Below, in pieces: positions 1 through 47,363 of a stretch of DNA of 47,363 bases (position 1 is the first letter of the stretch; each line of letters begins with the position of its first letter). Made by a program: the position numbers and the translations under genes. The notes beneath the pieces are model-generated. The model made no database searches and was not told the origin of the DNA. It saw only the letters and a list, made by a program, of their open reading frames with translations. Source of the stretch: Acidobacteriaceae bacterium (GTDB taxonomy: Bacteria; Acidobacteriota; Terriglobia; Terriglobales; Acidobacteriaceae); the NCBI GenBank assembly GCA_025352065.1, contig JANXUC010000079.1, positions 1-47,363 of the forward strand, written 5' to 3'.

Positions 1-2095
1 GATTCAGGATCACGCCGCTGAGCATGGGCTCGTCGCCTTCCAGAGGCGGCAGGTCGGAATCAACGTAAACGGACACTTGGATTTCCGCGGCCTCCGCAAT
101 CGGCGACATGATGCGCTCAACCTGCGCAATCATCGCGCGAACGGCGATCAGTTCTCTGCGCAGGGAGCGCGCTCCGGCGTCGAAGCGCAACACATCTAGA
201 TAGGTGTTGATCAACGAGACCAAGCGTTGAGATTCGCGGAAAATCGTGGCTGCCGCTTCGGGTGAACTGGCGGCGTTTGGGTAGCGCAGCAGAAATTCGG
301 CAAAACCTTGAATCGATACGAGAGGCGTGCGCAGTTCGTGCGTCACAAAACGCAGCGCGTCGGCGCGCGCCTGATCTCTCTCCAGCCTGGAGGTAAGGTC
401 GGTTACAACCACCATCCACTGAGGAGGTTCGTTGAGGGATTTCGAGGAAAGGCGCATGCCGCGGATTTGCCAAAAACCTCCTCCCAGGTAGACTTCGCTT
501 TCCAGCGCGGGCCCTTCGCCGCTCAGCCTTTCCTGCACATTGGCCCAGTTTGGATGCTCAAGCTTCCGTCCAAATTCAATCAGGTTGATATCAGGTTCCC
601 AACCTTGTTTCCCGCAAAAAATCTCCCAGAAATGATTGCGAAACAGAATCTTTCCGTCGGAAGTAAAGACGGCCAGGCCCTCGTGCATGGACTCCAGCAA
701 ATTCTGGCGAAATCCGTAGAGCGAAGCCAATTCCGATTGCAGATCGTTGATGAGATTGACTCGCCATTGCAGGTCGCCAATGGTTTCGGGCGGCTTCTGC
801 GCTGTCTGGAAACTGGCAAGTTCTTCCGGCATTGCCCCGGCCTGCAATGTCTGGCGCAGTTGGCGCAGCCCACGAGTCAAGCCTTGATTGACGATGAGCA
901 AGTTCTCTAACTGCGCAAGCGGCACCGCCAATAGGCCAGCGCAGAGTATTGGCCCAAACGTGATCATGCGATGCGCCTGCGCGAACAGCCAATAGCCAAC
1001 GCCATAACTGACGACCAACAGCAAAGCCTGCAACAGCATTCCGTCCCAGCCAGGCCAGCGCAGAACCAACCACGTGGAGAGTAACGAGAACAAGACCAGA
1101 AACAACACTTGCGGAAGCAGTCCGACATGCTGAAGTTTCCGGCCTTGCAACAGTCCATCCACCAGGTTCGCGTGAACTTCCACGCCCGGCATCGGCATCT
1201 GTGCGCTGACCGGTGTGGGCAGGCGATCACTGAGTTCCGTCGCGCCAAAGCCAATCAGCACGGCCTTTCCCGCCAGCTCGGGCACTTTCCTTCCAGCCAG
1301 GAGATCGGCGGCGGGAATCACCACGAACGGAGGCATTGGCTGGCCCACCAGGTATTGTTCGCGAAAATCGACGATTAGAAAATCCGGTGAGTAAGATCGC
1401 CAGCCCGGAGAAGTTTCGCGTCGCATCGCGCCATCCACGGAGGGACGATCTTCACTCGACAAAGCTCCCGTGGAACCCTGGCCTACGGCTTTGTGTTTCG
1501 CAACCCGCGCGACTTCTAAGGCAAGTGCCCAGCGCCGCCCTTCCGCACTCAGTTCTTGCGCTGGCACCCTGCGGCAGATACCGTCCGCATCTTCCACCGC
1601 CTGCACGTGTCCAACGCCAGCGGCGTTGGCGAGAAAAACAGGCAGAGGTTGCGCCCACAACCGTTGCGGCGAACCACCGACTTTGGTGGCTAAGACGACG
1701 TTTCCGGCATCTCGAAAGGCCTGCGCCAAATCCCCGTCATTTCTGGCGTCTTCGGCTTCGGAAAGCAGCACGTCGAGACCGATTGCGGAGGGATGCTGCG
1801 CCGCGGTAGCACGCACCAAACGCGCCAGCAGAGACCTGGGCCAAGGCCATCTCCCGTGCCGGCTAAGACTGAGATCGTCGATTAGAACGAGAGCAACAAA
1901 ATTCGAAGTAGGAGAAGGCCTGCGAACGCGAAAGTAGATGTCGCCCAAGCGGCGCCCCAACTCTTCCACGGGGTACGTCATGCTGAGCACGGCCACGACG
2001 CTGAGCAGCAACAGATTCAGAACAAGCCAGGATTGGATCCGGTTTCGCTGGTGCTCGCCATGTTCCGAATTTTGTTTCATTTTCCCAGGGTTCAT
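1..2095 (-). CDS. CHASE2-PAS sensor histidine kinase, 3' end cut by window edge
   Basis: This is a membrane sensor kinase that should phosphorylate the NtrC-type regulator encoded just upstream. The frame is open from ATG 2095 to the window edge, about 698 residues, so the C-terminus is missing. In order I see an N-terminal membrane segment (about residues 20-38), an extracellular CHASE2 domain with the hallmark GRWPWPR, three hydrophobic segments (about residues 305-380), a coiled stretch, a PAS domain (ESMHEGLAVFTSDGKILFRN), and a HisKA domain with VTHELRTP whose His is about residue 586. Only the first part of the ATPase domain is present. ATG 2095 overlaps the stop of the regulator gene as ATGA, so translation is probably coupled; ATG 2080 is an in-frame alternative. 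The ligand is unknown. The family call is firm. Confidence 0.9.
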   Translation of the reverse strand, partial: MNPGKMKQNSEHGEHQRNRIQSWLVLNLLLLSVVAVLSMTYPVEELGRRLGDIYFRVRRPSPTSNFVALVLIDDLSLSRHGRWPWPRSLLARLVRATAAQHPSAIGLDVLLSEAEDARNDGDLAQAFRDAGNVVLATKVGGSPQRLWAQPLPVFLANAAGVGHVQAVEDADGICRRVPAQELSAEGRRWALALEVARVAKHKAVGQGSTGALSSEDRPSVDGAMRRETSPGWRSYSPDFLIVDFREQYLVGQPMPPFVVIPAADLLAGRKVPELAGKAVLIGFGATELSDRLPTPVSAQMPMPGVEVHANLVDGLLQGRKLQHVGLLPQVLFLVLFSLLSTWLVLRWPGWDGMLLQALLLVVSYGVGYWLFAQAHRMITFGPILCAGLLAVPLAQLENLLIVNQGLTRGLRQLRQTLQAGAMPEELASFQTAQKPPETIGDLQWRVNLINDLQSELASLYGFRQNLLESMHEGLAVFTSDGKILFRNHFWEIFCGKQGWEPDINLIEFGRKLEHPNWANVQERLSGEGPALESEVYLGGGFWQIRGMRLSSKSLNEPPQWMVVVTDLTSRLERDQARADALRFVTHELRTPLVSIQGFAEFLLRYPNAASSPEAAATIFRESQRLVSLINTYLDVLRFDAGARSLRRELIAVRAMIAQVERIMSPIAEAAEIQVSVYVDSDLPPLEGDEPMLSGVILN

Positions 2096-3486
2096 TTCTC
2101 CGGGGCGTCCAAGTCGATGCCCAGTCGCCGCGCCTTCTTGTAGAGTGTCTTACGTTCAATTCCGAGAGTCCGAGCGGCGAGCGAGCGGTTGCCCGCAGCT
2201 TCCCGCAAGGCCCGCACAATCTGCTGTCGCTCAGCGCCTTTCAGCGTCGTATCCGTCTCCTCCACCTTGGCGACAATCGGCGGCGGGGTTGCACCGCTCA
2301 GGGCCCCCGCGCTGCTTGCTCGCTGCACGTCCTCCGCACTAATTTCCCCGGTAGCGGAGAGAATAGCAGCTCGCTCGATGAGGTTTTCCAGCTCGCGCAC
2401 ATTTCCGGGCCAGGACATGAGCGTCAGCAAGCTCATCCCACCTTCATTGACCGTGATCTGCAGCGAATTCCGCTCGTTAAAACGTGCCAAGAAGTGACGC
2501 ACCAGCAACGGAATATCTTCTCGCCGCTCTTCCAAAGAAGGCAAGTGGACGGTGACCACGCTCAGCCGGTAGTAGAGATCTTCGCGGAACTGTTTGGCAC
2601 GAATACGCTCGCCGACATCTGCGTTGGTGGCCGCCAGTATCCGTACGTCGACCGGGATATAGGTATTTGATCCCAAACGGCGAATCTGCCTTTCCTGCAA
2701 AACACGGAGCAGCTTCACCTGGAATCCGGGCGTGGTTTCGGAAATCTCATCAAGGAAGATCGTACCTCCGCTCGTGCTCTCAAACAGGCCGCGACGCATG
2801 CTGTCGGCACCTGTAAAAGCCCCTTTTTCATGGCCGAACAGCTCGCTTTCCAGCACGCTTTCCGCCAGCGCTCCACAGTTGATGGCCGTCATCGGCTTGC
2901 TGGCGCGCTGGCTGTGAGCGTGAATGGCACGCGCCACGCGCTCTTTGCCCGATCCGCTTGGACCAACGATGAGAACCGTTGCATCCGTCGGAGCTACACG
3001 CGCAATCGAACGGTACACCTCTAGCATTTTCGGGCTGCGGCCAATAATTGCCGTACCGGCAAAGCCCTCTGGATCCGATTCTTCAGCGACTGCGCCGCCA
3101 TTCGACCGTTGCTGGCGGCGGCTTTCCAGACGCCGAACCAGCGAAAGAAGATCGTCGATGCGCAGCGGCTTCCCCAAGTACTCGACGGCGCCATCCTTTA
3201 CGGCCTGCGCCATCGTCTCCACGCTGGCGTGAGCCGTCATCATCACGCAATCGCAATCCGGCTGCAGGGCTTTGATCTTGCGGAGAAAGTCCACCCCGTT
3301 GGCGTCGCCGAGATAAATATCCACTAGCGCCAGTTGAACGTTCGTCCGCCGCAACAGCTCCTCAGCTTCTTGCGGGCTTCGTGCGGGATGACAAACATAG
3401 CCTTCCGCCTCCAACACCGAACACAGCCACTGTCGTGTCGCCCGGTCATCATCTACAACCAAGATTTCTGTAGGCATACTCTCCAT
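2092..3486 (-). CDS. NtrC-type sigma54-dependent response regulator
   Basis: This is a 464-residue transcription activator of the REC-AAA+-Fis type. The receiver domain has the acidic cluster VVDDD (residues 11-14) and phospho-acceptor Asp56 in LVDIYLGD. The AAA+ domain has Walker A GPSGSGKE, the sigma54-contacting loop GAFTGA and Walker B GGTIFLDE, plus the arginine-rich WPGNVRELENL. The C-terminus is a Fis-type helix-turn-helix (RSLAARTLGIERKTLYKKAR). The frame stays open far upstream, but receiver homology begins at MESMPTEILVVDDD, so I place the start at ATG 3486; ATG 3477 is also possible. It lies 68 bp after the TPR/barrel gene and overlaps the kinase by 4 bp. It should act with sigma54 RNA polymerase on targets I cannot identify; I found no convincing -24/-12 promoter near these genes. 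Confidence 0.93.
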   Translation of the reverse strand: MESMPTEILVVDDDRATRQWLCSVLEAEGYVCHPARSPQEAEELLRRTNVQLALVDIYLGDANGVDFLRKIKALQPDCDCVMMTAHASVETMAQAVKDGAVEYLGKPLRIDDLLSLVRRLESRRQQRSNGGAVAEESDPEGFAGTAIIGRSPKMLEVYRSIARVAPTDATVLIVGPSGSGKERVARAIHAHSQRASKPMTAINCGALAESVLESELFGHEKGAFTGADSMRRGLFESTSGGTIFLDEISETTPGFQVKLLRVLQERQIRRLGSNTYIPVDVRILAATNADVGERIRAKQFREDLYYRLSVVTVHLPSLEERREDIPLLVRHFLARFNERNSLQITVNEGGMSLLTLMSWPGNVRELENLIERAAILSATGEISAEDVQRASSAGALSGATPPPIVAKVEETDTTLKGAERQQIVRALREAAGNRSLAARTLGIERKTLYKKARRLGIDLDAPEK

Positions 3487-3554
3487 AGAACTACCTAGAA
3501 GCAAGCCGATTACCAAACAACGCCGATCCTGGGCCCAATCAACCAGGGAGGCTG

Positions 3555-4985
3555 TCAAAAATGATAGGTAAACGTGAATCGACCGGAATCGGCCCGAAAC
3601 GCTCCCGTATCCTGCACCGCATGGTAATTGGAGTAATCCAGCGCCAACGTCCACCTTCCTAACAGGAACTCGTTCGCGGAGTAGATTTCCGAAGCCGCAC
3701 GAAAGGGGACGTCCGCGGCTGCCGATTCCATGCCGCCACGCACCAGCAGGGTGCCCCGGTACCTCTTCCCAAGCTGAGAACGAACGCCGACCATTCCCAG
3801 ATGGCTGTGATAACTGTCTGGATTGAAGTATCCGTGTGCCAGCTCCTGGTCGAAACCCGCGTGCCGGTAGCGGTAGCCGGTTTCGAAAGTCAGGTGCGGA
3901 GTTGGCCACTCCCGGATAATCTCCGCACTCTCGCGAGTGCCGATGTTCTCATCGGAGTAATGCTGCTGCGACCCACGAATGTTGATTTGCCAGTGCTGTG
4001 GTGTCCAGTTTGCGAAAGCGTCCCATCCCTGCGCTGTGATCCTGTGCTCCGTCGCCTCCGCATCAGGAATGATCGGAACCCGCGAAAATGTTCCCCCGAA
4101 AACCAAATGCTGCCGGGGCTGGAAGGCCAACGAGGTGTCGTAGAGGGCGTGGACATCGTGGTTATTAAACCGCACGGCTCCGCCTCCGGCGGAAACCGTC
4201 AGCCATTCTCGTGGTCTCCAACGAAGTTGCTGTGCGAAAGTCTCGACTGCTTCAAAAGAGTCGTCTCGACTATGCTGAAGATGTTGCTCAAACAGAACGC
4301 GCCCTGTAAGACCCGCTCGGATGCCGAAGTCTATGCGTTGCAAAAAGCGCCAAGAATGATTCCCGCCGGAATCGTTCAGGTATTCAGCCCCCCCTTTCAC
4401 CAGATTCCGCGAAGGTGCCTGCTCGCGTTCTTCGCCACCTAACTGTCCGTTCGCGATCCGGTCTTCGTACTCCTGCAGGCGCAGGCTGTCGGGATGGAAA
4501 GCTAAGGCTTTGTCGATGACATCCCGTGCATCCGAAGACCTCAGTTGATGCAACAAATTGCTGGCTAGCCCTATCGCGGCCGCCTCGTCTGCCGCGTTTA
4601 CTGCCAAAAGTTCCTGATAAATACGGTCAGAGTCTTTGTACTCCTTGGCGTAACCCAGCGCCCGAGCCAACTCCAACTTTGCCCACCGGTTCTCAGGCTC
4701 TAGTGTAAGAACCTCGCGAAACATTCGAATCGCAGCGCGATCCGATCCATTGGCTAAATAGGCGCGCCCGAGCTCCAAGCGTAGCTGATTATCCCCTGGG
4801 TGCTCCTTGAGCCCGACCCGGAGGATGCGAGCAGCCTGGACGTAATGACGATCCAACATCGCTTGTCGCCCGCTCGCCAGAACACGTTCGGTAGCGGAAT
4901 CGTCTACCGCGAGCACGCGAGTGCACGCGAGAAGATGAAATGATAGGAGAAGGGTTGCCGTCAGAACTTTTTGGGTTTGCACCAT
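3555..4985 (-). CDS. TPR-repeat outer-membrane beta-barrel protein
   Basis: This 476-residue exported protein resembles YaiO-like TPR-plus-barrel proteins in layout. A hydrophobic signal occupies residues 8-26. It contains LLAC, which could be a lipobox, but VLA before VDD would also suit signal peptidase I. Residues 35-185 hold about four TPR units (ALGYAKEYKDSDRIYQELL is typical). From about residue 195 the sequence becomes alternating aromatic and polar strands and ends in TFTYHF with a terminal Phe, the usual signal for outer-membrane barrel assembly. The TPR part should face the periplasm and the barrel should sit in the outer membrane. It is the first gene of an apparent operon with the NtrC regulator and CHASE2 kinase, so it may be the structure whose synthesis or state that pair follows. 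The substrate is unknown; a polysaccharide-export role is only a guess. Confidence 0.72.
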   Translation of the reverse strand: MVQTQKVLTATLLLSFHLLACTRVLAVDDSATERVLASGRQAMLDRHYVQAARILRVGLKEHPGDNQLRLELGRAYLANGSDRAAIRMFREVLTLEPENRWAKLELARALGYAKEYKDSDRIYQELLAVNAADEAAAIGLASNLLHQLRSSDARDVIDKALAFHPDSLRLQEYEDRIANGQLGGEEREQAPSRNLVKGGAEYLNDSGGNHSWRFLQRIDFGIRAGLTGRVLFEQHLQHSRDDSFEAVETFAQQLRWRPREWLTVSAGGGAVRFNNHDVHALYDTSLAFQPRQHLVFGGTFSRVPIIPDAEATEHRITAQGWDAFANWTPQHWQINIRGSQQHYSDENIGTRESAEIIREWPTPHLTFETGYRYRHAGFDQELAHGYFNPDSYHSHLGMVGVRSQLGKRYRGTLLVRGGMESAAADVPFRAASEIYSANEFLLGRWTLALDYSNYHAVQDTGAFRADSGRFTFTYHF

Positions 4986-5059
4986 GTGTCGGAATCGCTA
5001 CTCGCGCTGCGTTCGGTACTCAGTCCAACCTGGTTGGCCACCAAGAACCAGTGTAGCAA

Positions 5060-5578
5060 TCACAAGGCAGAACCAAGTGCGAGGAAGATCGCCGCCAGTC
5101 CAATAGAAAAAGCAGTTACGCCGCAGCGTCCAAACCGCGCTCCGCGCCACTTCGTGAGTCGGTCGCTCAAGATTCCGCCCAGCGGACAGGCCGCAGCCAT
5201 CGCCAAAAACGGCAACATCGCGTAAAAGGCACTCGCCATCAAGTTCAGTCCTCTAACTTTTGCAAGATAAATATAGAACCAGCTAAAAAATATCCATGCA
5301 ACGTAGCATGAACAAAGTTTACAGGGTTTCGACTCCTTCCCAGGCCATTGTGCCTCCCTTAGTTGAATGGTCCAAAGTCTTACAAAGCAAAGATGTGTGG
5401 GCTGTAACGGCCAGGTCATGTCCGACCCAAAACCAGCCACCATCCAAGCAGCGGCTTTGGTCAACAACGCGCGAATTGAAATCTCTGCGATCACTGTGAA
5501 ATTGAAATAGAGGACGATATTTGCGAGAGCCGCCGGTGCCTCCGTTTTCCGATGAAGACGCGCTGACAAATTGTTCAA
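5060..5578 (-). pseudogene. Remnant of an MFS (anion:cation symporter type) transporter
   Basis: The 172-codon frame carries recognisable MFS sequence only in about its last 95 residues: two membrane segments (VAWIFFSWFYIYLAKVRG and ASAFYAMLPFLAMAAACPLG) followed by the loop GGILSDRLTKWRG and a third hydrophobic run. This resembles the middle of ACS-family sugar-acid transporters of about 430 residues. The upstream residues do not look like a transporter N-terminus, and the frame stops just after the third segment with no downstream half before the next gene at 4985. I read this as a leftover internal segment. A functional short protein is unlikely because a third of a 12-helix carrier cannot make a channel. 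Its neighbours are the TPR/barrel gene and, divergently, the TonB receptor. Confidence 0.6.
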
Positions 5579-5597
5579 GATAATTGTGAAAATCTGA

Positions 5598-5624
5598 TTG
5601 ACAGGCGATTCCCAGGTGTATCAG
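5598..5624 (+). promoter_or_regulatory. Possible promoter for the TonB receptor
   Basis: A perfect -35 hexamer TTGACA (5598-5603) is followed 15 bp later by TATCAG (5619-5624), a poor -10. If used it gives a leader of roughly 160 nt before the receptor start. The short spacer and weak -10 keep this tentative. Confidence 0.25.
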
Positions 5625-5748
5625 AATGGCTTAGCTTTTTTTACTACTTTTTACGAATGCCTTCGAATTCCATGGGTGCGGAAGTCCGGACCAAGCTGTA
5701 TTCAGGCAATTGGGTCCATTGTGCGACCTAAACAGCTTGTCCCATATT

Positions 5749-5773
5749 TTGTTTCGAATCTTGTTCGAATATC
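5749..5773 (+). repeat. Tandem direct repeat just upstream of the TonB receptor
   Basis: TTGTTTCGAATC (5749-5760) is followed directly by TTGTTCGAATATC (5761-5773), and a further CGAATC ends at 5780. The repeats end about 20 bp before the receptor start, so they could be a regulator site or part of the mRNA leader. Nothing identifies the binder. Confidence 0.3.
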
Positions 5774-5793
5774 ACGAATCTAGGGGGGTTGTG

Positions 5794-8700
5794 ATGCAGG
5801 TGTCACTTCAAAGCTTTCGAAAATCGTTGGTAGTGGTCTGGGCATTTTTTCTTCTGATTTTGGGTGTGAACAACCCTCTTGCGGCGCAATCCACTTACAC
5901 CGCGCAACTAACTGGAGTGGTGAGCGACGTTTCGGGCGCGGTAATCCCTGGGGCCAAGGTGACGCTGACGGATGAGGCCACAAACGTCGCGTCCAGTAGC
6001 ACAGCCAACGATCGCGGTATCTATGTTTTTACTGGAATCCGGCCTGCATCGTACTCGATTCGCGTTGAGGCGCCGAATCTCGGGACGCAGGATCGCAAGA
6101 ACCTAACTCTGGCGGTAAGCCAGCAGGCGACGCTGAACTTTGCGCTATCGCCGGCCAGCTTCAATGTAAGCGTCACGGTCACGGAACAGGCTGCTCTGCT
6201 GGATACCGGGAATGCCACGCTCGGCTCCGATGTTACGAATGAGTACGTCCGCGACATTCCACTGAATAACCGAAGCATGTTCGGGTTGGTCTTTCTAGCT
6301 GGGGGCGTGACGGAAACGGCTGGCCAGGGAACCAGCGATTCCTACCCGGCAGGAACGAATTTCGTCTCCAACGGCCAGCGCAACGCAACCGCCGAGGTAC
6401 GCGTCGATGGCGCCCTCACGAGCTCACCGGAACAAGGCGAAGGCGCAACAACGAACACGTACTATCAACCGTCCGTGGAGATCGTGCAGGAATTCAAGGT
6501 GGAGAACAACAGCTTTTCCGCCGAATACGGCAATAACGGCGGAACGGTTGTGAACATCGTCCTGAAGGAAGGGGGCAACAAGTTCCACGGTAGCGGGTGG
6601 TGGTTCGGGCAGCGTCCCGAACTCGATGCCAATGAATTCTTCCGCAATGGGCAAGGAATTCCGCGACCAAACCATTTGCGGGATCAGTATGGGTTTTCGC
6701 TCGGGGGACCGATCAAGAGGAACAAGACATTCTTCTTCGGGGACTTCGAAGAAACGCGGGTAAACGACCCAGTCAAGATTGACGCATTCGTGCCGACCGT
6801 TCTTGAGCGCACTGGAGACTTCCGTAACTCGCTGCAGCCTATTTTCAACCCGCTCAACGTTGACACCTCCGGCAATCGGGCCAATTTCACCGTTCCCAAC
6901 CTCATCGACTCCGGGTTGATCGATACCATCGGGCAGAAAATCATAAATCTATATCCGATGCCGACAGATTTAACCGCTCTGCTCGGTCAGCCGAATTATC
7001 ACAATTCGATCATAAGTAAGACTACAGGCTACCAATTCGACATCAAAGTCGATCACCACTTCAGCGAAAAGAATCATCTTTCGGCTCGCTACAGCAGGCT
7101 TCATGCCCTGAATACTGTTCCCACAATATTTGGGGACGGTGATTTCAACGACGGATTGAGCAGCATCACCAATGTGCAAAACGCGTCCCTCGAAGAGAAT
7201 TGGAATCCGACCCCGAACGTTGTCGTGACTAGTCGCTTCGCGCTGGATCGCGCCTTTGCTCCAGTGACGGAGAACTACACCAAGTACAGTACAGTCTTCG
7301 ACCAGCCGGGCGACGCCATTTTGGGGCAGGCTAACCACCTCAGCCGTTTCCCTGTGATTCAGATGGACAATAACGCGACTTCCCTCTTCAACCAATGCTG
7401 CACAGACACCGGTTTTGCCCACACGCTTTACTCGTATAGCTCTGCCTTGTCCTGGGCCAGGGGACGACAAATCTGGAAAATCGGCGGTGAGCAGCGGATT
7501 TTTTATAACAACTTCTCTCAGCCCGGCAATCCCACAGGATTCTTTCACTTCACGCAGGGTGTGACGGAACAGGTTGTAGGTACTGGCGATTCCACTCAGG
7601 GAAACTCTTTTGCAAGCTTGCTCCTGGGCTACGGCGATAACGATTCGAGCCTTTTCTCTGGCAGATCCGTAGCCAACAAATCAAAGGAGACCGCGTTCTA
7701 TTTTCAGGATGACTGGAAGGTAAGCTCCAAATTAACGGTCAATTTGGGGCTGCGTTACGAATGGAGCACTCCGTATTCAGAGCGGAACAACTTTTTGCAA
7801 TTTAGCAATTTTAAGGGCGATAGTGGCATTGCTGTGCCTCTCAACGTTACCGACCCAAATCTTCCGAGCGTAGTCTTGGTCAATCACACGGGAAACCTTC
7901 CCGGTTCCACGGAATTCCTGACCTCCAGCCGCCGCAACCTCCCCGTCGACAGGAACAATTGGGCGCCACGCCTCGGTTTTGCCTACTCGGTGGGATCGAA
8001 TACGGTAGTCCGCGGCGGAGCTGGAATCTACTACGGATTGAATGTCGCCACTAATTTTCAATCCTCGGGCACGGCCTTCGGAAACACGAACCCGATTCCC
8101 TTCACGAACGACAATTTTCAGACCAGAAGCGCCACACTCGCAAATCCATTTCCGCTGGGATATGCCTTTCCGCAGGGGACCACCTACGGAAAGGCCGCTC
8201 TATGGGGTCTTTCGAACAACAACAGTTTGGGCGTAACCCCTGCCCGCAACGCGGAGATCTATCAGTGGAATATCGGGGCTCAGCATCTTTTTCCCGGCGG
8301 GATCACAATTGGAGCGGACTACTCGGCAAGCCGGAGCAGGCATCTGCCATTTAGTTCTTTTTCTGGCACCTCGAATCGCAACTTCCTATCTTCTTCGATC
8401 CGAAATCAGATCGTGGCGGACTATAACGCTTGCGGAGGCCCGAACAACCTCAGCTGCACGCCTCCGAACCAATTGCTCGGTAATCTAGTCAATAATCCAT
8501 TTCAACCCCTTTTCACGGGGCCGAATGCCGTTTTTAATGAGCCTTCTTCGATCTATAACAACGCCCAAATACCCCTCATCAATTTGTTGCATCCATTTCC
8601 GCAATTTGACGGGGCATTCTCTGGACTTACCTTGCTCGCCGCAAGCGCCACCTACAACTCGCTACAAGTACGTTTCCAAAAACGTCCGAGCCACTACATC

Positions 8701-9417
8701 AGTTTTGAAGGCAACTATACTTACTCGAAAGCTGTAGATAACTCGTCAGCGGGCGCCAATTCATTTATTACGCCGAGTTTGAGTTCCGGAAACCCGCAGG
8801 AATTGGACAACCTTAGAGCCGAAAAGTCCATCAGCGCCAACGATGCGACTCAACGCATGGTTCTGGCTACGGTTTTCGACCTGCCAGTGGGCCGAGGCCT
8901 ATGGATTGGGAAAGATATGAACCGGGCTCTGGATGCGTTTGTTGGCGGCTGGGCCCTTTCCACCATTCTGACCTTCCAGACAGGTACTCCGATTTCGATT
9001 GGACTGTCGTCGCCGCTACTGGCCGATGGAACCCAACGGCCCAATGTCACGTGCTCGCAGCTTTCTTCGGGCGTTACCTACCACCAGTCGGCGGAAGCTT
9101 CCGTGGTTGGAACAGGTCTGTCGGTTTTCAATCCTAACTGCTTCGCCAAACCCGGAGACCAGGTGGCTGGAAACGCGCCGCGGTACTTCTCGAACCTCCG
9201 CAGCCAGGGGGTTCATAACATGGACCTTTCGCTCAGTAAGGAATTCTCCATACGGGAGAGCATGAAGCTGCAGATTCGAGGAGAGTTCTTCAACTTTACC
9301 AACACTCCGCGATTCGGCCTTCCAGATACGCTCTTGGGCAGCACTACTTTTGGACAGGTCCTCTCCACCATTAACACCCCCCGACACACCCAGTTCGGCG
9401 TGCGGTTCCAGTTCTAA
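5794..9417 (+). CDS. Oar-like TonB-dependent outer-membrane receptor
   Basis: This is a 1,207-residue outer-membrane protein of the acidobacterial Oar-like class, thought to take up oligosaccharides or other large substrates with TonB energy. A signal peptide (residues 1-31, hydrophobic core VVVWAFFLLILGV, cleavage near LAAQS) precedes a carboxypeptidase-regulatory-like beta-sandwich (about 35-115; LTGVVSDVSGAVIPGAKVTL). A plug domain follows (IPLNNRSMFGLVFLAGGV, then FSAEYGNNGGTVVNIVLKEG, FHGSGWWFGQR and YGFSLGGPIKRNKTFFFGDFE), then a long barrel ending in FGVRFQF with a terminal Phe. The frame opens at 5710, but ATG 5794 has AGGGGGG at 5782-5788 with 5 bp spacing and directly begins the signal peptide, so I use it. 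Two exported glycosidases follow, which points to a polysaccharide or glycoside substrate. Confidence 0.93.
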   Translation: MQVSLQSFRKSLVVVWAFFLLILGVNNPLAAQSTYTAQLTGVVSDVSGAVIPGAKVTLTDEATNVASSSTANDRGIYVFTGIRPASYSIRVEAPNLGTQDRKNLTLAVSQQATLNFALSPASFNVSVTVTEQAALLDTGNATLGSDVTNEYVRDIPLNNRSMFGLVFLAGGVTETAGQGTSDSYPAGTNFVSNGQRNATAEVRVDGALTSSPEQGEGATTNTYYQPSVEIVQEFKVENNSFSAEYGNNGGTVVNIVLKEGGNKFHGSGWWFGQRPELDANEFFRNGQGIPRPNHLRDQYGFSLGGPIKRNKTFFFGDFEETRVNDPVKIDAFVPTVLERTGDFRNSLQPIFNPLNVDTSGNRANFTVPNLIDSGLIDTIGQKIINLYPMPTDLTALLGQPNYHNSIISKTTGYQFDIKVDHHFSEKNHLSARYSRLHALNTVPTIFGDGDFNDGLSSITNVQNASLEENWNPTPNVVVTSRFALDRAFAPVTENYTKYSTVFDQPGDAILGQANHLSRFPVIQMDNNATSLFNQCCTDTGFAHTLYSYSSALSWARGRQIWKIGGEQRIFYNNFSQPGNPTGFFHFTQGVTEQVVGTGDSTQGNSFASLLLGYGDNDSSLFSGRSVANKSKETAFYFQDDWKVSSKLTVNLGLRYEWSTPYSERNNFLQFSNFKGDSGIAVPLNVTDPNLPSVVLVNHTGNLPGSTEFLTSSRRNLPVDRNNWAPRLGFAYSVGSNTVVRGGAGIYYGLNVATNFQSSGTAFGNTNPIPFTNDNFQTRSATLANPFPLGYAFPQGTTYGKAALWGLSNNNSLGVTPARNAEIYQWNIGAQHLFPGGITIGADYSASRSRHLPFSSFSGTSNRNFLSSSIRNQIVADYNACGGPNNLSCTPPNQLLGNLVNNPFQPLFTGPNAVFNEPSSIYNNAQIPLINLLHPFPQFDGAFSGLTLLAASATYNSLQVRFQKRPSHYISFEGNYTYSKAVDNSSAGANSFITPSLSSGNPQELDNLRAEKSISANDATQRMVLATVFDLPVGRGLWIGKDMNRALDAFVGGWALSTILTFQTGTPISIGLSSPLLADGTQRPNVTCSQLSSGVTYHQSAEASVVGTGLSVFNPNCFAKPGDQVAGNAPRYFSNLRSQGVHNMDLSLSKEFSIRESMKLQIRGEFFNFTNTPRFGLPDTLLGSTTFGQVLSTINTPRHTQFGVRFQF

Positions 9418-9447
9418 GTTTCAACTCTAAGTGAAGAAAACAGACCT

Positions 9448-10983
9448 ATGAGACGCCGCGATTTCATAAAAACAGGGCTGCTGGGCGCAGCCCTGGGAAC
9501 GGCAGCCGCTTCCGTCCCTCCACATAACTTCGACAAATTTGATTTTGGTTCCGGGCCGGATGTTCGCGACCGCTTGAACCAGGGTCCCTTCCCTGCCGAC
9601 CTGTACCCCAGCTGGAACGTTCTGATGGCACTAACTCCCTCTGAAGAACCAGTACCAAATTACGGCATGGGATTGATTACCTACCTGTGCGACGAAGTCG
9701 GGCCTCCCAAAAAAGACGGGGAGCGGCTGGAGACTTCACTAGAAAATCTGGTGAAGATTCCACTGGGAGGCAAGTTGTATCTGCGCGTGAACTGGAAGGA
9801 TGTGCAGACGCGTCCCGGGCGACTCGACCTTTGCGAACACTGGAAGACTTCTTTCGCGCTGGCAAAACAATATGGCAAACGGATTGGCTTTCGCATCATG
9901 ATCAGCAATCCGGATATTCCCGGTTCCGCTCTTCCGGACTTCGTCCGAGAGAAAGTGCCCATGGTTAAGCTCGGCGAATGGCTGAAGCGCGAACGCGAAG
10001 AACCTCGTTGCGACGACCCCCATTTTCAATCTTCGTTTACGGAATTGATGGATCTGCTGGCTGCGGAATACGACGGGCATCCTGACGTCGAATACGTAGA
10101 CACTTGCATGTACGGTTTCTGGGGCGAGGGACATACATGGCCGTTGGAGAAGAACCCTTATCCCGATTTCGACACTGCGGAGAAGACGTTTGCGCAGATG
10201 TTCCATCGACAGAATGAGCGGTGGAAGAAAACTCCTTTAGTAACGAACACGCAGCCCGATTTCAGCAAGGTCGGAAATGCTGAATTGGTGGACCGCACCA
10301 TCCGAAGTCACAACTGGCTGCGTACCGACACCATCTTCATCGAGAACGAGCAGATCGAAGCGTTGAGTAACCGTCCGCCGTGGACTGGTGCGTCAATTGA
10401 GGTAGGAATGTCGGACGGAGCGCCAAATAACCTTCACCTGGACGAAGGAATTCCCTACACCGACAACGTCGTACACCACGCCCAGGATGCTGGCGCAACC
10501 TACTTCTCTCTTTGGAACTGGCATCACATCCTGGCGGACCGGATCAACCACTACTATGCGCAGTATCCTCACGCCCTGGACGGTCTGGCACGAGCGATCG
10601 GGTACCGGTTGCGTCCGTCGTGGATATGGACCTATAACGACCAAGGCGCGAACGGTTTGATTCTGGGGCTCGTGAACGACGGAATAGCGGGAGTTCCTGG
10701 CGTACTACGAATTTCGCTGATGGATGCGGACGGCAAGCTCTTATCTACAGGGTGTCTCGATGCTGGTTATCCTCTGCCCGGGAGAGTCCGTCAGGCGCAG
10801 TTGCCGCTGCCCCGGGGAGTCAAATGGCAAGGGCTTCGCGCGAAGGCGGAGATCGAAGTTAAGGGACAACGTCACCCCGTGCGATGGGCCTGCAAGCAGA
10901 CGCTAAACGCAGATGGAAGCCTAACCCTGCGGCCTACCGCAGGTCTAAACATATCGGATGAAACAGGAGGCGTCGGCGCATGA
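9448..10983 (+). CDS. Tat-exported putative glycoside hydrolase (TIM-barrel type)
   Basis: This 511-residue protein starts with a twin-arginine signal (MRRRDFIKTGLLGAALGTAA), so it is folded before export. The mature part looks like a clan GH-A style (beta/alpha)8 hydrolase. It has alternating strand motifs such as LYLRVNW and RIGFRIMISN, then the segment VEYVDTCMYGFWGEGHTW whose WGEGH carries a plausible acid/base Glu, and later IFIENEQIEAL and ATYFSLWNWHHI. The C-terminal 120 residues look like a beta-sandwich (GLILGLVNDGIAGVPGVLRI), as in DUF4832-type proteins. I cannot name the family or substrate with certainty. It begins 30 bp after the receptor stop, and its own stop overlaps the next start as ATGA, so the three genes look co-transcribed. 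Confidence 0.65.
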   Translation: MRRRDFIKTGLLGAALGTAAASVPPHNFDKFDFGSGPDVRDRLNQGPFPADLYPSWNVLMALTPSEEPVPNYGMGLITYLCDEVGPPKKDGERLETSLENLVKIPLGGKLYLRVNWKDVQTRPGRLDLCEHWKTSFALAKQYGKRIGFRIMISNPDIPGSALPDFVREKVPMVKLGEWLKREREEPRCDDPHFQSSFTELMDLLAAEYDGHPDVEYVDTCMYGFWGEGHTWPLEKNPYPDFDTAEKTFAQMFHRQNERWKKTPLVTNTQPDFSKVGNAELVDRTIRSHNWLRTDTIFIENEQIEALSNRPPWTGASIEVGMSDGAPNNLHLDEGIPYTDNVVHHAQDAGATYFSLWNWHHILADRINHYYAQYPHALDGLARAIGYRLRPSWIWTYNDQGANGLILGLVNDGIAGVPGVLRISLMDADGKLLSTGCLDAGYPLPGRVRQAQLPLPRGVKWQGLRAKAEIEVKGQRHPVRWACKQTLNADGSLTLRPTAGLNISDETGGVGA

Positions 10984-12878
10984 ATTTCTCATCATTTTTC
11001 GGTTCCGTCATGCTTGTAGGTGGCCTGTTAGCCAGCGCTAGCGGCCAAGAATTCCAGCAAAATTGGACTCACACCGCACGTATCGCTGCGTTCGGACTCG
11101 ATCGCAACAAGACAGATCAGATCGTACGCCAAGCGCAAGCCGATCACGTCTTCGGGATTGAAGTCGACAACGACATTACTGGACGCTATGAAAGCTACCT
11201 TGACCCAGCCGCCAAACTTAAAACGATCCGTTCCGTGGCAGAGGAAGCGCACAAAGCCAACAACAAAGCGTTCGTGTATATCGCGGGTACGGAATGCATC
11301 ACAGCCAATGCCGAAAAGTCCCCGCATTCATTGTTCAAAGACCACCCAGACTGGCTGCAACGGAAGATCACCGGAGAACCAGCGCTGTTTGCTTCCGGAG
11401 CGGCGTTCTGGATCAGCCCGGGCGACGAGGATGTGTGGATCAGCCCCTACGCGAAAGAGTGGCGCAAGCAGTACATGCAGCGCGTGCGCGAAATCGCTGG
11501 CACCGGCATTGACGGAATCTACGTAGACATCCCCTATTGGATGACGCATTTCGACGGCTGGGAGCAAAGTTGGGCGAGTTTTGACGACTACACGGTTGCC
11601 GCATTCCGTGAAAAAACCGGGCTAGACGCCAAGAAGGACATGAAACTCGGCGATTTCCAGGACACGAATTTCCGCAAATGGATCGACTTCCGCATTGAGA
11701 CCATGACGGATTTCGTGAGGGAGATTCGCGAGAATGCCCACGCCGTGAATCCCGAAATCATGATAATCCCGGAAATCTATCCTGGCATTGAGGAAGAAGC
11801 GACGCGTGTAGGTGCGGATGTCTATGAAATGTACAACGTTGTGGACGTCATCGCACACGAATATGAATTTGGCAACGGCGAGCACATGGCTGCATCACGC
11901 TCACAACTCGACTGGTTTCTGTATCAGGCGGGCATGCTCTCCTTTCGCGCCTTTGCCCGAGGAAAAGCCACCTGGATTCTGAACTACTCGTGGGACGGAG
12001 ACAAAGGTGTTAGCGCGCCGGAGCCAATGAAGAATCTGGCCAACTCCATCGTGATGGCAGGAGCAAATTTCTGGGATGCACCGGGACATTCGATGTCTGG
12101 TACGAACGATGAAGCGACTCGGAAACAGATTTTCGGATGGATCGAAAAAAACGAAAAAGCCCTGTATTCACCGCGAACCCCTCTTCATCCAGTGGGGGTT
12201 TATTTCTCTCCCAAGAGCCGCGACTACAATCCTAAGACTTTTCTGCCTTCCTACCGGGGTATGCTGGTGCTGCTCATTCAACAGCATCGCTCGTTACAGG
12301 TGGTTACGCCCCGAACCCTGGCGGACTTTCACGGCGAGACATTGATCCTGCCCAGTGTGACTGTGCTGAGTGAAACCGAACGACGAGACTTGAAGAGGTT
12401 CCTCGACCACGGCGGGAGAATCATCGTCTTGGGGGAGGATGCTTCCGGCATTCCGCAATCGCCGAAGAAGGTAGTGCTGTCGTCCGATCCGGCGCAAGAA
12501 TATTATCAGGCCCTGGTGAGTGGTTTTGCGACCGGCTCCGCCAATCCTTCTAAGGAGCTATTGAATATGGTAGGCGGGGAAGATGATATCCAACTCGACG
12601 CTCCAACGACTGTAGCAGCAAACTTCGCTATGTCGAGCGGGACGCTGCATGTGTACCTTGCTAATTTCGGCGGGCTAGTTCCCAGTAAGATTGCCGTTCC
12701 GACACCAGTAACCGATATCCATATGCGGATTCCAGCGGCAATGGGAGACTCGCTAACTTATCTTCCCTTCCTCGGCGACGCGCAGGTTCTGCATGGCGTA
12801 AAGCATGGAGAATCGGTAGATTTCGTTCTGCCCCTGCTGGAGCGAGGGGCGGTGGTGTGGAGCATGATGCAGCAATAA
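10980..12878 (+). CDS. Exported putative glycosidase with GATase-like (GH42 middle-type) domain
   Basis: This 632-residue protein has a short signal peptide (MNFSSFFGSVMLVGGLLASASG). Residues 30-330 look like a TIM-barrel hydrolase of the hypothetical glycosyl hydrolase class: TGIDGIYVDIPYW holds a candidate catalytic Asp, EIMIIPEIYPGIEEE follows, and ATWILNYSWDGDKG and NFWDAPGHSMSG come later. Residues 400-490 (GMLVLLIQQHRSLQVVTPRT, then LPSVTVLSETERRDLKRFL and GGRIIVLGED) look like the glutamine-amidotransferase-like middle domain seen in GH42 beta-galactosidases. The C-terminus is beta-rich. ATG 10980 overlaps the previous stop by 4 bp, giving tight coupling. The shared context with the TonB receptor suggests processing of an imported or surface-bound glycan, but the substrate is not visible. 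Confidence 0.65.
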   Translation: MNFSSFFGSVMLVGGLLASASGQEFQQNWTHTARIAAFGLDRNKTDQIVRQAQADHVFGIEVDNDITGRYESYLDPAAKLKTIRSVAEEAHKANNKAFVYIAGTECITANAEKSPHSLFKDHPDWLQRKITGEPALFASGAAFWISPGDEDVWISPYAKEWRKQYMQRVREIAGTGIDGIYVDIPYWMTHFDGWEQSWASFDDYTVAAFREKTGLDAKKDMKLGDFQDTNFRKWIDFRIETMTDFVREIRENAHAVNPEIMIIPEIYPGIEEEATRVGADVYEMYNVVDVIAHEYEFGNGEHMAASRSQLDWFLYQAGMLSFRAFARGKATWILNYSWDGDKGVSAPEPMKNLANSIVMAGANFWDAPGHSMSGTNDEATRKQIFGWIEKNEKALYSPRTPLHPVGVYFSPKSRDYNPKTFLPSYRGMLVLLIQQHRSLQVVTPRTLADFHGETLILPSVTVLSETERRDLKRFLDHGGRIIVLGEDASGIPQSPKKVVLSSDPAQEYYQALVSGFATGSANPSKELLNMVGGEDDIQLDAPTTVAANFAMSSGTLHVYLANFGGLVPSKIAVPTPVTDIHMRIPAAMGDSLTYLPFLGDAQVLHGVKHGESVDFVLPLLERGAVVWSMMQQ

Positions 12879-12985
12879 ACGAAGACGGAAGAGTTTTTCC
12901 GCAAAACGAGAGTGATTAAGCCAAGTATCGAAGGAAACGTGGAATGCTGCGAAATGGTCCAACTTGATCGTTCTGGTTCCTCGAT

Positions 12986-14780
12986 TTGCTGAAAGTGGGC
13001 AGCATCGCTCTAGCTCTGGTCGCGTGGCCGAGCGCGGCTGAACCGCAACCTTTCAGTCTCAAGACTCCAGCCAGCCGCACCGCCAACACCAGGGGGGAAG
13101 ACCCTATTCGAATCCTCCTTGCAGTCTGCCACGGACTGGACGGTGCTGGCGGCGAGCACGCACCTGGTGTCAGTCGTGCTTCCGCCGCCAAAGCGCTGAC
13201 GGATTCAGACATTAGCCGCATTCTTCATGAGGGGATTCCAAGCAAGGGAATGCCAGCGTTCGATACCTTAGGCGATTTCAAGACCATCGACTGTAAGCGC
13301 AGCAGAAGCGCCCCATAAAGATGTCGATCATGACGGACAAAATGGCAAGAGCTGGCCATCGTACAACGGGGACTACTCCGGAAAAAGGTACAGCAGCTTA
13401 AGCAATATTAACGCGGCTAACGTTTCAAGCCTTCGAGCTGCATGGATTTTCCATGCGGATAACTCTTCGAAGTGGAAGTCACGCCGGTGGTTCATAACGG
13501 CGTGATGTATGTACCCGCCGCAAACAACGTGACGGCTCTGGACGCGCGCACGGGACGCGAATTGTGGAAACACATGCGGCCCGCGAGTAGCGGCCTGGTT
13601 GACGATGCAGCGGCACGTCAGAATCGAGGAGTGGACTTTGGCAGAATCGCGTCTACATGGAGACAGACAATGCGCACCTGCTTTGTTTGGATGCGTGCTC
13701 CGTCCGCATGCTTTGGGACGTGACTTATGCGGACTCCAACAAGGGTTATGGCGCCACAAGTGCCCCACTCGTCGTCAAGGACGAAGTCATCGTCGGCACC
13801 TCAGGTGGCGACACCGGAGTGCGCGGTTTTCTCGCAGCCTATGATGCCACAACAGGGGAAACGCGATGGAAGTTCTGGACCATACCAGCTCCGGGTGAGT
13901 TCGGTTCGTCTAGTTGGCCCGGTGACGCTTACCTCCACGGCGGAGGCACAACGTGGATGCCGGGCATTTATGATCCAGAGTCGAACACTCTCTACTGGGT
14001 TACTAGCAATCCCGGACCCGACTTCGACACGGGAACGCTGAAATGGTATTTTCAGTTTACCCCTCACGACCTGTACGACTATGATGCCAACGAAACTCCC
14101 GTACTGATCGATGCGGAGGAGCATGAGGAGCGTCGCAAGTGACTCGTGCAAGCCAACCGCAATGGCTTCCTGTAAGTTCTTGATCGGACAAATGGAAAAT
14201 TTCTTAAGGCCACACGTTTCTTAAACGAAGTAACCCGGGCCAAAGGAATTGATGCGTCTGGCCGTCCCATCCTCGCGGGCAAGGTTCCCGCACCAGACGG
14301 CACTCGGATTTGCCCCGGCATTGACGGAGCCACAAATTGATATTCACCCTCGTTTAGCCCAAAAACCGGATTGTTCTGTTTTCTTGCTTCGGAGAATTGT
14401 AGTGTCGTCTTTTCAAAACGGACCCAATACCCGGAGGGTCAAACTTAGTATTCCACTGGCACGAAACAAATTCACACGGAAGAACCGAGGAAAGTTCTTC
14501 TGGCTTATCGCGTCCCCGAAGGAACTCTAGTGTGGCGCTATCCGAATACCGGGAAAGGAACTTCCTGGGGTGGCACCTTGGCGACTGCAGGTGGAGTAGT
14601 TTTCTTCGGAGATAGCTCCGGATCATTGCGACCGTCGAGGCGCGTACGGGCCGCCCACTCTGGGACTTCAACACCGGCCAAACAATTTATGCCTCGCCGA
14701 TGAGCTATGAAGTGGCTGGCGCACAGTACGTAGCCGTCCCAGCCGGGAGCAACGTTCTTGCCTTTTCTCGAATGCACTAG
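12986..14780 (+). pseudogene. Decayed cytochrome c-PQQ quinoprotein dehydrogenase
   Basis: The pieces form one quinoprotein alcohol or glucose-type dehydrogenase spread over all three frames. First comes a signal peptide and cytochrome c domain (12986-13318). Its heme site reads LAVCHGLDGAGG, so the first Cys of CxxCH is gone, and the frame stops before the propeller. Then come propeller parts: WPSYNGDYSGKRYSSL (near 13355), VVHNGVMYVPAANNVTALDA (13490s), and a 160-codon stretch from 13657 with APLVVKDEVIVGTSGGD and WYFQFTPHDLYDYDANETP. That last stretch appears to lack about 15 residues between NPGPDFD and TGTLKW. After a stop at 14142 come [34 protein letters not shown] and YVAVPAGSNVLAFSRMH, ending at TAG 14778-14780. 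Several frameshifts and stops exclude function. An intact gene of this kind encodes roughly 650-700 residues. Confidence 0.88.
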
Positions 14781-15168
14781 CTCAATCTCCCTTTGCAAAT
14801 GAACATGTAAGGAATCCTCGCTCCCGGTCGGCTCAGCCAGCTTCACTTCGCAAATTGCACCCCCCAGCGTCGCCGCGATCAACGAGCCACGTCTCTCGGT
14901 GTACTTGCGAGAAAGAGGGACACTCCGTGTACGAAGTCTGGATGATCTGCGCACAATCCCGTCGATAGCATGCCATTGGAATCAATGACTTGCCTGTTTC
15001 CATTTCGACGTCCCCATCACTCTTTCGCGACACTCCACGCTGGTTTTCGCACACCCCCCTCGTCTTTCAAGCTGACCTCTGACTGAGGCTGCGGTTTCGC
15101 GAAAGCACCTAGCAAAGATACGTCCATAAGAACTTCAAGCTCTACCCGGCACCGTCGATACAGCAGAT
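14781..15168. other. Gap without a recognisable gene, upstream of the chemosensory cluster
   Basis: I see no credible coding frame in these 388 bp on either strand; frames up to about 70 codons exist but have no family features. The 10-bp palindrome TTTCGCGAAA lies at 15095-15104, about 65 bp before the first chemosensory start, and could be an operator. No clear -35/-10 or flagellar-type sigma28 promoter was found, so the cluster's promoter position is open. Confidence 0.5.
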
Positions 15169-15516
15169 ATGAGCGAGCCACAGTGCGTAATTCGCCTTGA
15201 GAGCGAAGGCATGATTTCCGGGGCTGTGGAATTCAAGACAAGTCTGCTCCAGGCAATCAGCTCGGGCAAAGAAGTTGAGCTTGACATGGCATACGCTTCC
15301 GAAATTGATATCACTGCAGTTCAGTTGCTCTGGGCTACGGCTCGCGAAGCCGAGAAGCAGAATACGTCTTTGTACGCGGTGGGGCCCTTGGCAGAAGCCG
15401 TTAGTGACGCCTTTATCGAGGCGGGATTTGGGCGTCTTCTCGAGGCTCTAACCGCAAAAGCTGCATCTCCAGACCAGCTGGCCGTAGGAAACGATGGCGA
15501 TGATCGACAAGTATAA
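15169..15516 (+). CDS. STAS-domain protein leading the chemosensory operon
   Basis: This 115-residue protein is a single STAS (anti-sigma-factor antagonist or MlaB-like) domain: ISSGKEVELDMAYASEID followed by ITAVQLLWATAREAEK and the Gly-rich end IEAGFGRLLEAL. At the position where SpoIIAA-type proteins have Asp-Ser-Ser-Gly it has Asp-Ile-Thr-Ala, so the usual phosphorylatable Ser is absent; the Thr might substitute. STAS proteins commonly sit beside cheA in non-flagellar chemosensory clusters, but their job there is unsettled. Its 3' end overlaps cheA by 17-23 bp, suggesting coupled translation. The start lacks a clear ribosome-binding site. Confidence 0.75.
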   Translation: MSEPQCVIRLESEGMISGAVEFKTSLLQAISSGKEVELDMAYASEIDITAVQLLWATAREAEKQNTSLYAVGPLAEAVSDAFIEAGFGRLLEALTAKAASPDQLAVGNDGDDRQV

Positions 15517-17671
15517 ACAAGCTTTCCAGGAAGAAGCTCGCGAGATACTTCTTGATTTAGAATCCGCTTTGCTCGAACTCAACGAGCGGCCCGACGATAC
15601 CGAGCTGGTTGGACGGGCATTCCGCGCCTTGCATACGATCAAGGGTTCCGGGGCGATGTTTGGTTTTGATGATATTTCTTCCTTCACCCACCACGTTGAA
15701 AACGCCTTTGACGAAGTACGTAATGGCCGTTTGAAGGCTTCGGCGGGGCTGATCAGCTTGGCTCTGGCTGCTGTGGATCAGATTAAAGTCATGCTGGAGG
15801 AATCGGCAGGACAAGGAAAAGCGGATGTCACTGCCACAAAGAACATCTTGGCTAAGCTGCGCAATCTGACCTCGGGATCTGACGAAGCCTCGGCAAAAAG
15901 CGAGCCTTCCGGAACACTCGACCCAATGGCATCTCCAGGCCTCGCCGGGCACTTGGCCCTCGATTTCGCTTCAAGCAAACCGCCCAATGATACGGGGATC
16001 GGCTCACTCCGCAACTGGAAGATCCGGCTTGCTCCAAAATTCGATTTTCTCACTTCCGGCGCAAATCCTCTGCTGTTGTTTCGCGAACTGCGGCAAATGG
16101 GGACGCTGCAAACGACAGCTGACACTTCTGCTATTCCCTCACTCAGTGACTTGGACCCTCACTGCTGCTACATAGCGTGGGACATGATCCTAACCACAAC
16201 CTGTACCGCCGAAGAAATCAAGGATGTCTTCATTTTCGTGGAAGGCAGTTGTGAACTCTTGGTTGAGGCAATCCCCAACCCGTCACCGAACCAGGACGTT
16301 GCGCCTCCAGCGGCTACGTCCCAGAGTGTCCTCAGCCAACACATTGAAGACAGTGCCGAAGAAGGCGCGACCGCGCGATCGGCCGCCGCTACGGAAAACA
16401 CCTTGAGCGACGGACGCCGCGCCACAGACCGGGGTCCCGCCGCGAGTATCCGGGTAGCCGTAACCAAGTTGGACCAGCTTGTCGACCTGGTTGGTCAGTT
16501 AGTGACCGTGCAGGCCCGACTGGGAGAGGTCGCCAGCCGGAGCGAGAACGACGAAATGATGGGTGTTGTCGAGGAAATTGAAAGCCTGACCGCCGAACTC
16601 CGTGAGACGTCGATGAGCATGCGCACGGTGCCCCTCCGTTCGACCTTCGAACGTTTCAAGCGGCTGGTTTACGATCTCGGACGCTCGCTCGAAAAGGAGG
16701 TCGAACTGACCTTTGAAGGCGGCGATACAGAACTAGATAAAACCGTGATTGACCAACTGGGGGATCCGCTAATGCACCTGATCCGTAACAGTATGGATCA
16801 CGGCGTGGAAACACCCGAAGTTCGCCGCGCCGTCGGCAAGCGGCCCACCGCAACTATCCAACTTTCGGCTCGTCACGCAGGCGCTCAGGTTTTGATTTGC
16901 GTTTCCGACGATGGCAAAGGGATAGACCGTGAGGCGGTGCGGGCCAGAGCCCTCGAAAAAGGGCTGCTCGCGGCAGGAGTGGAACTGACCGATTCCGAAC
17001 TGCTGTCTCTGATTCTGGCGCCGGGCTTTTCTACGGCGCGTGAGATCACCGACGTTTCCGGCCGGGGCGTCGGCATGGACGTGGTACGGCGCAACGTGGA
17101 AGCGTTGCGCGGCAGCGTGGAGGTCTCCAGCCAAACCGGAGTTGGTTCCCAAGTTACGCTGCGCTTGCCGCTCACTTTGGCCATCATCGATGGATTGCTG
17201 GTGCGGGTCGGACCAGCTCGCTTCATCCTGCCCGTAGCCAATACCGTGGAATGCATTGAGTTGACCCAACAAGACATTGAGAACGCTGGCGGCAAGCATC
17301 TCTCCAACGTTCGGGGTGAAGTCATTCCCTACATTCGCCTGAGCGAATACCTCGAAATTAAGACCGAGCCGCGCGAACGCGAACAGATCATGGTGACGGA
17401 GACCGAGCACGGGAAATTCGGCTTTGTCGTCGATCAGGTCATCGGCGACCACCAGACCGTGATCAAGAATCTGGGACGGGTTTATCGCAATATCCAGTTT
17501 GTTTCAGGGGCCACTATTTTGGGCGATGGAGACGTTGCCCTCATTCTGGACCCCCACCGGTTGGTCCAGGCGGTTCTACGCGGAGTGACGCAGAGTCCCA
17601 AAGCGCTTGCCCAGGCCGCTCCTGCGCCGAGTCCTCGAAACCTGGCACACGCTGCGGTTTCGTCTGGATGA
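15500..17671 (+). CDS. cheA: Chemotaxis histidine kinase CheA
   Basis: This is the central kinase of the cluster, about 723 residues. The P1 HPt domain carries phospho-acceptor His45 in [14 protein letters not shown]. Residues about 165-265 form a separate domain ([46 protein letters not shown]) in the P2 position that does not resemble the enteric P2. A low-complexity linker leads to dimerisation P3 ([20 protein letters not shown]), then the P4 ATPase with N box [13 protein letters not shown]1 VSDDGKGID and [18 protein letters not shown]. The P5 CheW-like regulatory domain is at the end ([20 protein letters not shown]). ATG 15494 and ATG 15500 are both possible; 15500 has better spacing (9 bp) from AGGAA at 15486-15490. 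It should phosphorylate the CheY and CheB encoded downstream. Confidence 0.95.
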
Positions 17672-17760
17672 GCCCCGAAGGGAGAGGCCGCCGACCCGGG
17701 GGTTCGCAAATCACTCGCAACCAATGCAATCCAATGTCCGCAACGCAGAGAGGAATAGAA

Positions 17761-20220
17761 ATGAAGAGCGCAAAAAAAGAAACTCGAAATACAAAGACGG
17801 CCAGCCGCCCCGAAGGCATTGGTCTTGCCCAGTTGCAGTCCATGGTCGATAGCCTGCCGATTAACGTCATCTTGGCGGGCTTGGACCTAAAGATCCAATA
17901 CATGAACCCGCGGTCCAGCAAGACTTTGGAGAGCCTGCAGCAATTTCTGCCGATCAAGGTTTCCGAAATGGTGGGCCAATCCATCGATGCCTTCCACAAG
18001 AACCCCACGCATCAACGCAGCATGCTGGCCGATGACAAACACCTTCCCCACCAGACGCGGATCAAAGTGGGCACGGAACTTTTGAGTCTTCTGGTCACGG
18101 CGATCTACGACCAAGACAAGAAATACTGCGGGGCGATGGCGACATGGGAAATCATCACCGAAGCGGTCCGCATTGAAGCCGCCAAGATTGAGTTGGACGG
18201 CCAGATCGCCGCCATCAGCAAGTCGCAGGCTGTCATCGAGTTCAAGATGGATGGCACGATTGCCGAGGCGAACGACAACTTCCTGAAGACGCTGGGCTAC
18301 ACGCTGGATGAGATTAAGGGTAAGCACCACGGCATGTTCGTCGAAGAAGCCTACCGCCAGAGTTCCGACTACAGGGAGTTCTGGGCGAAGCTGAATCGCG
18401 GCGAGTATGTGGCGGGTGAATTCAAGCGTATCAGCAAAGGCGGAAGGGAAGTGTGGATCCAGGCTTCCTACAATCCCATTCTCGATGCCACCGGCAAGTC
18501 CACCAAGGTGATCAAATTCGCCACGGATGTGACGCAACAGAAGCTGCTGACGGCCGACTATTCAAGCCAGATCTCAGCCATTGGCAAGTCGCAGGCTGTG
18601 ATCGAGTTCAAAATGGACGGCACGATTGTGACCGCCAACGACAATTTCCTGAAGACTCTGGGCTACACGCTGGATGAGGTCAAGGGCAAGCATCACGGCA
18701 TGTTTGTCGAAGAGGCCTATCGGCAGAGTTCCGACTACCGGGAATTCTGGGCCAAGCTGAATCGCGGCGAATACGTGGCGGAGGAATTCAAGCGCATCGG
18801 CAAGGGCGGGAAAGAAATTTGGATTCAGGCTTCATACAACCCCATTCTCGATCTCAACGGGAAACCCTTCAAAGTGGTCAAGTATGCTTCGGATCTCACG
18901 CCACAAAAGCTGGCCCTCAACGCCATGATCGGGGACGTCACGATGTTGTCCAAGGCGGCAATGCAAGGCAATCTGGCGACGCGCGCCGAGGTCGCCAAAC
19001 ACAGTGGCGAATATCAAACAATCGTGCAGGGATTCAACGATACCCTGGATGCGATCATCGCCCCTCTGAATGTGTCGGCCAACTATGTGGAGCGCATCAG
19101 CAAGGGTGACATTCCCGCTCTGATCGTCGAGGCGTACCAAGGCGAGTTCAACAACATCAAGAACAGCCTCAATGCACTCATCGGCGCCATGAACGACATC
19201 ACGCAGGCCGCCGATGAAATCTCCCGCGGCAACCTGACCGTTACGCTTCGAGAACGGTCAAAAGAAGACAAACTGATGCAAGCCCTGTCCGCCATGGTCC
19301 ATGACCTGACTCGGACCGTCAGCGAGATTCGTACCATTGCCAGCGAAGTCAGCGCGGCCAGCATGTCCATCAGCACTGCCTCGGTAGAGATATCGAGCGG
19401 AGCTTCCACGCAGGCGGCTTCCGCGGAAGAAGCCTCTTCCTCGATGGAAGAGATGGTCTCGAACATCAAGCAAAACGCCGACAACGCGCAGCAAACCGAC
19501 AAAATCGCCAACAAATCGGCGAAGGATGCCCAAGAAAGCGGCAGAGCGGTGGTCGAGGCAGTCACTGCCATGAAGGAAATTGCGAGCAGGATTTCCATCA
19601 TTGAAGAGATTGCTCGCCAAACCAATTTGCTGGCGCTTAACGCCGCCATCGAAGCGGCACGCGCGGGAGAACACGGCAAGGGATTTGCCGTGGTCGCCGC
19701 TGAAGTTCGCAAGCTCGCGGAACGCAGTCAGAAGGCGGCTGGAGAAATCAACCAGTTGTCTGGAACCACCGTCAAGGTCTCGGAAAAAGCTGGCGAAATG
19801 CTGGACAAGCTCGTACCGGACATCCAGAAGACAGCGGAACTGGTGCAGGAAATTACGGCTGCCAGTAAAGAACAGGATACCGGCGCCGAACAGATTAACA
19901 AAGCGTTGCAGCAGCTCGAGAAGGTGATTCAGCAGAACGCCTCGGCTTCAGAAGAGATGGCGGCAACGACGGAGCAGCTGACCGGGCAGGCGGATCAGTT
20001 GATGAGCGCACTTGGATTCTTCCGCACCGGAGAGGACACGCCCGTTCGAGCGGCTAAGGCGGCTGCGGCAGGAGCGGGCCGCAATGGTAATGGCGGAGCG
20101 CATCGGTCGGACGGACTTGGCGCCCTCGCATCCGGTTCCAAGCCAGCCTCCAAGTCCGGCGTCTCTCTCAAAATGAAGGACAAAGAGGATGCGACGGACA
20201 AAGAGTTCGAACGTTATTAG
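17761..20220 (+). CDS. Soluble methyl-accepting receptor with three PAS domains
   Basis: This is an 819-residue chemoreceptor with no membrane segment or signal, so it should sit in a cytoplasmic array. PAS1 (about 20-130; [19 protein letters not shown]) is followed by two nearly identical PAS copies (148-262 and 270-384) of the BdlA/Aer-like kind, containing [14 protein letters not shown] and [20 protein letters not shown]. Two HAMP-like units follow ([20 protein letters not shown] and [20 protein letters not shown]). Then comes a full signalling domain with the canonical tip [20 protein letters not shown] and [18 protein letters not shown]. The C-terminus is a basic Ala/Gly-rich tail ending EFERY, not a clear CheR-docking pentapeptide. 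ATG 17761 has AGAGAGGA at good spacing; the longer frame from 17668 overlaps cheA and adds unconserved residues. PAS domains suggest redox, heme, flavin or small-ligand sensing. Confidence 0.93.
18202..18912 (+). repeat. Tandem 345-bp PAS duplication inside the receptor gene
   Basis: Copy 1 (18202-18546) and copy 2 (18568-18912) are the same length, 115 codons each, separated by 21 bp. By hand alignment about 18 of 115 residues differ, and long stretches are identical, such as [13 protein letters not shown] and [18 protein letters not shown]. Many codons differ at third positions, so the duplication is not brand new, or it has drifted under protein-level selection. Confidence 0.9.
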
Positions 20221-20306
20221 CGTAGTTCCGGCTTGACTTGAAGAAAGCTTCGAGCCGGACATCGCCGTCGAATCCATCCTCGAATTCGGGTTCCAAGGAG
20301 AAAAGC

Positions 20307-20813
20307 ATGAGTGTTAACGAAATTACCGAGACGCGACAGTATCTCACTTTCAAGTTGGGGGCCGAGGTCTTTGGCATCGATGTGGCCAAGGTGCGCGAGG
20401 TTCTCGACTTCACAACTATTACGGAAATTCCGAGAACACCGGATTTCATGAGTGGAGTGATCAACCTGAGGGGCAGTGTGGTACCGGTGGTCGATCTGCG
20501 CCTCTGTTTTCAGATGTCGAAAACGGAACGGACGCAGAACACCTGCATCGTGGTGGTTGAAGTCTTACTGGAGGGCGAAGCGACGGTAATTGGCGCCCTG
20601 GCGGATTCAGTGGAAGAAGTCCTCGATATGGAACCTTCTGAGATTCAGCCCGCACCCAGGATTGGAACCCAGATTCGAACCGAGTTTCTTCATGGCATGG
20701 GGCGACGCGAATCGCAGTTCATCATGATTCTTGACATCGACCGCGTTTTCTCGGCCGAAGAGCTTTCAACCGTGCGCAGTGTGGAAGGGAACGCTCTTGA
20801 AGCAAGCGCCTAG
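20307..20813 (+). CDS. cheW: CheW coupling protein
   Basis: This 168-residue protein is a single CheW domain: YLTFKLGAEVFGIDVAKVRE, EIPRTPDFMSGVINLRGSVV and PVVDLRLCFQM are classic, ending with ILDIDRVFSAEEL. It should link the soluble receptor to CheA. The frame opens at 20238, but ATG 20307 has AAGGAG at 20295-20300 with 6 bp spacing and starts right before the fold, so I use it. It lies 86 bp after the receptor stop. The C-terminal 20 residues (VEGNALEASA) extend beyond the usual domain end and look disordered. Confidence 0.95.
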   Translation: MSVNEITETRQYLTFKLGAEVFGIDVAKVREVLDFTTITEIPRTPDFMSGVINLRGSVVPVVDLRLCFQMSKTERTQNTCIVVVEVLLEGEATVIGALADSVEEVLDMEPSEIQPAPRIGTQIRTEFLHGMGRRESQFIMILDIDRVFSAEELSTVRSVEGNALEASA

Positions 20814-20867
20814 AGCCCCGGAATTGCCGAGTGATTCTAGAAGTGGCGGTCCCCCGGATGGAATGCC

Positions 20868-21722
20868 ATGACCGAACAGATCGACTCCCTGAGCGCGCGA
20901 GATCTGGATCGAGTGTGCAGTCTGGTCTACCAGCACTCCGGCATTAATCTCAACGCAGAAAAAAGAATCATGCTCGAAGGCCGGCTCAAGCGCCGCATGA
21001 CCTCGCTCAAGCTGGACTCTTACAGCGAATACTGCAAGTACCTGTTCGCCGGTGATCGCGATCCCAATGAAATCACACAACTGATCGACGCAGTGAGTAC
21101 GAACAAGACTGACTTCTTCCGCGAGAAGGAGCATTTCGAGGTGTTGTTGGCGAAGGTACTTCCCGCGTTAGCGGCAAGAAATGGGACTGTCCGCGAAATA
21201 GTGCTTTGGAGTGCTGGCTGTTCGAGCGGAGAAGAACCCTACACGCTGGCCATCGTGTTGACCGAGTATGCCCGCCTGCATCCCGCGTTTCGCTTCCGGA
21301 TCCTGGCCACCGATATTTCCACCTCAGTGCTGGAGAAGGCTCAACGAGCGGTTTTTACCGCCGAGGTCGTGAACCCTGTTCCGCCCGAGTTGCGGCGACG
21401 ATTCTTCCTCCGCAGCAAGGATCGCAAATCGAATCTGCTGCGGGTGGTGCCAGAACTGCGCCAGAAGATCGAGTTCCGCCACCTGAATTTGATGGAAGAC
21501 TTCGCTCTTCCCGAGCCCGCCGACGTCATCTTTTGTCGCAATGTGATCATCTACTTTGACCGGCCCACGCAGGAGCGCCTCTTTCGGAAATTTGCCCGGC
21601 AGCTCGTCAACGGCGGCTACGTTTTCGTCGGCCATTCCGAAAGCCTCCATCACATGGACGTTCCACTGGTGCCGGTGGCGCCGGCCGTTTACAGGAAAGC
21701 TGATGGCTACGATAGAAAATGA
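20868..21722 (+). CDS. cheR: Chemoreceptor methyltransferase CheR
   Basis: This 284-residue protein transfers methyl groups from S-adenosylmethionine to receptor glutamates. It has the N-terminal helical domain (LVYQHSGINLNAEKRIMLEG, RLKRRMTSLKLDS), the conserved NKTDFFREKEHF, the SAM-binding WSAGCSSGEEPYTLAI and ILATDIS, and the late motif VIFCRNVIIYFDRPTQERLF with GYVFVGHSES. It has no TPR extension, so it is the plain type. Its 3' end overlaps cheD by 20 bp. With CheB and CheD encoded next, the receptor has a full adaptation system. Confidence 0.95.
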   Translation: MTEQIDSLSARDLDRVCSLVYQHSGINLNAEKRIMLEGRLKRRMTSLKLDSYSEYCKYLFAGDRDPNEITQLIDAVSTNKTDFFREKEHFEVLLAKVLPALAARNGTVREIVLWSAGCSSGEEPYTLAIVLTEYARLHPAFRFRILATDISTSVLEKAQRAVFTAEVVNPVPPELRRRFFLRSKDRKSNLLRVVPELRQKIEFRHLNLMEDFALPEPADVIFCRNVIIYFDRPTQERLFRKFARQLVNGGYVFVGHSESLHHMDVPLVPVAPAVYRKADGYDRK

Positions 21723-22209
21723 CATCCCTGTCTTCTACCTGCAACCCGGAGAAGTTCACCTGGCCCGCAGCCCCGCCGTCCTTCGGACCCTGCTGGGCTC
21801 CTGCGTTGGGGTTACATTTTGGAGTTCCCGCCTCCGGCTGGGCGCGCTTTGTCATGGCATCCTGCCGCGATCTCCATCCGGAATCTGCACTGCGGAGGGC
21901 TACCGCTACGTGGACTTTGCCATTCGCGATCTGCTGCGGCAGTTTGTTGACTTGGGTGCCGAGCGCAAAGAAATCGAGATCAAAGTCTTTGGCGGCGCCG
22001 ACGTCCTTCCCTTGTTTGGCGCCAGCTCCAAGAAGACTACCGTGGGACAGCAAAATTGCCAGGTGGTGCTGGAGGTCCTGGCGATCGAGAGATTGGTCAT
22101 AGTCGCATCGGACGTAGGTGGCAGCGTGGGCCGCACGATTGAGTTGAACACGGGATCGGGCGAAGTACTGTTGCGTCGGCTGACCCGCAAAAACGGGCAG
22201 CCATGGTGA
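21703..22209 (+). CDS. cheD: Chemoreceptor glutamine deamidase CheD
   Basis: This 168-residue protein should deamidate specific receptor glutamines and may bind a CheC-type phosphatase. The catalytic Cys34 lies in TLLGSCVGVTFW and His51 in LGALCHGILP; VFGGADVLPLF follows and the C-terminal part (VGGSVGRTIELNTGSGEVLL) matches the family end. The frame extends upstream to 21556, but ATG 21703 has AGGA at 21693-21696 and begins the domain directly, so the true gene overlaps cheR by 20 bp. No cheC was found in the window, so any partner is elsewhere or replaced. Confidence 0.93.
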   Translation: MATIENDIPVFYLQPGEVHLARSPAVLRTLLGSCVGVTFWSSRLRLGALCHGILPRSPSGICTAEGYRYVDFAIRDLLRQFVDLGAERKEIEIKVFGGADVLPLFGASSKKTTVGQQNCQVVLEVLAIERLVIVASDVGGSVGRTIELNTGSGEVLLRRLTRKNGQPW

Positions 22210-22249
22210 GGAAAGAGATGTGGTGCGGCAAGGACGTGGTGAGGACTGA

Positions 22250-23314
<1,065 letters not shown>

Positions 23315-23321
23315 GGCATAT

Positions 23322-25142
23322 ATGGCTCCTCCACAAAAAATAACCGAGGCTACACAGACAATGGCGCAGGGGGCTCTCATGTCCGCAATCCGCTTGAAAC
23401 CGGCAAATAATCGGAGCGCGGAGGAGGTCACGGAGATGTTGTCCAGCCTCAACCGTGCACAGGGTGAGCTTGTCCGTTTGGCTGCTTCCAGCGAGCTGGA
23501 AATCGCCGCCGTCACCCATGCCTTTAAGGGCCTCGCCGGCGAAGCTGGTCAGGTCCTGCAGCAGGCTGCGGTCATTGTTTCTTCTGTAGGCAATGAAAAT
23601 GTAAGTGCCGCGCTGTCTAGGGTGCAAGGGCTGTCGGAAACGGTAAAAACCTTCTTAGGCCAAAGGCTGGAAGCTGCCACATCCATCCTGCAGACCCTGC
23701 AAGCCGCAGAGGTTTTGCTACGCCACTTGGCTTGGGCTACGCAACGCCAGGAGGCGATCGCTGGCCATCTCAAGGCCTTGAGTGTCCTGACCAACGTCGA
23801 AGTGGCACAAATGGGTGACGCCGGAAGCGGCTTTCACTTTCTCGCGCAGGAGCTCTACAGCTTTGCCAAGTCGGTTTCCGAGCAAACCCAGGAATTGGCG
23901 CGCCAAGCCGAGAGCCGCAAGCAAGCCATTGAAGAGACGCGCCGCGACTTGGCGTCCGGTTTGCCCGGTCTGCAAAGCGAACTCGTTCGCGCCGAATCCG
24001 ATCTACTCAGCACGCTGCAAGTAATCGGTGACGGGTTGAGCCTGCTGGCCGCCGTTCCGGGGCGCTTTCAGATTAGCGTCGAAACTACGACGCAACAAAT
24101 CGCCGGGGTCGTTTCCGCTATTCAGGCCCAGGACATTACGCGTCAGCAAGTCGAGCATGTGCAGGAGGGGCTGCGCCTGGCGGCCTCCACGCTTGGGACA
24201 GCAGGCGGCCAATCCGCTAGTCGGTTCCCCACCGTCTACGCTGGATTGACCATTCAGATTTCTCAACTCAAGAACATTCAACAAACCGTGGAGCACTGGG
24301 TCTCGCAGGTCGGCAGCTGCATGGGAGGCATTCAGAAGCTCAACGCGTCGGAGGTCGTCAACGTCGGCTCCATCGTTCTGATTCAGGAACGAGAACTGTC
24401 GTCGCAACTGGCCCGGGTCGAAGAACTCCAGCAAAAAAGCCAGGCTTACGGCGTCAAGATACAAGATACGGTGCAGGGCTTGTCCAGCCTGGTTGAATTG
24501 GTGAATGAGCATTTAAAGCGCTCCCAGACCATCCGCCAGCGCCTGCAGTTGCTGACTTTCAACTCTCTTATTGAAGCCCACCATCTTGGTCGCCAGGGCG
24601 GGATCGTTTCGGCCATCGCGAACCTGATCAAAGGGGTGTCGGCGGAGTGGATTGTCATCGCCGACCAATCGCAAGCGGCCATCACGGAAATCGTCCGCTT
24701 GGTGCAACAGACCAGCCATGTCATGGAGGTGTTTTCCGATGCTAGTTCGGAGAAGCTCCGCGCCGACCAGATGCACAGCAACGCGACGCTGGACGGCGTG
24801 CGGAATACGGCTGTATTCGTGGCCCACGAAGCTGCACAAATGCAAGGTGTCACCGAAAGAATGCAGACCCATGTGGGCTATGCCAGGGACACCGTCGCAC
24901 GCCTCGAAGCCTGCTTCGGTCGCCTCGGTGTGGCGTTGACAGAGATCGAAACGCTGGCGGGCGGGTTGCAAAGGGACAATCCACAGATCGCGGGAGAGTA
25001 CGATGCAGCCGAAGTCGAGCGACTGTTTTCGACTTCCTACACTACGGAAATCGAGCGCCAAGTCCTGCAATCCGCATTGCTAGGAACCCCCTTACCGGTG
25101 GTGGAAACGTCGCTCGTGAGTCACGCGGTGGAATTTTTCTGA
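23322..25142 (+). CDS. Unusual coiled-coil chemosensory protein: CheZ-like motif plus degenerate receptor tip
   Basis: This 606-residue protein has no membrane segment and is almost entirely predicted alpha-helical by eye. I know no named family for it. Around residues 268-285 it has SAIQAQDITRQQVEHVQEGL; QDITRQ resembles the CheZ catalytic motif QDLTGQ, keeping the Asp and final Gln. Around residues 405-450, QRLQLLTFNSLIEAHHLGRQ then GGIVSAIANLIKGVSAEW aligns with the receptor tip consensus ([16 protein letters not shown], GRGFAVVAxEVRKLAE), but the conserved charged residues are lost. The C-terminus has DAAEVERLFSTSYTTEIERQ. It sits between cheB and cheY, 7 bp after cheB. It may be a CheY phosphatase, a receptor-array modulator or both; that is inference. 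The frame is open from 23220, but ATG 23322 is the first start after cheB. Confidence 0.8.
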   Translation: MAPPQKITEATQTMAQGALMSAIRLKPANNRSAEEVTEMLSSLNRAQGELVRLAASSELEIAAVTHAFKGLAGEAGQVLQQAAVIVSSVGNENVSAALSRVQGLSETVKTFLGQRLEAATSILQTLQAAEVLLRHLAWATQRQEAIAGHLKALSVLTNVEVAQMGDAGSGFHFLAQELYSFAKSVSEQTQELARQAESRKQAIEETRRDLASGLPGLQSELVRAESDLLSTLQVIGDGLSLLAAVPGRFQISVETTTQQIAGVVSAIQAQDITRQQVEHVQEGLRLAASTLGTAGGQSASRFPTVYAGLTIQISQLKNIQQTVEHWVSQVGSCMGGIQKLNASEVVNVGSIVLIQERELSSQLARVEELQQKSQAYGVKIQDTVQGLSSLVELVNEHLKRSQTIRQRLQLLTFNSLIEAHHLGRQGGIVSAIANLIKGVSAEWIVIADQSQAAITEIVRLVQQTSHVMEVFSDASSEKLRADQMHSNATLDGVRNTAVFVAHEAAQMQGVTERMQTHVGYARDTVARLEACFGRLGVALTEIETLAGGLQRDNPQIAGEYDAAEVERLFSTSYTTEIERQVLQSALLGTPLPVVETSLVSHAVEFF

Positions 25143-25210
25143 AGTTTGTGTCGATTTCGCACGGAGTTCCGGAGCGCCGATTCGGGCTCATGAGTACGAG
25201 GAGGAATGAG

Positions 25211-25573
25211 ATGAAAAAGATATTGGCGGTTGACGATTCTGCCAGCATTCGTCAGATGGTGAGCTTCACCCTGAAGACTGCTGGCTACGATGTCATGGAC
25301 GCAATCGATGGCAGGGATGGCCTCGCCAAAGCAGGCAAAGAGAAATTCGATCTGATCCTGACCGATCTCAACATGCCAAACCTCGACGGAATCGGACTCA
25401 TCCTCGGGGTTCGCAAACTCCCTGGCTACTTTTTTGTTCCGATCCTGATGCTTACGACCGAATCGCAGGCCGAGAAGAAAGATGAAGGGCGCAAGGCAGG
25501 CGCTACAGGATGGATTGTAAAGCCTTTCAATGGCGAACAGTTAGTCGCCGCGCTGCAGAAACTGCTGAAGTAA
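25211..25573 (+). CDS. cheY: CheY-like response regulator
   Basis: This 120-residue single-domain receiver has the acidic pair Asp8-Asp9 ([11 protein letters not shown]), phospho-acceptor Asp52 in [13 protein letters not shown], the switch Thr in LMLTTES and Lys in WIVKPF. This full CheY set makes it the natural output of CheA. ATG 21 codons inside the longer frame is chosen because AGGAGGAA lies just upstream and the receiver fold begins at MKKILAVDD. It is 68 bp after the coiled-coil protein and 10 bp before the hybrid kinase. With no motor genes nearby, the target of CheY is unknown. Confidence 0.94.
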
Positions 25574-25583
25574 TAGGGATAGC

Positions 25584-28500
25584 ATGGTCGAGAACAATCA
25601 GGACGCAGCAGCGCACCGCACCCCGAAACCGAGATCGGGTTCCGGCCTCGCCTTCGGCCCGGCACTGGACCTGGACTCAGGCGTCACGCGGCTGCATGCG
25701 GAGACCATTTCCGCGGAAACTGGGCCGCAGCCGCCCGGCGACCCGGCGTACGGCTCTCTTGCATTCGCAAACCTGCCCCTCCTGGCCTCCCTCATTGAGC
25801 AGGCTGCCGAAGCGATTCACGGGATCGATCTGGAGGGAAATTGCACGTTTGCCAATTCCGCGTGCGCGCGGCTGCTCGGGTACGCGGCGCCAAGCGAACT
25901 TCTCGGGAAGAACATGCACGCGCTCATGCATCACACGCGACGCGACGGAAGCGCCTGTCCGCAGTCGAAATGCGCGATCAGTCTGGCCGTGCGCCAAGAG
26001 CAAGAACACCACATGACCGACGAGCTTCTGTGGCGAGCCGACGGTAGCGGCTTCCTGGCTGAGTATTGGTCGTATCCCATGTACCGCGGCAAGGAACGTA
26101 TTGGGGCAGTGGTTACCTTTCTCGATATCACGGCGCGGCGCGAGACCGAGGAGGCTCTCAAGGAATCGGAAGAGCATTACCGCCGCCTGGTTGAAGACAA
26201 TCTTGCGGGGATCTTCCGCTACTCCAAGGATGATAAATTTGTCGCGGCCAACCGCGCTTTTGCATTGATGCTCGGATACTCCTCGCCCGAAGAACTGATC
26301 GGCCTGAAGCGTACGGATCATTACTTCAGTCCGGAGGACGCTGATCGTGTGACGGAGCGCTTGCACTGGGAGCAAAATTTGACCGACTCCGAAGTCTGCC
26401 TCAAGCGAAAGGACGACGCACCCGTCTGGGTACTCGCCAAAGTTGGCTGGGTAAAAAACGACAATGGCGATTCCGTCGTCGCTGGCACTTACATAGATAT
26501 CACACGGTGCAAGCTGGTCGAAGCAGCGCTCAAAGCCTCCGAAGAGCATCATCGCCGCCTGTTTGAGCGTAACTTGGCTGGCATTTTCCGCTACTCCGCC
26601 GAAGGCACCGTCATGGATGCCAATCAAGCCTTCGCCACCATGCTGGGGTATTCCTCCCCGTCCGAAGTCACAGGGCATGCACGAAACGAGCTTTTCTTCG
26701 ATCCCGGCGAAGCGGACCGCACCTGGGCCAGCTTGCGCCAGGAAAAGACGCTGACCAAACTCGAGGTGTGCCTCAAACGCAAGGACGGCGGTGCTGTGTG
26801 GGTGCTGGAAAACATTGGCTGGGTGGAAAACGGCACGCAAGCGCCGCTGGTCGAAGGCATCTGCATCGATATTACGGCTCGCAAGTTGGCCGAACACGAG
26901 ATTGGTAAAGCTCGAGATGCAGCCGAATCCGCCAGCCGCGCCAAGAGCCAGTTCCTGGCTAACATGAGCCATGAAATTCGCACCCCAATGAATGGCGTGA
27001 TCGGCATGACCTCGCTGCTCTTGGATACTTCCCTCAGCGCTGAGCAACGCCAGTTTGCCGAGATCGTCCACACCAGCGGCAAAACCCTGCTGGGAATCAT
27101 TAGCGATATCCTCGATTTTTCAAAAATAGAAGCCCGCAAGCTGTCTCTGGAAACCTTGGACTTTGACTTACAAGCTCCCCTTCGCGAAGCCGCGGAGATG
27201 GTAGCTCTTGAGTCCTACAAGAAAGGGTTGGAATTGCTCTGCAGAATTGATCGCGAGGTTCCCACGCTGCTCCGGGGCGACCCCGGGCGTTTGCGTCAGA
27301 TTCTCGTAAATCTTCTCTCGAATGCCGTCAAGTTCACAAGCGCGGGTGAGATTAGCCTTAGCGTGGAAGTGGAGGCGGAGTACGAAAGCACGGTCACGCT
27401 CCGCTTTGCCGTAAAGGATACTGGCATTGGCTTTCCTGAGGAACAAGCTCCGTTCCTGTTCGCCCCCTTCGTCCAGGGCGACGGGTCCACGACGCGCAAG
27501 TACGGCGGCACGGGCCTGGGTCTCACCATCAGCAGACAACTCGTTGAGCTGATGGGAGGGCGAATCGGCGCACACGGCGCCGTCGGTCGCGGGGCCACGT
27601 TCTGGTTCACCATCACCTTGGAAAAACAACTTCAGCGCGGAGCCGATTCGACCCACCTCTACATCACTCTGCAGGCTCCCAGAGTGCTCGTCGTCGAAAA
27701 TAACGCCTCGAGCCGCGCTCTCCTCCGCCCCCTTCTGAAAGATCTGGGCTGCCGGACCGAAGAAGCCTGTGACGCGGGTTCCGCAATGGCTACCCTGCAG
27801 GCAGCTACTCAAGCCGGTGATCCCTTCCGTATTGCCTTGCTCAATTCCGAATTGCCGCAAGTCAACGGCAAAGAACTCGGCAGCCGCATAGTCGCCGACC
27901 CCACGCTGCAGGGAACCGCCCTGTTGCTCATGGCGGCCTTGGGACAAGAGATGGAAGACAGTTCCCTGCTTCGATTGGGATTTGTCGGAAAGCTCTCGAA
28001 ACCCGTCTGGAAATTGTCTCTGCAGGAATCGCTCACCTTGGCTTTGCAAAAAAGACGAGACACAGGAATTTTGCATGAACCGCCTCTTGCGTCCGCCCTT
28101 GGCCCCGTCTCCGCTCTCCCCGTCGCGGCTCGCGCCAAAGTTCTGGTCGTAGAAGACAATGCAACCAATGAAAAAGTGGCGTTGGCAATCCTCGGCAAGC
28201 TTCAGCACCACGCCGATGTTGCTCGCAGCGGCGAAGCCGCTCTTGAGGCGCTTCGGACAAGCGCTTACGACATTGTTCTCATGGATTGCGAGATGCCGAA
28301 TATGGACGGCTTCGAGACTTGCCGCCGCATCCGAAATGGCGCCGGTGGATCTCACAATTCCGCAATCCCAGTCATTGCCGTCACCGCCAATGCAATGCAA
28401 GGCGATCGTGAAAAATGCATCGCGGCAAAAATGGACGATTACCTTTCAAAGCCGATCGAACCGGAACAACTGGCCCAAATCATTTTGAAGTGGTTTTCTA

Positions 28501-28895
28501 ACCTGCAGGGGAAGGAGCTCATGAAACCGTCGACTTTGGCCACTTCACTCCTGCGGGAATTGATCTTCGCGGAAAGCGACTTGGTCGCCCGCCTTTCGGG
28601 CGACACCGACTTGGCCCGAATGATTGTCTCGGGATTTGTCAGCGACGTTCCTGGACAGCTTAAGAATCTACGAGAGCAAATTGACAGAAGCGATGCTGCT
28701 GGCGCCAGCGCGCAGTCGCACACGCTGAAAGGCGCTGCAGCCACGGTTTCCGCAGTGGAATTGAGCGCTCTCAGCCTGAAGATTCAACTGGCTGCCACCG
28801 CCGGAGACTGGTCTCGTGCCTCCGGCCTTCTTATCCAGCTTGAGAACCAATTTGAGACTTTTACAACTACTTTGAAACAGTCGGGTTGGATTTAG
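25584..28895 (+). CDS. Hybrid histidine kinase: PAS3-HisKA-HATPase-pseudoREC-REC-HPt
   Basis: This is a 1,103-residue soluble kinase with a complete phosphorelay on one chain. Three PAS domains occupy about residues 65-180, 195-310 and 318-432; the last two share [15 protein letters not shown] and CLKRKD, so they are related copies. HisKA has His463 in [16 protein letters not shown]. The ATPase has [19 protein letters not shown] and [20 protein letters not shown]. The first receiver (about 690-815) is degenerate: VVENN replaces the acidic pair and Asn754 (LLNSELP) replaces the phospho-Asp. The second (about 850-970) is intact, with Asp901 in [12 protein letters not shown] and Lys in LSKPIE. 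The HPt domain has His1046 in [11 protein letters not shown]. It follows cheY by 10 bp, so it probably feeds or drains the same regulators. Confidence 0.95.
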
Positions 28896-28942
28896 CCCGA
28901 GGGCCTGGACCGAAGAAAAAGCAGCAAGAAAGGAACACCAAA

Positions 28943-29339
28943 ATGCGCACCCTTATTGTCGAAGACGACTTCACCAGCCGGCTATTACTGCAAACGTTTC
29001 TGTCTCGCTATGGTGAATGCCATATCGCCATCAACGGCAAAGAAGCTCTGCAGGCCCTCACCCTGGCTCGTCAAGCCAACCAACAGTACGACCTGGTGTG
29101 CATGGACCATTATGATGCCGGAAATGGATGGCCAGACAGCTGTCCGCGGAATCCGGGGTCTCGAAGAGGCCAACGGAGTCCTTTCAACCGTGGGTGTGAA
29201 GATCATTATGACCACGGCGCTCGACGATGTGAAAAACGTAGTAGCATCCTTCGGCGCTTTGTGCGATGCCTACGTCTTCAAGCCAGTTGACACCACACTG
29301 CTTTTAGGCCATTTGAAAAAGCTGGCGCTGATTCCCTAG
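28943..29339 (+). pseudogene. CheY-like receiver with a one-base frameshift
   Basis: The gene begins at ATG 28943 (AGGA about 9 bp upstream) as MRTLIVEDDFTSRLLLQTFL and continues to YDLVCMD. There the frame shifts: the rest of the receiver, IMMPEMDGQTAVRG through IIMTTALDDVKNVV and AYVFKPVD to the stop at 29339, is in the next frame. Dropping one C of the CC at 29107-29108 restores a full 131-residue receiver with Asp in CMDIMMPEMDG, Thr in IIMTTA and Lys in FKPVD. The lesion falls directly after the phospho-Asp codon. Everything else looks well preserved, so this is either a recent mutation or a sequencing or assembly error. It is the last gene of the chemosensory run. Confidence 0.88.
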
Positions 29340-29398
29340 AAACCGCCGCAACCTACGCCCTCCCGCTGCGTGGCTTTGAGCACACTAGGGCTACCTCC

Positions 29399-29414
29399 TG
29401 TGACTGCGGTCACA
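29399..29414. promoter_or_regulatory. Crp-like dyad TGTGA-N6-TCACA
   Basis: TGTGA (29399-29403) and TCACA (29410-29414) form a perfect Crp-type inverted repeat, extended by one more pair to CTGTGAC/GTCACAG. Its centre is 57 bp before the ferredoxin start. Crp/Fnr-family proteins bind such sites; which member acts here is unknown. It could also be a small hairpin, but the arms exactly match the Crp consensus. Confidence 0.5.
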
Positions 29415-29462
29415 GCAGCCCTCCCGCTTCCATGTCAATATGGGGGCCATAGCGAGGCAGAC

Positions 29463-29735
29463 ATGTCTGGACCAGATCGAGGCAACGTTGTTATCAACCT
29501 TTTCGAGTGTAAAGGTTGCGGACTGTGTGTGGACTCCTGTCCGCCCAAGTGCCTCGAGCTACTACCAGAACTGAGCGCCTCCGGTGTACACCCCGCGCAG
29601 TACCTGGGAAAGGCCTGCACTGGATGCGGCATCTGTTTCTATTGCTGCCCTGAGCCAGGCGCCATTACCGTTTACCGCCTCACGCCGCCACCCAAGTCAG
29701 TGCCACCAGGAGAACTTCATGCGGCAGCTCTGTAA
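29463..29735 (+). CDS. Two-[4Fe-4S] ferredoxin subunit of the 2-oxoacid oxidoreductase
   Basis: This 90-residue protein has two cluster motifs, [15 protein letters not shown] and [14 protein letters not shown], typical of the delta subunit (KorD/VorD) that takes electrons from the thiamine-containing core. The longer frame from 29370 adds residues with no ferredoxin similarity; ATG 29463 starts right before the fold ([20 protein letters not shown]). It overlaps the alpha-subunit gene by 17 bp, a strong sign of a shared complex. The C-terminal 20 residues ([18 protein letters not shown]) are a short Pro-rich tail. Confidence 0.9.
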
Positions 29736-30771
29736 AGGGAATGTCGCCATCGTCAAAGGTGCGATCTTGGCCGGTTGCCGTTCTTATTATGGATACCCCA
29801 TTACTCCAGCCAGTGAGATTGCTGAAGCTGCTGCTCTCCTAATGCCACAGGTTGGTGGCACCTTCCTGCAAGCGGAAAGCGAAGTCGCCGCCATCAACAT
29901 GGTTTACGGCGCAGCCGCAGCTGGTGCGCGCGTCATGACCGCATCCTCCGGCCCGGGCCTGAGCCTCATGCAGGAAGGCATCTCCTACTGCGCGGGTGCC
30001 GAACTCCCCTGCGTCATCGTCGACATCATGCGCGGAGGACCGGGCCTCGGCAACATCGCTCCCGAACAAAGCGACTACTTTTCTATGGTCAAGGGCGGCG
30101 GCCACGGGTGCTATCGCAATCTCGTACTCGCGCCTGCATCCGTGCAGGAGATGGCCGACCTCACCGTACTCGCTTTCGAACTGGCCGACCGCTATCGCAA
30201 TCCCACCATTCTTCTCGCCGACGGCTTTGTTGGCCAGATGATGGAGCCGCTCGATCTAGAATATCGAGAAATCCCAATTCCAGAACGCCCTTGGGCCGTA
30301 AAGGGCACGCCGGAGACACGCAAAAATGTTGTGAACTCAATCTTCCTGGAGCCCGACGATCTGGAAGCCCACATTCGCAAGCTGGAAGCAAAATACATCC
30401 GAGCTTCGCAGATCGAGTGCCGTTCAGAGACTTTCCACACTGAAGACGCCGAAGTCCTGCTCGTTGGCTATGGCATTGCTTCGCGCGTATTGCATTCCGC
30501 CGTCGAAAGGGCACGGCGCGACGGCCTCAGGGCGGGCTTCTTCCGTCCAATCACGCTCTGGCCCTTCCCCAAACAGGCCTTGCTCGATGCGGCTCAAAAC
30601 GTCAGCAGGATTCTGGTTGTAGAACTCAGCAACGGCCAGATGGTGGAAGACGTCCGCCTCACTATCGAAGGCAGAATACCCGTCGATTTCTATGGACGCA
30701 CGGGAGGCAACGCCCCGTCCGTCGAAGAAGTATATTCGCAAGTCATGCAGCACTTAATGGCAATGGCGTAG
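29719..30771 (+). CDS. vorB: 2-oxoacid:ferredoxin oxidoreductase alpha subunit, VorB-like
   Basis: This 350-residue subunit matches 3-methyl-2-oxobutanoate dehydrogenase subunit Vor[74 protein letters not shown] and [17 protein letters not shown]. The enzyme class oxidatively decarboxylates a 2-oxoacid to an acyl-CoA, passing electrons to ferredoxin. Substrate choice between branched-chain oxoacids and 2-oxoglutarate cannot be settled from sequence alone, since VorB and KorA are close. The start at ATG 29719 has AGGAG at 29708-29712. It overlaps the ferredoxin gene and is followed after 51 bp by the beta-gamma fusion. Such enzymes are oxygen-sensitive, so low-oxygen metabolism is implied. Confidence 0.88.
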
Positions 30772-30822
30772 CAAGAGCGACCGATTGTGCCGTGGTTGAT
30801 TTTAGACGAGTGGAGAACGAGC

Positions 30823-32319
30823 ATGGCAATCGACAGCAAGACCAGCGCGAAGGCTTTGGAAATCTTGGCTGCGGGCTACCAGGTCAGTCACTCCAAGTCG
30901 CCAGCTTTCTACGACACCTATGAGCGCAAGGGCGATTGCAAACACCAAACACACTATTGCCCCGGTTGCGGCCATGGCGTGGCTCACAAACTCATTGCCG
31001 AAGCGCTCGCGGATCTGGGTTTGCAGGACAAGACAATCTTCGTCAGCCCGGTTGGTTGTTCCGTTTTCGCGTACTACTATTTCGATGTGGGCAATGTGCA
31101 ACTCGCTCACGGCCGTGCGCCCGCCGGAGCCACTGGGATCAAGCGCACATGCCCGGAGGCAATCGTCATTTCCTATCAAGGCGACGGGGACCTTGCCGCC
31201 ATCGGCACCGCGGAAATCATCCACGCGGCCAATCGCGGCGAAAAGATTACCGTCTTCTTCGTCAACAATGCCGTCTACGGCATGACGGGCGGACAGATGG
31301 CGCCTACGACCATGCTTGGGCAGAAGACTACGACCTCACCTTGGGGACGACGCGCCTCGAATGAAGGTTTTCCGCTGCACATGGCTGAGTTAATCGCAAC
31401 GCTCGAAGCTCCGGTGTATGTGGAGCGCGTTGCCCTCTCCGATAACAAGAACATCATGAAGGCGCGCAAGGCCGTCCGCCGCGCTCTCGAAGTTCAACGC
31501 GACGGCATCGGCTTCTCCTTCGTTGAGATTCTCTCCCCCTGCCCCACCATCTGGGCCAAGGATCCAGTTCAGGCTCGCAAGTGGGTTGCAGAGAAAATGA
31601 TCCCCGAGTACCCACTCGCCGTCTTCAAAGACAAGGCCCACGAAGCAATTGAGAATCGGGCAATCCCGCAGCGGTCCGTACAAGACGTTCTGGAAATCAG
31701 GGCGAAGGATGATGTCCCACTAACGGAACTACCGAAACATTCGCACCATGCAGAAGACCTCCGTATCAAGGTAGCCGGATTTGGAGGGCAAGGAGTTCTC
31801 CTACTAGGCCAATTGCTGACGGAAATGGGCATGCGGGAAGGCCTCGAAGTCAGCTGGCTTCCTTCCTATGGCCCGGAAATGCGCTCCGGCAGCGCCAACT
31901 GCCACGTCTGTCTGTCACAACGGAGAATTGGGACGCCCCTAGTCACGCGCCCGGACGTCCTGATCGCCATGAACGAACCCTCGCTGCGTAAGTTCGCGGC
32001 GCAGGTCGCCCCCGGAGGGCTCATTCTCTACAACCAGGAACACCTGCCGCAGGACCTCCATCTTCCGCACGCCCGCGTCCTCTGTATTCCGGCTTCGGAA
32101 ATCGCCGACAAACTGGGCTCCAGCAAGGCCGCCAACATGGTGCTACTCGGTGCGCTGCTCGAGGCCACGCACTGCCTGCTCCCCGCAACCGCCGAAGGAG
32201 TTCTAACAACCAAGATCAAGAAGGCGGATATGCTGACATGGAACTGCGCGGCTCTGAGGGCCGGACGAGAGTTCATGGACAACCTCACGCCAGATGGCAC
32301 GATCACCCGTGCTCACTAG
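30823..32319 (+). CDS. 2-oxoacid:ferredoxin oxidoreductase beta-gamma fusion
   Basis: This 498-residue protein joins two subunits that are often separate. Residues 1-300 are the thiamine diphosphate-binding beta subunit: HYCPGCGHGVAHKLIAEAL, FVSPVGCSVFAYYYF, SYQGDGDLAAIGTAEIIHAA and FFVNNAVYGMTGGQMAPTT. Residues 312-498 are the gamma subunit: IKVAGFGGQGVLLLGQLL, SWLPSYGPEMRSGSANCHV and VTRPDVLIAMNEPSLRKF. The junction is a polar linker near residues 285-312. ATG 30823 has GGAG at 30812-30815 and is preferred over ATG 30787. With the alpha and ferredoxin genes, all four functional units are present in three genes. Confidence 0.92.
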   Translation: MAIDSKTSAKALEILAAGYQVSHSKSPAFYDTYERKGDCKHQTHYCPGCGHGVAHKLIAEALADLGLQDKTIFVSPVGCSVFAYYYFDVGNVQLAHGRAPAGATGIKRTCPEAIVISYQGDGDLAAIGTAEIIHAANRGEKITVFFVNNAVYGMTGGQMAPTTMLGQKTTTSPWGRRASNEGFPLHMAELIATLEAPVYVERVALSDNKNIMKARKAVRRALEVQRDGIGFSFVEILSPCPTIWAKDPVQARKWVAEKMIPEYPLAVFKDKAHEAIENRAIPQRSVQDVLEIRAKDDVPLTELPKHSHHAEDLRIKVAGFGGQGVLLLGQLLTEMGMREGLEVSWLPSYGPEMRSGSANCHVCLSQRRIGTPLVTRPDVLIAMNEPSLRKFAAQVAPGGLILYNQEHLPQDLHLPHARVLCIPASEIADKLGSSKAANMVLLGALLEATHCLLPATAEGVLTTKIKKADMLTWNCAALRAGREFMDNLTPDGTITRAH

Positions 32320-32402
32320 CATCGACTCGTCGATAAAACTGCATGTTTCGTATTTTGCTTGACCGCTTTGCGAGCACCCTCCCGCGAAAGAAGAAAAGAA
32401 AC

Positions 32403-34337
32403 ATGGATAGACCATCCGCCGAGTTGTTCGGCTCCCCGCCAGCGCTAGCAACTGCGTCGCCTTGGGAAGCCCCCTCGCAGAGTTTAGGCGATCGTGTGGC
32501 AAGGGTCTCCGATCTGGTCATCGCCATCATTTCTTTTATCGCCATCGCTCTCTCTCTTTTGCTGCGCTATGCTCTGCACGCACAAGCCTTTGCATGGCGC
32601 GCGCCCTTAGTCGCAGTGCTCTTGATTGGCGGCAGTTCTCTGGTGATCCAGCTTGCTCGAAAGGCTTTCTCGCGCCAGTTCGGTGCCGACTGGCTAGCCG
32701 GAATCTCGATCGTCACATCGGCTCTCTTGGGCGAGTATCTCGCCGGAGCCATCATCGTCCTCATGCTCTCCGGTGGAACAGCCCTCGAGCAATTCGCAAC
32801 CCGCAAGGCCTCATCCGCCTTGGCTGCGTTGGCCCGGCGCATGCCACACACGGCACACCGGCAGTCACCCGCTGGAATCATCGACATATCTGTGACCGAA
32901 ATCCAGATTGGTGATCGCCTCGTCATTTTCCCCCACGAGATATGTCCCACGGATGGCGTAATCGCGGAAGGCCACGGAAGGATGGACGAGGCCTACCTCA
33001 CAGGAGAGCCATTTGAAATCGCGAAAGCGCCCGGCTCCGCTGCGTTGTCCGGCGCGGTCAATGGCTCTGTGGCATTGGTGATGACCGCCACCAGGCTGCC
33101 GATCGATTCGCGCTATGCGCAAATCATGAAAGTAATGGAGCAAAGCGAAGCCAGTCGGCCTCCCTTGCGCCGATTGGCCGACAGGATCGGCACCTGGTAC
33201 ACGCCACTGGCTTTACTCGTCGCGGCACTTGCCGGCGTATTGGGAGGGAGTTCGCATCGCTTTCTTGCAGTCGTCATTATTGCCACGCCTTGCCCTCTTT
33301 TGATTGCCATTCCCGTCGCAATGATTGGAGCAATTTCGCTGTGCGCCCGCAATGGGATCGTGATTAAGAATGCTGGCGCGTTGGAACAGGTCGGTAAATG
33401 CGAATCCGTTATTTTTGATAAAACCGGCACCTTGACCTACGGCAAGCCCGCCCTACAAGAAATCGTCCTGAGTCCCGGAAGGAAGGAGGACGAAGTCCTG
33501 GCTTTGACGGCAAGTCTCGAACAGTACTCGAAACATCCGCTCGCGGGGGCCGTCCTAAGAACTGCACAAGAGCGCAAGTTGTACATCCCAGAGGCCTCGC
33601 AGGCCAGCGAAGAACCCGGAGAAGGCTTGCGCGGAATTGTGGCAGGTCAACAGATCGAAGTCTTGGGACGCAAGCACTTCCTGCAGCGCAATCAAGGTCA
33701 CGGAGAACTGCCGCAGCAATCTCCCAGCGGGTTGGAATGTGTTGTCCTCGTAAATGACAGTTTCGCGGCGCTGTTGAAATTTGCAGACGAGCCGCGCGCT
33801 GGAGGCAGCCTGTTCGTCGGCCATTTGCAACCCCGGCACGGCATTACACGTGTAATGCTACTGTCCGGCGACCGTCAGTCCGAAGTCGAGAACTTGGCTC
33901 GCATGCTGGGGATTCCCAAAGTGCACGCCAACAAAAGTCCCGAAGAAAAAGTTCGCATCGTGGCCGAAGAAACTCTGAAGTACCGCACCCTCTTTGTCGG
34001 AGACGGATTGAATGACGCTCCTGCCATGAAAGCCGCCACCGTCGGCGTGGCTTTCGGTCATGGCAATGAGATAACTTCCCAGGCAGCGGACGCGGTCATT
34101 CTCGATCCTGTGATTCAGAAGGTAGACGAACTGATGCACATCGGCCAGCACACCCGTACAATTGCCCTGCAAAGCGCCATCGGCGGTATGACTTTGAGTG
34201 TCCTTGGCATGGTGGCAGCCAGTCTCGGCTACCTGCCCCCGGTTGCCGGCGCAATCGCGCAAGAGATTATTGATGTCGTCGTCGTGCTCAACGCTCTCCG
34301 CGTCCTTATCGAACCGAGACGGTTGGCGGACTTATGA
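32403..34337 (+). CDS. P1B-type heavy-metal-translocating ATPase with TPCP motif
   Basis: This is a 644-residue cation pump. The catalytic Asp339 is in FDKTGTLTYGKPAL; the actuator loop has LTGEP, the nucleotide domain has SKHPLAGAV and the hinge is VGDGLNDAPAMK. The metal-site helix reads IIATPCPLLIAIPVAM (about 293-308): TPCP instead of CPC, a pattern I associate with the P1B-5 (Ni/Fe-type) subgroup, so copper is less likely. There is no N-terminal metal-binding domain and no Cys-rich tail. ATG 32403 follows an A/G-rich stretch; ATG 32343, 20 codons upstream, has no clear ribosome site. The gene is 83 bp after the oxidoreductase, whose iron-sulfur clusters make an iron link conceivable, but that is speculation. 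Confidence 0.9.
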   Translation: MDRPSAELFGSPPALATASPWEAPSQSLGDRVARVSDLVIAIISFIAIALSLLLRYALHAQAFAWRAPLVAVLLIGGSSLVIQLARKAFSRQFGADWLAGISIVTSALLGEYLAGAIIVLMLSGGTALEQFATRKASSALAALARRMPHTAHRQSPAGIIDISVTEIQIGDRLVIFPHEICPTDGVIAEGHGRMDEAYLTGEPFEIAKAPGSAALSGAVNGSVALVMTATRLPIDSRYAQIMKVMEQSEASRPPLRRLADRIGTWYTPLALLVAALAGVLGGSSHRFLAVVIIATPCPLLIAIPVAMIGAISLCARNGIVIKNAGALEQVGKCESVIFDKTGTLTYGKPALQEIVLSPGRKEDEVLALTASLEQYSKHPLAGAVLRTAQERKLYIPEASQASEEPGEGLRGIVAGQQIEVLGRKHFLQRNQGHGELPQQSPSGLECVVLVNDSFAALLKFADEPRAGGSLFVGHLQPRHGITRVMLLSGDRQSEVENLARMLGIPKVHANKSPEEKVRIVAEETLKYRTLFVGDGLNDAPAMKAATVGVAFGHGNEITSQAADAVILDPVIQKVDELMHIGQHTRTIALQSAIGGMTLSVLGMVAASLGYLPPVAGAIAQEIIDVVVVLNALRVLIEPRRLADL

Positions 34338-34431
34338 CTTCACTTTTCTCTCATTCGACTGCAAAACAGCTTGTTGGATCACGCGCTACGGATTGCTACT
34401 GCCCTCGCACTGGCCTTGGCGGGAAATAGAG

Positions 34432-35517
34432 ATGACGAAGAAACAATCTGCTCTAGCGTTTCTAATTATCATCACCGCCGTCGCACTCTATTTTTGCTAT
34501 CTCCTCGCCGTACCGTTTTACAAACCCATCCTTACCTCAGTTGTCCTCGCCATTGTTTTTTATCCCGCGCATGCACGCATTCGCCGCTGGATTGGATATC
34601 GAAATGTTGCGGCTGCGCTTTCGACCACCCTCGTGATTCTCCTTGTCGGCTCGCTCGTTTTCTTCCTCGGACGCGCCGTTGTGTCGGGGCTCCATGAAAC
34701 TTATGAATCGCTCGGTGCTTCCGAACAAGGTCGCCAACGTCTCAGCTTGTTCGTAGTCCACTTATTCGATTGGGCGGTAGCTTGGGTGAGCCGCTATTCG
34801 CCCATCACGACACCTGACCTGCAAAAGGCCATCCTCGCGCAAACCGAAAGAGTTGTTGCCACGCTGATTTCTCTGACTGGGAGCGCACTCGGAAGCTTAA
34901 CTTCCCTCTTCCCCAATATCTTGATTGGGTTTTTTGTGCTCTTCTTCTTATTTCGCGACGGCAGATCGATGCTCCGTCGCGTCGCCCCTATACTCCCGAT
35001 CCCGCGCAACCACGCCATACGCTTGTTCCAATGCTTGCGCGATACTCTCAATGTGATCGTCTATGGCACTCTCGCCATGGCGGCAATCCAAGGCGCTCTC
35101 ACAGGTATTGCGTTCTGGATCCTCGCCTTTGCATCACCCGTGCTCTGGGGTGTGGTCACCACTCTGTGTGCCTTGTTGCCGGTGATTGGCACAACATTCG
35201 TATTACTCCCCGCAACCGCCATGCTCTTTTTCACGGGCCACTGGGTCAAAGGCTTAATCCTTCTGGTCTGGGCCTTGGTCGTCGTACATCCGGTGGACAA
35301 CATCCTGCGGCCTTACCTGATTGGAGATCGTACAAGGCTTTCCACACTTTATATCTTCTTCGCCCTGCTCGGCGGGCTGCGAGCCTTCGGAGCTCTGGGA
35401 CTCTTCATTGGCCCCGTAGTCCTGGCCCTGACAGTAGCCTTGTTGGAACTTCTCCACGAAACGCAACGGCCCGGCGTCAACGGCACGCGCCTAGGCCCGG
35501 GCGCAAGAGTAAAGTAG
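34432..35517 (+). CDS. AI-2E family (PerM-type) membrane permease
   Basis: This 361-residue inner-membrane protein has about seven or eight hydrophobic segments and the family's late motifs: GALTGIAFWILAFASPVLWG, LLPVIGTTFVLLPA and HPVDNILRPYLIGDRTRLST, then GGLRAFGALGLFIGPVVLAL. The family includes AI-2 exporters and Na+/H+ antiporters, so no substrate is claimed. The frame extends upstream into the ATPase gene, but ATG 34432 with GGGAAATAGAG before it starts at the first membrane helix. It lies 94 bp after the ATPase stop, on the same strand. Confidence 0.9.
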   Translation: MTKKQSALAFLIIITAVALYFCYLLAVPFYKPILTSVVLAIVFYPAHARIRRWIGYRNVAAALSTTLVILLVGSLVFFLGRAVVSGLHETYESLGASEQGRQRLSLFVVHLFDWAVAWVSRYSPITTPDLQKAILAQTERVVATLISLTGSALGSLTSLFPNILIGFFVLFFLFRDGRSMLRRVAPILPIPRNHAIRLFQCLRDTLNVIVYGTLAMAAIQGALTGIAFWILAFASPVLWGVVTTLCALLPVIGTTFVLLPATAMLFFTGHWVKGLILLVWALVVVHPVDNILRPYLIGDRTRLSTLYIFFALLGGLRAFGALGLFIGPVVLALTVALLELLHETQRPGVNGTRLGPGARVK

Positions 35518-35622
35518 CGGTGGCGCCCGTCTTGCCCTTACATCAGGCGCAGTAGTGGCCTAAATGCGCTCGCGGGAAAAGTCTTCCATAAAACTCCCTT
35601 GTCCTTGCGCGAGTCGGACTAT

Positions 35623-35642
35623 ACTTAGTCAGTTGGCTAAGT
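35623..35642. promoter_or_regulatory. Candidate ArsR-family operator
   Basis: A perfect inverted repeat ACTTAG-N8-CTAAGT lies 7 bp before the start of the ArsR-type regulator gene. It overlaps a TATACT at 35620-35625 that could be a -10 element (with TTGTCC at 35599-35604, 15 bp spacing). This is the expected arrangement for autorepression. Confidence 0.5.
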
Positions 35643-35648
35643 GTCTAT

Positions 35649-35951
35649 ATGAATATTGAACTATCGCTGCATGCTCTCGCCAGTACCCGGCGGCTGCAGA
35701 TTTTGGAATGGCTGAAGAAACCCGTGAAGCACTTCCCTCCACAAGTCGATGGCGACCTGGGGAAGGATGGCGTCTGCGGCGTGCTCATCGCCAGAAAGCT
35801 GCGCGTAAGCCAGCCCACCGCCAGCGAACACCTGAGCGTCCTCTCTAACGCCGAACTGATTCGCGGCAAGCGCGTAAAGAAATGGACCTTCTACCGCCGC
35901 AACGAACAAGGCATCCGCAAGATCAAGCGTCTGATCGCCACCAAGGTCTGA
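35649..35951 (+). CDS. ArsR-family winged-helix regulator
   Basis: This 100-residue regulator has LASTRRLQILEWLKKP at the start, the recognition helix ARKLRVSQPTASEHLSVL and the wing GKRVKKWTFYRRNE, all typical of ArsR proteins. It has a single Cys (VCGVLIARKL) and no CxC metal site, so it probably does not sense arsenite in the classical way. The start at ATG 35649 is right behind the candidate operator. The PhzF-like gene follows after 30 bp and is the likely co-regulated partner. Confidence 0.85.
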   Translation: MNIELSLHALASTRRLQILEWLKKPVKHFPPQVDGDLGKDGVCGVLIARKLRVSQPTASEHLSVLSNAELIRGKRVKKWTFYRRNEQGIRKIKRLIATKV

Positions 35952-35981
35952 GTGCCTGCTTCTACAAGGTAAAGAACGGCT

Positions 35982-36881
35982 ATGCCAAATCTAAGCAAGT
36001 ATCGCTACCGAGTCGTCGACGTCTTCACCGAAAACCCGCTGCAAGGCAATCCCCTCGCCGTCTTCACCGACGCGCGCGGCATGGACACCGCCCTCATGCA
36101 GAAGATCGCCCTCGAACTCAATCTCTCGGAAACCACCTTCGTCTTCCCTGCCAACCGCAAAGATTGCGCCGTGAACGTGCGAATATTTACGCCCCGCTAC
36201 GAGATGCAATTCGCCGGCCACCCCACCATCGGCACCAGTTTCGTCCTGCTGGACGATGGCATCGTACCGAAAGACACAACGCAATTCATGCTGGAAGAAA
36301 AAGTAGGCCCCATCCCCATCCGCGTTGACACGGGCGTGCAGCCCTTAATCTGGCTCAAGACCCCGCCCATCACCTTTGAAGCGCTCGCCGAACGCGCCGT
36401 TTGCGCCAAAGCACTCGGCCTCGAACTCAACGACCTCTTCGACATTCCCCCGCAGCTAGTCACTGCCGGCAACCCCACCTTCTTTATCGCCGTCAAAAAC
36501 AAAGAAGCCGTCGACCTCGCCTGGATGGATCTAAGCGGCGTTAAGGCGATCAAAGGAAACTACGCAAACCCAGTCTGCATCTTCGTCTTCGCTCCCACCC
36601 CAACAGGAGCCTACTCGCGCATGTTCGCTCAGGAATACGGCATCATCGAAGATCCCGCCACAGGAAGCTCCACAGGCCCGTTAGCCGCCTACATGATGCG
36701 GCACAGGTTGGTACCCAGCGCGTCGGGAACGCGCTTCATCAGCGAACAGGGAGTGAAAATGGGACGCCGCAGCCTGCTCCACGTCCTCATCGTAGGCGAG
36801 CAGGGTTCAGAAGCCATCGAAGTCGGCGGCCACGTCGCACCTCTAGTCGAGGCCACAATGACGCTCCCGTCGACAACCTGA
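35982..36881 (+). CDS. PhzF-family isomerase-like protein
   Basis: This 299-residue protein has the two-lobed PhzF fold by sequence: YRVVDVFTENPLQGNPLAVF at the start, catalytic Glu50 in LNLSETTFVFP, RIFTPRYEMQFAGHPTIGTS and the second-lobe DPATGSSTGPLAAYM. PhzF converts a phenazine precursor, but most homologues are not in phenazine clusters and there are no other phenazine genes here, so the true substrate is unknown. It is paired with the ArsR-type regulator, and the dispersed repeats begin just after its stop. Confidence 0.9.
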   Translation: MPNLSKYRYRVVDVFTENPLQGNPLAVFTDARGMDTALMQKIALELNLSETTFVFPANRKDCAVNVRIFTPRYEMQFAGHPTIGTSFVLLDDGIVPKDTTQFMLEEKVGPIPIRVDTGVQPLIWLKTPPITFEALAERAVCAKALGLELNDLFDIPPQLVTAGNPTFFIAVKNKEAVDLAWMDLSGVKAIKGNYANPVCIFVFAPTPTGAYSRMFAQEYGIIEDPATGSSTGPLAAYMMRHRLVPSASGTRFISEQGVKMGRRSLLHVLIVGEQGSEAIEVGGHVAPLVEATMTLPSTT

Positions 36882-36900
36882 CACTATCACTCAGACATGA

Positions 36901-36979
36901 TTTGTCATTCTGAGCGAAGAATCCCTTTCGCCGGAAACGCTCTAAGGAATTTGTCATTCCGAACGAAGCGAGGAATCTG
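36901..36979 (+). repeat. Two copies of a dispersed GTCATTC-GCGAAG-GAATC repeat
   Basis: Copy 1 (36901-36928) begins TTTGTCATTCTGAGCGAAGA and ends GAATCCCTTT; copy 2 (36950-36979) reads TTTGTCATTCCGAACGAAGC followed by GAGGAATCTGA. Further copies are at 38328-38375 and 47284-47300. They sit between genes, never inside one. The pattern resembles intergenic repeats I associate with acidobacterial genomes. Confidence 0.75.
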
Positions 36980-37033
36980 ATTTCCTCAACTCAGGCCAAA
37001 CCCTCGCCACCATCGGGACCGGGAAGCGACAAA

Positions 37034-37560
37034 TCAAGCTCTCTTGTGCTCGCCCTTGCCAAATTTCTCTAGCATATGATCGCAAGTCCGCATCGCGAAC
37101 GCCACAATCGGCATGGTCGTAGTCTTGTCCGTAGGACTCGGAAAAATACTCGCATCGCAGATGTAGAGATTCTGCACATCATGCGTCTGCCCCCACTTAT
37201 TCGTCACCGAAGTCTTCGGATCGTTGCCAAACCGACAAACCCCAGTCTCATGCAGACTCGTCCCCGGAGAGTTCGAGTACGCAACATCATGCTCGAAAAT
37301 ATCCTTGCCCTCGCTGTACTCCGATTCCTCCACGAATACGGCTCCTGATGCGCCCTCCCTTCCAGCGCCAGCGGATCGCCAAACCCGCGATACTTCAAAT
37401 CAAAAACCTACCGATGCATCCGATAATTTTTGGACGTATCCATCCGCGGCCCCGAATTGATCACACACACTTCGAGCCCAGCCTCGCAAAGAATCTTCAT
37501 CGCGGTCCCGCCGCCAGCGCCCGTCCCCACAACGATCACGTCGTATATTTTTTCAGCCAG
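37034..37560 (-). pseudogene. Gutted GMC oxidoreductase (gluconate 2-dehydrogenase large-subunit type)
   Basis: Only the two ends remain. The N-terminus (from about 37560, AEKIYDVIVVGTGAGGGTAM, the FAD dinucleotide motif, then ILCEAGLEVCVINSGPRMD) reaches RMHR and hits a TAG in place of a usual Gln codon. It continues as VFDLKYRGFGDPLALEG, then shifts frame near 37345 into the C-terminus EYSEGKDIFEHDVAYS, SLHETGVCRFGND and NLYICDASIFPSPTDKTTTM, ending at 37034. About 400 residues of the flavoprotein are missing. The start codon is also unclear: CTG 37560 follows the only good AAGGAG. It overlaps the 3' end of the subunit-3 gene, the usual arrangement of a two-subunit dehydrogenase. It cannot be functional. 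Confidence 0.85.
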
Positions 37561-38291
37561 GAGATCTCCTTATTAATTCGCGCTCTTCGAAGCACCTCTC
37601 CCGCAGACTCCCGCGAATGCACATGCTCCGGATCATCATGATGCGTACACCCCGGCATCTTCGGCCAAACTCGCCGCAGCCCCGGATACCCCAGACTCTC
37701 CAACCCAATCTTCGTCGTATAAAAACCAATCACCGTGTAGTCCCGCATCATCTGGAAAAAATCCCGCCCGGTTTCAGTCATCGGCCTAAATTTATCCTTG
37801 TAAGCCAGCTCTTCCAGCAACTGATTCTGCTGCTCCGCCAAGCACTCCATAAACCGCTTCCCGAATTCCGCGTGACTATGCGCATCCATCCAGTGCAGCC
37901 CCGCGACAAACTGTGCCTGCGCCGCATTCCCCTGATGAATCGAATCCTCCACAGACCGCACTTCATACGTCCCATTCACCGGAACGCGATTCGCCACCAT
38001 GAAGTCGATGAACTCGGCGACTCCCGCTTCTTTCGCCCCCGGAGTGTCGTCCGCGGGAATAATCATCTCCGTTAGCCGCTCCACCATCCGATATTGCGAT
38101 TCAGAAAAGAACAGGCTTGTGTAAGGCTTCTTCCCTGCTTCCGTCGCTGCGAAGGCGTGCGCGGAATCAGCATGTGCAGAATCCCCAGCACAAGCGAACG
38201 CCCACTGCCGAAATCCCGGAAACGTCCCAGCCACCGAGGCGATCCCGATGTACCGCAAAATCTCCCGCCGTTCAATTCCCTGTCCACCCAT
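37536..38291 (-). CDS. Gluconate 2-dehydrogenase subunit 3 family protein
   Basis: This 251-residue protein has a twin-arginine-like signal (ERREILRYIGIASVAGTFPG), so it should be exported. The mature part has the family features LFFSESQYRMVERLTEMIIP, DDTPGAKEAGVAEFIDFMVA, FVAGLHWMDAHSHAEFGKRF and FFQMMRDYTVIGFYTTKIG with LGYPGLRRVWP. This subunit normally escorts a GMC flavoprotein to the periplasm. The start has AAGGAG about 10 bp upstream. Its partner directly downstream is a pseudogene, so unless another GMC protein takes over, this intact gene is an orphan. Confidence 0.88.
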   Translation of the reverse strand: MGGQGIERREILRYIGIASVAGTFPGFRQWAFACAGDSAHADSAHAFAATEAGKKPYTSLFFSESQYRMVERLTEMIIPADDTPGAKEAGVAEFIDFMVANRVPVNGTYEVRSVEDSIHQGNAAQAQFVAGLHWMDAHSHAEFGKRFMECLAEQQNQLLEELAYKDKFRPMTETGRDFFQMMRDYTVIGFYTTKIGLESLGYPGLRRVWPKMPGCTHHDDPEHVHSRESAGEVLRRARINKEISWLKKYTT

Positions 38292-38327
38292 CCTGAAATA
38301 CTCCTTACAGCCGTTTCACAAATATGC

Positions 38328-38375
38328 TTGTCATTCTGATCCTGAGCGTCCTTTGCGAAGGGGAAGAATCCCTTT
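38328..38375 (+). repeat. Dispersed repeat copy, expanded form
   Basis: TTGTCATTCTGATCCTGAGC (38329-38348) continues through CTTTGCGAAGGGGAAGAATC to CCTTT. It is the same family as 36901-36979, with an added GATCCT and a longer centre. It lies in the 125-bp gap between the subunit-3 gene and xylulokinase. Confidence 0.65.
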
Positions 38376-38416
38376 CCCGCCAGGACTCTCGACGCAAGCA
38401 CTTACCGCCAGAACCC

Positions 38417-39961
38417 TCATCCCGCAAAAATCGCTTTCGTGGCAGGATACACCCGCCGGTAAGCCGCATAACTATGATTCATAACAAGAACAACATCCCC
38501 CCGCGCCGCCACCCGCTCCTTCACCCGCACCGTCCGCTCGCAAGCCGCGTCCACCGATGGCCACACCTTTGCGCCAACTCCAGCCAGAATCGCAGCGCCG
38601 TACGCCGCGCCTTCTTCCGCTTCGACAATCTCAATCTCTTGCCCGTAAATATCCGCTTGAATCTGCCGCCACAGTTTCGACCGCGCCCCACCGCCACCGA
38701 GCCGAATCTTCTTCACCGGAACCTTCATTTCTTCAAAAATTGAAAACGTATCTCGCAGACTGAACGCCACGCCCTCCAGAATCGCCCGCACTACATGTGC
38801 CCGCGTATGCGAAGCCGATAGCCCCACCAACGCCGCCCGTGCATTTCCATCAAGATGTGGAGTGCGCTCACCCATCAAATACGGCGTCCACAAAAGTCCG
38901 TCGCAGCCCGGTGCCACAGTCGCCGCCGCATCCACCAGCGCGTCGTAAGGGTCACCTCCATCCTTGCTCTCTGTTCCAAATTGATCGCGAAACCATCGCA
39001 GTGAAAGTCCAGCCGCTTGCGTCACTCCCATCACGTGCCAACGTCCTGGAATTGCATGGCAAAAAGTATGCAGCCTTCCCTTCGGATCGAGCGCCGGGCG
39101 ATCCGTCGCCGCAAACACCACGCCCGATGTCCCAATCGTCGCACTGACGCCGCCCGCCGCCACAATACCCATGCCCGTCGCGCCAGCCGCCTGATCACCC
39201 GCACCAGCCACAACCGGCGTGCCCGCCTTCAATCCAGTCGCGGCCGCGCCCGCTGCGGAAACCTGCCCACACACATCCGGAGACTCAAACAGTCCGGGCA
39301 ACCAACGTTCATCCATCTCCGCCGCCTGCAGCATCTCCTTCGACCAACGGCGATGCGCCACATCCAGTAGCAACGTCCCGGAAGCGTCCGCCATGTCCGT
39401 TGCTCGTTCACCCGTTAGCCTGAAGCGTACATAATCCTTCGGCAGCATCACAGAACGCACGCGCCGCCACAACTCGGGTTCGTTCTCACGCACCCAAAGG
39501 AATTTCGTAACCGTGAAATTCGCCAGCGCAGGATTGCACGTCAGCTGAATCAGTCGCTCCGCGCCCACCTTCGCCGTGAGATCGTCGCACTGCTTCTGCG
39601 TACGCACGTCGCACCAGATCAGTGCCGGGCGCACCACTTCATCTCGTTCGTCCAGCAACACTGCGCCATGCATCTGCCCGGAGAATCCAACGCAAGCAAT
39701 ATCCTCGCCGCGTAGATTTGCCTTCGCCAACGCTTTGCTCACGGCGACCCCGCACGCTCGCCACCAATCTTCTGGACGCTGCTCGGCCCAGCCAATCTTG
39801 GGCGACGCAAACGGCGCATGCTCCTCCGTCGCAGACGACACAATCCTCCCCTCGTCATCCATGACAAGCGCCCGCGTCCCGCCAGTTCCCACGTCGATCC
39901 CAAGTACCTTGATAACGCCTCCCCTATTTCTGTTCCAGGAATCGCACACACACCGGCGCAT
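38417..39961 (-). CDS. xylB: Xylulokinase (FGGY carbohydrate kinase)
   Basis: This kinase phosphorylates D-xylulose, feeding the pentose phosphate pathway. It has IDVGTGGTRALVMDDEG, the xylulokinase feature GFSGQMHGAVLLD with ALIWCDVRT, PKDYVRFRLTGE, the catalytic-Asp segment VVAGAGDQAAGATGMG, and the second FGGY signature region KIRLGGGGARSKLWRQIQAD. Conservation starts at KVLGIDVG, about 16 codons inside the frame from ATG 39961. The ATG overlaps the upstream lactonase gene by 38 bp and adds a non-homologous CDSWNRNRG. GGGGAGG at 39924-39918 precedes ATC 39913, so the real start may be an altered codon there. Length from there is about 498 residues, normal for the family. Confidence 0.9.
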   Translation of the reverse strand: MRRCVCDSWNRNRGGVIKVLGIDVGTGGTRALVMDDEGRIVSSATEEHAPFASPKIGWAEQRPEDWWRACGVAVSKALAKANLRGEDIACVGFSGQMHGAVLLDERDEVVRPALIWCDVRTQKQCDDLTAKVGAERLIQLTCNPALANFTVTKFLWVRENEPELWRRVRSVMLPKDYVRFRLTGERATDMADASGTLLLDVAHRRWSKEMLQAAEMDERWLPGLFESPDVCGQVSAAGAAATGLKAGTPVVAGAGDQAAGATGMGIVAAGGVSATIGTSGVVFAATDRPALDPKGRLHTFCHAIPGRWHVMGVTQAAGLSLRWFRDQFGTESKDGGDPYDALVDAAATVAPGCDGLLWTPYLMGERTPHLDGNARAALVGLSASHTRAHVVRAILEGVAFSLRDTFSIFEEMKVPVKKIRLGGGGARSKLWRQIQADIYGQEIEIVEAEEGAAYGAAILAGVGAKVWPSVDAACERTVRVKERVAARGDVVLVMNHSYAAYRRVYPATKAIFAG

Positions 39962-41111
39962 CCACGGCCAGCGTCTGGCCCGTCGGAGTCAACTTCCCGT
40001 TTTTTTGATTGATCCGAAACACAACGATCTTCCCTGAATTCTGATCCGCCACATACATCAACCGTCCCGGCGGATCAATCGCAAAGTTACGCGGCTCCTT
40101 ACCCAGCACCGGAGCATCTTCCACAAACGTCAGCGTCCCCTTCTTCTCATCGATGCGAAAAACCGCAATGCTGTCATGCCCACGATTCGACGCATACAAA
40201 AACTTCCCTGAAGGATGCACCCTAACTTCCGCCGCATCATTGCGCCCGCTAAATCCCTTCGGCAGGATCGACACCGCCTGCAATTCCTTCAGATTTCCAC
40301 CCTCGGCATCATACGCAAAGGCCGTCACCGTTGACGCCATCTCGCTCACCACATACGCGAACTTCCCGCTGGGATGAAACGTGAAATGCCGCGGCCCCGC
40401 TCCCGGCGCGACTTTCACGAAATGCGAATCCGCCGCCGAAATCAATCCCTTGCTAGCATCAAAGCGATACGAAATCAGCTCGTCCAAACCCAAATCCGCT
40501 GCCACCGCAAACCGGTTATCCGGAGAAATATTGATCGAGTGCGCATGCGGCCCCTCCTGCCGTTCCGCGTTCGGCCCCTTCCCAACATGTTGCACAATGG
40601 CCGAAGCTTCGCCCAACCGCCCGTCTTCCATTACCGGGAAAACAGCAACCGTCCCGCCTGTGTAGTTCGCCACTAGCAGATATTTCCCTGTTTTATCGAA
40701 AGCCAAATAGCAGGGATCCGCCCCGCCCGAAGCCACCTGATTCAGCAGCGTCAACTTTCCCGTGGACGCATCTAAAGCAAACGCACTCACCGCACCCGTC
40801 TTCTTAGCTTCGTTTCCCTGCACAGCGCCCTTGCTTTGAAAATCCCCCGTCTCATTCACGGCATACAAAAACTTCCCATTGGGATGCAGCGCGATAAACG
40901 AAGGGTTCTTCGTCTCAGCCTCTAAGCCAAGCGCAGTGTAATGTTCTGTTTTAGGATCAAAACGGAAAGCGTAGATACCCTTGCTGTCTTTCTCGGTATA
41001 GGTGCCCACGTAAACCGTGTACCCGGCCTTCGCGTGCTCACTCCCCAAAACCGTGGGGGCTACAAGCAGCAACCCAACCGCCAGCGAGAACCCAAAAGCT
41101 AGTTTTCTCAT
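39924..41111 (-). CDS. Exported lactonase-fold beta-propeller (6-phosphogluconolactonase family)
   Basis: This 395-residue protein has a signal peptide (MRKLAFGFSLAVGLLLVAPT, cleavage near VLGSEHA). It then has repeated propeller blades of the YbhE/Pgl type: YTVYVGTYTEKDSKGIYAF, NPSFIALHPNGKFLYAVNE, ADPCYLAFDKTGKYLLVANY, GPHAHSINISPDNRFAVAAD, GPRHFTFHPSGKFAYVVSE and EVRVHPSGKFLYASNRGHDS. Cytoplasmic family members hydrolyse 6-phosphogluconolactone; an exported one more likely acts on a free sugar lactone or is a different lactonase. ATG 41111 fits the signal peptide better than ATG 41138. Its stop is right before the xylulokinase ribosome site, so both are probably one operon with a sugar-oxidation theme. 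Confidence 0.85.
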   Translation of the reverse strand: MRKLAFGFSLAVGLLLVAPTVLGSEHAKAGYTVYVGTYTEKDSKGIYAFRFDPKTEHYTALGLEAETKNPSFIALHPNGKFLYAVNETGDFQSKGAVQGNEAKKTGAVSAFALDASTGKLTLLNQVASGGADPCYLAFDKTGKYLLVANYTGGTVAVFPVMEDGRLGEASAIVQHVGKGPNAERQEGPHAHSINISPDNRFAVAADLGLDELISYRFDASKGLISAADSHFVKVAPGAGPRHFTFHPSGKFAYVVSEMASTVTAFAYDAEGGNLKELQAVSILPKGFSGRNDAAEVRVHPSGKFLYASNRGHDSIAVFRIDEKKGTLTFVEDAPVLGKEPRNFAIDPPGRLMYVADQNSGKIVVFRINQKNGKLTPTGQTLAVDAPVCVRFLEQK

Positions 41112-41138
41112 CCGTCTATCAAACCGCAATCCACCCAA

Positions 41139-41731
41139 AACGGCAAGTCCAAGAGCTCATGTAGGGCGAGCATTCCTCCTCGCCGGGGTTCATGGACGCA
41201 CCGGGTGCCCCGCCATCTTTCGCGCCCTTTGCGAAAGATGGCGAGGTTTTCCGCACGGGGCCCTCAGCACGTCCCCGCCGCCACGCAAGGAGCAATCACA
41301 CGCAAATACTGTGTCACGTCCACTCCCTTCGCATCCAGCGGGAAAATGAACGCCGCAAACGGATCCGGCAGCGGTGGATTCGGCACAATCCCTTACTGCT
41401 TCGCCAGTACAGCCCACTCTCCAAGTCTAAGAACTGCCGCTGCTTAAGCCGTCACTAAACATCGCACGGCCGAAAAACCTCCCATGTCAAGCCTCAGTTC
41501 ACACCCGTGACACCGAGATCGCAACACGCATCTCTTCCCAATCAGCATTGAATTGGAACAGCTTTTTCTTGTCTATTTGAAGCAGGCGAAAAGAAAGATC
41601 ACCCGGCGAAAAAACAGGGGCCAGATCCTGATTATGACGCGCTTACAAAATTTGCTTTCTTTTCATTTCGAACAACTTCGTAGTCGGGATTGCTTCATCG
41701 CGGATGAATCGGTTGCGAAAATGCGCAACTT
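41139..41731. other. Gap with repeat and gene debris
   Basis: No convincing gene lies in these 593 bp. It holds a long hairpin (41211-41243). On the minus strand at about 41400-41272 there is a short frame reading GIVPNPPLPDPFAAFIFPLD then AKGVDVTQYLRVIAP that looks protein-like but has a stop just upstream and no family I recognise; it may be the tail of a lost gene. From about 41540 the composition becomes more AT-rich than the surroundings. A plus-strand 73-codon frame at 41553 has no recognisable features. Confidence 0.5.
41211..41243. repeat. Perfect 13-bp inverted repeat (REP-like hairpin)
   Basis: CGCCATCTTTCGC (41211-41223) and GCGAAAGATGGCG (41231-41243) are exact complements around a 7-nt loop. 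No T-tract follows on either strand, so it is not a normal terminator. It is about 100 bp upstream of the lactonase gene on the minus strand and resembles palindromic intergenic repeats. Confidence 0.75.
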
Positions 41732-42229
41732 TCAACTATGCCCTGCACAAACCAGATGCTCGCGAAACATTTGATGAATCTCCTCAATCCGCATCTTCAC
41801 CCCGAAGGTTTCCTTCCGCCGCACTCCGTTGCGCTCCAGAAATTCCTCAAAAACGCGTTCCGTCAGTTCTTGCCACGCCTCACCATCTATCAATTGCGAA
41901 CATTCCAGGCAGGCCGCAAGCAGGTTCACCGATTTCTCGGCCAAAACCCTATTCCCCTCGTACTCGAAATTGCGGCATCCGTAGCTCTTAATGCCCAGGC
42001 CGTCGTGACAAAAATCGCATTCCTGCAGCATCGGGACATCCTCGATCCAGCGTATCTCTTCTGGTCTCATCGGCCAATCCTCCGAATTCTGCAGTGCCTT
42101 TTCGAGGAGCCTTACGAGGGAGTCACTTGGAACCGTTGAGTCGGCCCACTCTCGCAACATCCTCAGTTTCTTATCCAACGCAGCCAGCACTGCTGCCGAT
42201 TCTCTCTCCCCACGAGCCACCCGGATCAC
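41732..42229 (-). CDS. Small Cys-pair protein, possible zinc-binding hypothetical
   Basis: I do not recognise a named function. The 165-residue protein has CDFCHDGLGIKSYGCRNFEY and, after a short gap, LLAACLECSQLIDGEAWQEL. The CxxC...CxxC spacing suggests one zinc site. The pattern CDFC...ACxEC...LI resembles small uncharacterised proteins found widely in bacteria. Helical segments flank the Cys part (N-terminal ALDKKLRMLREWAD, C-terminal VFEEFLERNGV). It lies divergent from the XRE/S24 regulator. The initiation context is weak, so the exact start is uncertain. Confidence 0.6.
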   Translation of the reverse strand: MIRVARGERESAAVLAALDKKLRMLREWADSTVPSDSLVRLLEKALQNSEDWPMRPEEIRWIEDVPMLQECDFCHDGLGIKSYGCRNFEYEGNRVLAEKSVNLLAACLECSQLIDGEAWQELTERVFEEFLERNGVRRKETFGVKMRIEEIHQMFREHLVCAGHS

Positions 42230-42332
42230 ATAAAGAAGGGTCCACTTTCAGTGTTCGGGCCACCCACGAATACAATCCACGCAACAAAAGATGCGTCGTG
42301 TGGTTTTGCGGAGTGCTATTCGTCCGGCGTGT

Positions 42333-42347
42333 GTCACGATTCGTGAC
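42333..42347. promoter_or_regulatory. Perfect dyad GTCACGA-T-TCGTGAC, possible operator
   Basis: Two 7-bp arms with a one-base centre lie 60 bp before the start of the XRE/S24 regulator and between it and the divergent small Cys-pair gene. That is a typical place for an autoregulatory operator. No promoter hexamers are clear next to it. Confidence 0.45.
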
Positions 42348-42406
42348 TCTTGGGCCTTACGAACGACCCCGAACGGAATCGTAACCACAAGACAGCCATA
42401 ACACTT

Positions 42407-43303
42407 ATGTTAACCAAGCGACAGCACTCTTTCGGGGTTCCTCCACCGTGGTCCCTCAAGATTGCGGCCTTACGGCAAAAGCTTGGCTACACCCAAGCCA
42501 CACTCGGCGAGCATCTCCACTATTCCGCCATGGCAGTCTCCCGCTGGGAACGGGGTTCCCTCGATCCTACCTCTTCCTGCTGGATCCAGCTCGGCAACAT
42601 GCCTGGCCTTCCCGAATGCTGGTTTTTCTGTCAGAAAGCTGGGCTCGCGATCTCCGACGTTGTCCGCCACTTGTCTCGTCCCACTGAGCTGCCCCAGCCG
42701 CAACCCATTCTGGTCGTTGCCGCAGGCGTCAACAAGAAGCACGTCGCGCCAACCGATCCTAGCCTCATCGCCCTGCCCGTTCTGGCCTTGGCCTCAGACA
42801 CACCAGCCTCAACCGGCCTCACCTTAGAAGATGCCGTCGTCGTCTCCATGCTGGCTGCCCCAAAACAATGGTGCCCCAACCCCGAGCACACTCGATGCTT
42901 GCAGGTAAAGGGCTCTTCCATGTCGCCCATGATCCGGGAAGGCGACATCGTCGCCGTCGATACATCCCAAACCAGCCCCACTAAGCTCAAAGATGCCATC
43001 ATCGTGGTCTCGCACACCGAGACATCGGGGTGGCCCATTCAAGCCCTCTTTTGGTGTCTAGTCCCACCACATCCTTTACAGTTTGTCCCGGGACAATGTG
43101 TAAAGGATGTCATGGAACTGAACACCCTCTTTTGGCTTGAGTGGGCAGTTCGACTGCCGGGACAGAGTGTTCCCCCGCTTGTTTGCGTTTGTCCGCTACT
43201 TCTCGCGGGCCCGGATGAAGCGGACTCCTGCCAAAATACCGTCACTCCTCTTCCCCACCACAAAAACCTTGTCAAGCCCCCAAAACCGCCATTTTCCCGC
43301 TAA
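42407..43303 (+). CDS. XRE-family regulator with S24/LexA-like domain
   Basis: This is a 298-residue DNA-binding protein. The helix-turn-helix is at about residues 15-65 (IAALRQKLGYTQATLGEHLH, YSAMAVSRWERGSLDP), followed by QLGNMPGLPECWFFCQKAGL, a layout common in acidobacterial XRE regulators. Residues about 165-210 match a LexA/S24 peptidase start (CLQVKGSSMSPMIREGDIVA), with the Ser of SSM as the would-be nucleophile. The catalytic Lys region is not recognisable and the C-terminal 70 residues (PLVCVCPLLLAGPDEADSCQ onward) look unrelated, so self-cleavage is doubtful and a 3' frameshift is possible. ATG 42407 is chosen over 42350 because the first 19 codons are not conserved-looking; no clear ribosome site exists. 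Confidence 0.75.
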   Translation: MLTKRQHSFGVPPPWSLKIAALRQKLGYTQATLGEHLHYSAMAVSRWERGSLDPTSSCWIQLGNMPGLPECWFFCQKAGLAISDVVRHLSRPTELPQPQPILVVAAGVNKKHVAPTDPSLIALPVLALASDTPASTGLTLEDAVVVSMLAAPKQWCPNPEHTRCLQVKGSSMSPMIREGDIVAVDTSQTSPTKLKDAIIVVSHTETSGWPIQALFWCLVPPHPLQFVPGQCVKDVMELNTLFWLEWAVRLPGQSVPPLVCVCPLLLAGPDEADSCQNTVTPLPHHKNLVKPPKPPFSR

Positions 43304-43394
43304 GCCATTCATTCCAAAGATAAAAAAGTTGTCGAAATAGTGGCGGACTACCCGTTCCAAAATGTTATACTTAAATTATAGAGTAAAAATCTGA

Positions 43395-43425
43395 GGCGCA
43401 ACCCCTTCCGGGCCTGCGCCTTTTT
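43395..43425 (+). terminator. Rho-independent terminator
   Basis: GGCGCA (43395-43400) pairs with TGCGCC (43415-43420), with additional CCC/GGG pairing inside, and is followed directly by TTTTT (43421-43425). It lies about 90 bp after the XRE/S24 gene and should end its transcript. Confidence 0.75.
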
Positions 43426-43449
43426 CTATTTCTGACAAGGACGGTGTGA

Positions 43450-43863
<414 letters not shown>

Positions 43864-44006
43864 ACTTGCTACCGACAGTGGAAAATTAAACAGGAAAGAC
43901 AGGATCAAGGATCAATGACTCGACAGCGCAGTTGTGGGATTCCCGCGAATGTTGTTCACTGGAGTAGGGTTTCTGCCGTTTGATAGGTTTGGCCTCAAGA
44001 GGAAGG

Positions 44007-44927
44007 ATGCAAATCAAGATTCTAGGTTCGGCGGCAGGCGGCGGGTTTCCGCAGTGGAACTGCGCCTGTTCCAATTGCTGGGCAGTGAGGGCAGGAAGTT
44101 TTCAGGGAAAAGCGCGATCCCAGGCGCAAGTTGTCGTGAGTGGAGACGGGAAATCCTGGTTCCTGCTGGGCGCCTCTCCCGACCTTCGGTGGCAAATTGA
44201 GGCGACGCCCGAGTTGCATCCGAGGAACGGGATTCGGCTGTCGCCGATTGCGGGAGCTGTTTTAGCTAGCGCGGACCTCGACCATGTGCTTGGATTGCTG
44301 TTGTTGAGGGAATTGCAGCCTCTGCACGTCTTTGGGACAGGCTCTGTGCTGAAGGTTCTCCGCGAAGACAATTCCTTCTTCGGCATGCTGAACCGAAGTC
44401 CAAAGCAAGTGGAATGGTCTGCTATGAAATTGAACGAGCCGCAACGATTGACTATTGCTTCCGGTGAAGACGCCGGACTCACATGCACTCCGGTGAGCCT
44501 GGGAACGCGATATCCTGCTTATGTAAAGGCTGCGCGAGCCGGACATCTGACGCCGGACGACGCGGTAGTCGGATTGCTGATTGAAGGAAACGGCAAGCGG
44601 TTGGCTTATATGTCTGCCGTGGGAAAGATTGACGAAAAGCTGTTACAACTCTTGGATTCAGTGGACGTGCTGCTGTTCGACGGCACGTTTTGGAGCGAGG
44701 ATGAACTGATTCGCGTGGAAAGCAGCGGCGCGACCGCGCAACAGATGGGACATATTCCTGTAGGCGGCATCGATGGATCTCTTTGGCTACTGGCGCATCT
44801 GAAGACGGCGCGAAAGATGTTTATCCACGTCAACAACACGAATCCCATGCTGGACGAATCGGGTGCCGAGTATCGAGCGGTGCGCGACGCCGGCTGGGAA
44901 ATCGCGGAGGACGGCGTTGATTTGTGA
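44007..44927 (+). CDS. pqqB: PqqB, PQQ biosynthesis metallo-hydrolase
   Basis: This 306-residue protein of the metallo-beta-lactamase superfamily acts in pyrroloquinoline quinone synthesis, where PqqB is thought to hydroxylate a tyrosine-derived intermediate. Features: MQIKILGSAAGGGFPQWNCA with the Cys cluster NCACSNC, ASADLDHVLGLLLLRELQPL, FDGTFWSEDELI, MGHIPVGG and FIHVNNTNPMLDE. ATG 44007 has AGAGGAAGG just upstream; the frame from 43980 adds an unconserved leader. It is the first of four co-directional pqq genes. No PqqA peptide gene is visible before it. Confidence 0.95.
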   Translation: MQIKILGSAAGGGFPQWNCACSNCWAVRAGSFQGKARSQAQVVVSGDGKSWFLLGASPDLRWQIEATPELHPRNGIRLSPIAGAVLASADLDHVLGLLLLRELQPLHVFGTGSVLKVLREDNSFFGMLNRSPKQVEWSAMKLNEPQRLTIASGEDAGLTCTPVSLGTRYPAYVKAARAGHLTPDDAVVGLLIEGNGKRLAYMSAVGKIDEKLLQLLDSVDVLLFDGTFWSEDELIRVESSGATAQQMGHIPVGGIDGSLWLLAHLKTARKMFIHVNNTNPMLDESGAEYRAVRDAGWEIAEDGVDL

Positions 44928-44997
44928 TTTGGTGATGGGTGATTTAGTAATTTAAAGACTCGTGGGTTGAAATTACCAAATCGTAAATCACGAAATC
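44926..44997. repeat. Long imperfect hairpin between pqqB and pqqC
   Basis: Arm 1 (44926-44953) and arm 2 (44970-44997) are each 28 bp and pair at about 22 positions around a 16-nt loop. The arms are built from GATTTGGTGAT-like units. Arm 1 starts inside the pqqB stop codon. No T-tract follows, so it is more likely an mRNA-processing or stability element, or an intergenic repeat, than a terminator. Confidence 0.65.
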
Positions 44998-45017
44998 AAA
45001 ACTTGTCTTCATAAATT

Positions 45018-45767
45018 ATGAGCCTTTCAAACCCAGACTCACCACTGCTTTCCTTCGACGAACTGCGCACGCGCCTGCTCGCGATTGGGCCGGAGCGCTA
45101 TCATCATCAGCATCCGTTCCATTTAATGATGCATGAGGGGAAGCTCACGCGTGGCCAATTGCAAGCCTGGGCGTTGAACCGTTATTACTACCAGAGCCGC
45201 ATTCCAATCAAGGACGCGATTATTCTTTCGCGCAGCGAAGACAAAGAATTTCGCAAGGCATGGCGCAAGCGCATTGTGGATCACGACGGCGACGCCACCA
45301 GCGCGGGCGGAATTCAGCGCTGGATCAAGCTGGCCGAGGCTTCTGGACTTGATTCGGAGCGGGTGGAACGTGGCGACGAAGTGCTTCCCGCTACGCGCTA
45401 TGCGGTGAATGAATACCTGAACATCGTGCGCAACCGGACTTTCTTAGAAGCCGTGGCTTCGTCGCTCACCGAATTGTTTTCCAAAGACCTGATCAGCTTA
45501 CGCATGGAGAAGATGCGGCAGCACTATCCGTGGCTCTCCGGCGGGCTCGACTACTTTGAAGCGCGGCTGACGCAGGCTCCGGAAGACGCCGCCTTCGCCA
45601 TCAACTATGTGCGCGAGAATGCGAAGACACGGGCTCAGCAGGAATCGGCCATTCAAGCTCTGCGCGATAAATGCGACATTCTGTGGGCACAGCTAGACGC
45701 GCTTTACTTTGCTTACGTGCAGCCGGGCTGGCCGCCTCCAAGCGCGTTCCGAATTGAGGTCAAATAA
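45018..45767 (+). CDS. pqqC: PqqC, pyrroloquinoline-quinone synthase
   Basis: This 249-residue cofactor-free oxidase closes the ring and carries out the final oxidation to PQQ. Typical segments are RYHHQHPFHLMMHEGKLTRG, QLQAWALNRYYYQSRIPIKD, RIVDHDGDATSAGGIQRWIK, RYAVNEYLNIVRNRTFLEAV and MRQHYPWLSGGLDYFEARL. The His- and Tyr-rich active-site helices are complete. Length is normal for the family. It starts 90 bp after pqqB, across the hairpin, and pqqD begins 2 bp after its stop. Confidence 0.96.
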   Translation: MSLSNPDSPLLSFDELRTRLLAIGPERYHHQHPFHLMMHEGKLTRGQLQAWALNRYYYQSRIPIKDAIILSRSEDKEFRKAWRKRIVDHDGDATSAGGIQRWIKLAEASGLDSERVERGDEVLPATRYAVNEYLNIVRNRTFLEAVASSLTELFSKDLISLRMEKMRQHYPWLSGGLDYFEARLTQAPEDAAFAINYVRENAKTRAQQESAIQALRDKCDILWAQLDALYFAYVQPGWPPPSAFRIEVK

Positions 45768-45768
45768 T

Positions 45769-46101
45769 ATGGCGCGACCGCAAGATTCCAGTACGCCGCG
45801 TCTCGCCGTGGGATGCCGTTGGGCGAATCCGCAGGAATTGGAGGAGCCTCCTTCCCCCGACCACGAAGGGCATCATGAGGACGACATCAACATCGAGAGC
45901 ACGGTTTTGTTTCCTGAAGGCGCAATTCGCGTACAAGGAACCGGCAAGGCCATCCTGAGATTGTGCGATGGCCAGAAAACCTTCCAGCAGGTTGTCGAAG
46001 AATTGCAGAAGCAATACATTCTGGTTTCGCCAACGCGCATTCGAGAAGACGCCGAAGCGTATCTGGAAAAACTACACGACAAACGGATCGTGAATTACTA
46101 A
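45769..46101 (+). CDS. pqqD: PqqD, PqqA-binding chaperone
   Basis: This 110-residue protein should bind the PqqA peptide and present it to PqqE. The C-terminal two thirds is the PqqD fold: STVLFPEGAIRVQGTGKAIL, RLCDGQKTFQQVVEELQKQY and DAEAYLEKLHDKRIVNY. The N-terminal 35 residues (including PPSPDHEGHHEDD) are an acidic, His-containing extension that makes it longer than the usual 90 or so residues. ATG 45769 is 2 bp after pqqC; the longer frame runs into pqqC. Confidence 0.93.
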   Translation: MARPQDSSTPRLAVGCRWANPQELEEPPSPDHEGHHEDDINIESTVLFPEGAIRVQGTGKAILRLCDGQKTFQQVVEELQKQYILVSPTRIREDAEAYLEKLHDKRIVNY

Positions 46102-46113
46102 GCAGGTTTATTG

Positions 46114-47262
46114 ATGCCGGGTCCACCAATGCCGAATCCGCTTGCACTTATCGCCGAAGTCACGCATCGCTGCCCTCTGCATTGCGTTTACTGCTCAAAT
46201 CCGTTGCAGATGACCGCAGCCAAGGACGAATTGCCGACCGAAGACTGGCTGCGAGTTTTCCAGCAAGCTGCGAAGCTTGGCGTGCTGCATCTTCATCTGA
46301 CCGGCGGCGAACCGCTGGCGCGGCCCGATCTCACGCAGTTAGTCGCTGGCGCGCACAAAGCGGGCCTTTACACGAATCTAATCACCTCCGGCCTCGGCAT
46401 GACGGAGGCGCGCTTGCAAGAGCTAATCGCCGCGGGCCTTGACCACATTCAGTTGAGTTTTCAGGACTCGAGCGAAGACAGCGCCGATTGGATTGCAGGC
46501 ACAAAAGCGCACGTTCGCAAAGTGGAACTTTCACGGATTATCCGCCAACAAAAGATTGCTTTCACGGTGAATCTGGTCGTCCATCGACAAAACCTCGATC
46601 ACCTCGACGAAAACATTCGCTTCATCGAAACCCTTCAGCCCGACCGCATGGAGATCGCGCACACGCAATACTACGGCTGGGCCCTGCAGAATCGCGCCGC
46701 TCTGATGCCGACGAGAGAGCAAGTCGATCAGGCACTGCCCATCGTTGCCGAGGCGCAGAAGCGGACAGCCGGAAAAATTCGCATCGACTCCGTCGTGCCG
46801 GATTACTATGCGCGCTATCCCAAGGCCTGCATGGGTGGCTGGGGACGTCAATTGCTATTGATTGATCCCGCAGGCCAGGTGCTTCCCTGCCACGCGGCGG
46901 GCGTGATTCCCGCGATGACCTTCGACAACGTGAAAGATCATCCGCTCGACTGGATCTGGAAAGAGTCTTCTGCATTCCAGAAATTTCGTGGCGAGGACTG
47001 GATGCTGGAACCTTGCCGTAGCTGCGACCGCAGAAGAGAAGACTTTGGCGGATGTCGCTGTCAGGCTTTTCTACTCACCGGAGACGCCGCAGCCACCGAT
47101 CCCGCTTGCCATTTGGCGCCGACGCACCACGTTTTGGAGGAAGCGTTGCGCGCCACTCAGGAGCGTCCGGTGATCGCGGAACCCGCCGCCGCAAGCTCTT
47201 TCAAGGAATTCGAGCAAGCGGCCAGCGGGTGGTGGAGCTATCGGGTGAACCCGACTGAATAG
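46114..47262 (+). CDS. pqqE: PqqE, radical SAM peptide cyclase
   Basis: This 382-residue radical SAM enzyme forms the Glu-Tyr carbon-carbon bond in PqqA. The cluster motif is RCPLHCVYCSNP (CxxxCxxC), followed by LHLTGGEPLARPDL. The SPASM region near the end carries the auxiliary-cluster cysteines: ACMGGWGRQLLLIDPAGQVL, PCHAAGV, LEPCRSCDRRREDFGGCRCQ and DPACHLAP. ATG 46114 has AGCAGG upstream with 7 bp spacing; the preceding TTG at 46111 is an alternative. It is the last pqq gene, ending about 100 bp before the window end. Confidence 0.96.
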   Translation: MPGPPMPNPLALIAEVTHRCPLHCVYCSNPLQMTAAKDELPTEDWLRVFQQAAKLGVLHLHLTGGEPLARPDLTQLVAGAHKAGLYTNLITSGLGMTEARLQELIAAGLDHIQLSFQDSSEDSADWIAGTKAHVRKVELSRIIRQQKIAFTVNLVVHRQNLDHLDENIRFIETLQPDRMEIAHTQYYGWALQNRAALMPTREQVDQALPIVAEAQKRTAGKIRIDSVVPDYYARYPKACMGGWGRQLLLIDPAGQVLPCHAAGVIPAMTFDNVKDHPLDWIWKESSAFQKFRGEDWMLEPCRSCDRRREDFGGCRCQAFLLTGDAAATDPACHLAPTHHVLEEALRATQERPVIAEPAAASSFKEFEQAASGWWSYRVNPTE

Positions 47263-47283
47263 TTATCCCGCTTCATTTAAATG

Positions 47284-47300
47284 ATTTGTCATTCTGAGAG
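47284..47300 (+). repeat. Short copy of the dispersed GTCATTC repeat
   Basis: ATTTGTCATTCTGAGAG after pqqE matches the first half of the repeats at 36901 and 38328. The second half diverges or is absent. Confidence 0.45.
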
Positions 47301-47363
47301 CCTGTGACTTTATTGTTTGTTCCAAAAACTAACGCTGAAAACAAACAACTTACGCGCCTAAAA

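Follow-up and report, generated by a model that had tools for sequence, protein, structure and literature searches.

The window, which is the whole stretch of DNA that was analyzed (47,363 nucleotides from an Acidobacteriaceae bacterium), holds a chemosensory (che) gene cluster in which a frame of 606 codons, designated P0001, lies between cheB and cheY (Table 1). A helical protein of this length in this position, with QDITRQ near residue 270, had been described in an earlier note on the same DNA and this description was borne out, as the frame is uninterrupted, its ATG is located 7 bases past the cheB stop, the predicted product is helical and the neighboring genes were confirmed by Pfam. When P0001 was searched against Pfam and NCBIfam nothing was obtained above any cut-off and PHROGs gave nothing decisive, while a single-sequence search returned no plasmid match and no viral-contig relative.

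The chemoreceptor encoded in the cluster ends in KEFERY (20160-20220), a pentapeptide-like tail of the kind to which CheR/CheB bind, and similar receptor ends were found in several related clusters (FERF, FQEF, FTRF). On the 3' side of the che cluster, at 29370-32319, are 2-oxoacid:ferredoxin oxidoreductase-like genes (ferredoxin-like, alpha and beta/gamma frames, named by eye from the translation). A PAS-rich hybrid kinase comes directly after cheY (Table 1), and the output of the window's chemosensory system may be other than a flagellar motor.

Table 1. Features of the che cluster and of P0001, by position in the window (the cheY limits are approximate).
Feature	Position	Strand	Basis
STAS-domain protein (compare CheS of rhizobia)	15169..15516	+	PF13466
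CheA histidine kinase	15494..17671	+	Pfam
PAS-PAS-HAMP chemoreceptor, MCP signalling domain above cut-off	17668..20220	+	Pfam
CheW	20307..20813	+	Pfam, frame scanned from 20301
CheR	20868..21722	+	Pfam
CheD, start uncertain	21719..22209	+	PF03975 within frame 21610-22209
CheB	22253..23314	+	Pfam
P0001 gene, putative double-hairpin CheZ-type protein ("DITRQ family", provisional name), 606 aa	23322..25142	+	Open frame; family profile
First receptor-like hairpin tip, residues about 150-180	23769..23861	+	3g67 match; F171 33/33, E160 30/33
QAQDITRQQVEHVQE, residues 268-282, proposed catalytic D271 and Q275	24123..24167	+	Conservation; CheZ active-site profile match
Second, degenerate receptor-like tip, residues about 408-440	24543..24641	+	N414 33/33, G423 32/33
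YTTEIER, residues 573-579, conserved YTMxxER element ahead of the tail	25038..25058	+	R579 33/33; Y573, T574 32/33
Tail AVEFF, counterpart of relatives' GDNVELF, proposed docking peptide	25125..25139	+	F606 33/33
CheY, proposed substrate as CheY-P	25211..25573	+	Response_reg match; adjoins P0001 gene
PAS-rich hybrid kinase, two receivers and Hpt, directly 3' of cheY	25584-28895		Pfam

Relatives of P0001

A scan of a genome collection (84,980 species) gave three relatives, L040-L042, each with both hairpins in its frame, and these were found in a Thermodesulfobacteriota MAG, a Desulfovibrionales MAG and a Desulfovibrio MAG. At E ≤ 1e-20 the profile made from P0001 and these three sequences matched 41 of the 297 genomes in the phylum to which the Desulfovibrionales MAG belongs, although some of these matches were partial and two of the 41 genomes had themselves supplied rows to the profile. 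Loci were obtained from 28 further matches, one of which (L077) was left out with a broken frame. P0001, L040-L042, the 27 further loci and two Rhizobiaceae plasmid proteins (P0003, P0004) made up a set of 33 members; five of the 27 added loci do not contain the motif as a regular expression and were included all the same. The plasmid members are encoded at L051 8692-10416 (Shinella), where the annotation is "type VII secretion target", and at L052 8722-10452 (Agrobacterium), annotated as "chemotaxis protein". Identity to P0001 was 14-23% across the 33 members and 17-23% in the four-sequence alignment.

A 32-member profile that included P0001 as a row scored P0001 at 428.6 bits over nearly its full length. 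Of the 396 genomes in the phylum to which the window belongs, 82 matched this profile at E ≤ 1e-15. Among the matches listed, near-complete coverage of the profile was seen only for P0001 and for a protein of genome G247, which has QFHDITRQ and the tail GDNVELF; the others covered a portion, which is also what ordinary and single-hairpin receptors give. The literature searched, with subscription papers mostly outside its scope, did not describe the double-hairpin family or receptors with a CheZ site.

Receptor-like hairpins and predicted fold

The closest solved relative by sequence was a soluble chemoreceptor, 3g67, which matched residues 106-269 of P0001 (E 2.9e-4), and a first receptor-like tip, LSVLTNVEVAQMGDAGSGFHFLA (about residues 152-175), falls inside this stretch. 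The second tip, LLTFNSLIEAHHLGRQGGIVSAIANLI, is located at about residues 408-440. The canonical receptor tip carries a Glu and an Arg, which were used here as reference residues: in the first tip E160 is kept and the Arg is replaced by Gln163, and in the second E418 is kept and the Arg is replaced by H421. The degenerate tip that the earlier note placed at about residues 405-450 is therefore real and has lost its Arg as claimed, but the Glu, also said to be lost, is present, and the first tip at about 150-180 had been missed. With two tips (about 150-180 and about 405-445) P0001 would be a tandem of two receptor-like hairpins.

Against MCPsignal (PF00015) P0001 scored 8.2 bits, the cut-off being 34.6 bits, and it was the exception among 32 family members, of which the other 31 were matched at E < 1. 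A weak match to the NCBIfam BB0569 chemotaxis family, far under cut-off, was obtained at residues 380-457. Two AlphaFold monomer models of P0001 had mean pLDDT values of 70.8 and 60.6 with low confidence around the motif, and in both the helix was interrupted at residues 270-273, where pLDDT was about 60. The active-site helix of CheZ runs unbroken.

Comparison of the first model with the PDB by Foldseek gave no match at E ≤ 0.001, and in VIA-align TTYH channels and pore-forming toxins outranked chemoreceptors, as long helical bundles do. The model could be superposed on 3g6b over residues 56-271 (213 aligned, Z 9.9, rmsd 3.2) and gave Z 11.2 with 2ch7 and Z 11.8 with 3zx6, values which unrelated helical bundles exceed and which come from a model of mean pLDDT 70.8. 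CheZ was absent among the best 50 matches listed by Foldseek or VIA-align, which is uninformative either way. By sequence (3g67) and, as far as the model predicts, by fold (3g6b) the first hairpin resembles the MCP cytoplasmic hairpin (PF00015; 3g67/3g6b, 2ch7), whereas the presence of two hairpins, degenerate tips and a CheZ-like segment sets P0001 apart from MCPs.

These likenesses raise the alternative that P0001 derives from receptors and has a structural or adaptor part in the array, and that DITRQ docks CheY, the STAS protein or CheA with no phosphatase chemistry. Two receptor-like tips, each with its own family-conserved residues, would suit such a protein, as would the MCPsignal matches of the other members and a conservation that extends past the Asp and Gln to R274 and H279. 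However, the tip Arg is gone at both P0001 tips and the motif segment fits the CheZ active-site profile in register, which ordinary receptors do not, and we consider an adaptor of this kind unlikely.

The conserved DITRQ segment

Residues 268-280 of P0001 are QAQDITRQQVEHV, with QAQDITRQ at 268-275. The P0001 sequence by itself proves little since the motif is frequent in shuffles: P0001 holds a single DxxxQ where shuffles average 1.27, and in 5000 shuffles QDxxxQ was found in 11.6% and QD[LIV][TS]xQ in 0.7%. The weight comes from the relatives, and chance as the whole explanation of the motif was rejected by way of family conservation and not by way of P0001.

The DITRQ segment is the most conserved block across the 33 aligned members, with Q268, D271, R274, Q275 and H279 invariant (33/33) and the other motif columns nearly so (I272 in 31, E278 in 30, T273 and Q276 in 29). 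When only P0001 and L040-L042 were aligned, residues 271-282 (DITRQQVEHVQE) formed the longest run, of twelve consecutive invariant residues. Invariant columns beyond the motif are F171, N414, R579 and the terminal F606, while E58 was found in all 32 members with a letter present. The traits of the double-hairpin family, namely two hairpins, QxxDxxRQ between them, YTxxxER and a tail with a terminal Phe, are all present in P0001.

The residue two before the Asp is Phe or Tyr in 25 of the 33 members, followed mostly by His or Gln before the D. P0001 has A266 and Q270 with Ala at the Phe position (QAQD as against FQD), and is among the 8/33 members that are non-aromatic there. In CheZ, AXXF(Y)Q is reported to stand directly before DXXXQ (PMC7750401). 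This substitution, together with a tail that lacks the GDN of the non-rhizobial relatives, could be taken as a sign that P0001 has decayed into an inactive family member. That is very improbable, given a frame open over 606 codons that begins 7 bases past cheB and the retention of the five invariant motif residues and the final Phe at 14-23% identity.

Comparison with CheZ

The CheZ sample contained 17 active sites, from E. coli, from plasmid records (five) and from 11 of 15 loci of family-carrying genomes. The loci left out were L124, L125 and L131, where the motif was outside [FY]QDxx[GR]Q, and L134, which is an ordinary receptor; as the loci were filtered by this expression, the CheZ profile was chosen for the kind of CheZ nearest to the motif. 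Small CheZ-like proteins are encoded at L132 758-1405 and L133 864-1520, with YQDVARQ (Arg for Gly, R-type) and CheZ-like tails DDLLAEFGF and DDLLSEFGL, and are possible intermediates to the DITRQ motif.

In profile-profile comparisons the 96-residue family windows holding the motif scored 33.7-45.1 against the 17 CheZ active sites, and the best of them matched at 95.4% (E 1.9e-8, 53 columns) with the catalytic Asp and Gln in register. No other family window exceeded 18.7 and no reversed control exceeded 12.3. When the two R-type CheZ were removed the family match fell to 34.8 (89%), and with only gamma/beta CheZ it was 21.7 (17%), the top windows still being around the motif; a first CheZ profile (six gamma/beta sequences, full length) had given weak matches of 4-8% at four windows holding the motif or core. 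Windows from 25 ordinary receptors scored at most 13.1 against the CheZ active sites. With a CheZ segment model none of these 25 receptors was matched at E < 0.01, compared with 30/32 family members (19/32 without R-type CheZ). The best domain of P0001 with this model scored 8.4 bits at 232-284 (3.6 without R-type CheZ), and 8.4 bits was reached by none of 500 P0001 shuffles. The Asp and Gln of the CheZ motif, which the earlier note had recognized as kept in QDITRQ, are D271 and Q275, in register with the CheZ active-site profile and invariant in the family.

Library models gave weak agreement. Pfam CheZ was matched at E < 1 by 9/32 members (best 1.1e-4) and NCBIfam CheZ by 6/32, all of those inspected being under cut-off, and in three inspected double-hairpin members the Pfam match was on the motif at 10.0-18.2 bits (cut-off 30.7). 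P0001 gave no match to Pfam CheZ (PF04344) up to E 10. When 27 whole genomes were searched for CheZ, the search picked out the family protein in four of them, at 17-21.1 bits and under cut-off. Profile searches had been proposed earlier as a check; on P0001 alone they returned no Pfam CheZ match and an MCPsignal score of 8.2 against 34.6 bits, and it was the family that gave the CheZ match at 95.4%.

The P0001 family is like CheZ (PF04344) in having the DxxxQ pair in register, a gene beside cheY and a short C-terminal tail after a variable stretch. Unlike E. coli CheZ (214 aa, QDLTGQ), P0001 has 606 aa, two receptor-like hairpins and Arg for Gly in DITRQ, and the CheZ tail DDLLxSLGF differs from VEFF of P0001 and GDNVELF of its relatives. 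By the defining features that were tested P0001 is outside CheZ (under cut-off, other tail) and outside MCPsignal.

The C-terminal tail

Most members (30 of 33) have GDNVELF at the C-terminus or a sequence very near to it, with Asn-Val or Asn-Ile; DLFxDALF is found in the two rhizobial members and AVEFF in P0001. Several D..[IV]ELF copies are found ahead of the end of L041, and such repetition is, as read from the sequence, the pattern of a short docking motif. At 26 loci no other closed frame of at least 90 codons ended in [VIAL][ED][LF]F, an expression which ITLF-type endings would escape. The C-terminus of CheZ is described as a short CheY-binding region (PMC7750401). Since CheZ also ends in this way, CheY-P would be the likeliest partner of the tail.

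CheD-matching frames near single-hairpin QFQD genes end in ITLF (L030 15017-16894, L032 3319-3945) or VELFT (L031 5880-6812), as if the CheD of these clusters might share the docking partner of the tail.

Gene neighborhoods and other phosphatases

Regions around 26 of the 28 new loci were read, and these contained 27 copies of the family gene. A same-strand cheY was present downstream, within about 1 kb, in 25 of the 27 copies, cheA in 23/27 and a STAS-like frame in 15/27, while no che gene was visible around two copies (L099, L100). On its plasmid the Shinella copy is divergent and beside a STAS-CheY-CheA-CheW-MCP cluster; the Agrobacterium plasmid copy is near CheB, CheR, CheW, receptors and CheA, with no cheY within the stretch shown. 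Sequence comparison places P0001, as a diverged member, in a widespread and unnamed family that is nearly always beside CheY.

The neighborhoods also bear on whether a CheZ-type phosphatase at this locus would have another substrate, with CheY a mere neighbor: the receiver of CheB, the hybrid kinase or a further response regulator. A large hybrid kinase (two receivers, Hpt) does come right after cheY, and kinases and response regulators flank the gene in some relatives as well. Hybrid-kinase matches are missing from some loci, however, and the near-constant neighbor is cheY, so a substrate other than CheY-P seems improbable.

The window cluster contains no CheC, CheX or CheZ, as the earlier note had stated, and no CheZ match was found in the window genome. 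A genome lacking other CheY phosphatases was nevertheless rejected, since two other che clusters (contigs C53, C99) each have a CheX beside a receiver-domain protein; both CheX are over cut-off and have ExxN by eye (EICN, ELAN). P0001 takes, in the window cluster, the place of CheX in the other two. It is likened to CheX and CheC (ExxN motif) by its proposed role as the CheY-P phosphatase of a che cluster, and is unlike them in having no Pfam match to either.

CheX, CheZ and CheC were then sought in 27 genomes, those of the window and of 26 family holders, at E ≤ 1e-4, 0.01 and 1e-4, respectively. In 4 genomes the CheZ search returned family proteins; apart from these, none of the three was present within 8 kb of an aligned family gene. 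The nearest CheX is in G473, about 15 kb away from a second copy, followed by one in G683 at about 22 kb from the family gene. A CheX match was obtained in all 27 genomes except G511 and G573. G511 has CheC, and G573, for which assembly completeness is not given, had none of CheX, CheZ and CheC at these thresholds.

Single-hairpin relatives

An operon orthologous to that of the window was found in genus g33 of the same bacterial family (G032, L025; CheB 77%, CheW 72%, MCP 67%, CheA 51%). There the gene beside cheY encodes, instead of P0001, a single-hairpin receptor that has QFQDVMRQ and the tail AAIELF. Among single-hairpin QFQDxxxQ proteins (L025-L033, L155-L157, L159) a cheY neighbor was found for 14/14 genes read (10 + 4). 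The motif segment of nine of these proteins matched that of the double-hairpin family at 98.9% (score 90) and CheZ at 95.8%. All seven that were scanned exceed the MCPsignal cut-off, some with an intact receptor tip (e.g., L025), and Pfam CheZ was matched at E < 1 in one of the seven (L028, E 1.2e-4, across the motif). These MCP-like proteins have the segment, the ELF-type kind of tail and the cheY adjacency in common with the P0001 family, but only one hairpin.

Proposed function

We consider it likely that P0001 acts as a CheY-P phosphatase of CheZ type with a chemoreceptor for its scaffold. The earlier note had offered a phosphatase on a receptor scaffold as one possibility, and the family evidence favors it: the DITRQ block is conserved, it is the sole part that matches CheZ, and ordinary receptors are unmatched; the activity itself we infer from these comparisons. 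The scaffold would consist of two receptor-like helical hairpins in tandem, as suggested by the sequence relatives, and at the end of the first hairpin a helix would present the CheZ active-site segment. In CheZ, Asp143 contacts CheY and Gln147 positions the attacking water. Because D271 and Q275 are in register with CheZ and invariant, the same roles would fall to them, contact with CheY to D271 and placement of the attacking water to Q275. The C-terminal tail would tether the partner, most likely CheY-P, as the CheZ C-terminus does. With such a site and tether P0001 would end signaling in the window's CheA/CheY cluster, where CheC, CheX and CheZ are absent, and it is probably the off-switch of a chemotaxis-type system that seemed to have no enzyme for this. 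Against a phosphatase speak the divergence of P0001 (Ala for Phe, a tail without GDN), the dependence of the CheZ match on the family and on a varied CheZ set chosen by motif, and two structure models that are poor at the motif and interrupt the helix there.

A precedent for this activity outside CheZ is offered by CheT of Sinorhizobium meliloti, a DxxxQ protein which is reported to dephosphorylate CheY-P (PMC12654446). The same source describes CheT as without significant sequence homology to known chemotaxis proteins and as found in complex with CheR, and its cluster as including the STAS protein CheS, which binds CheA (PMC12654446). P0001 is likened to CheT by this description, through DxxxQ and a STAS gene in the cluster.

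More tentatively, many bacteria might carry receptor-phosphatases, that is, receptor-hairpin proteins, single or double, with their own CheZ-type site acting on CheY-P. Those with one hairpin and a normal tip could be part of the array, next to CheA, and the double-hairpin P0001 family would be a soluble offshoot; CheZ could share ancestry with the receptor segment, the small R-type CheZ (L132, L133) being intermediates. We hold this wider proposal to be possible though rather doubtful. If it is true, the receptor state could gate the phosphatase as well as the kinase. Chemosensory clusters without a recognizable phosphatase, of which the window cluster is an example, may hide one, and a CheZ site in proteins annotated as receptor, "chemotaxis protein" or "type VII secretion target" would fill this gap in at least two phyla and in the Rhizobiaceae. 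A CheZ site in receptor-like proteins would also link the evolution of receptor and phosphatase.

Long CheZ-type frames were seen as well. Those of L120-L123 (G592, G683, G725, G656) encode 507-562 residues, with the matches to the N-terminal and active-site halves of CheZ about 210-250 residues apart.
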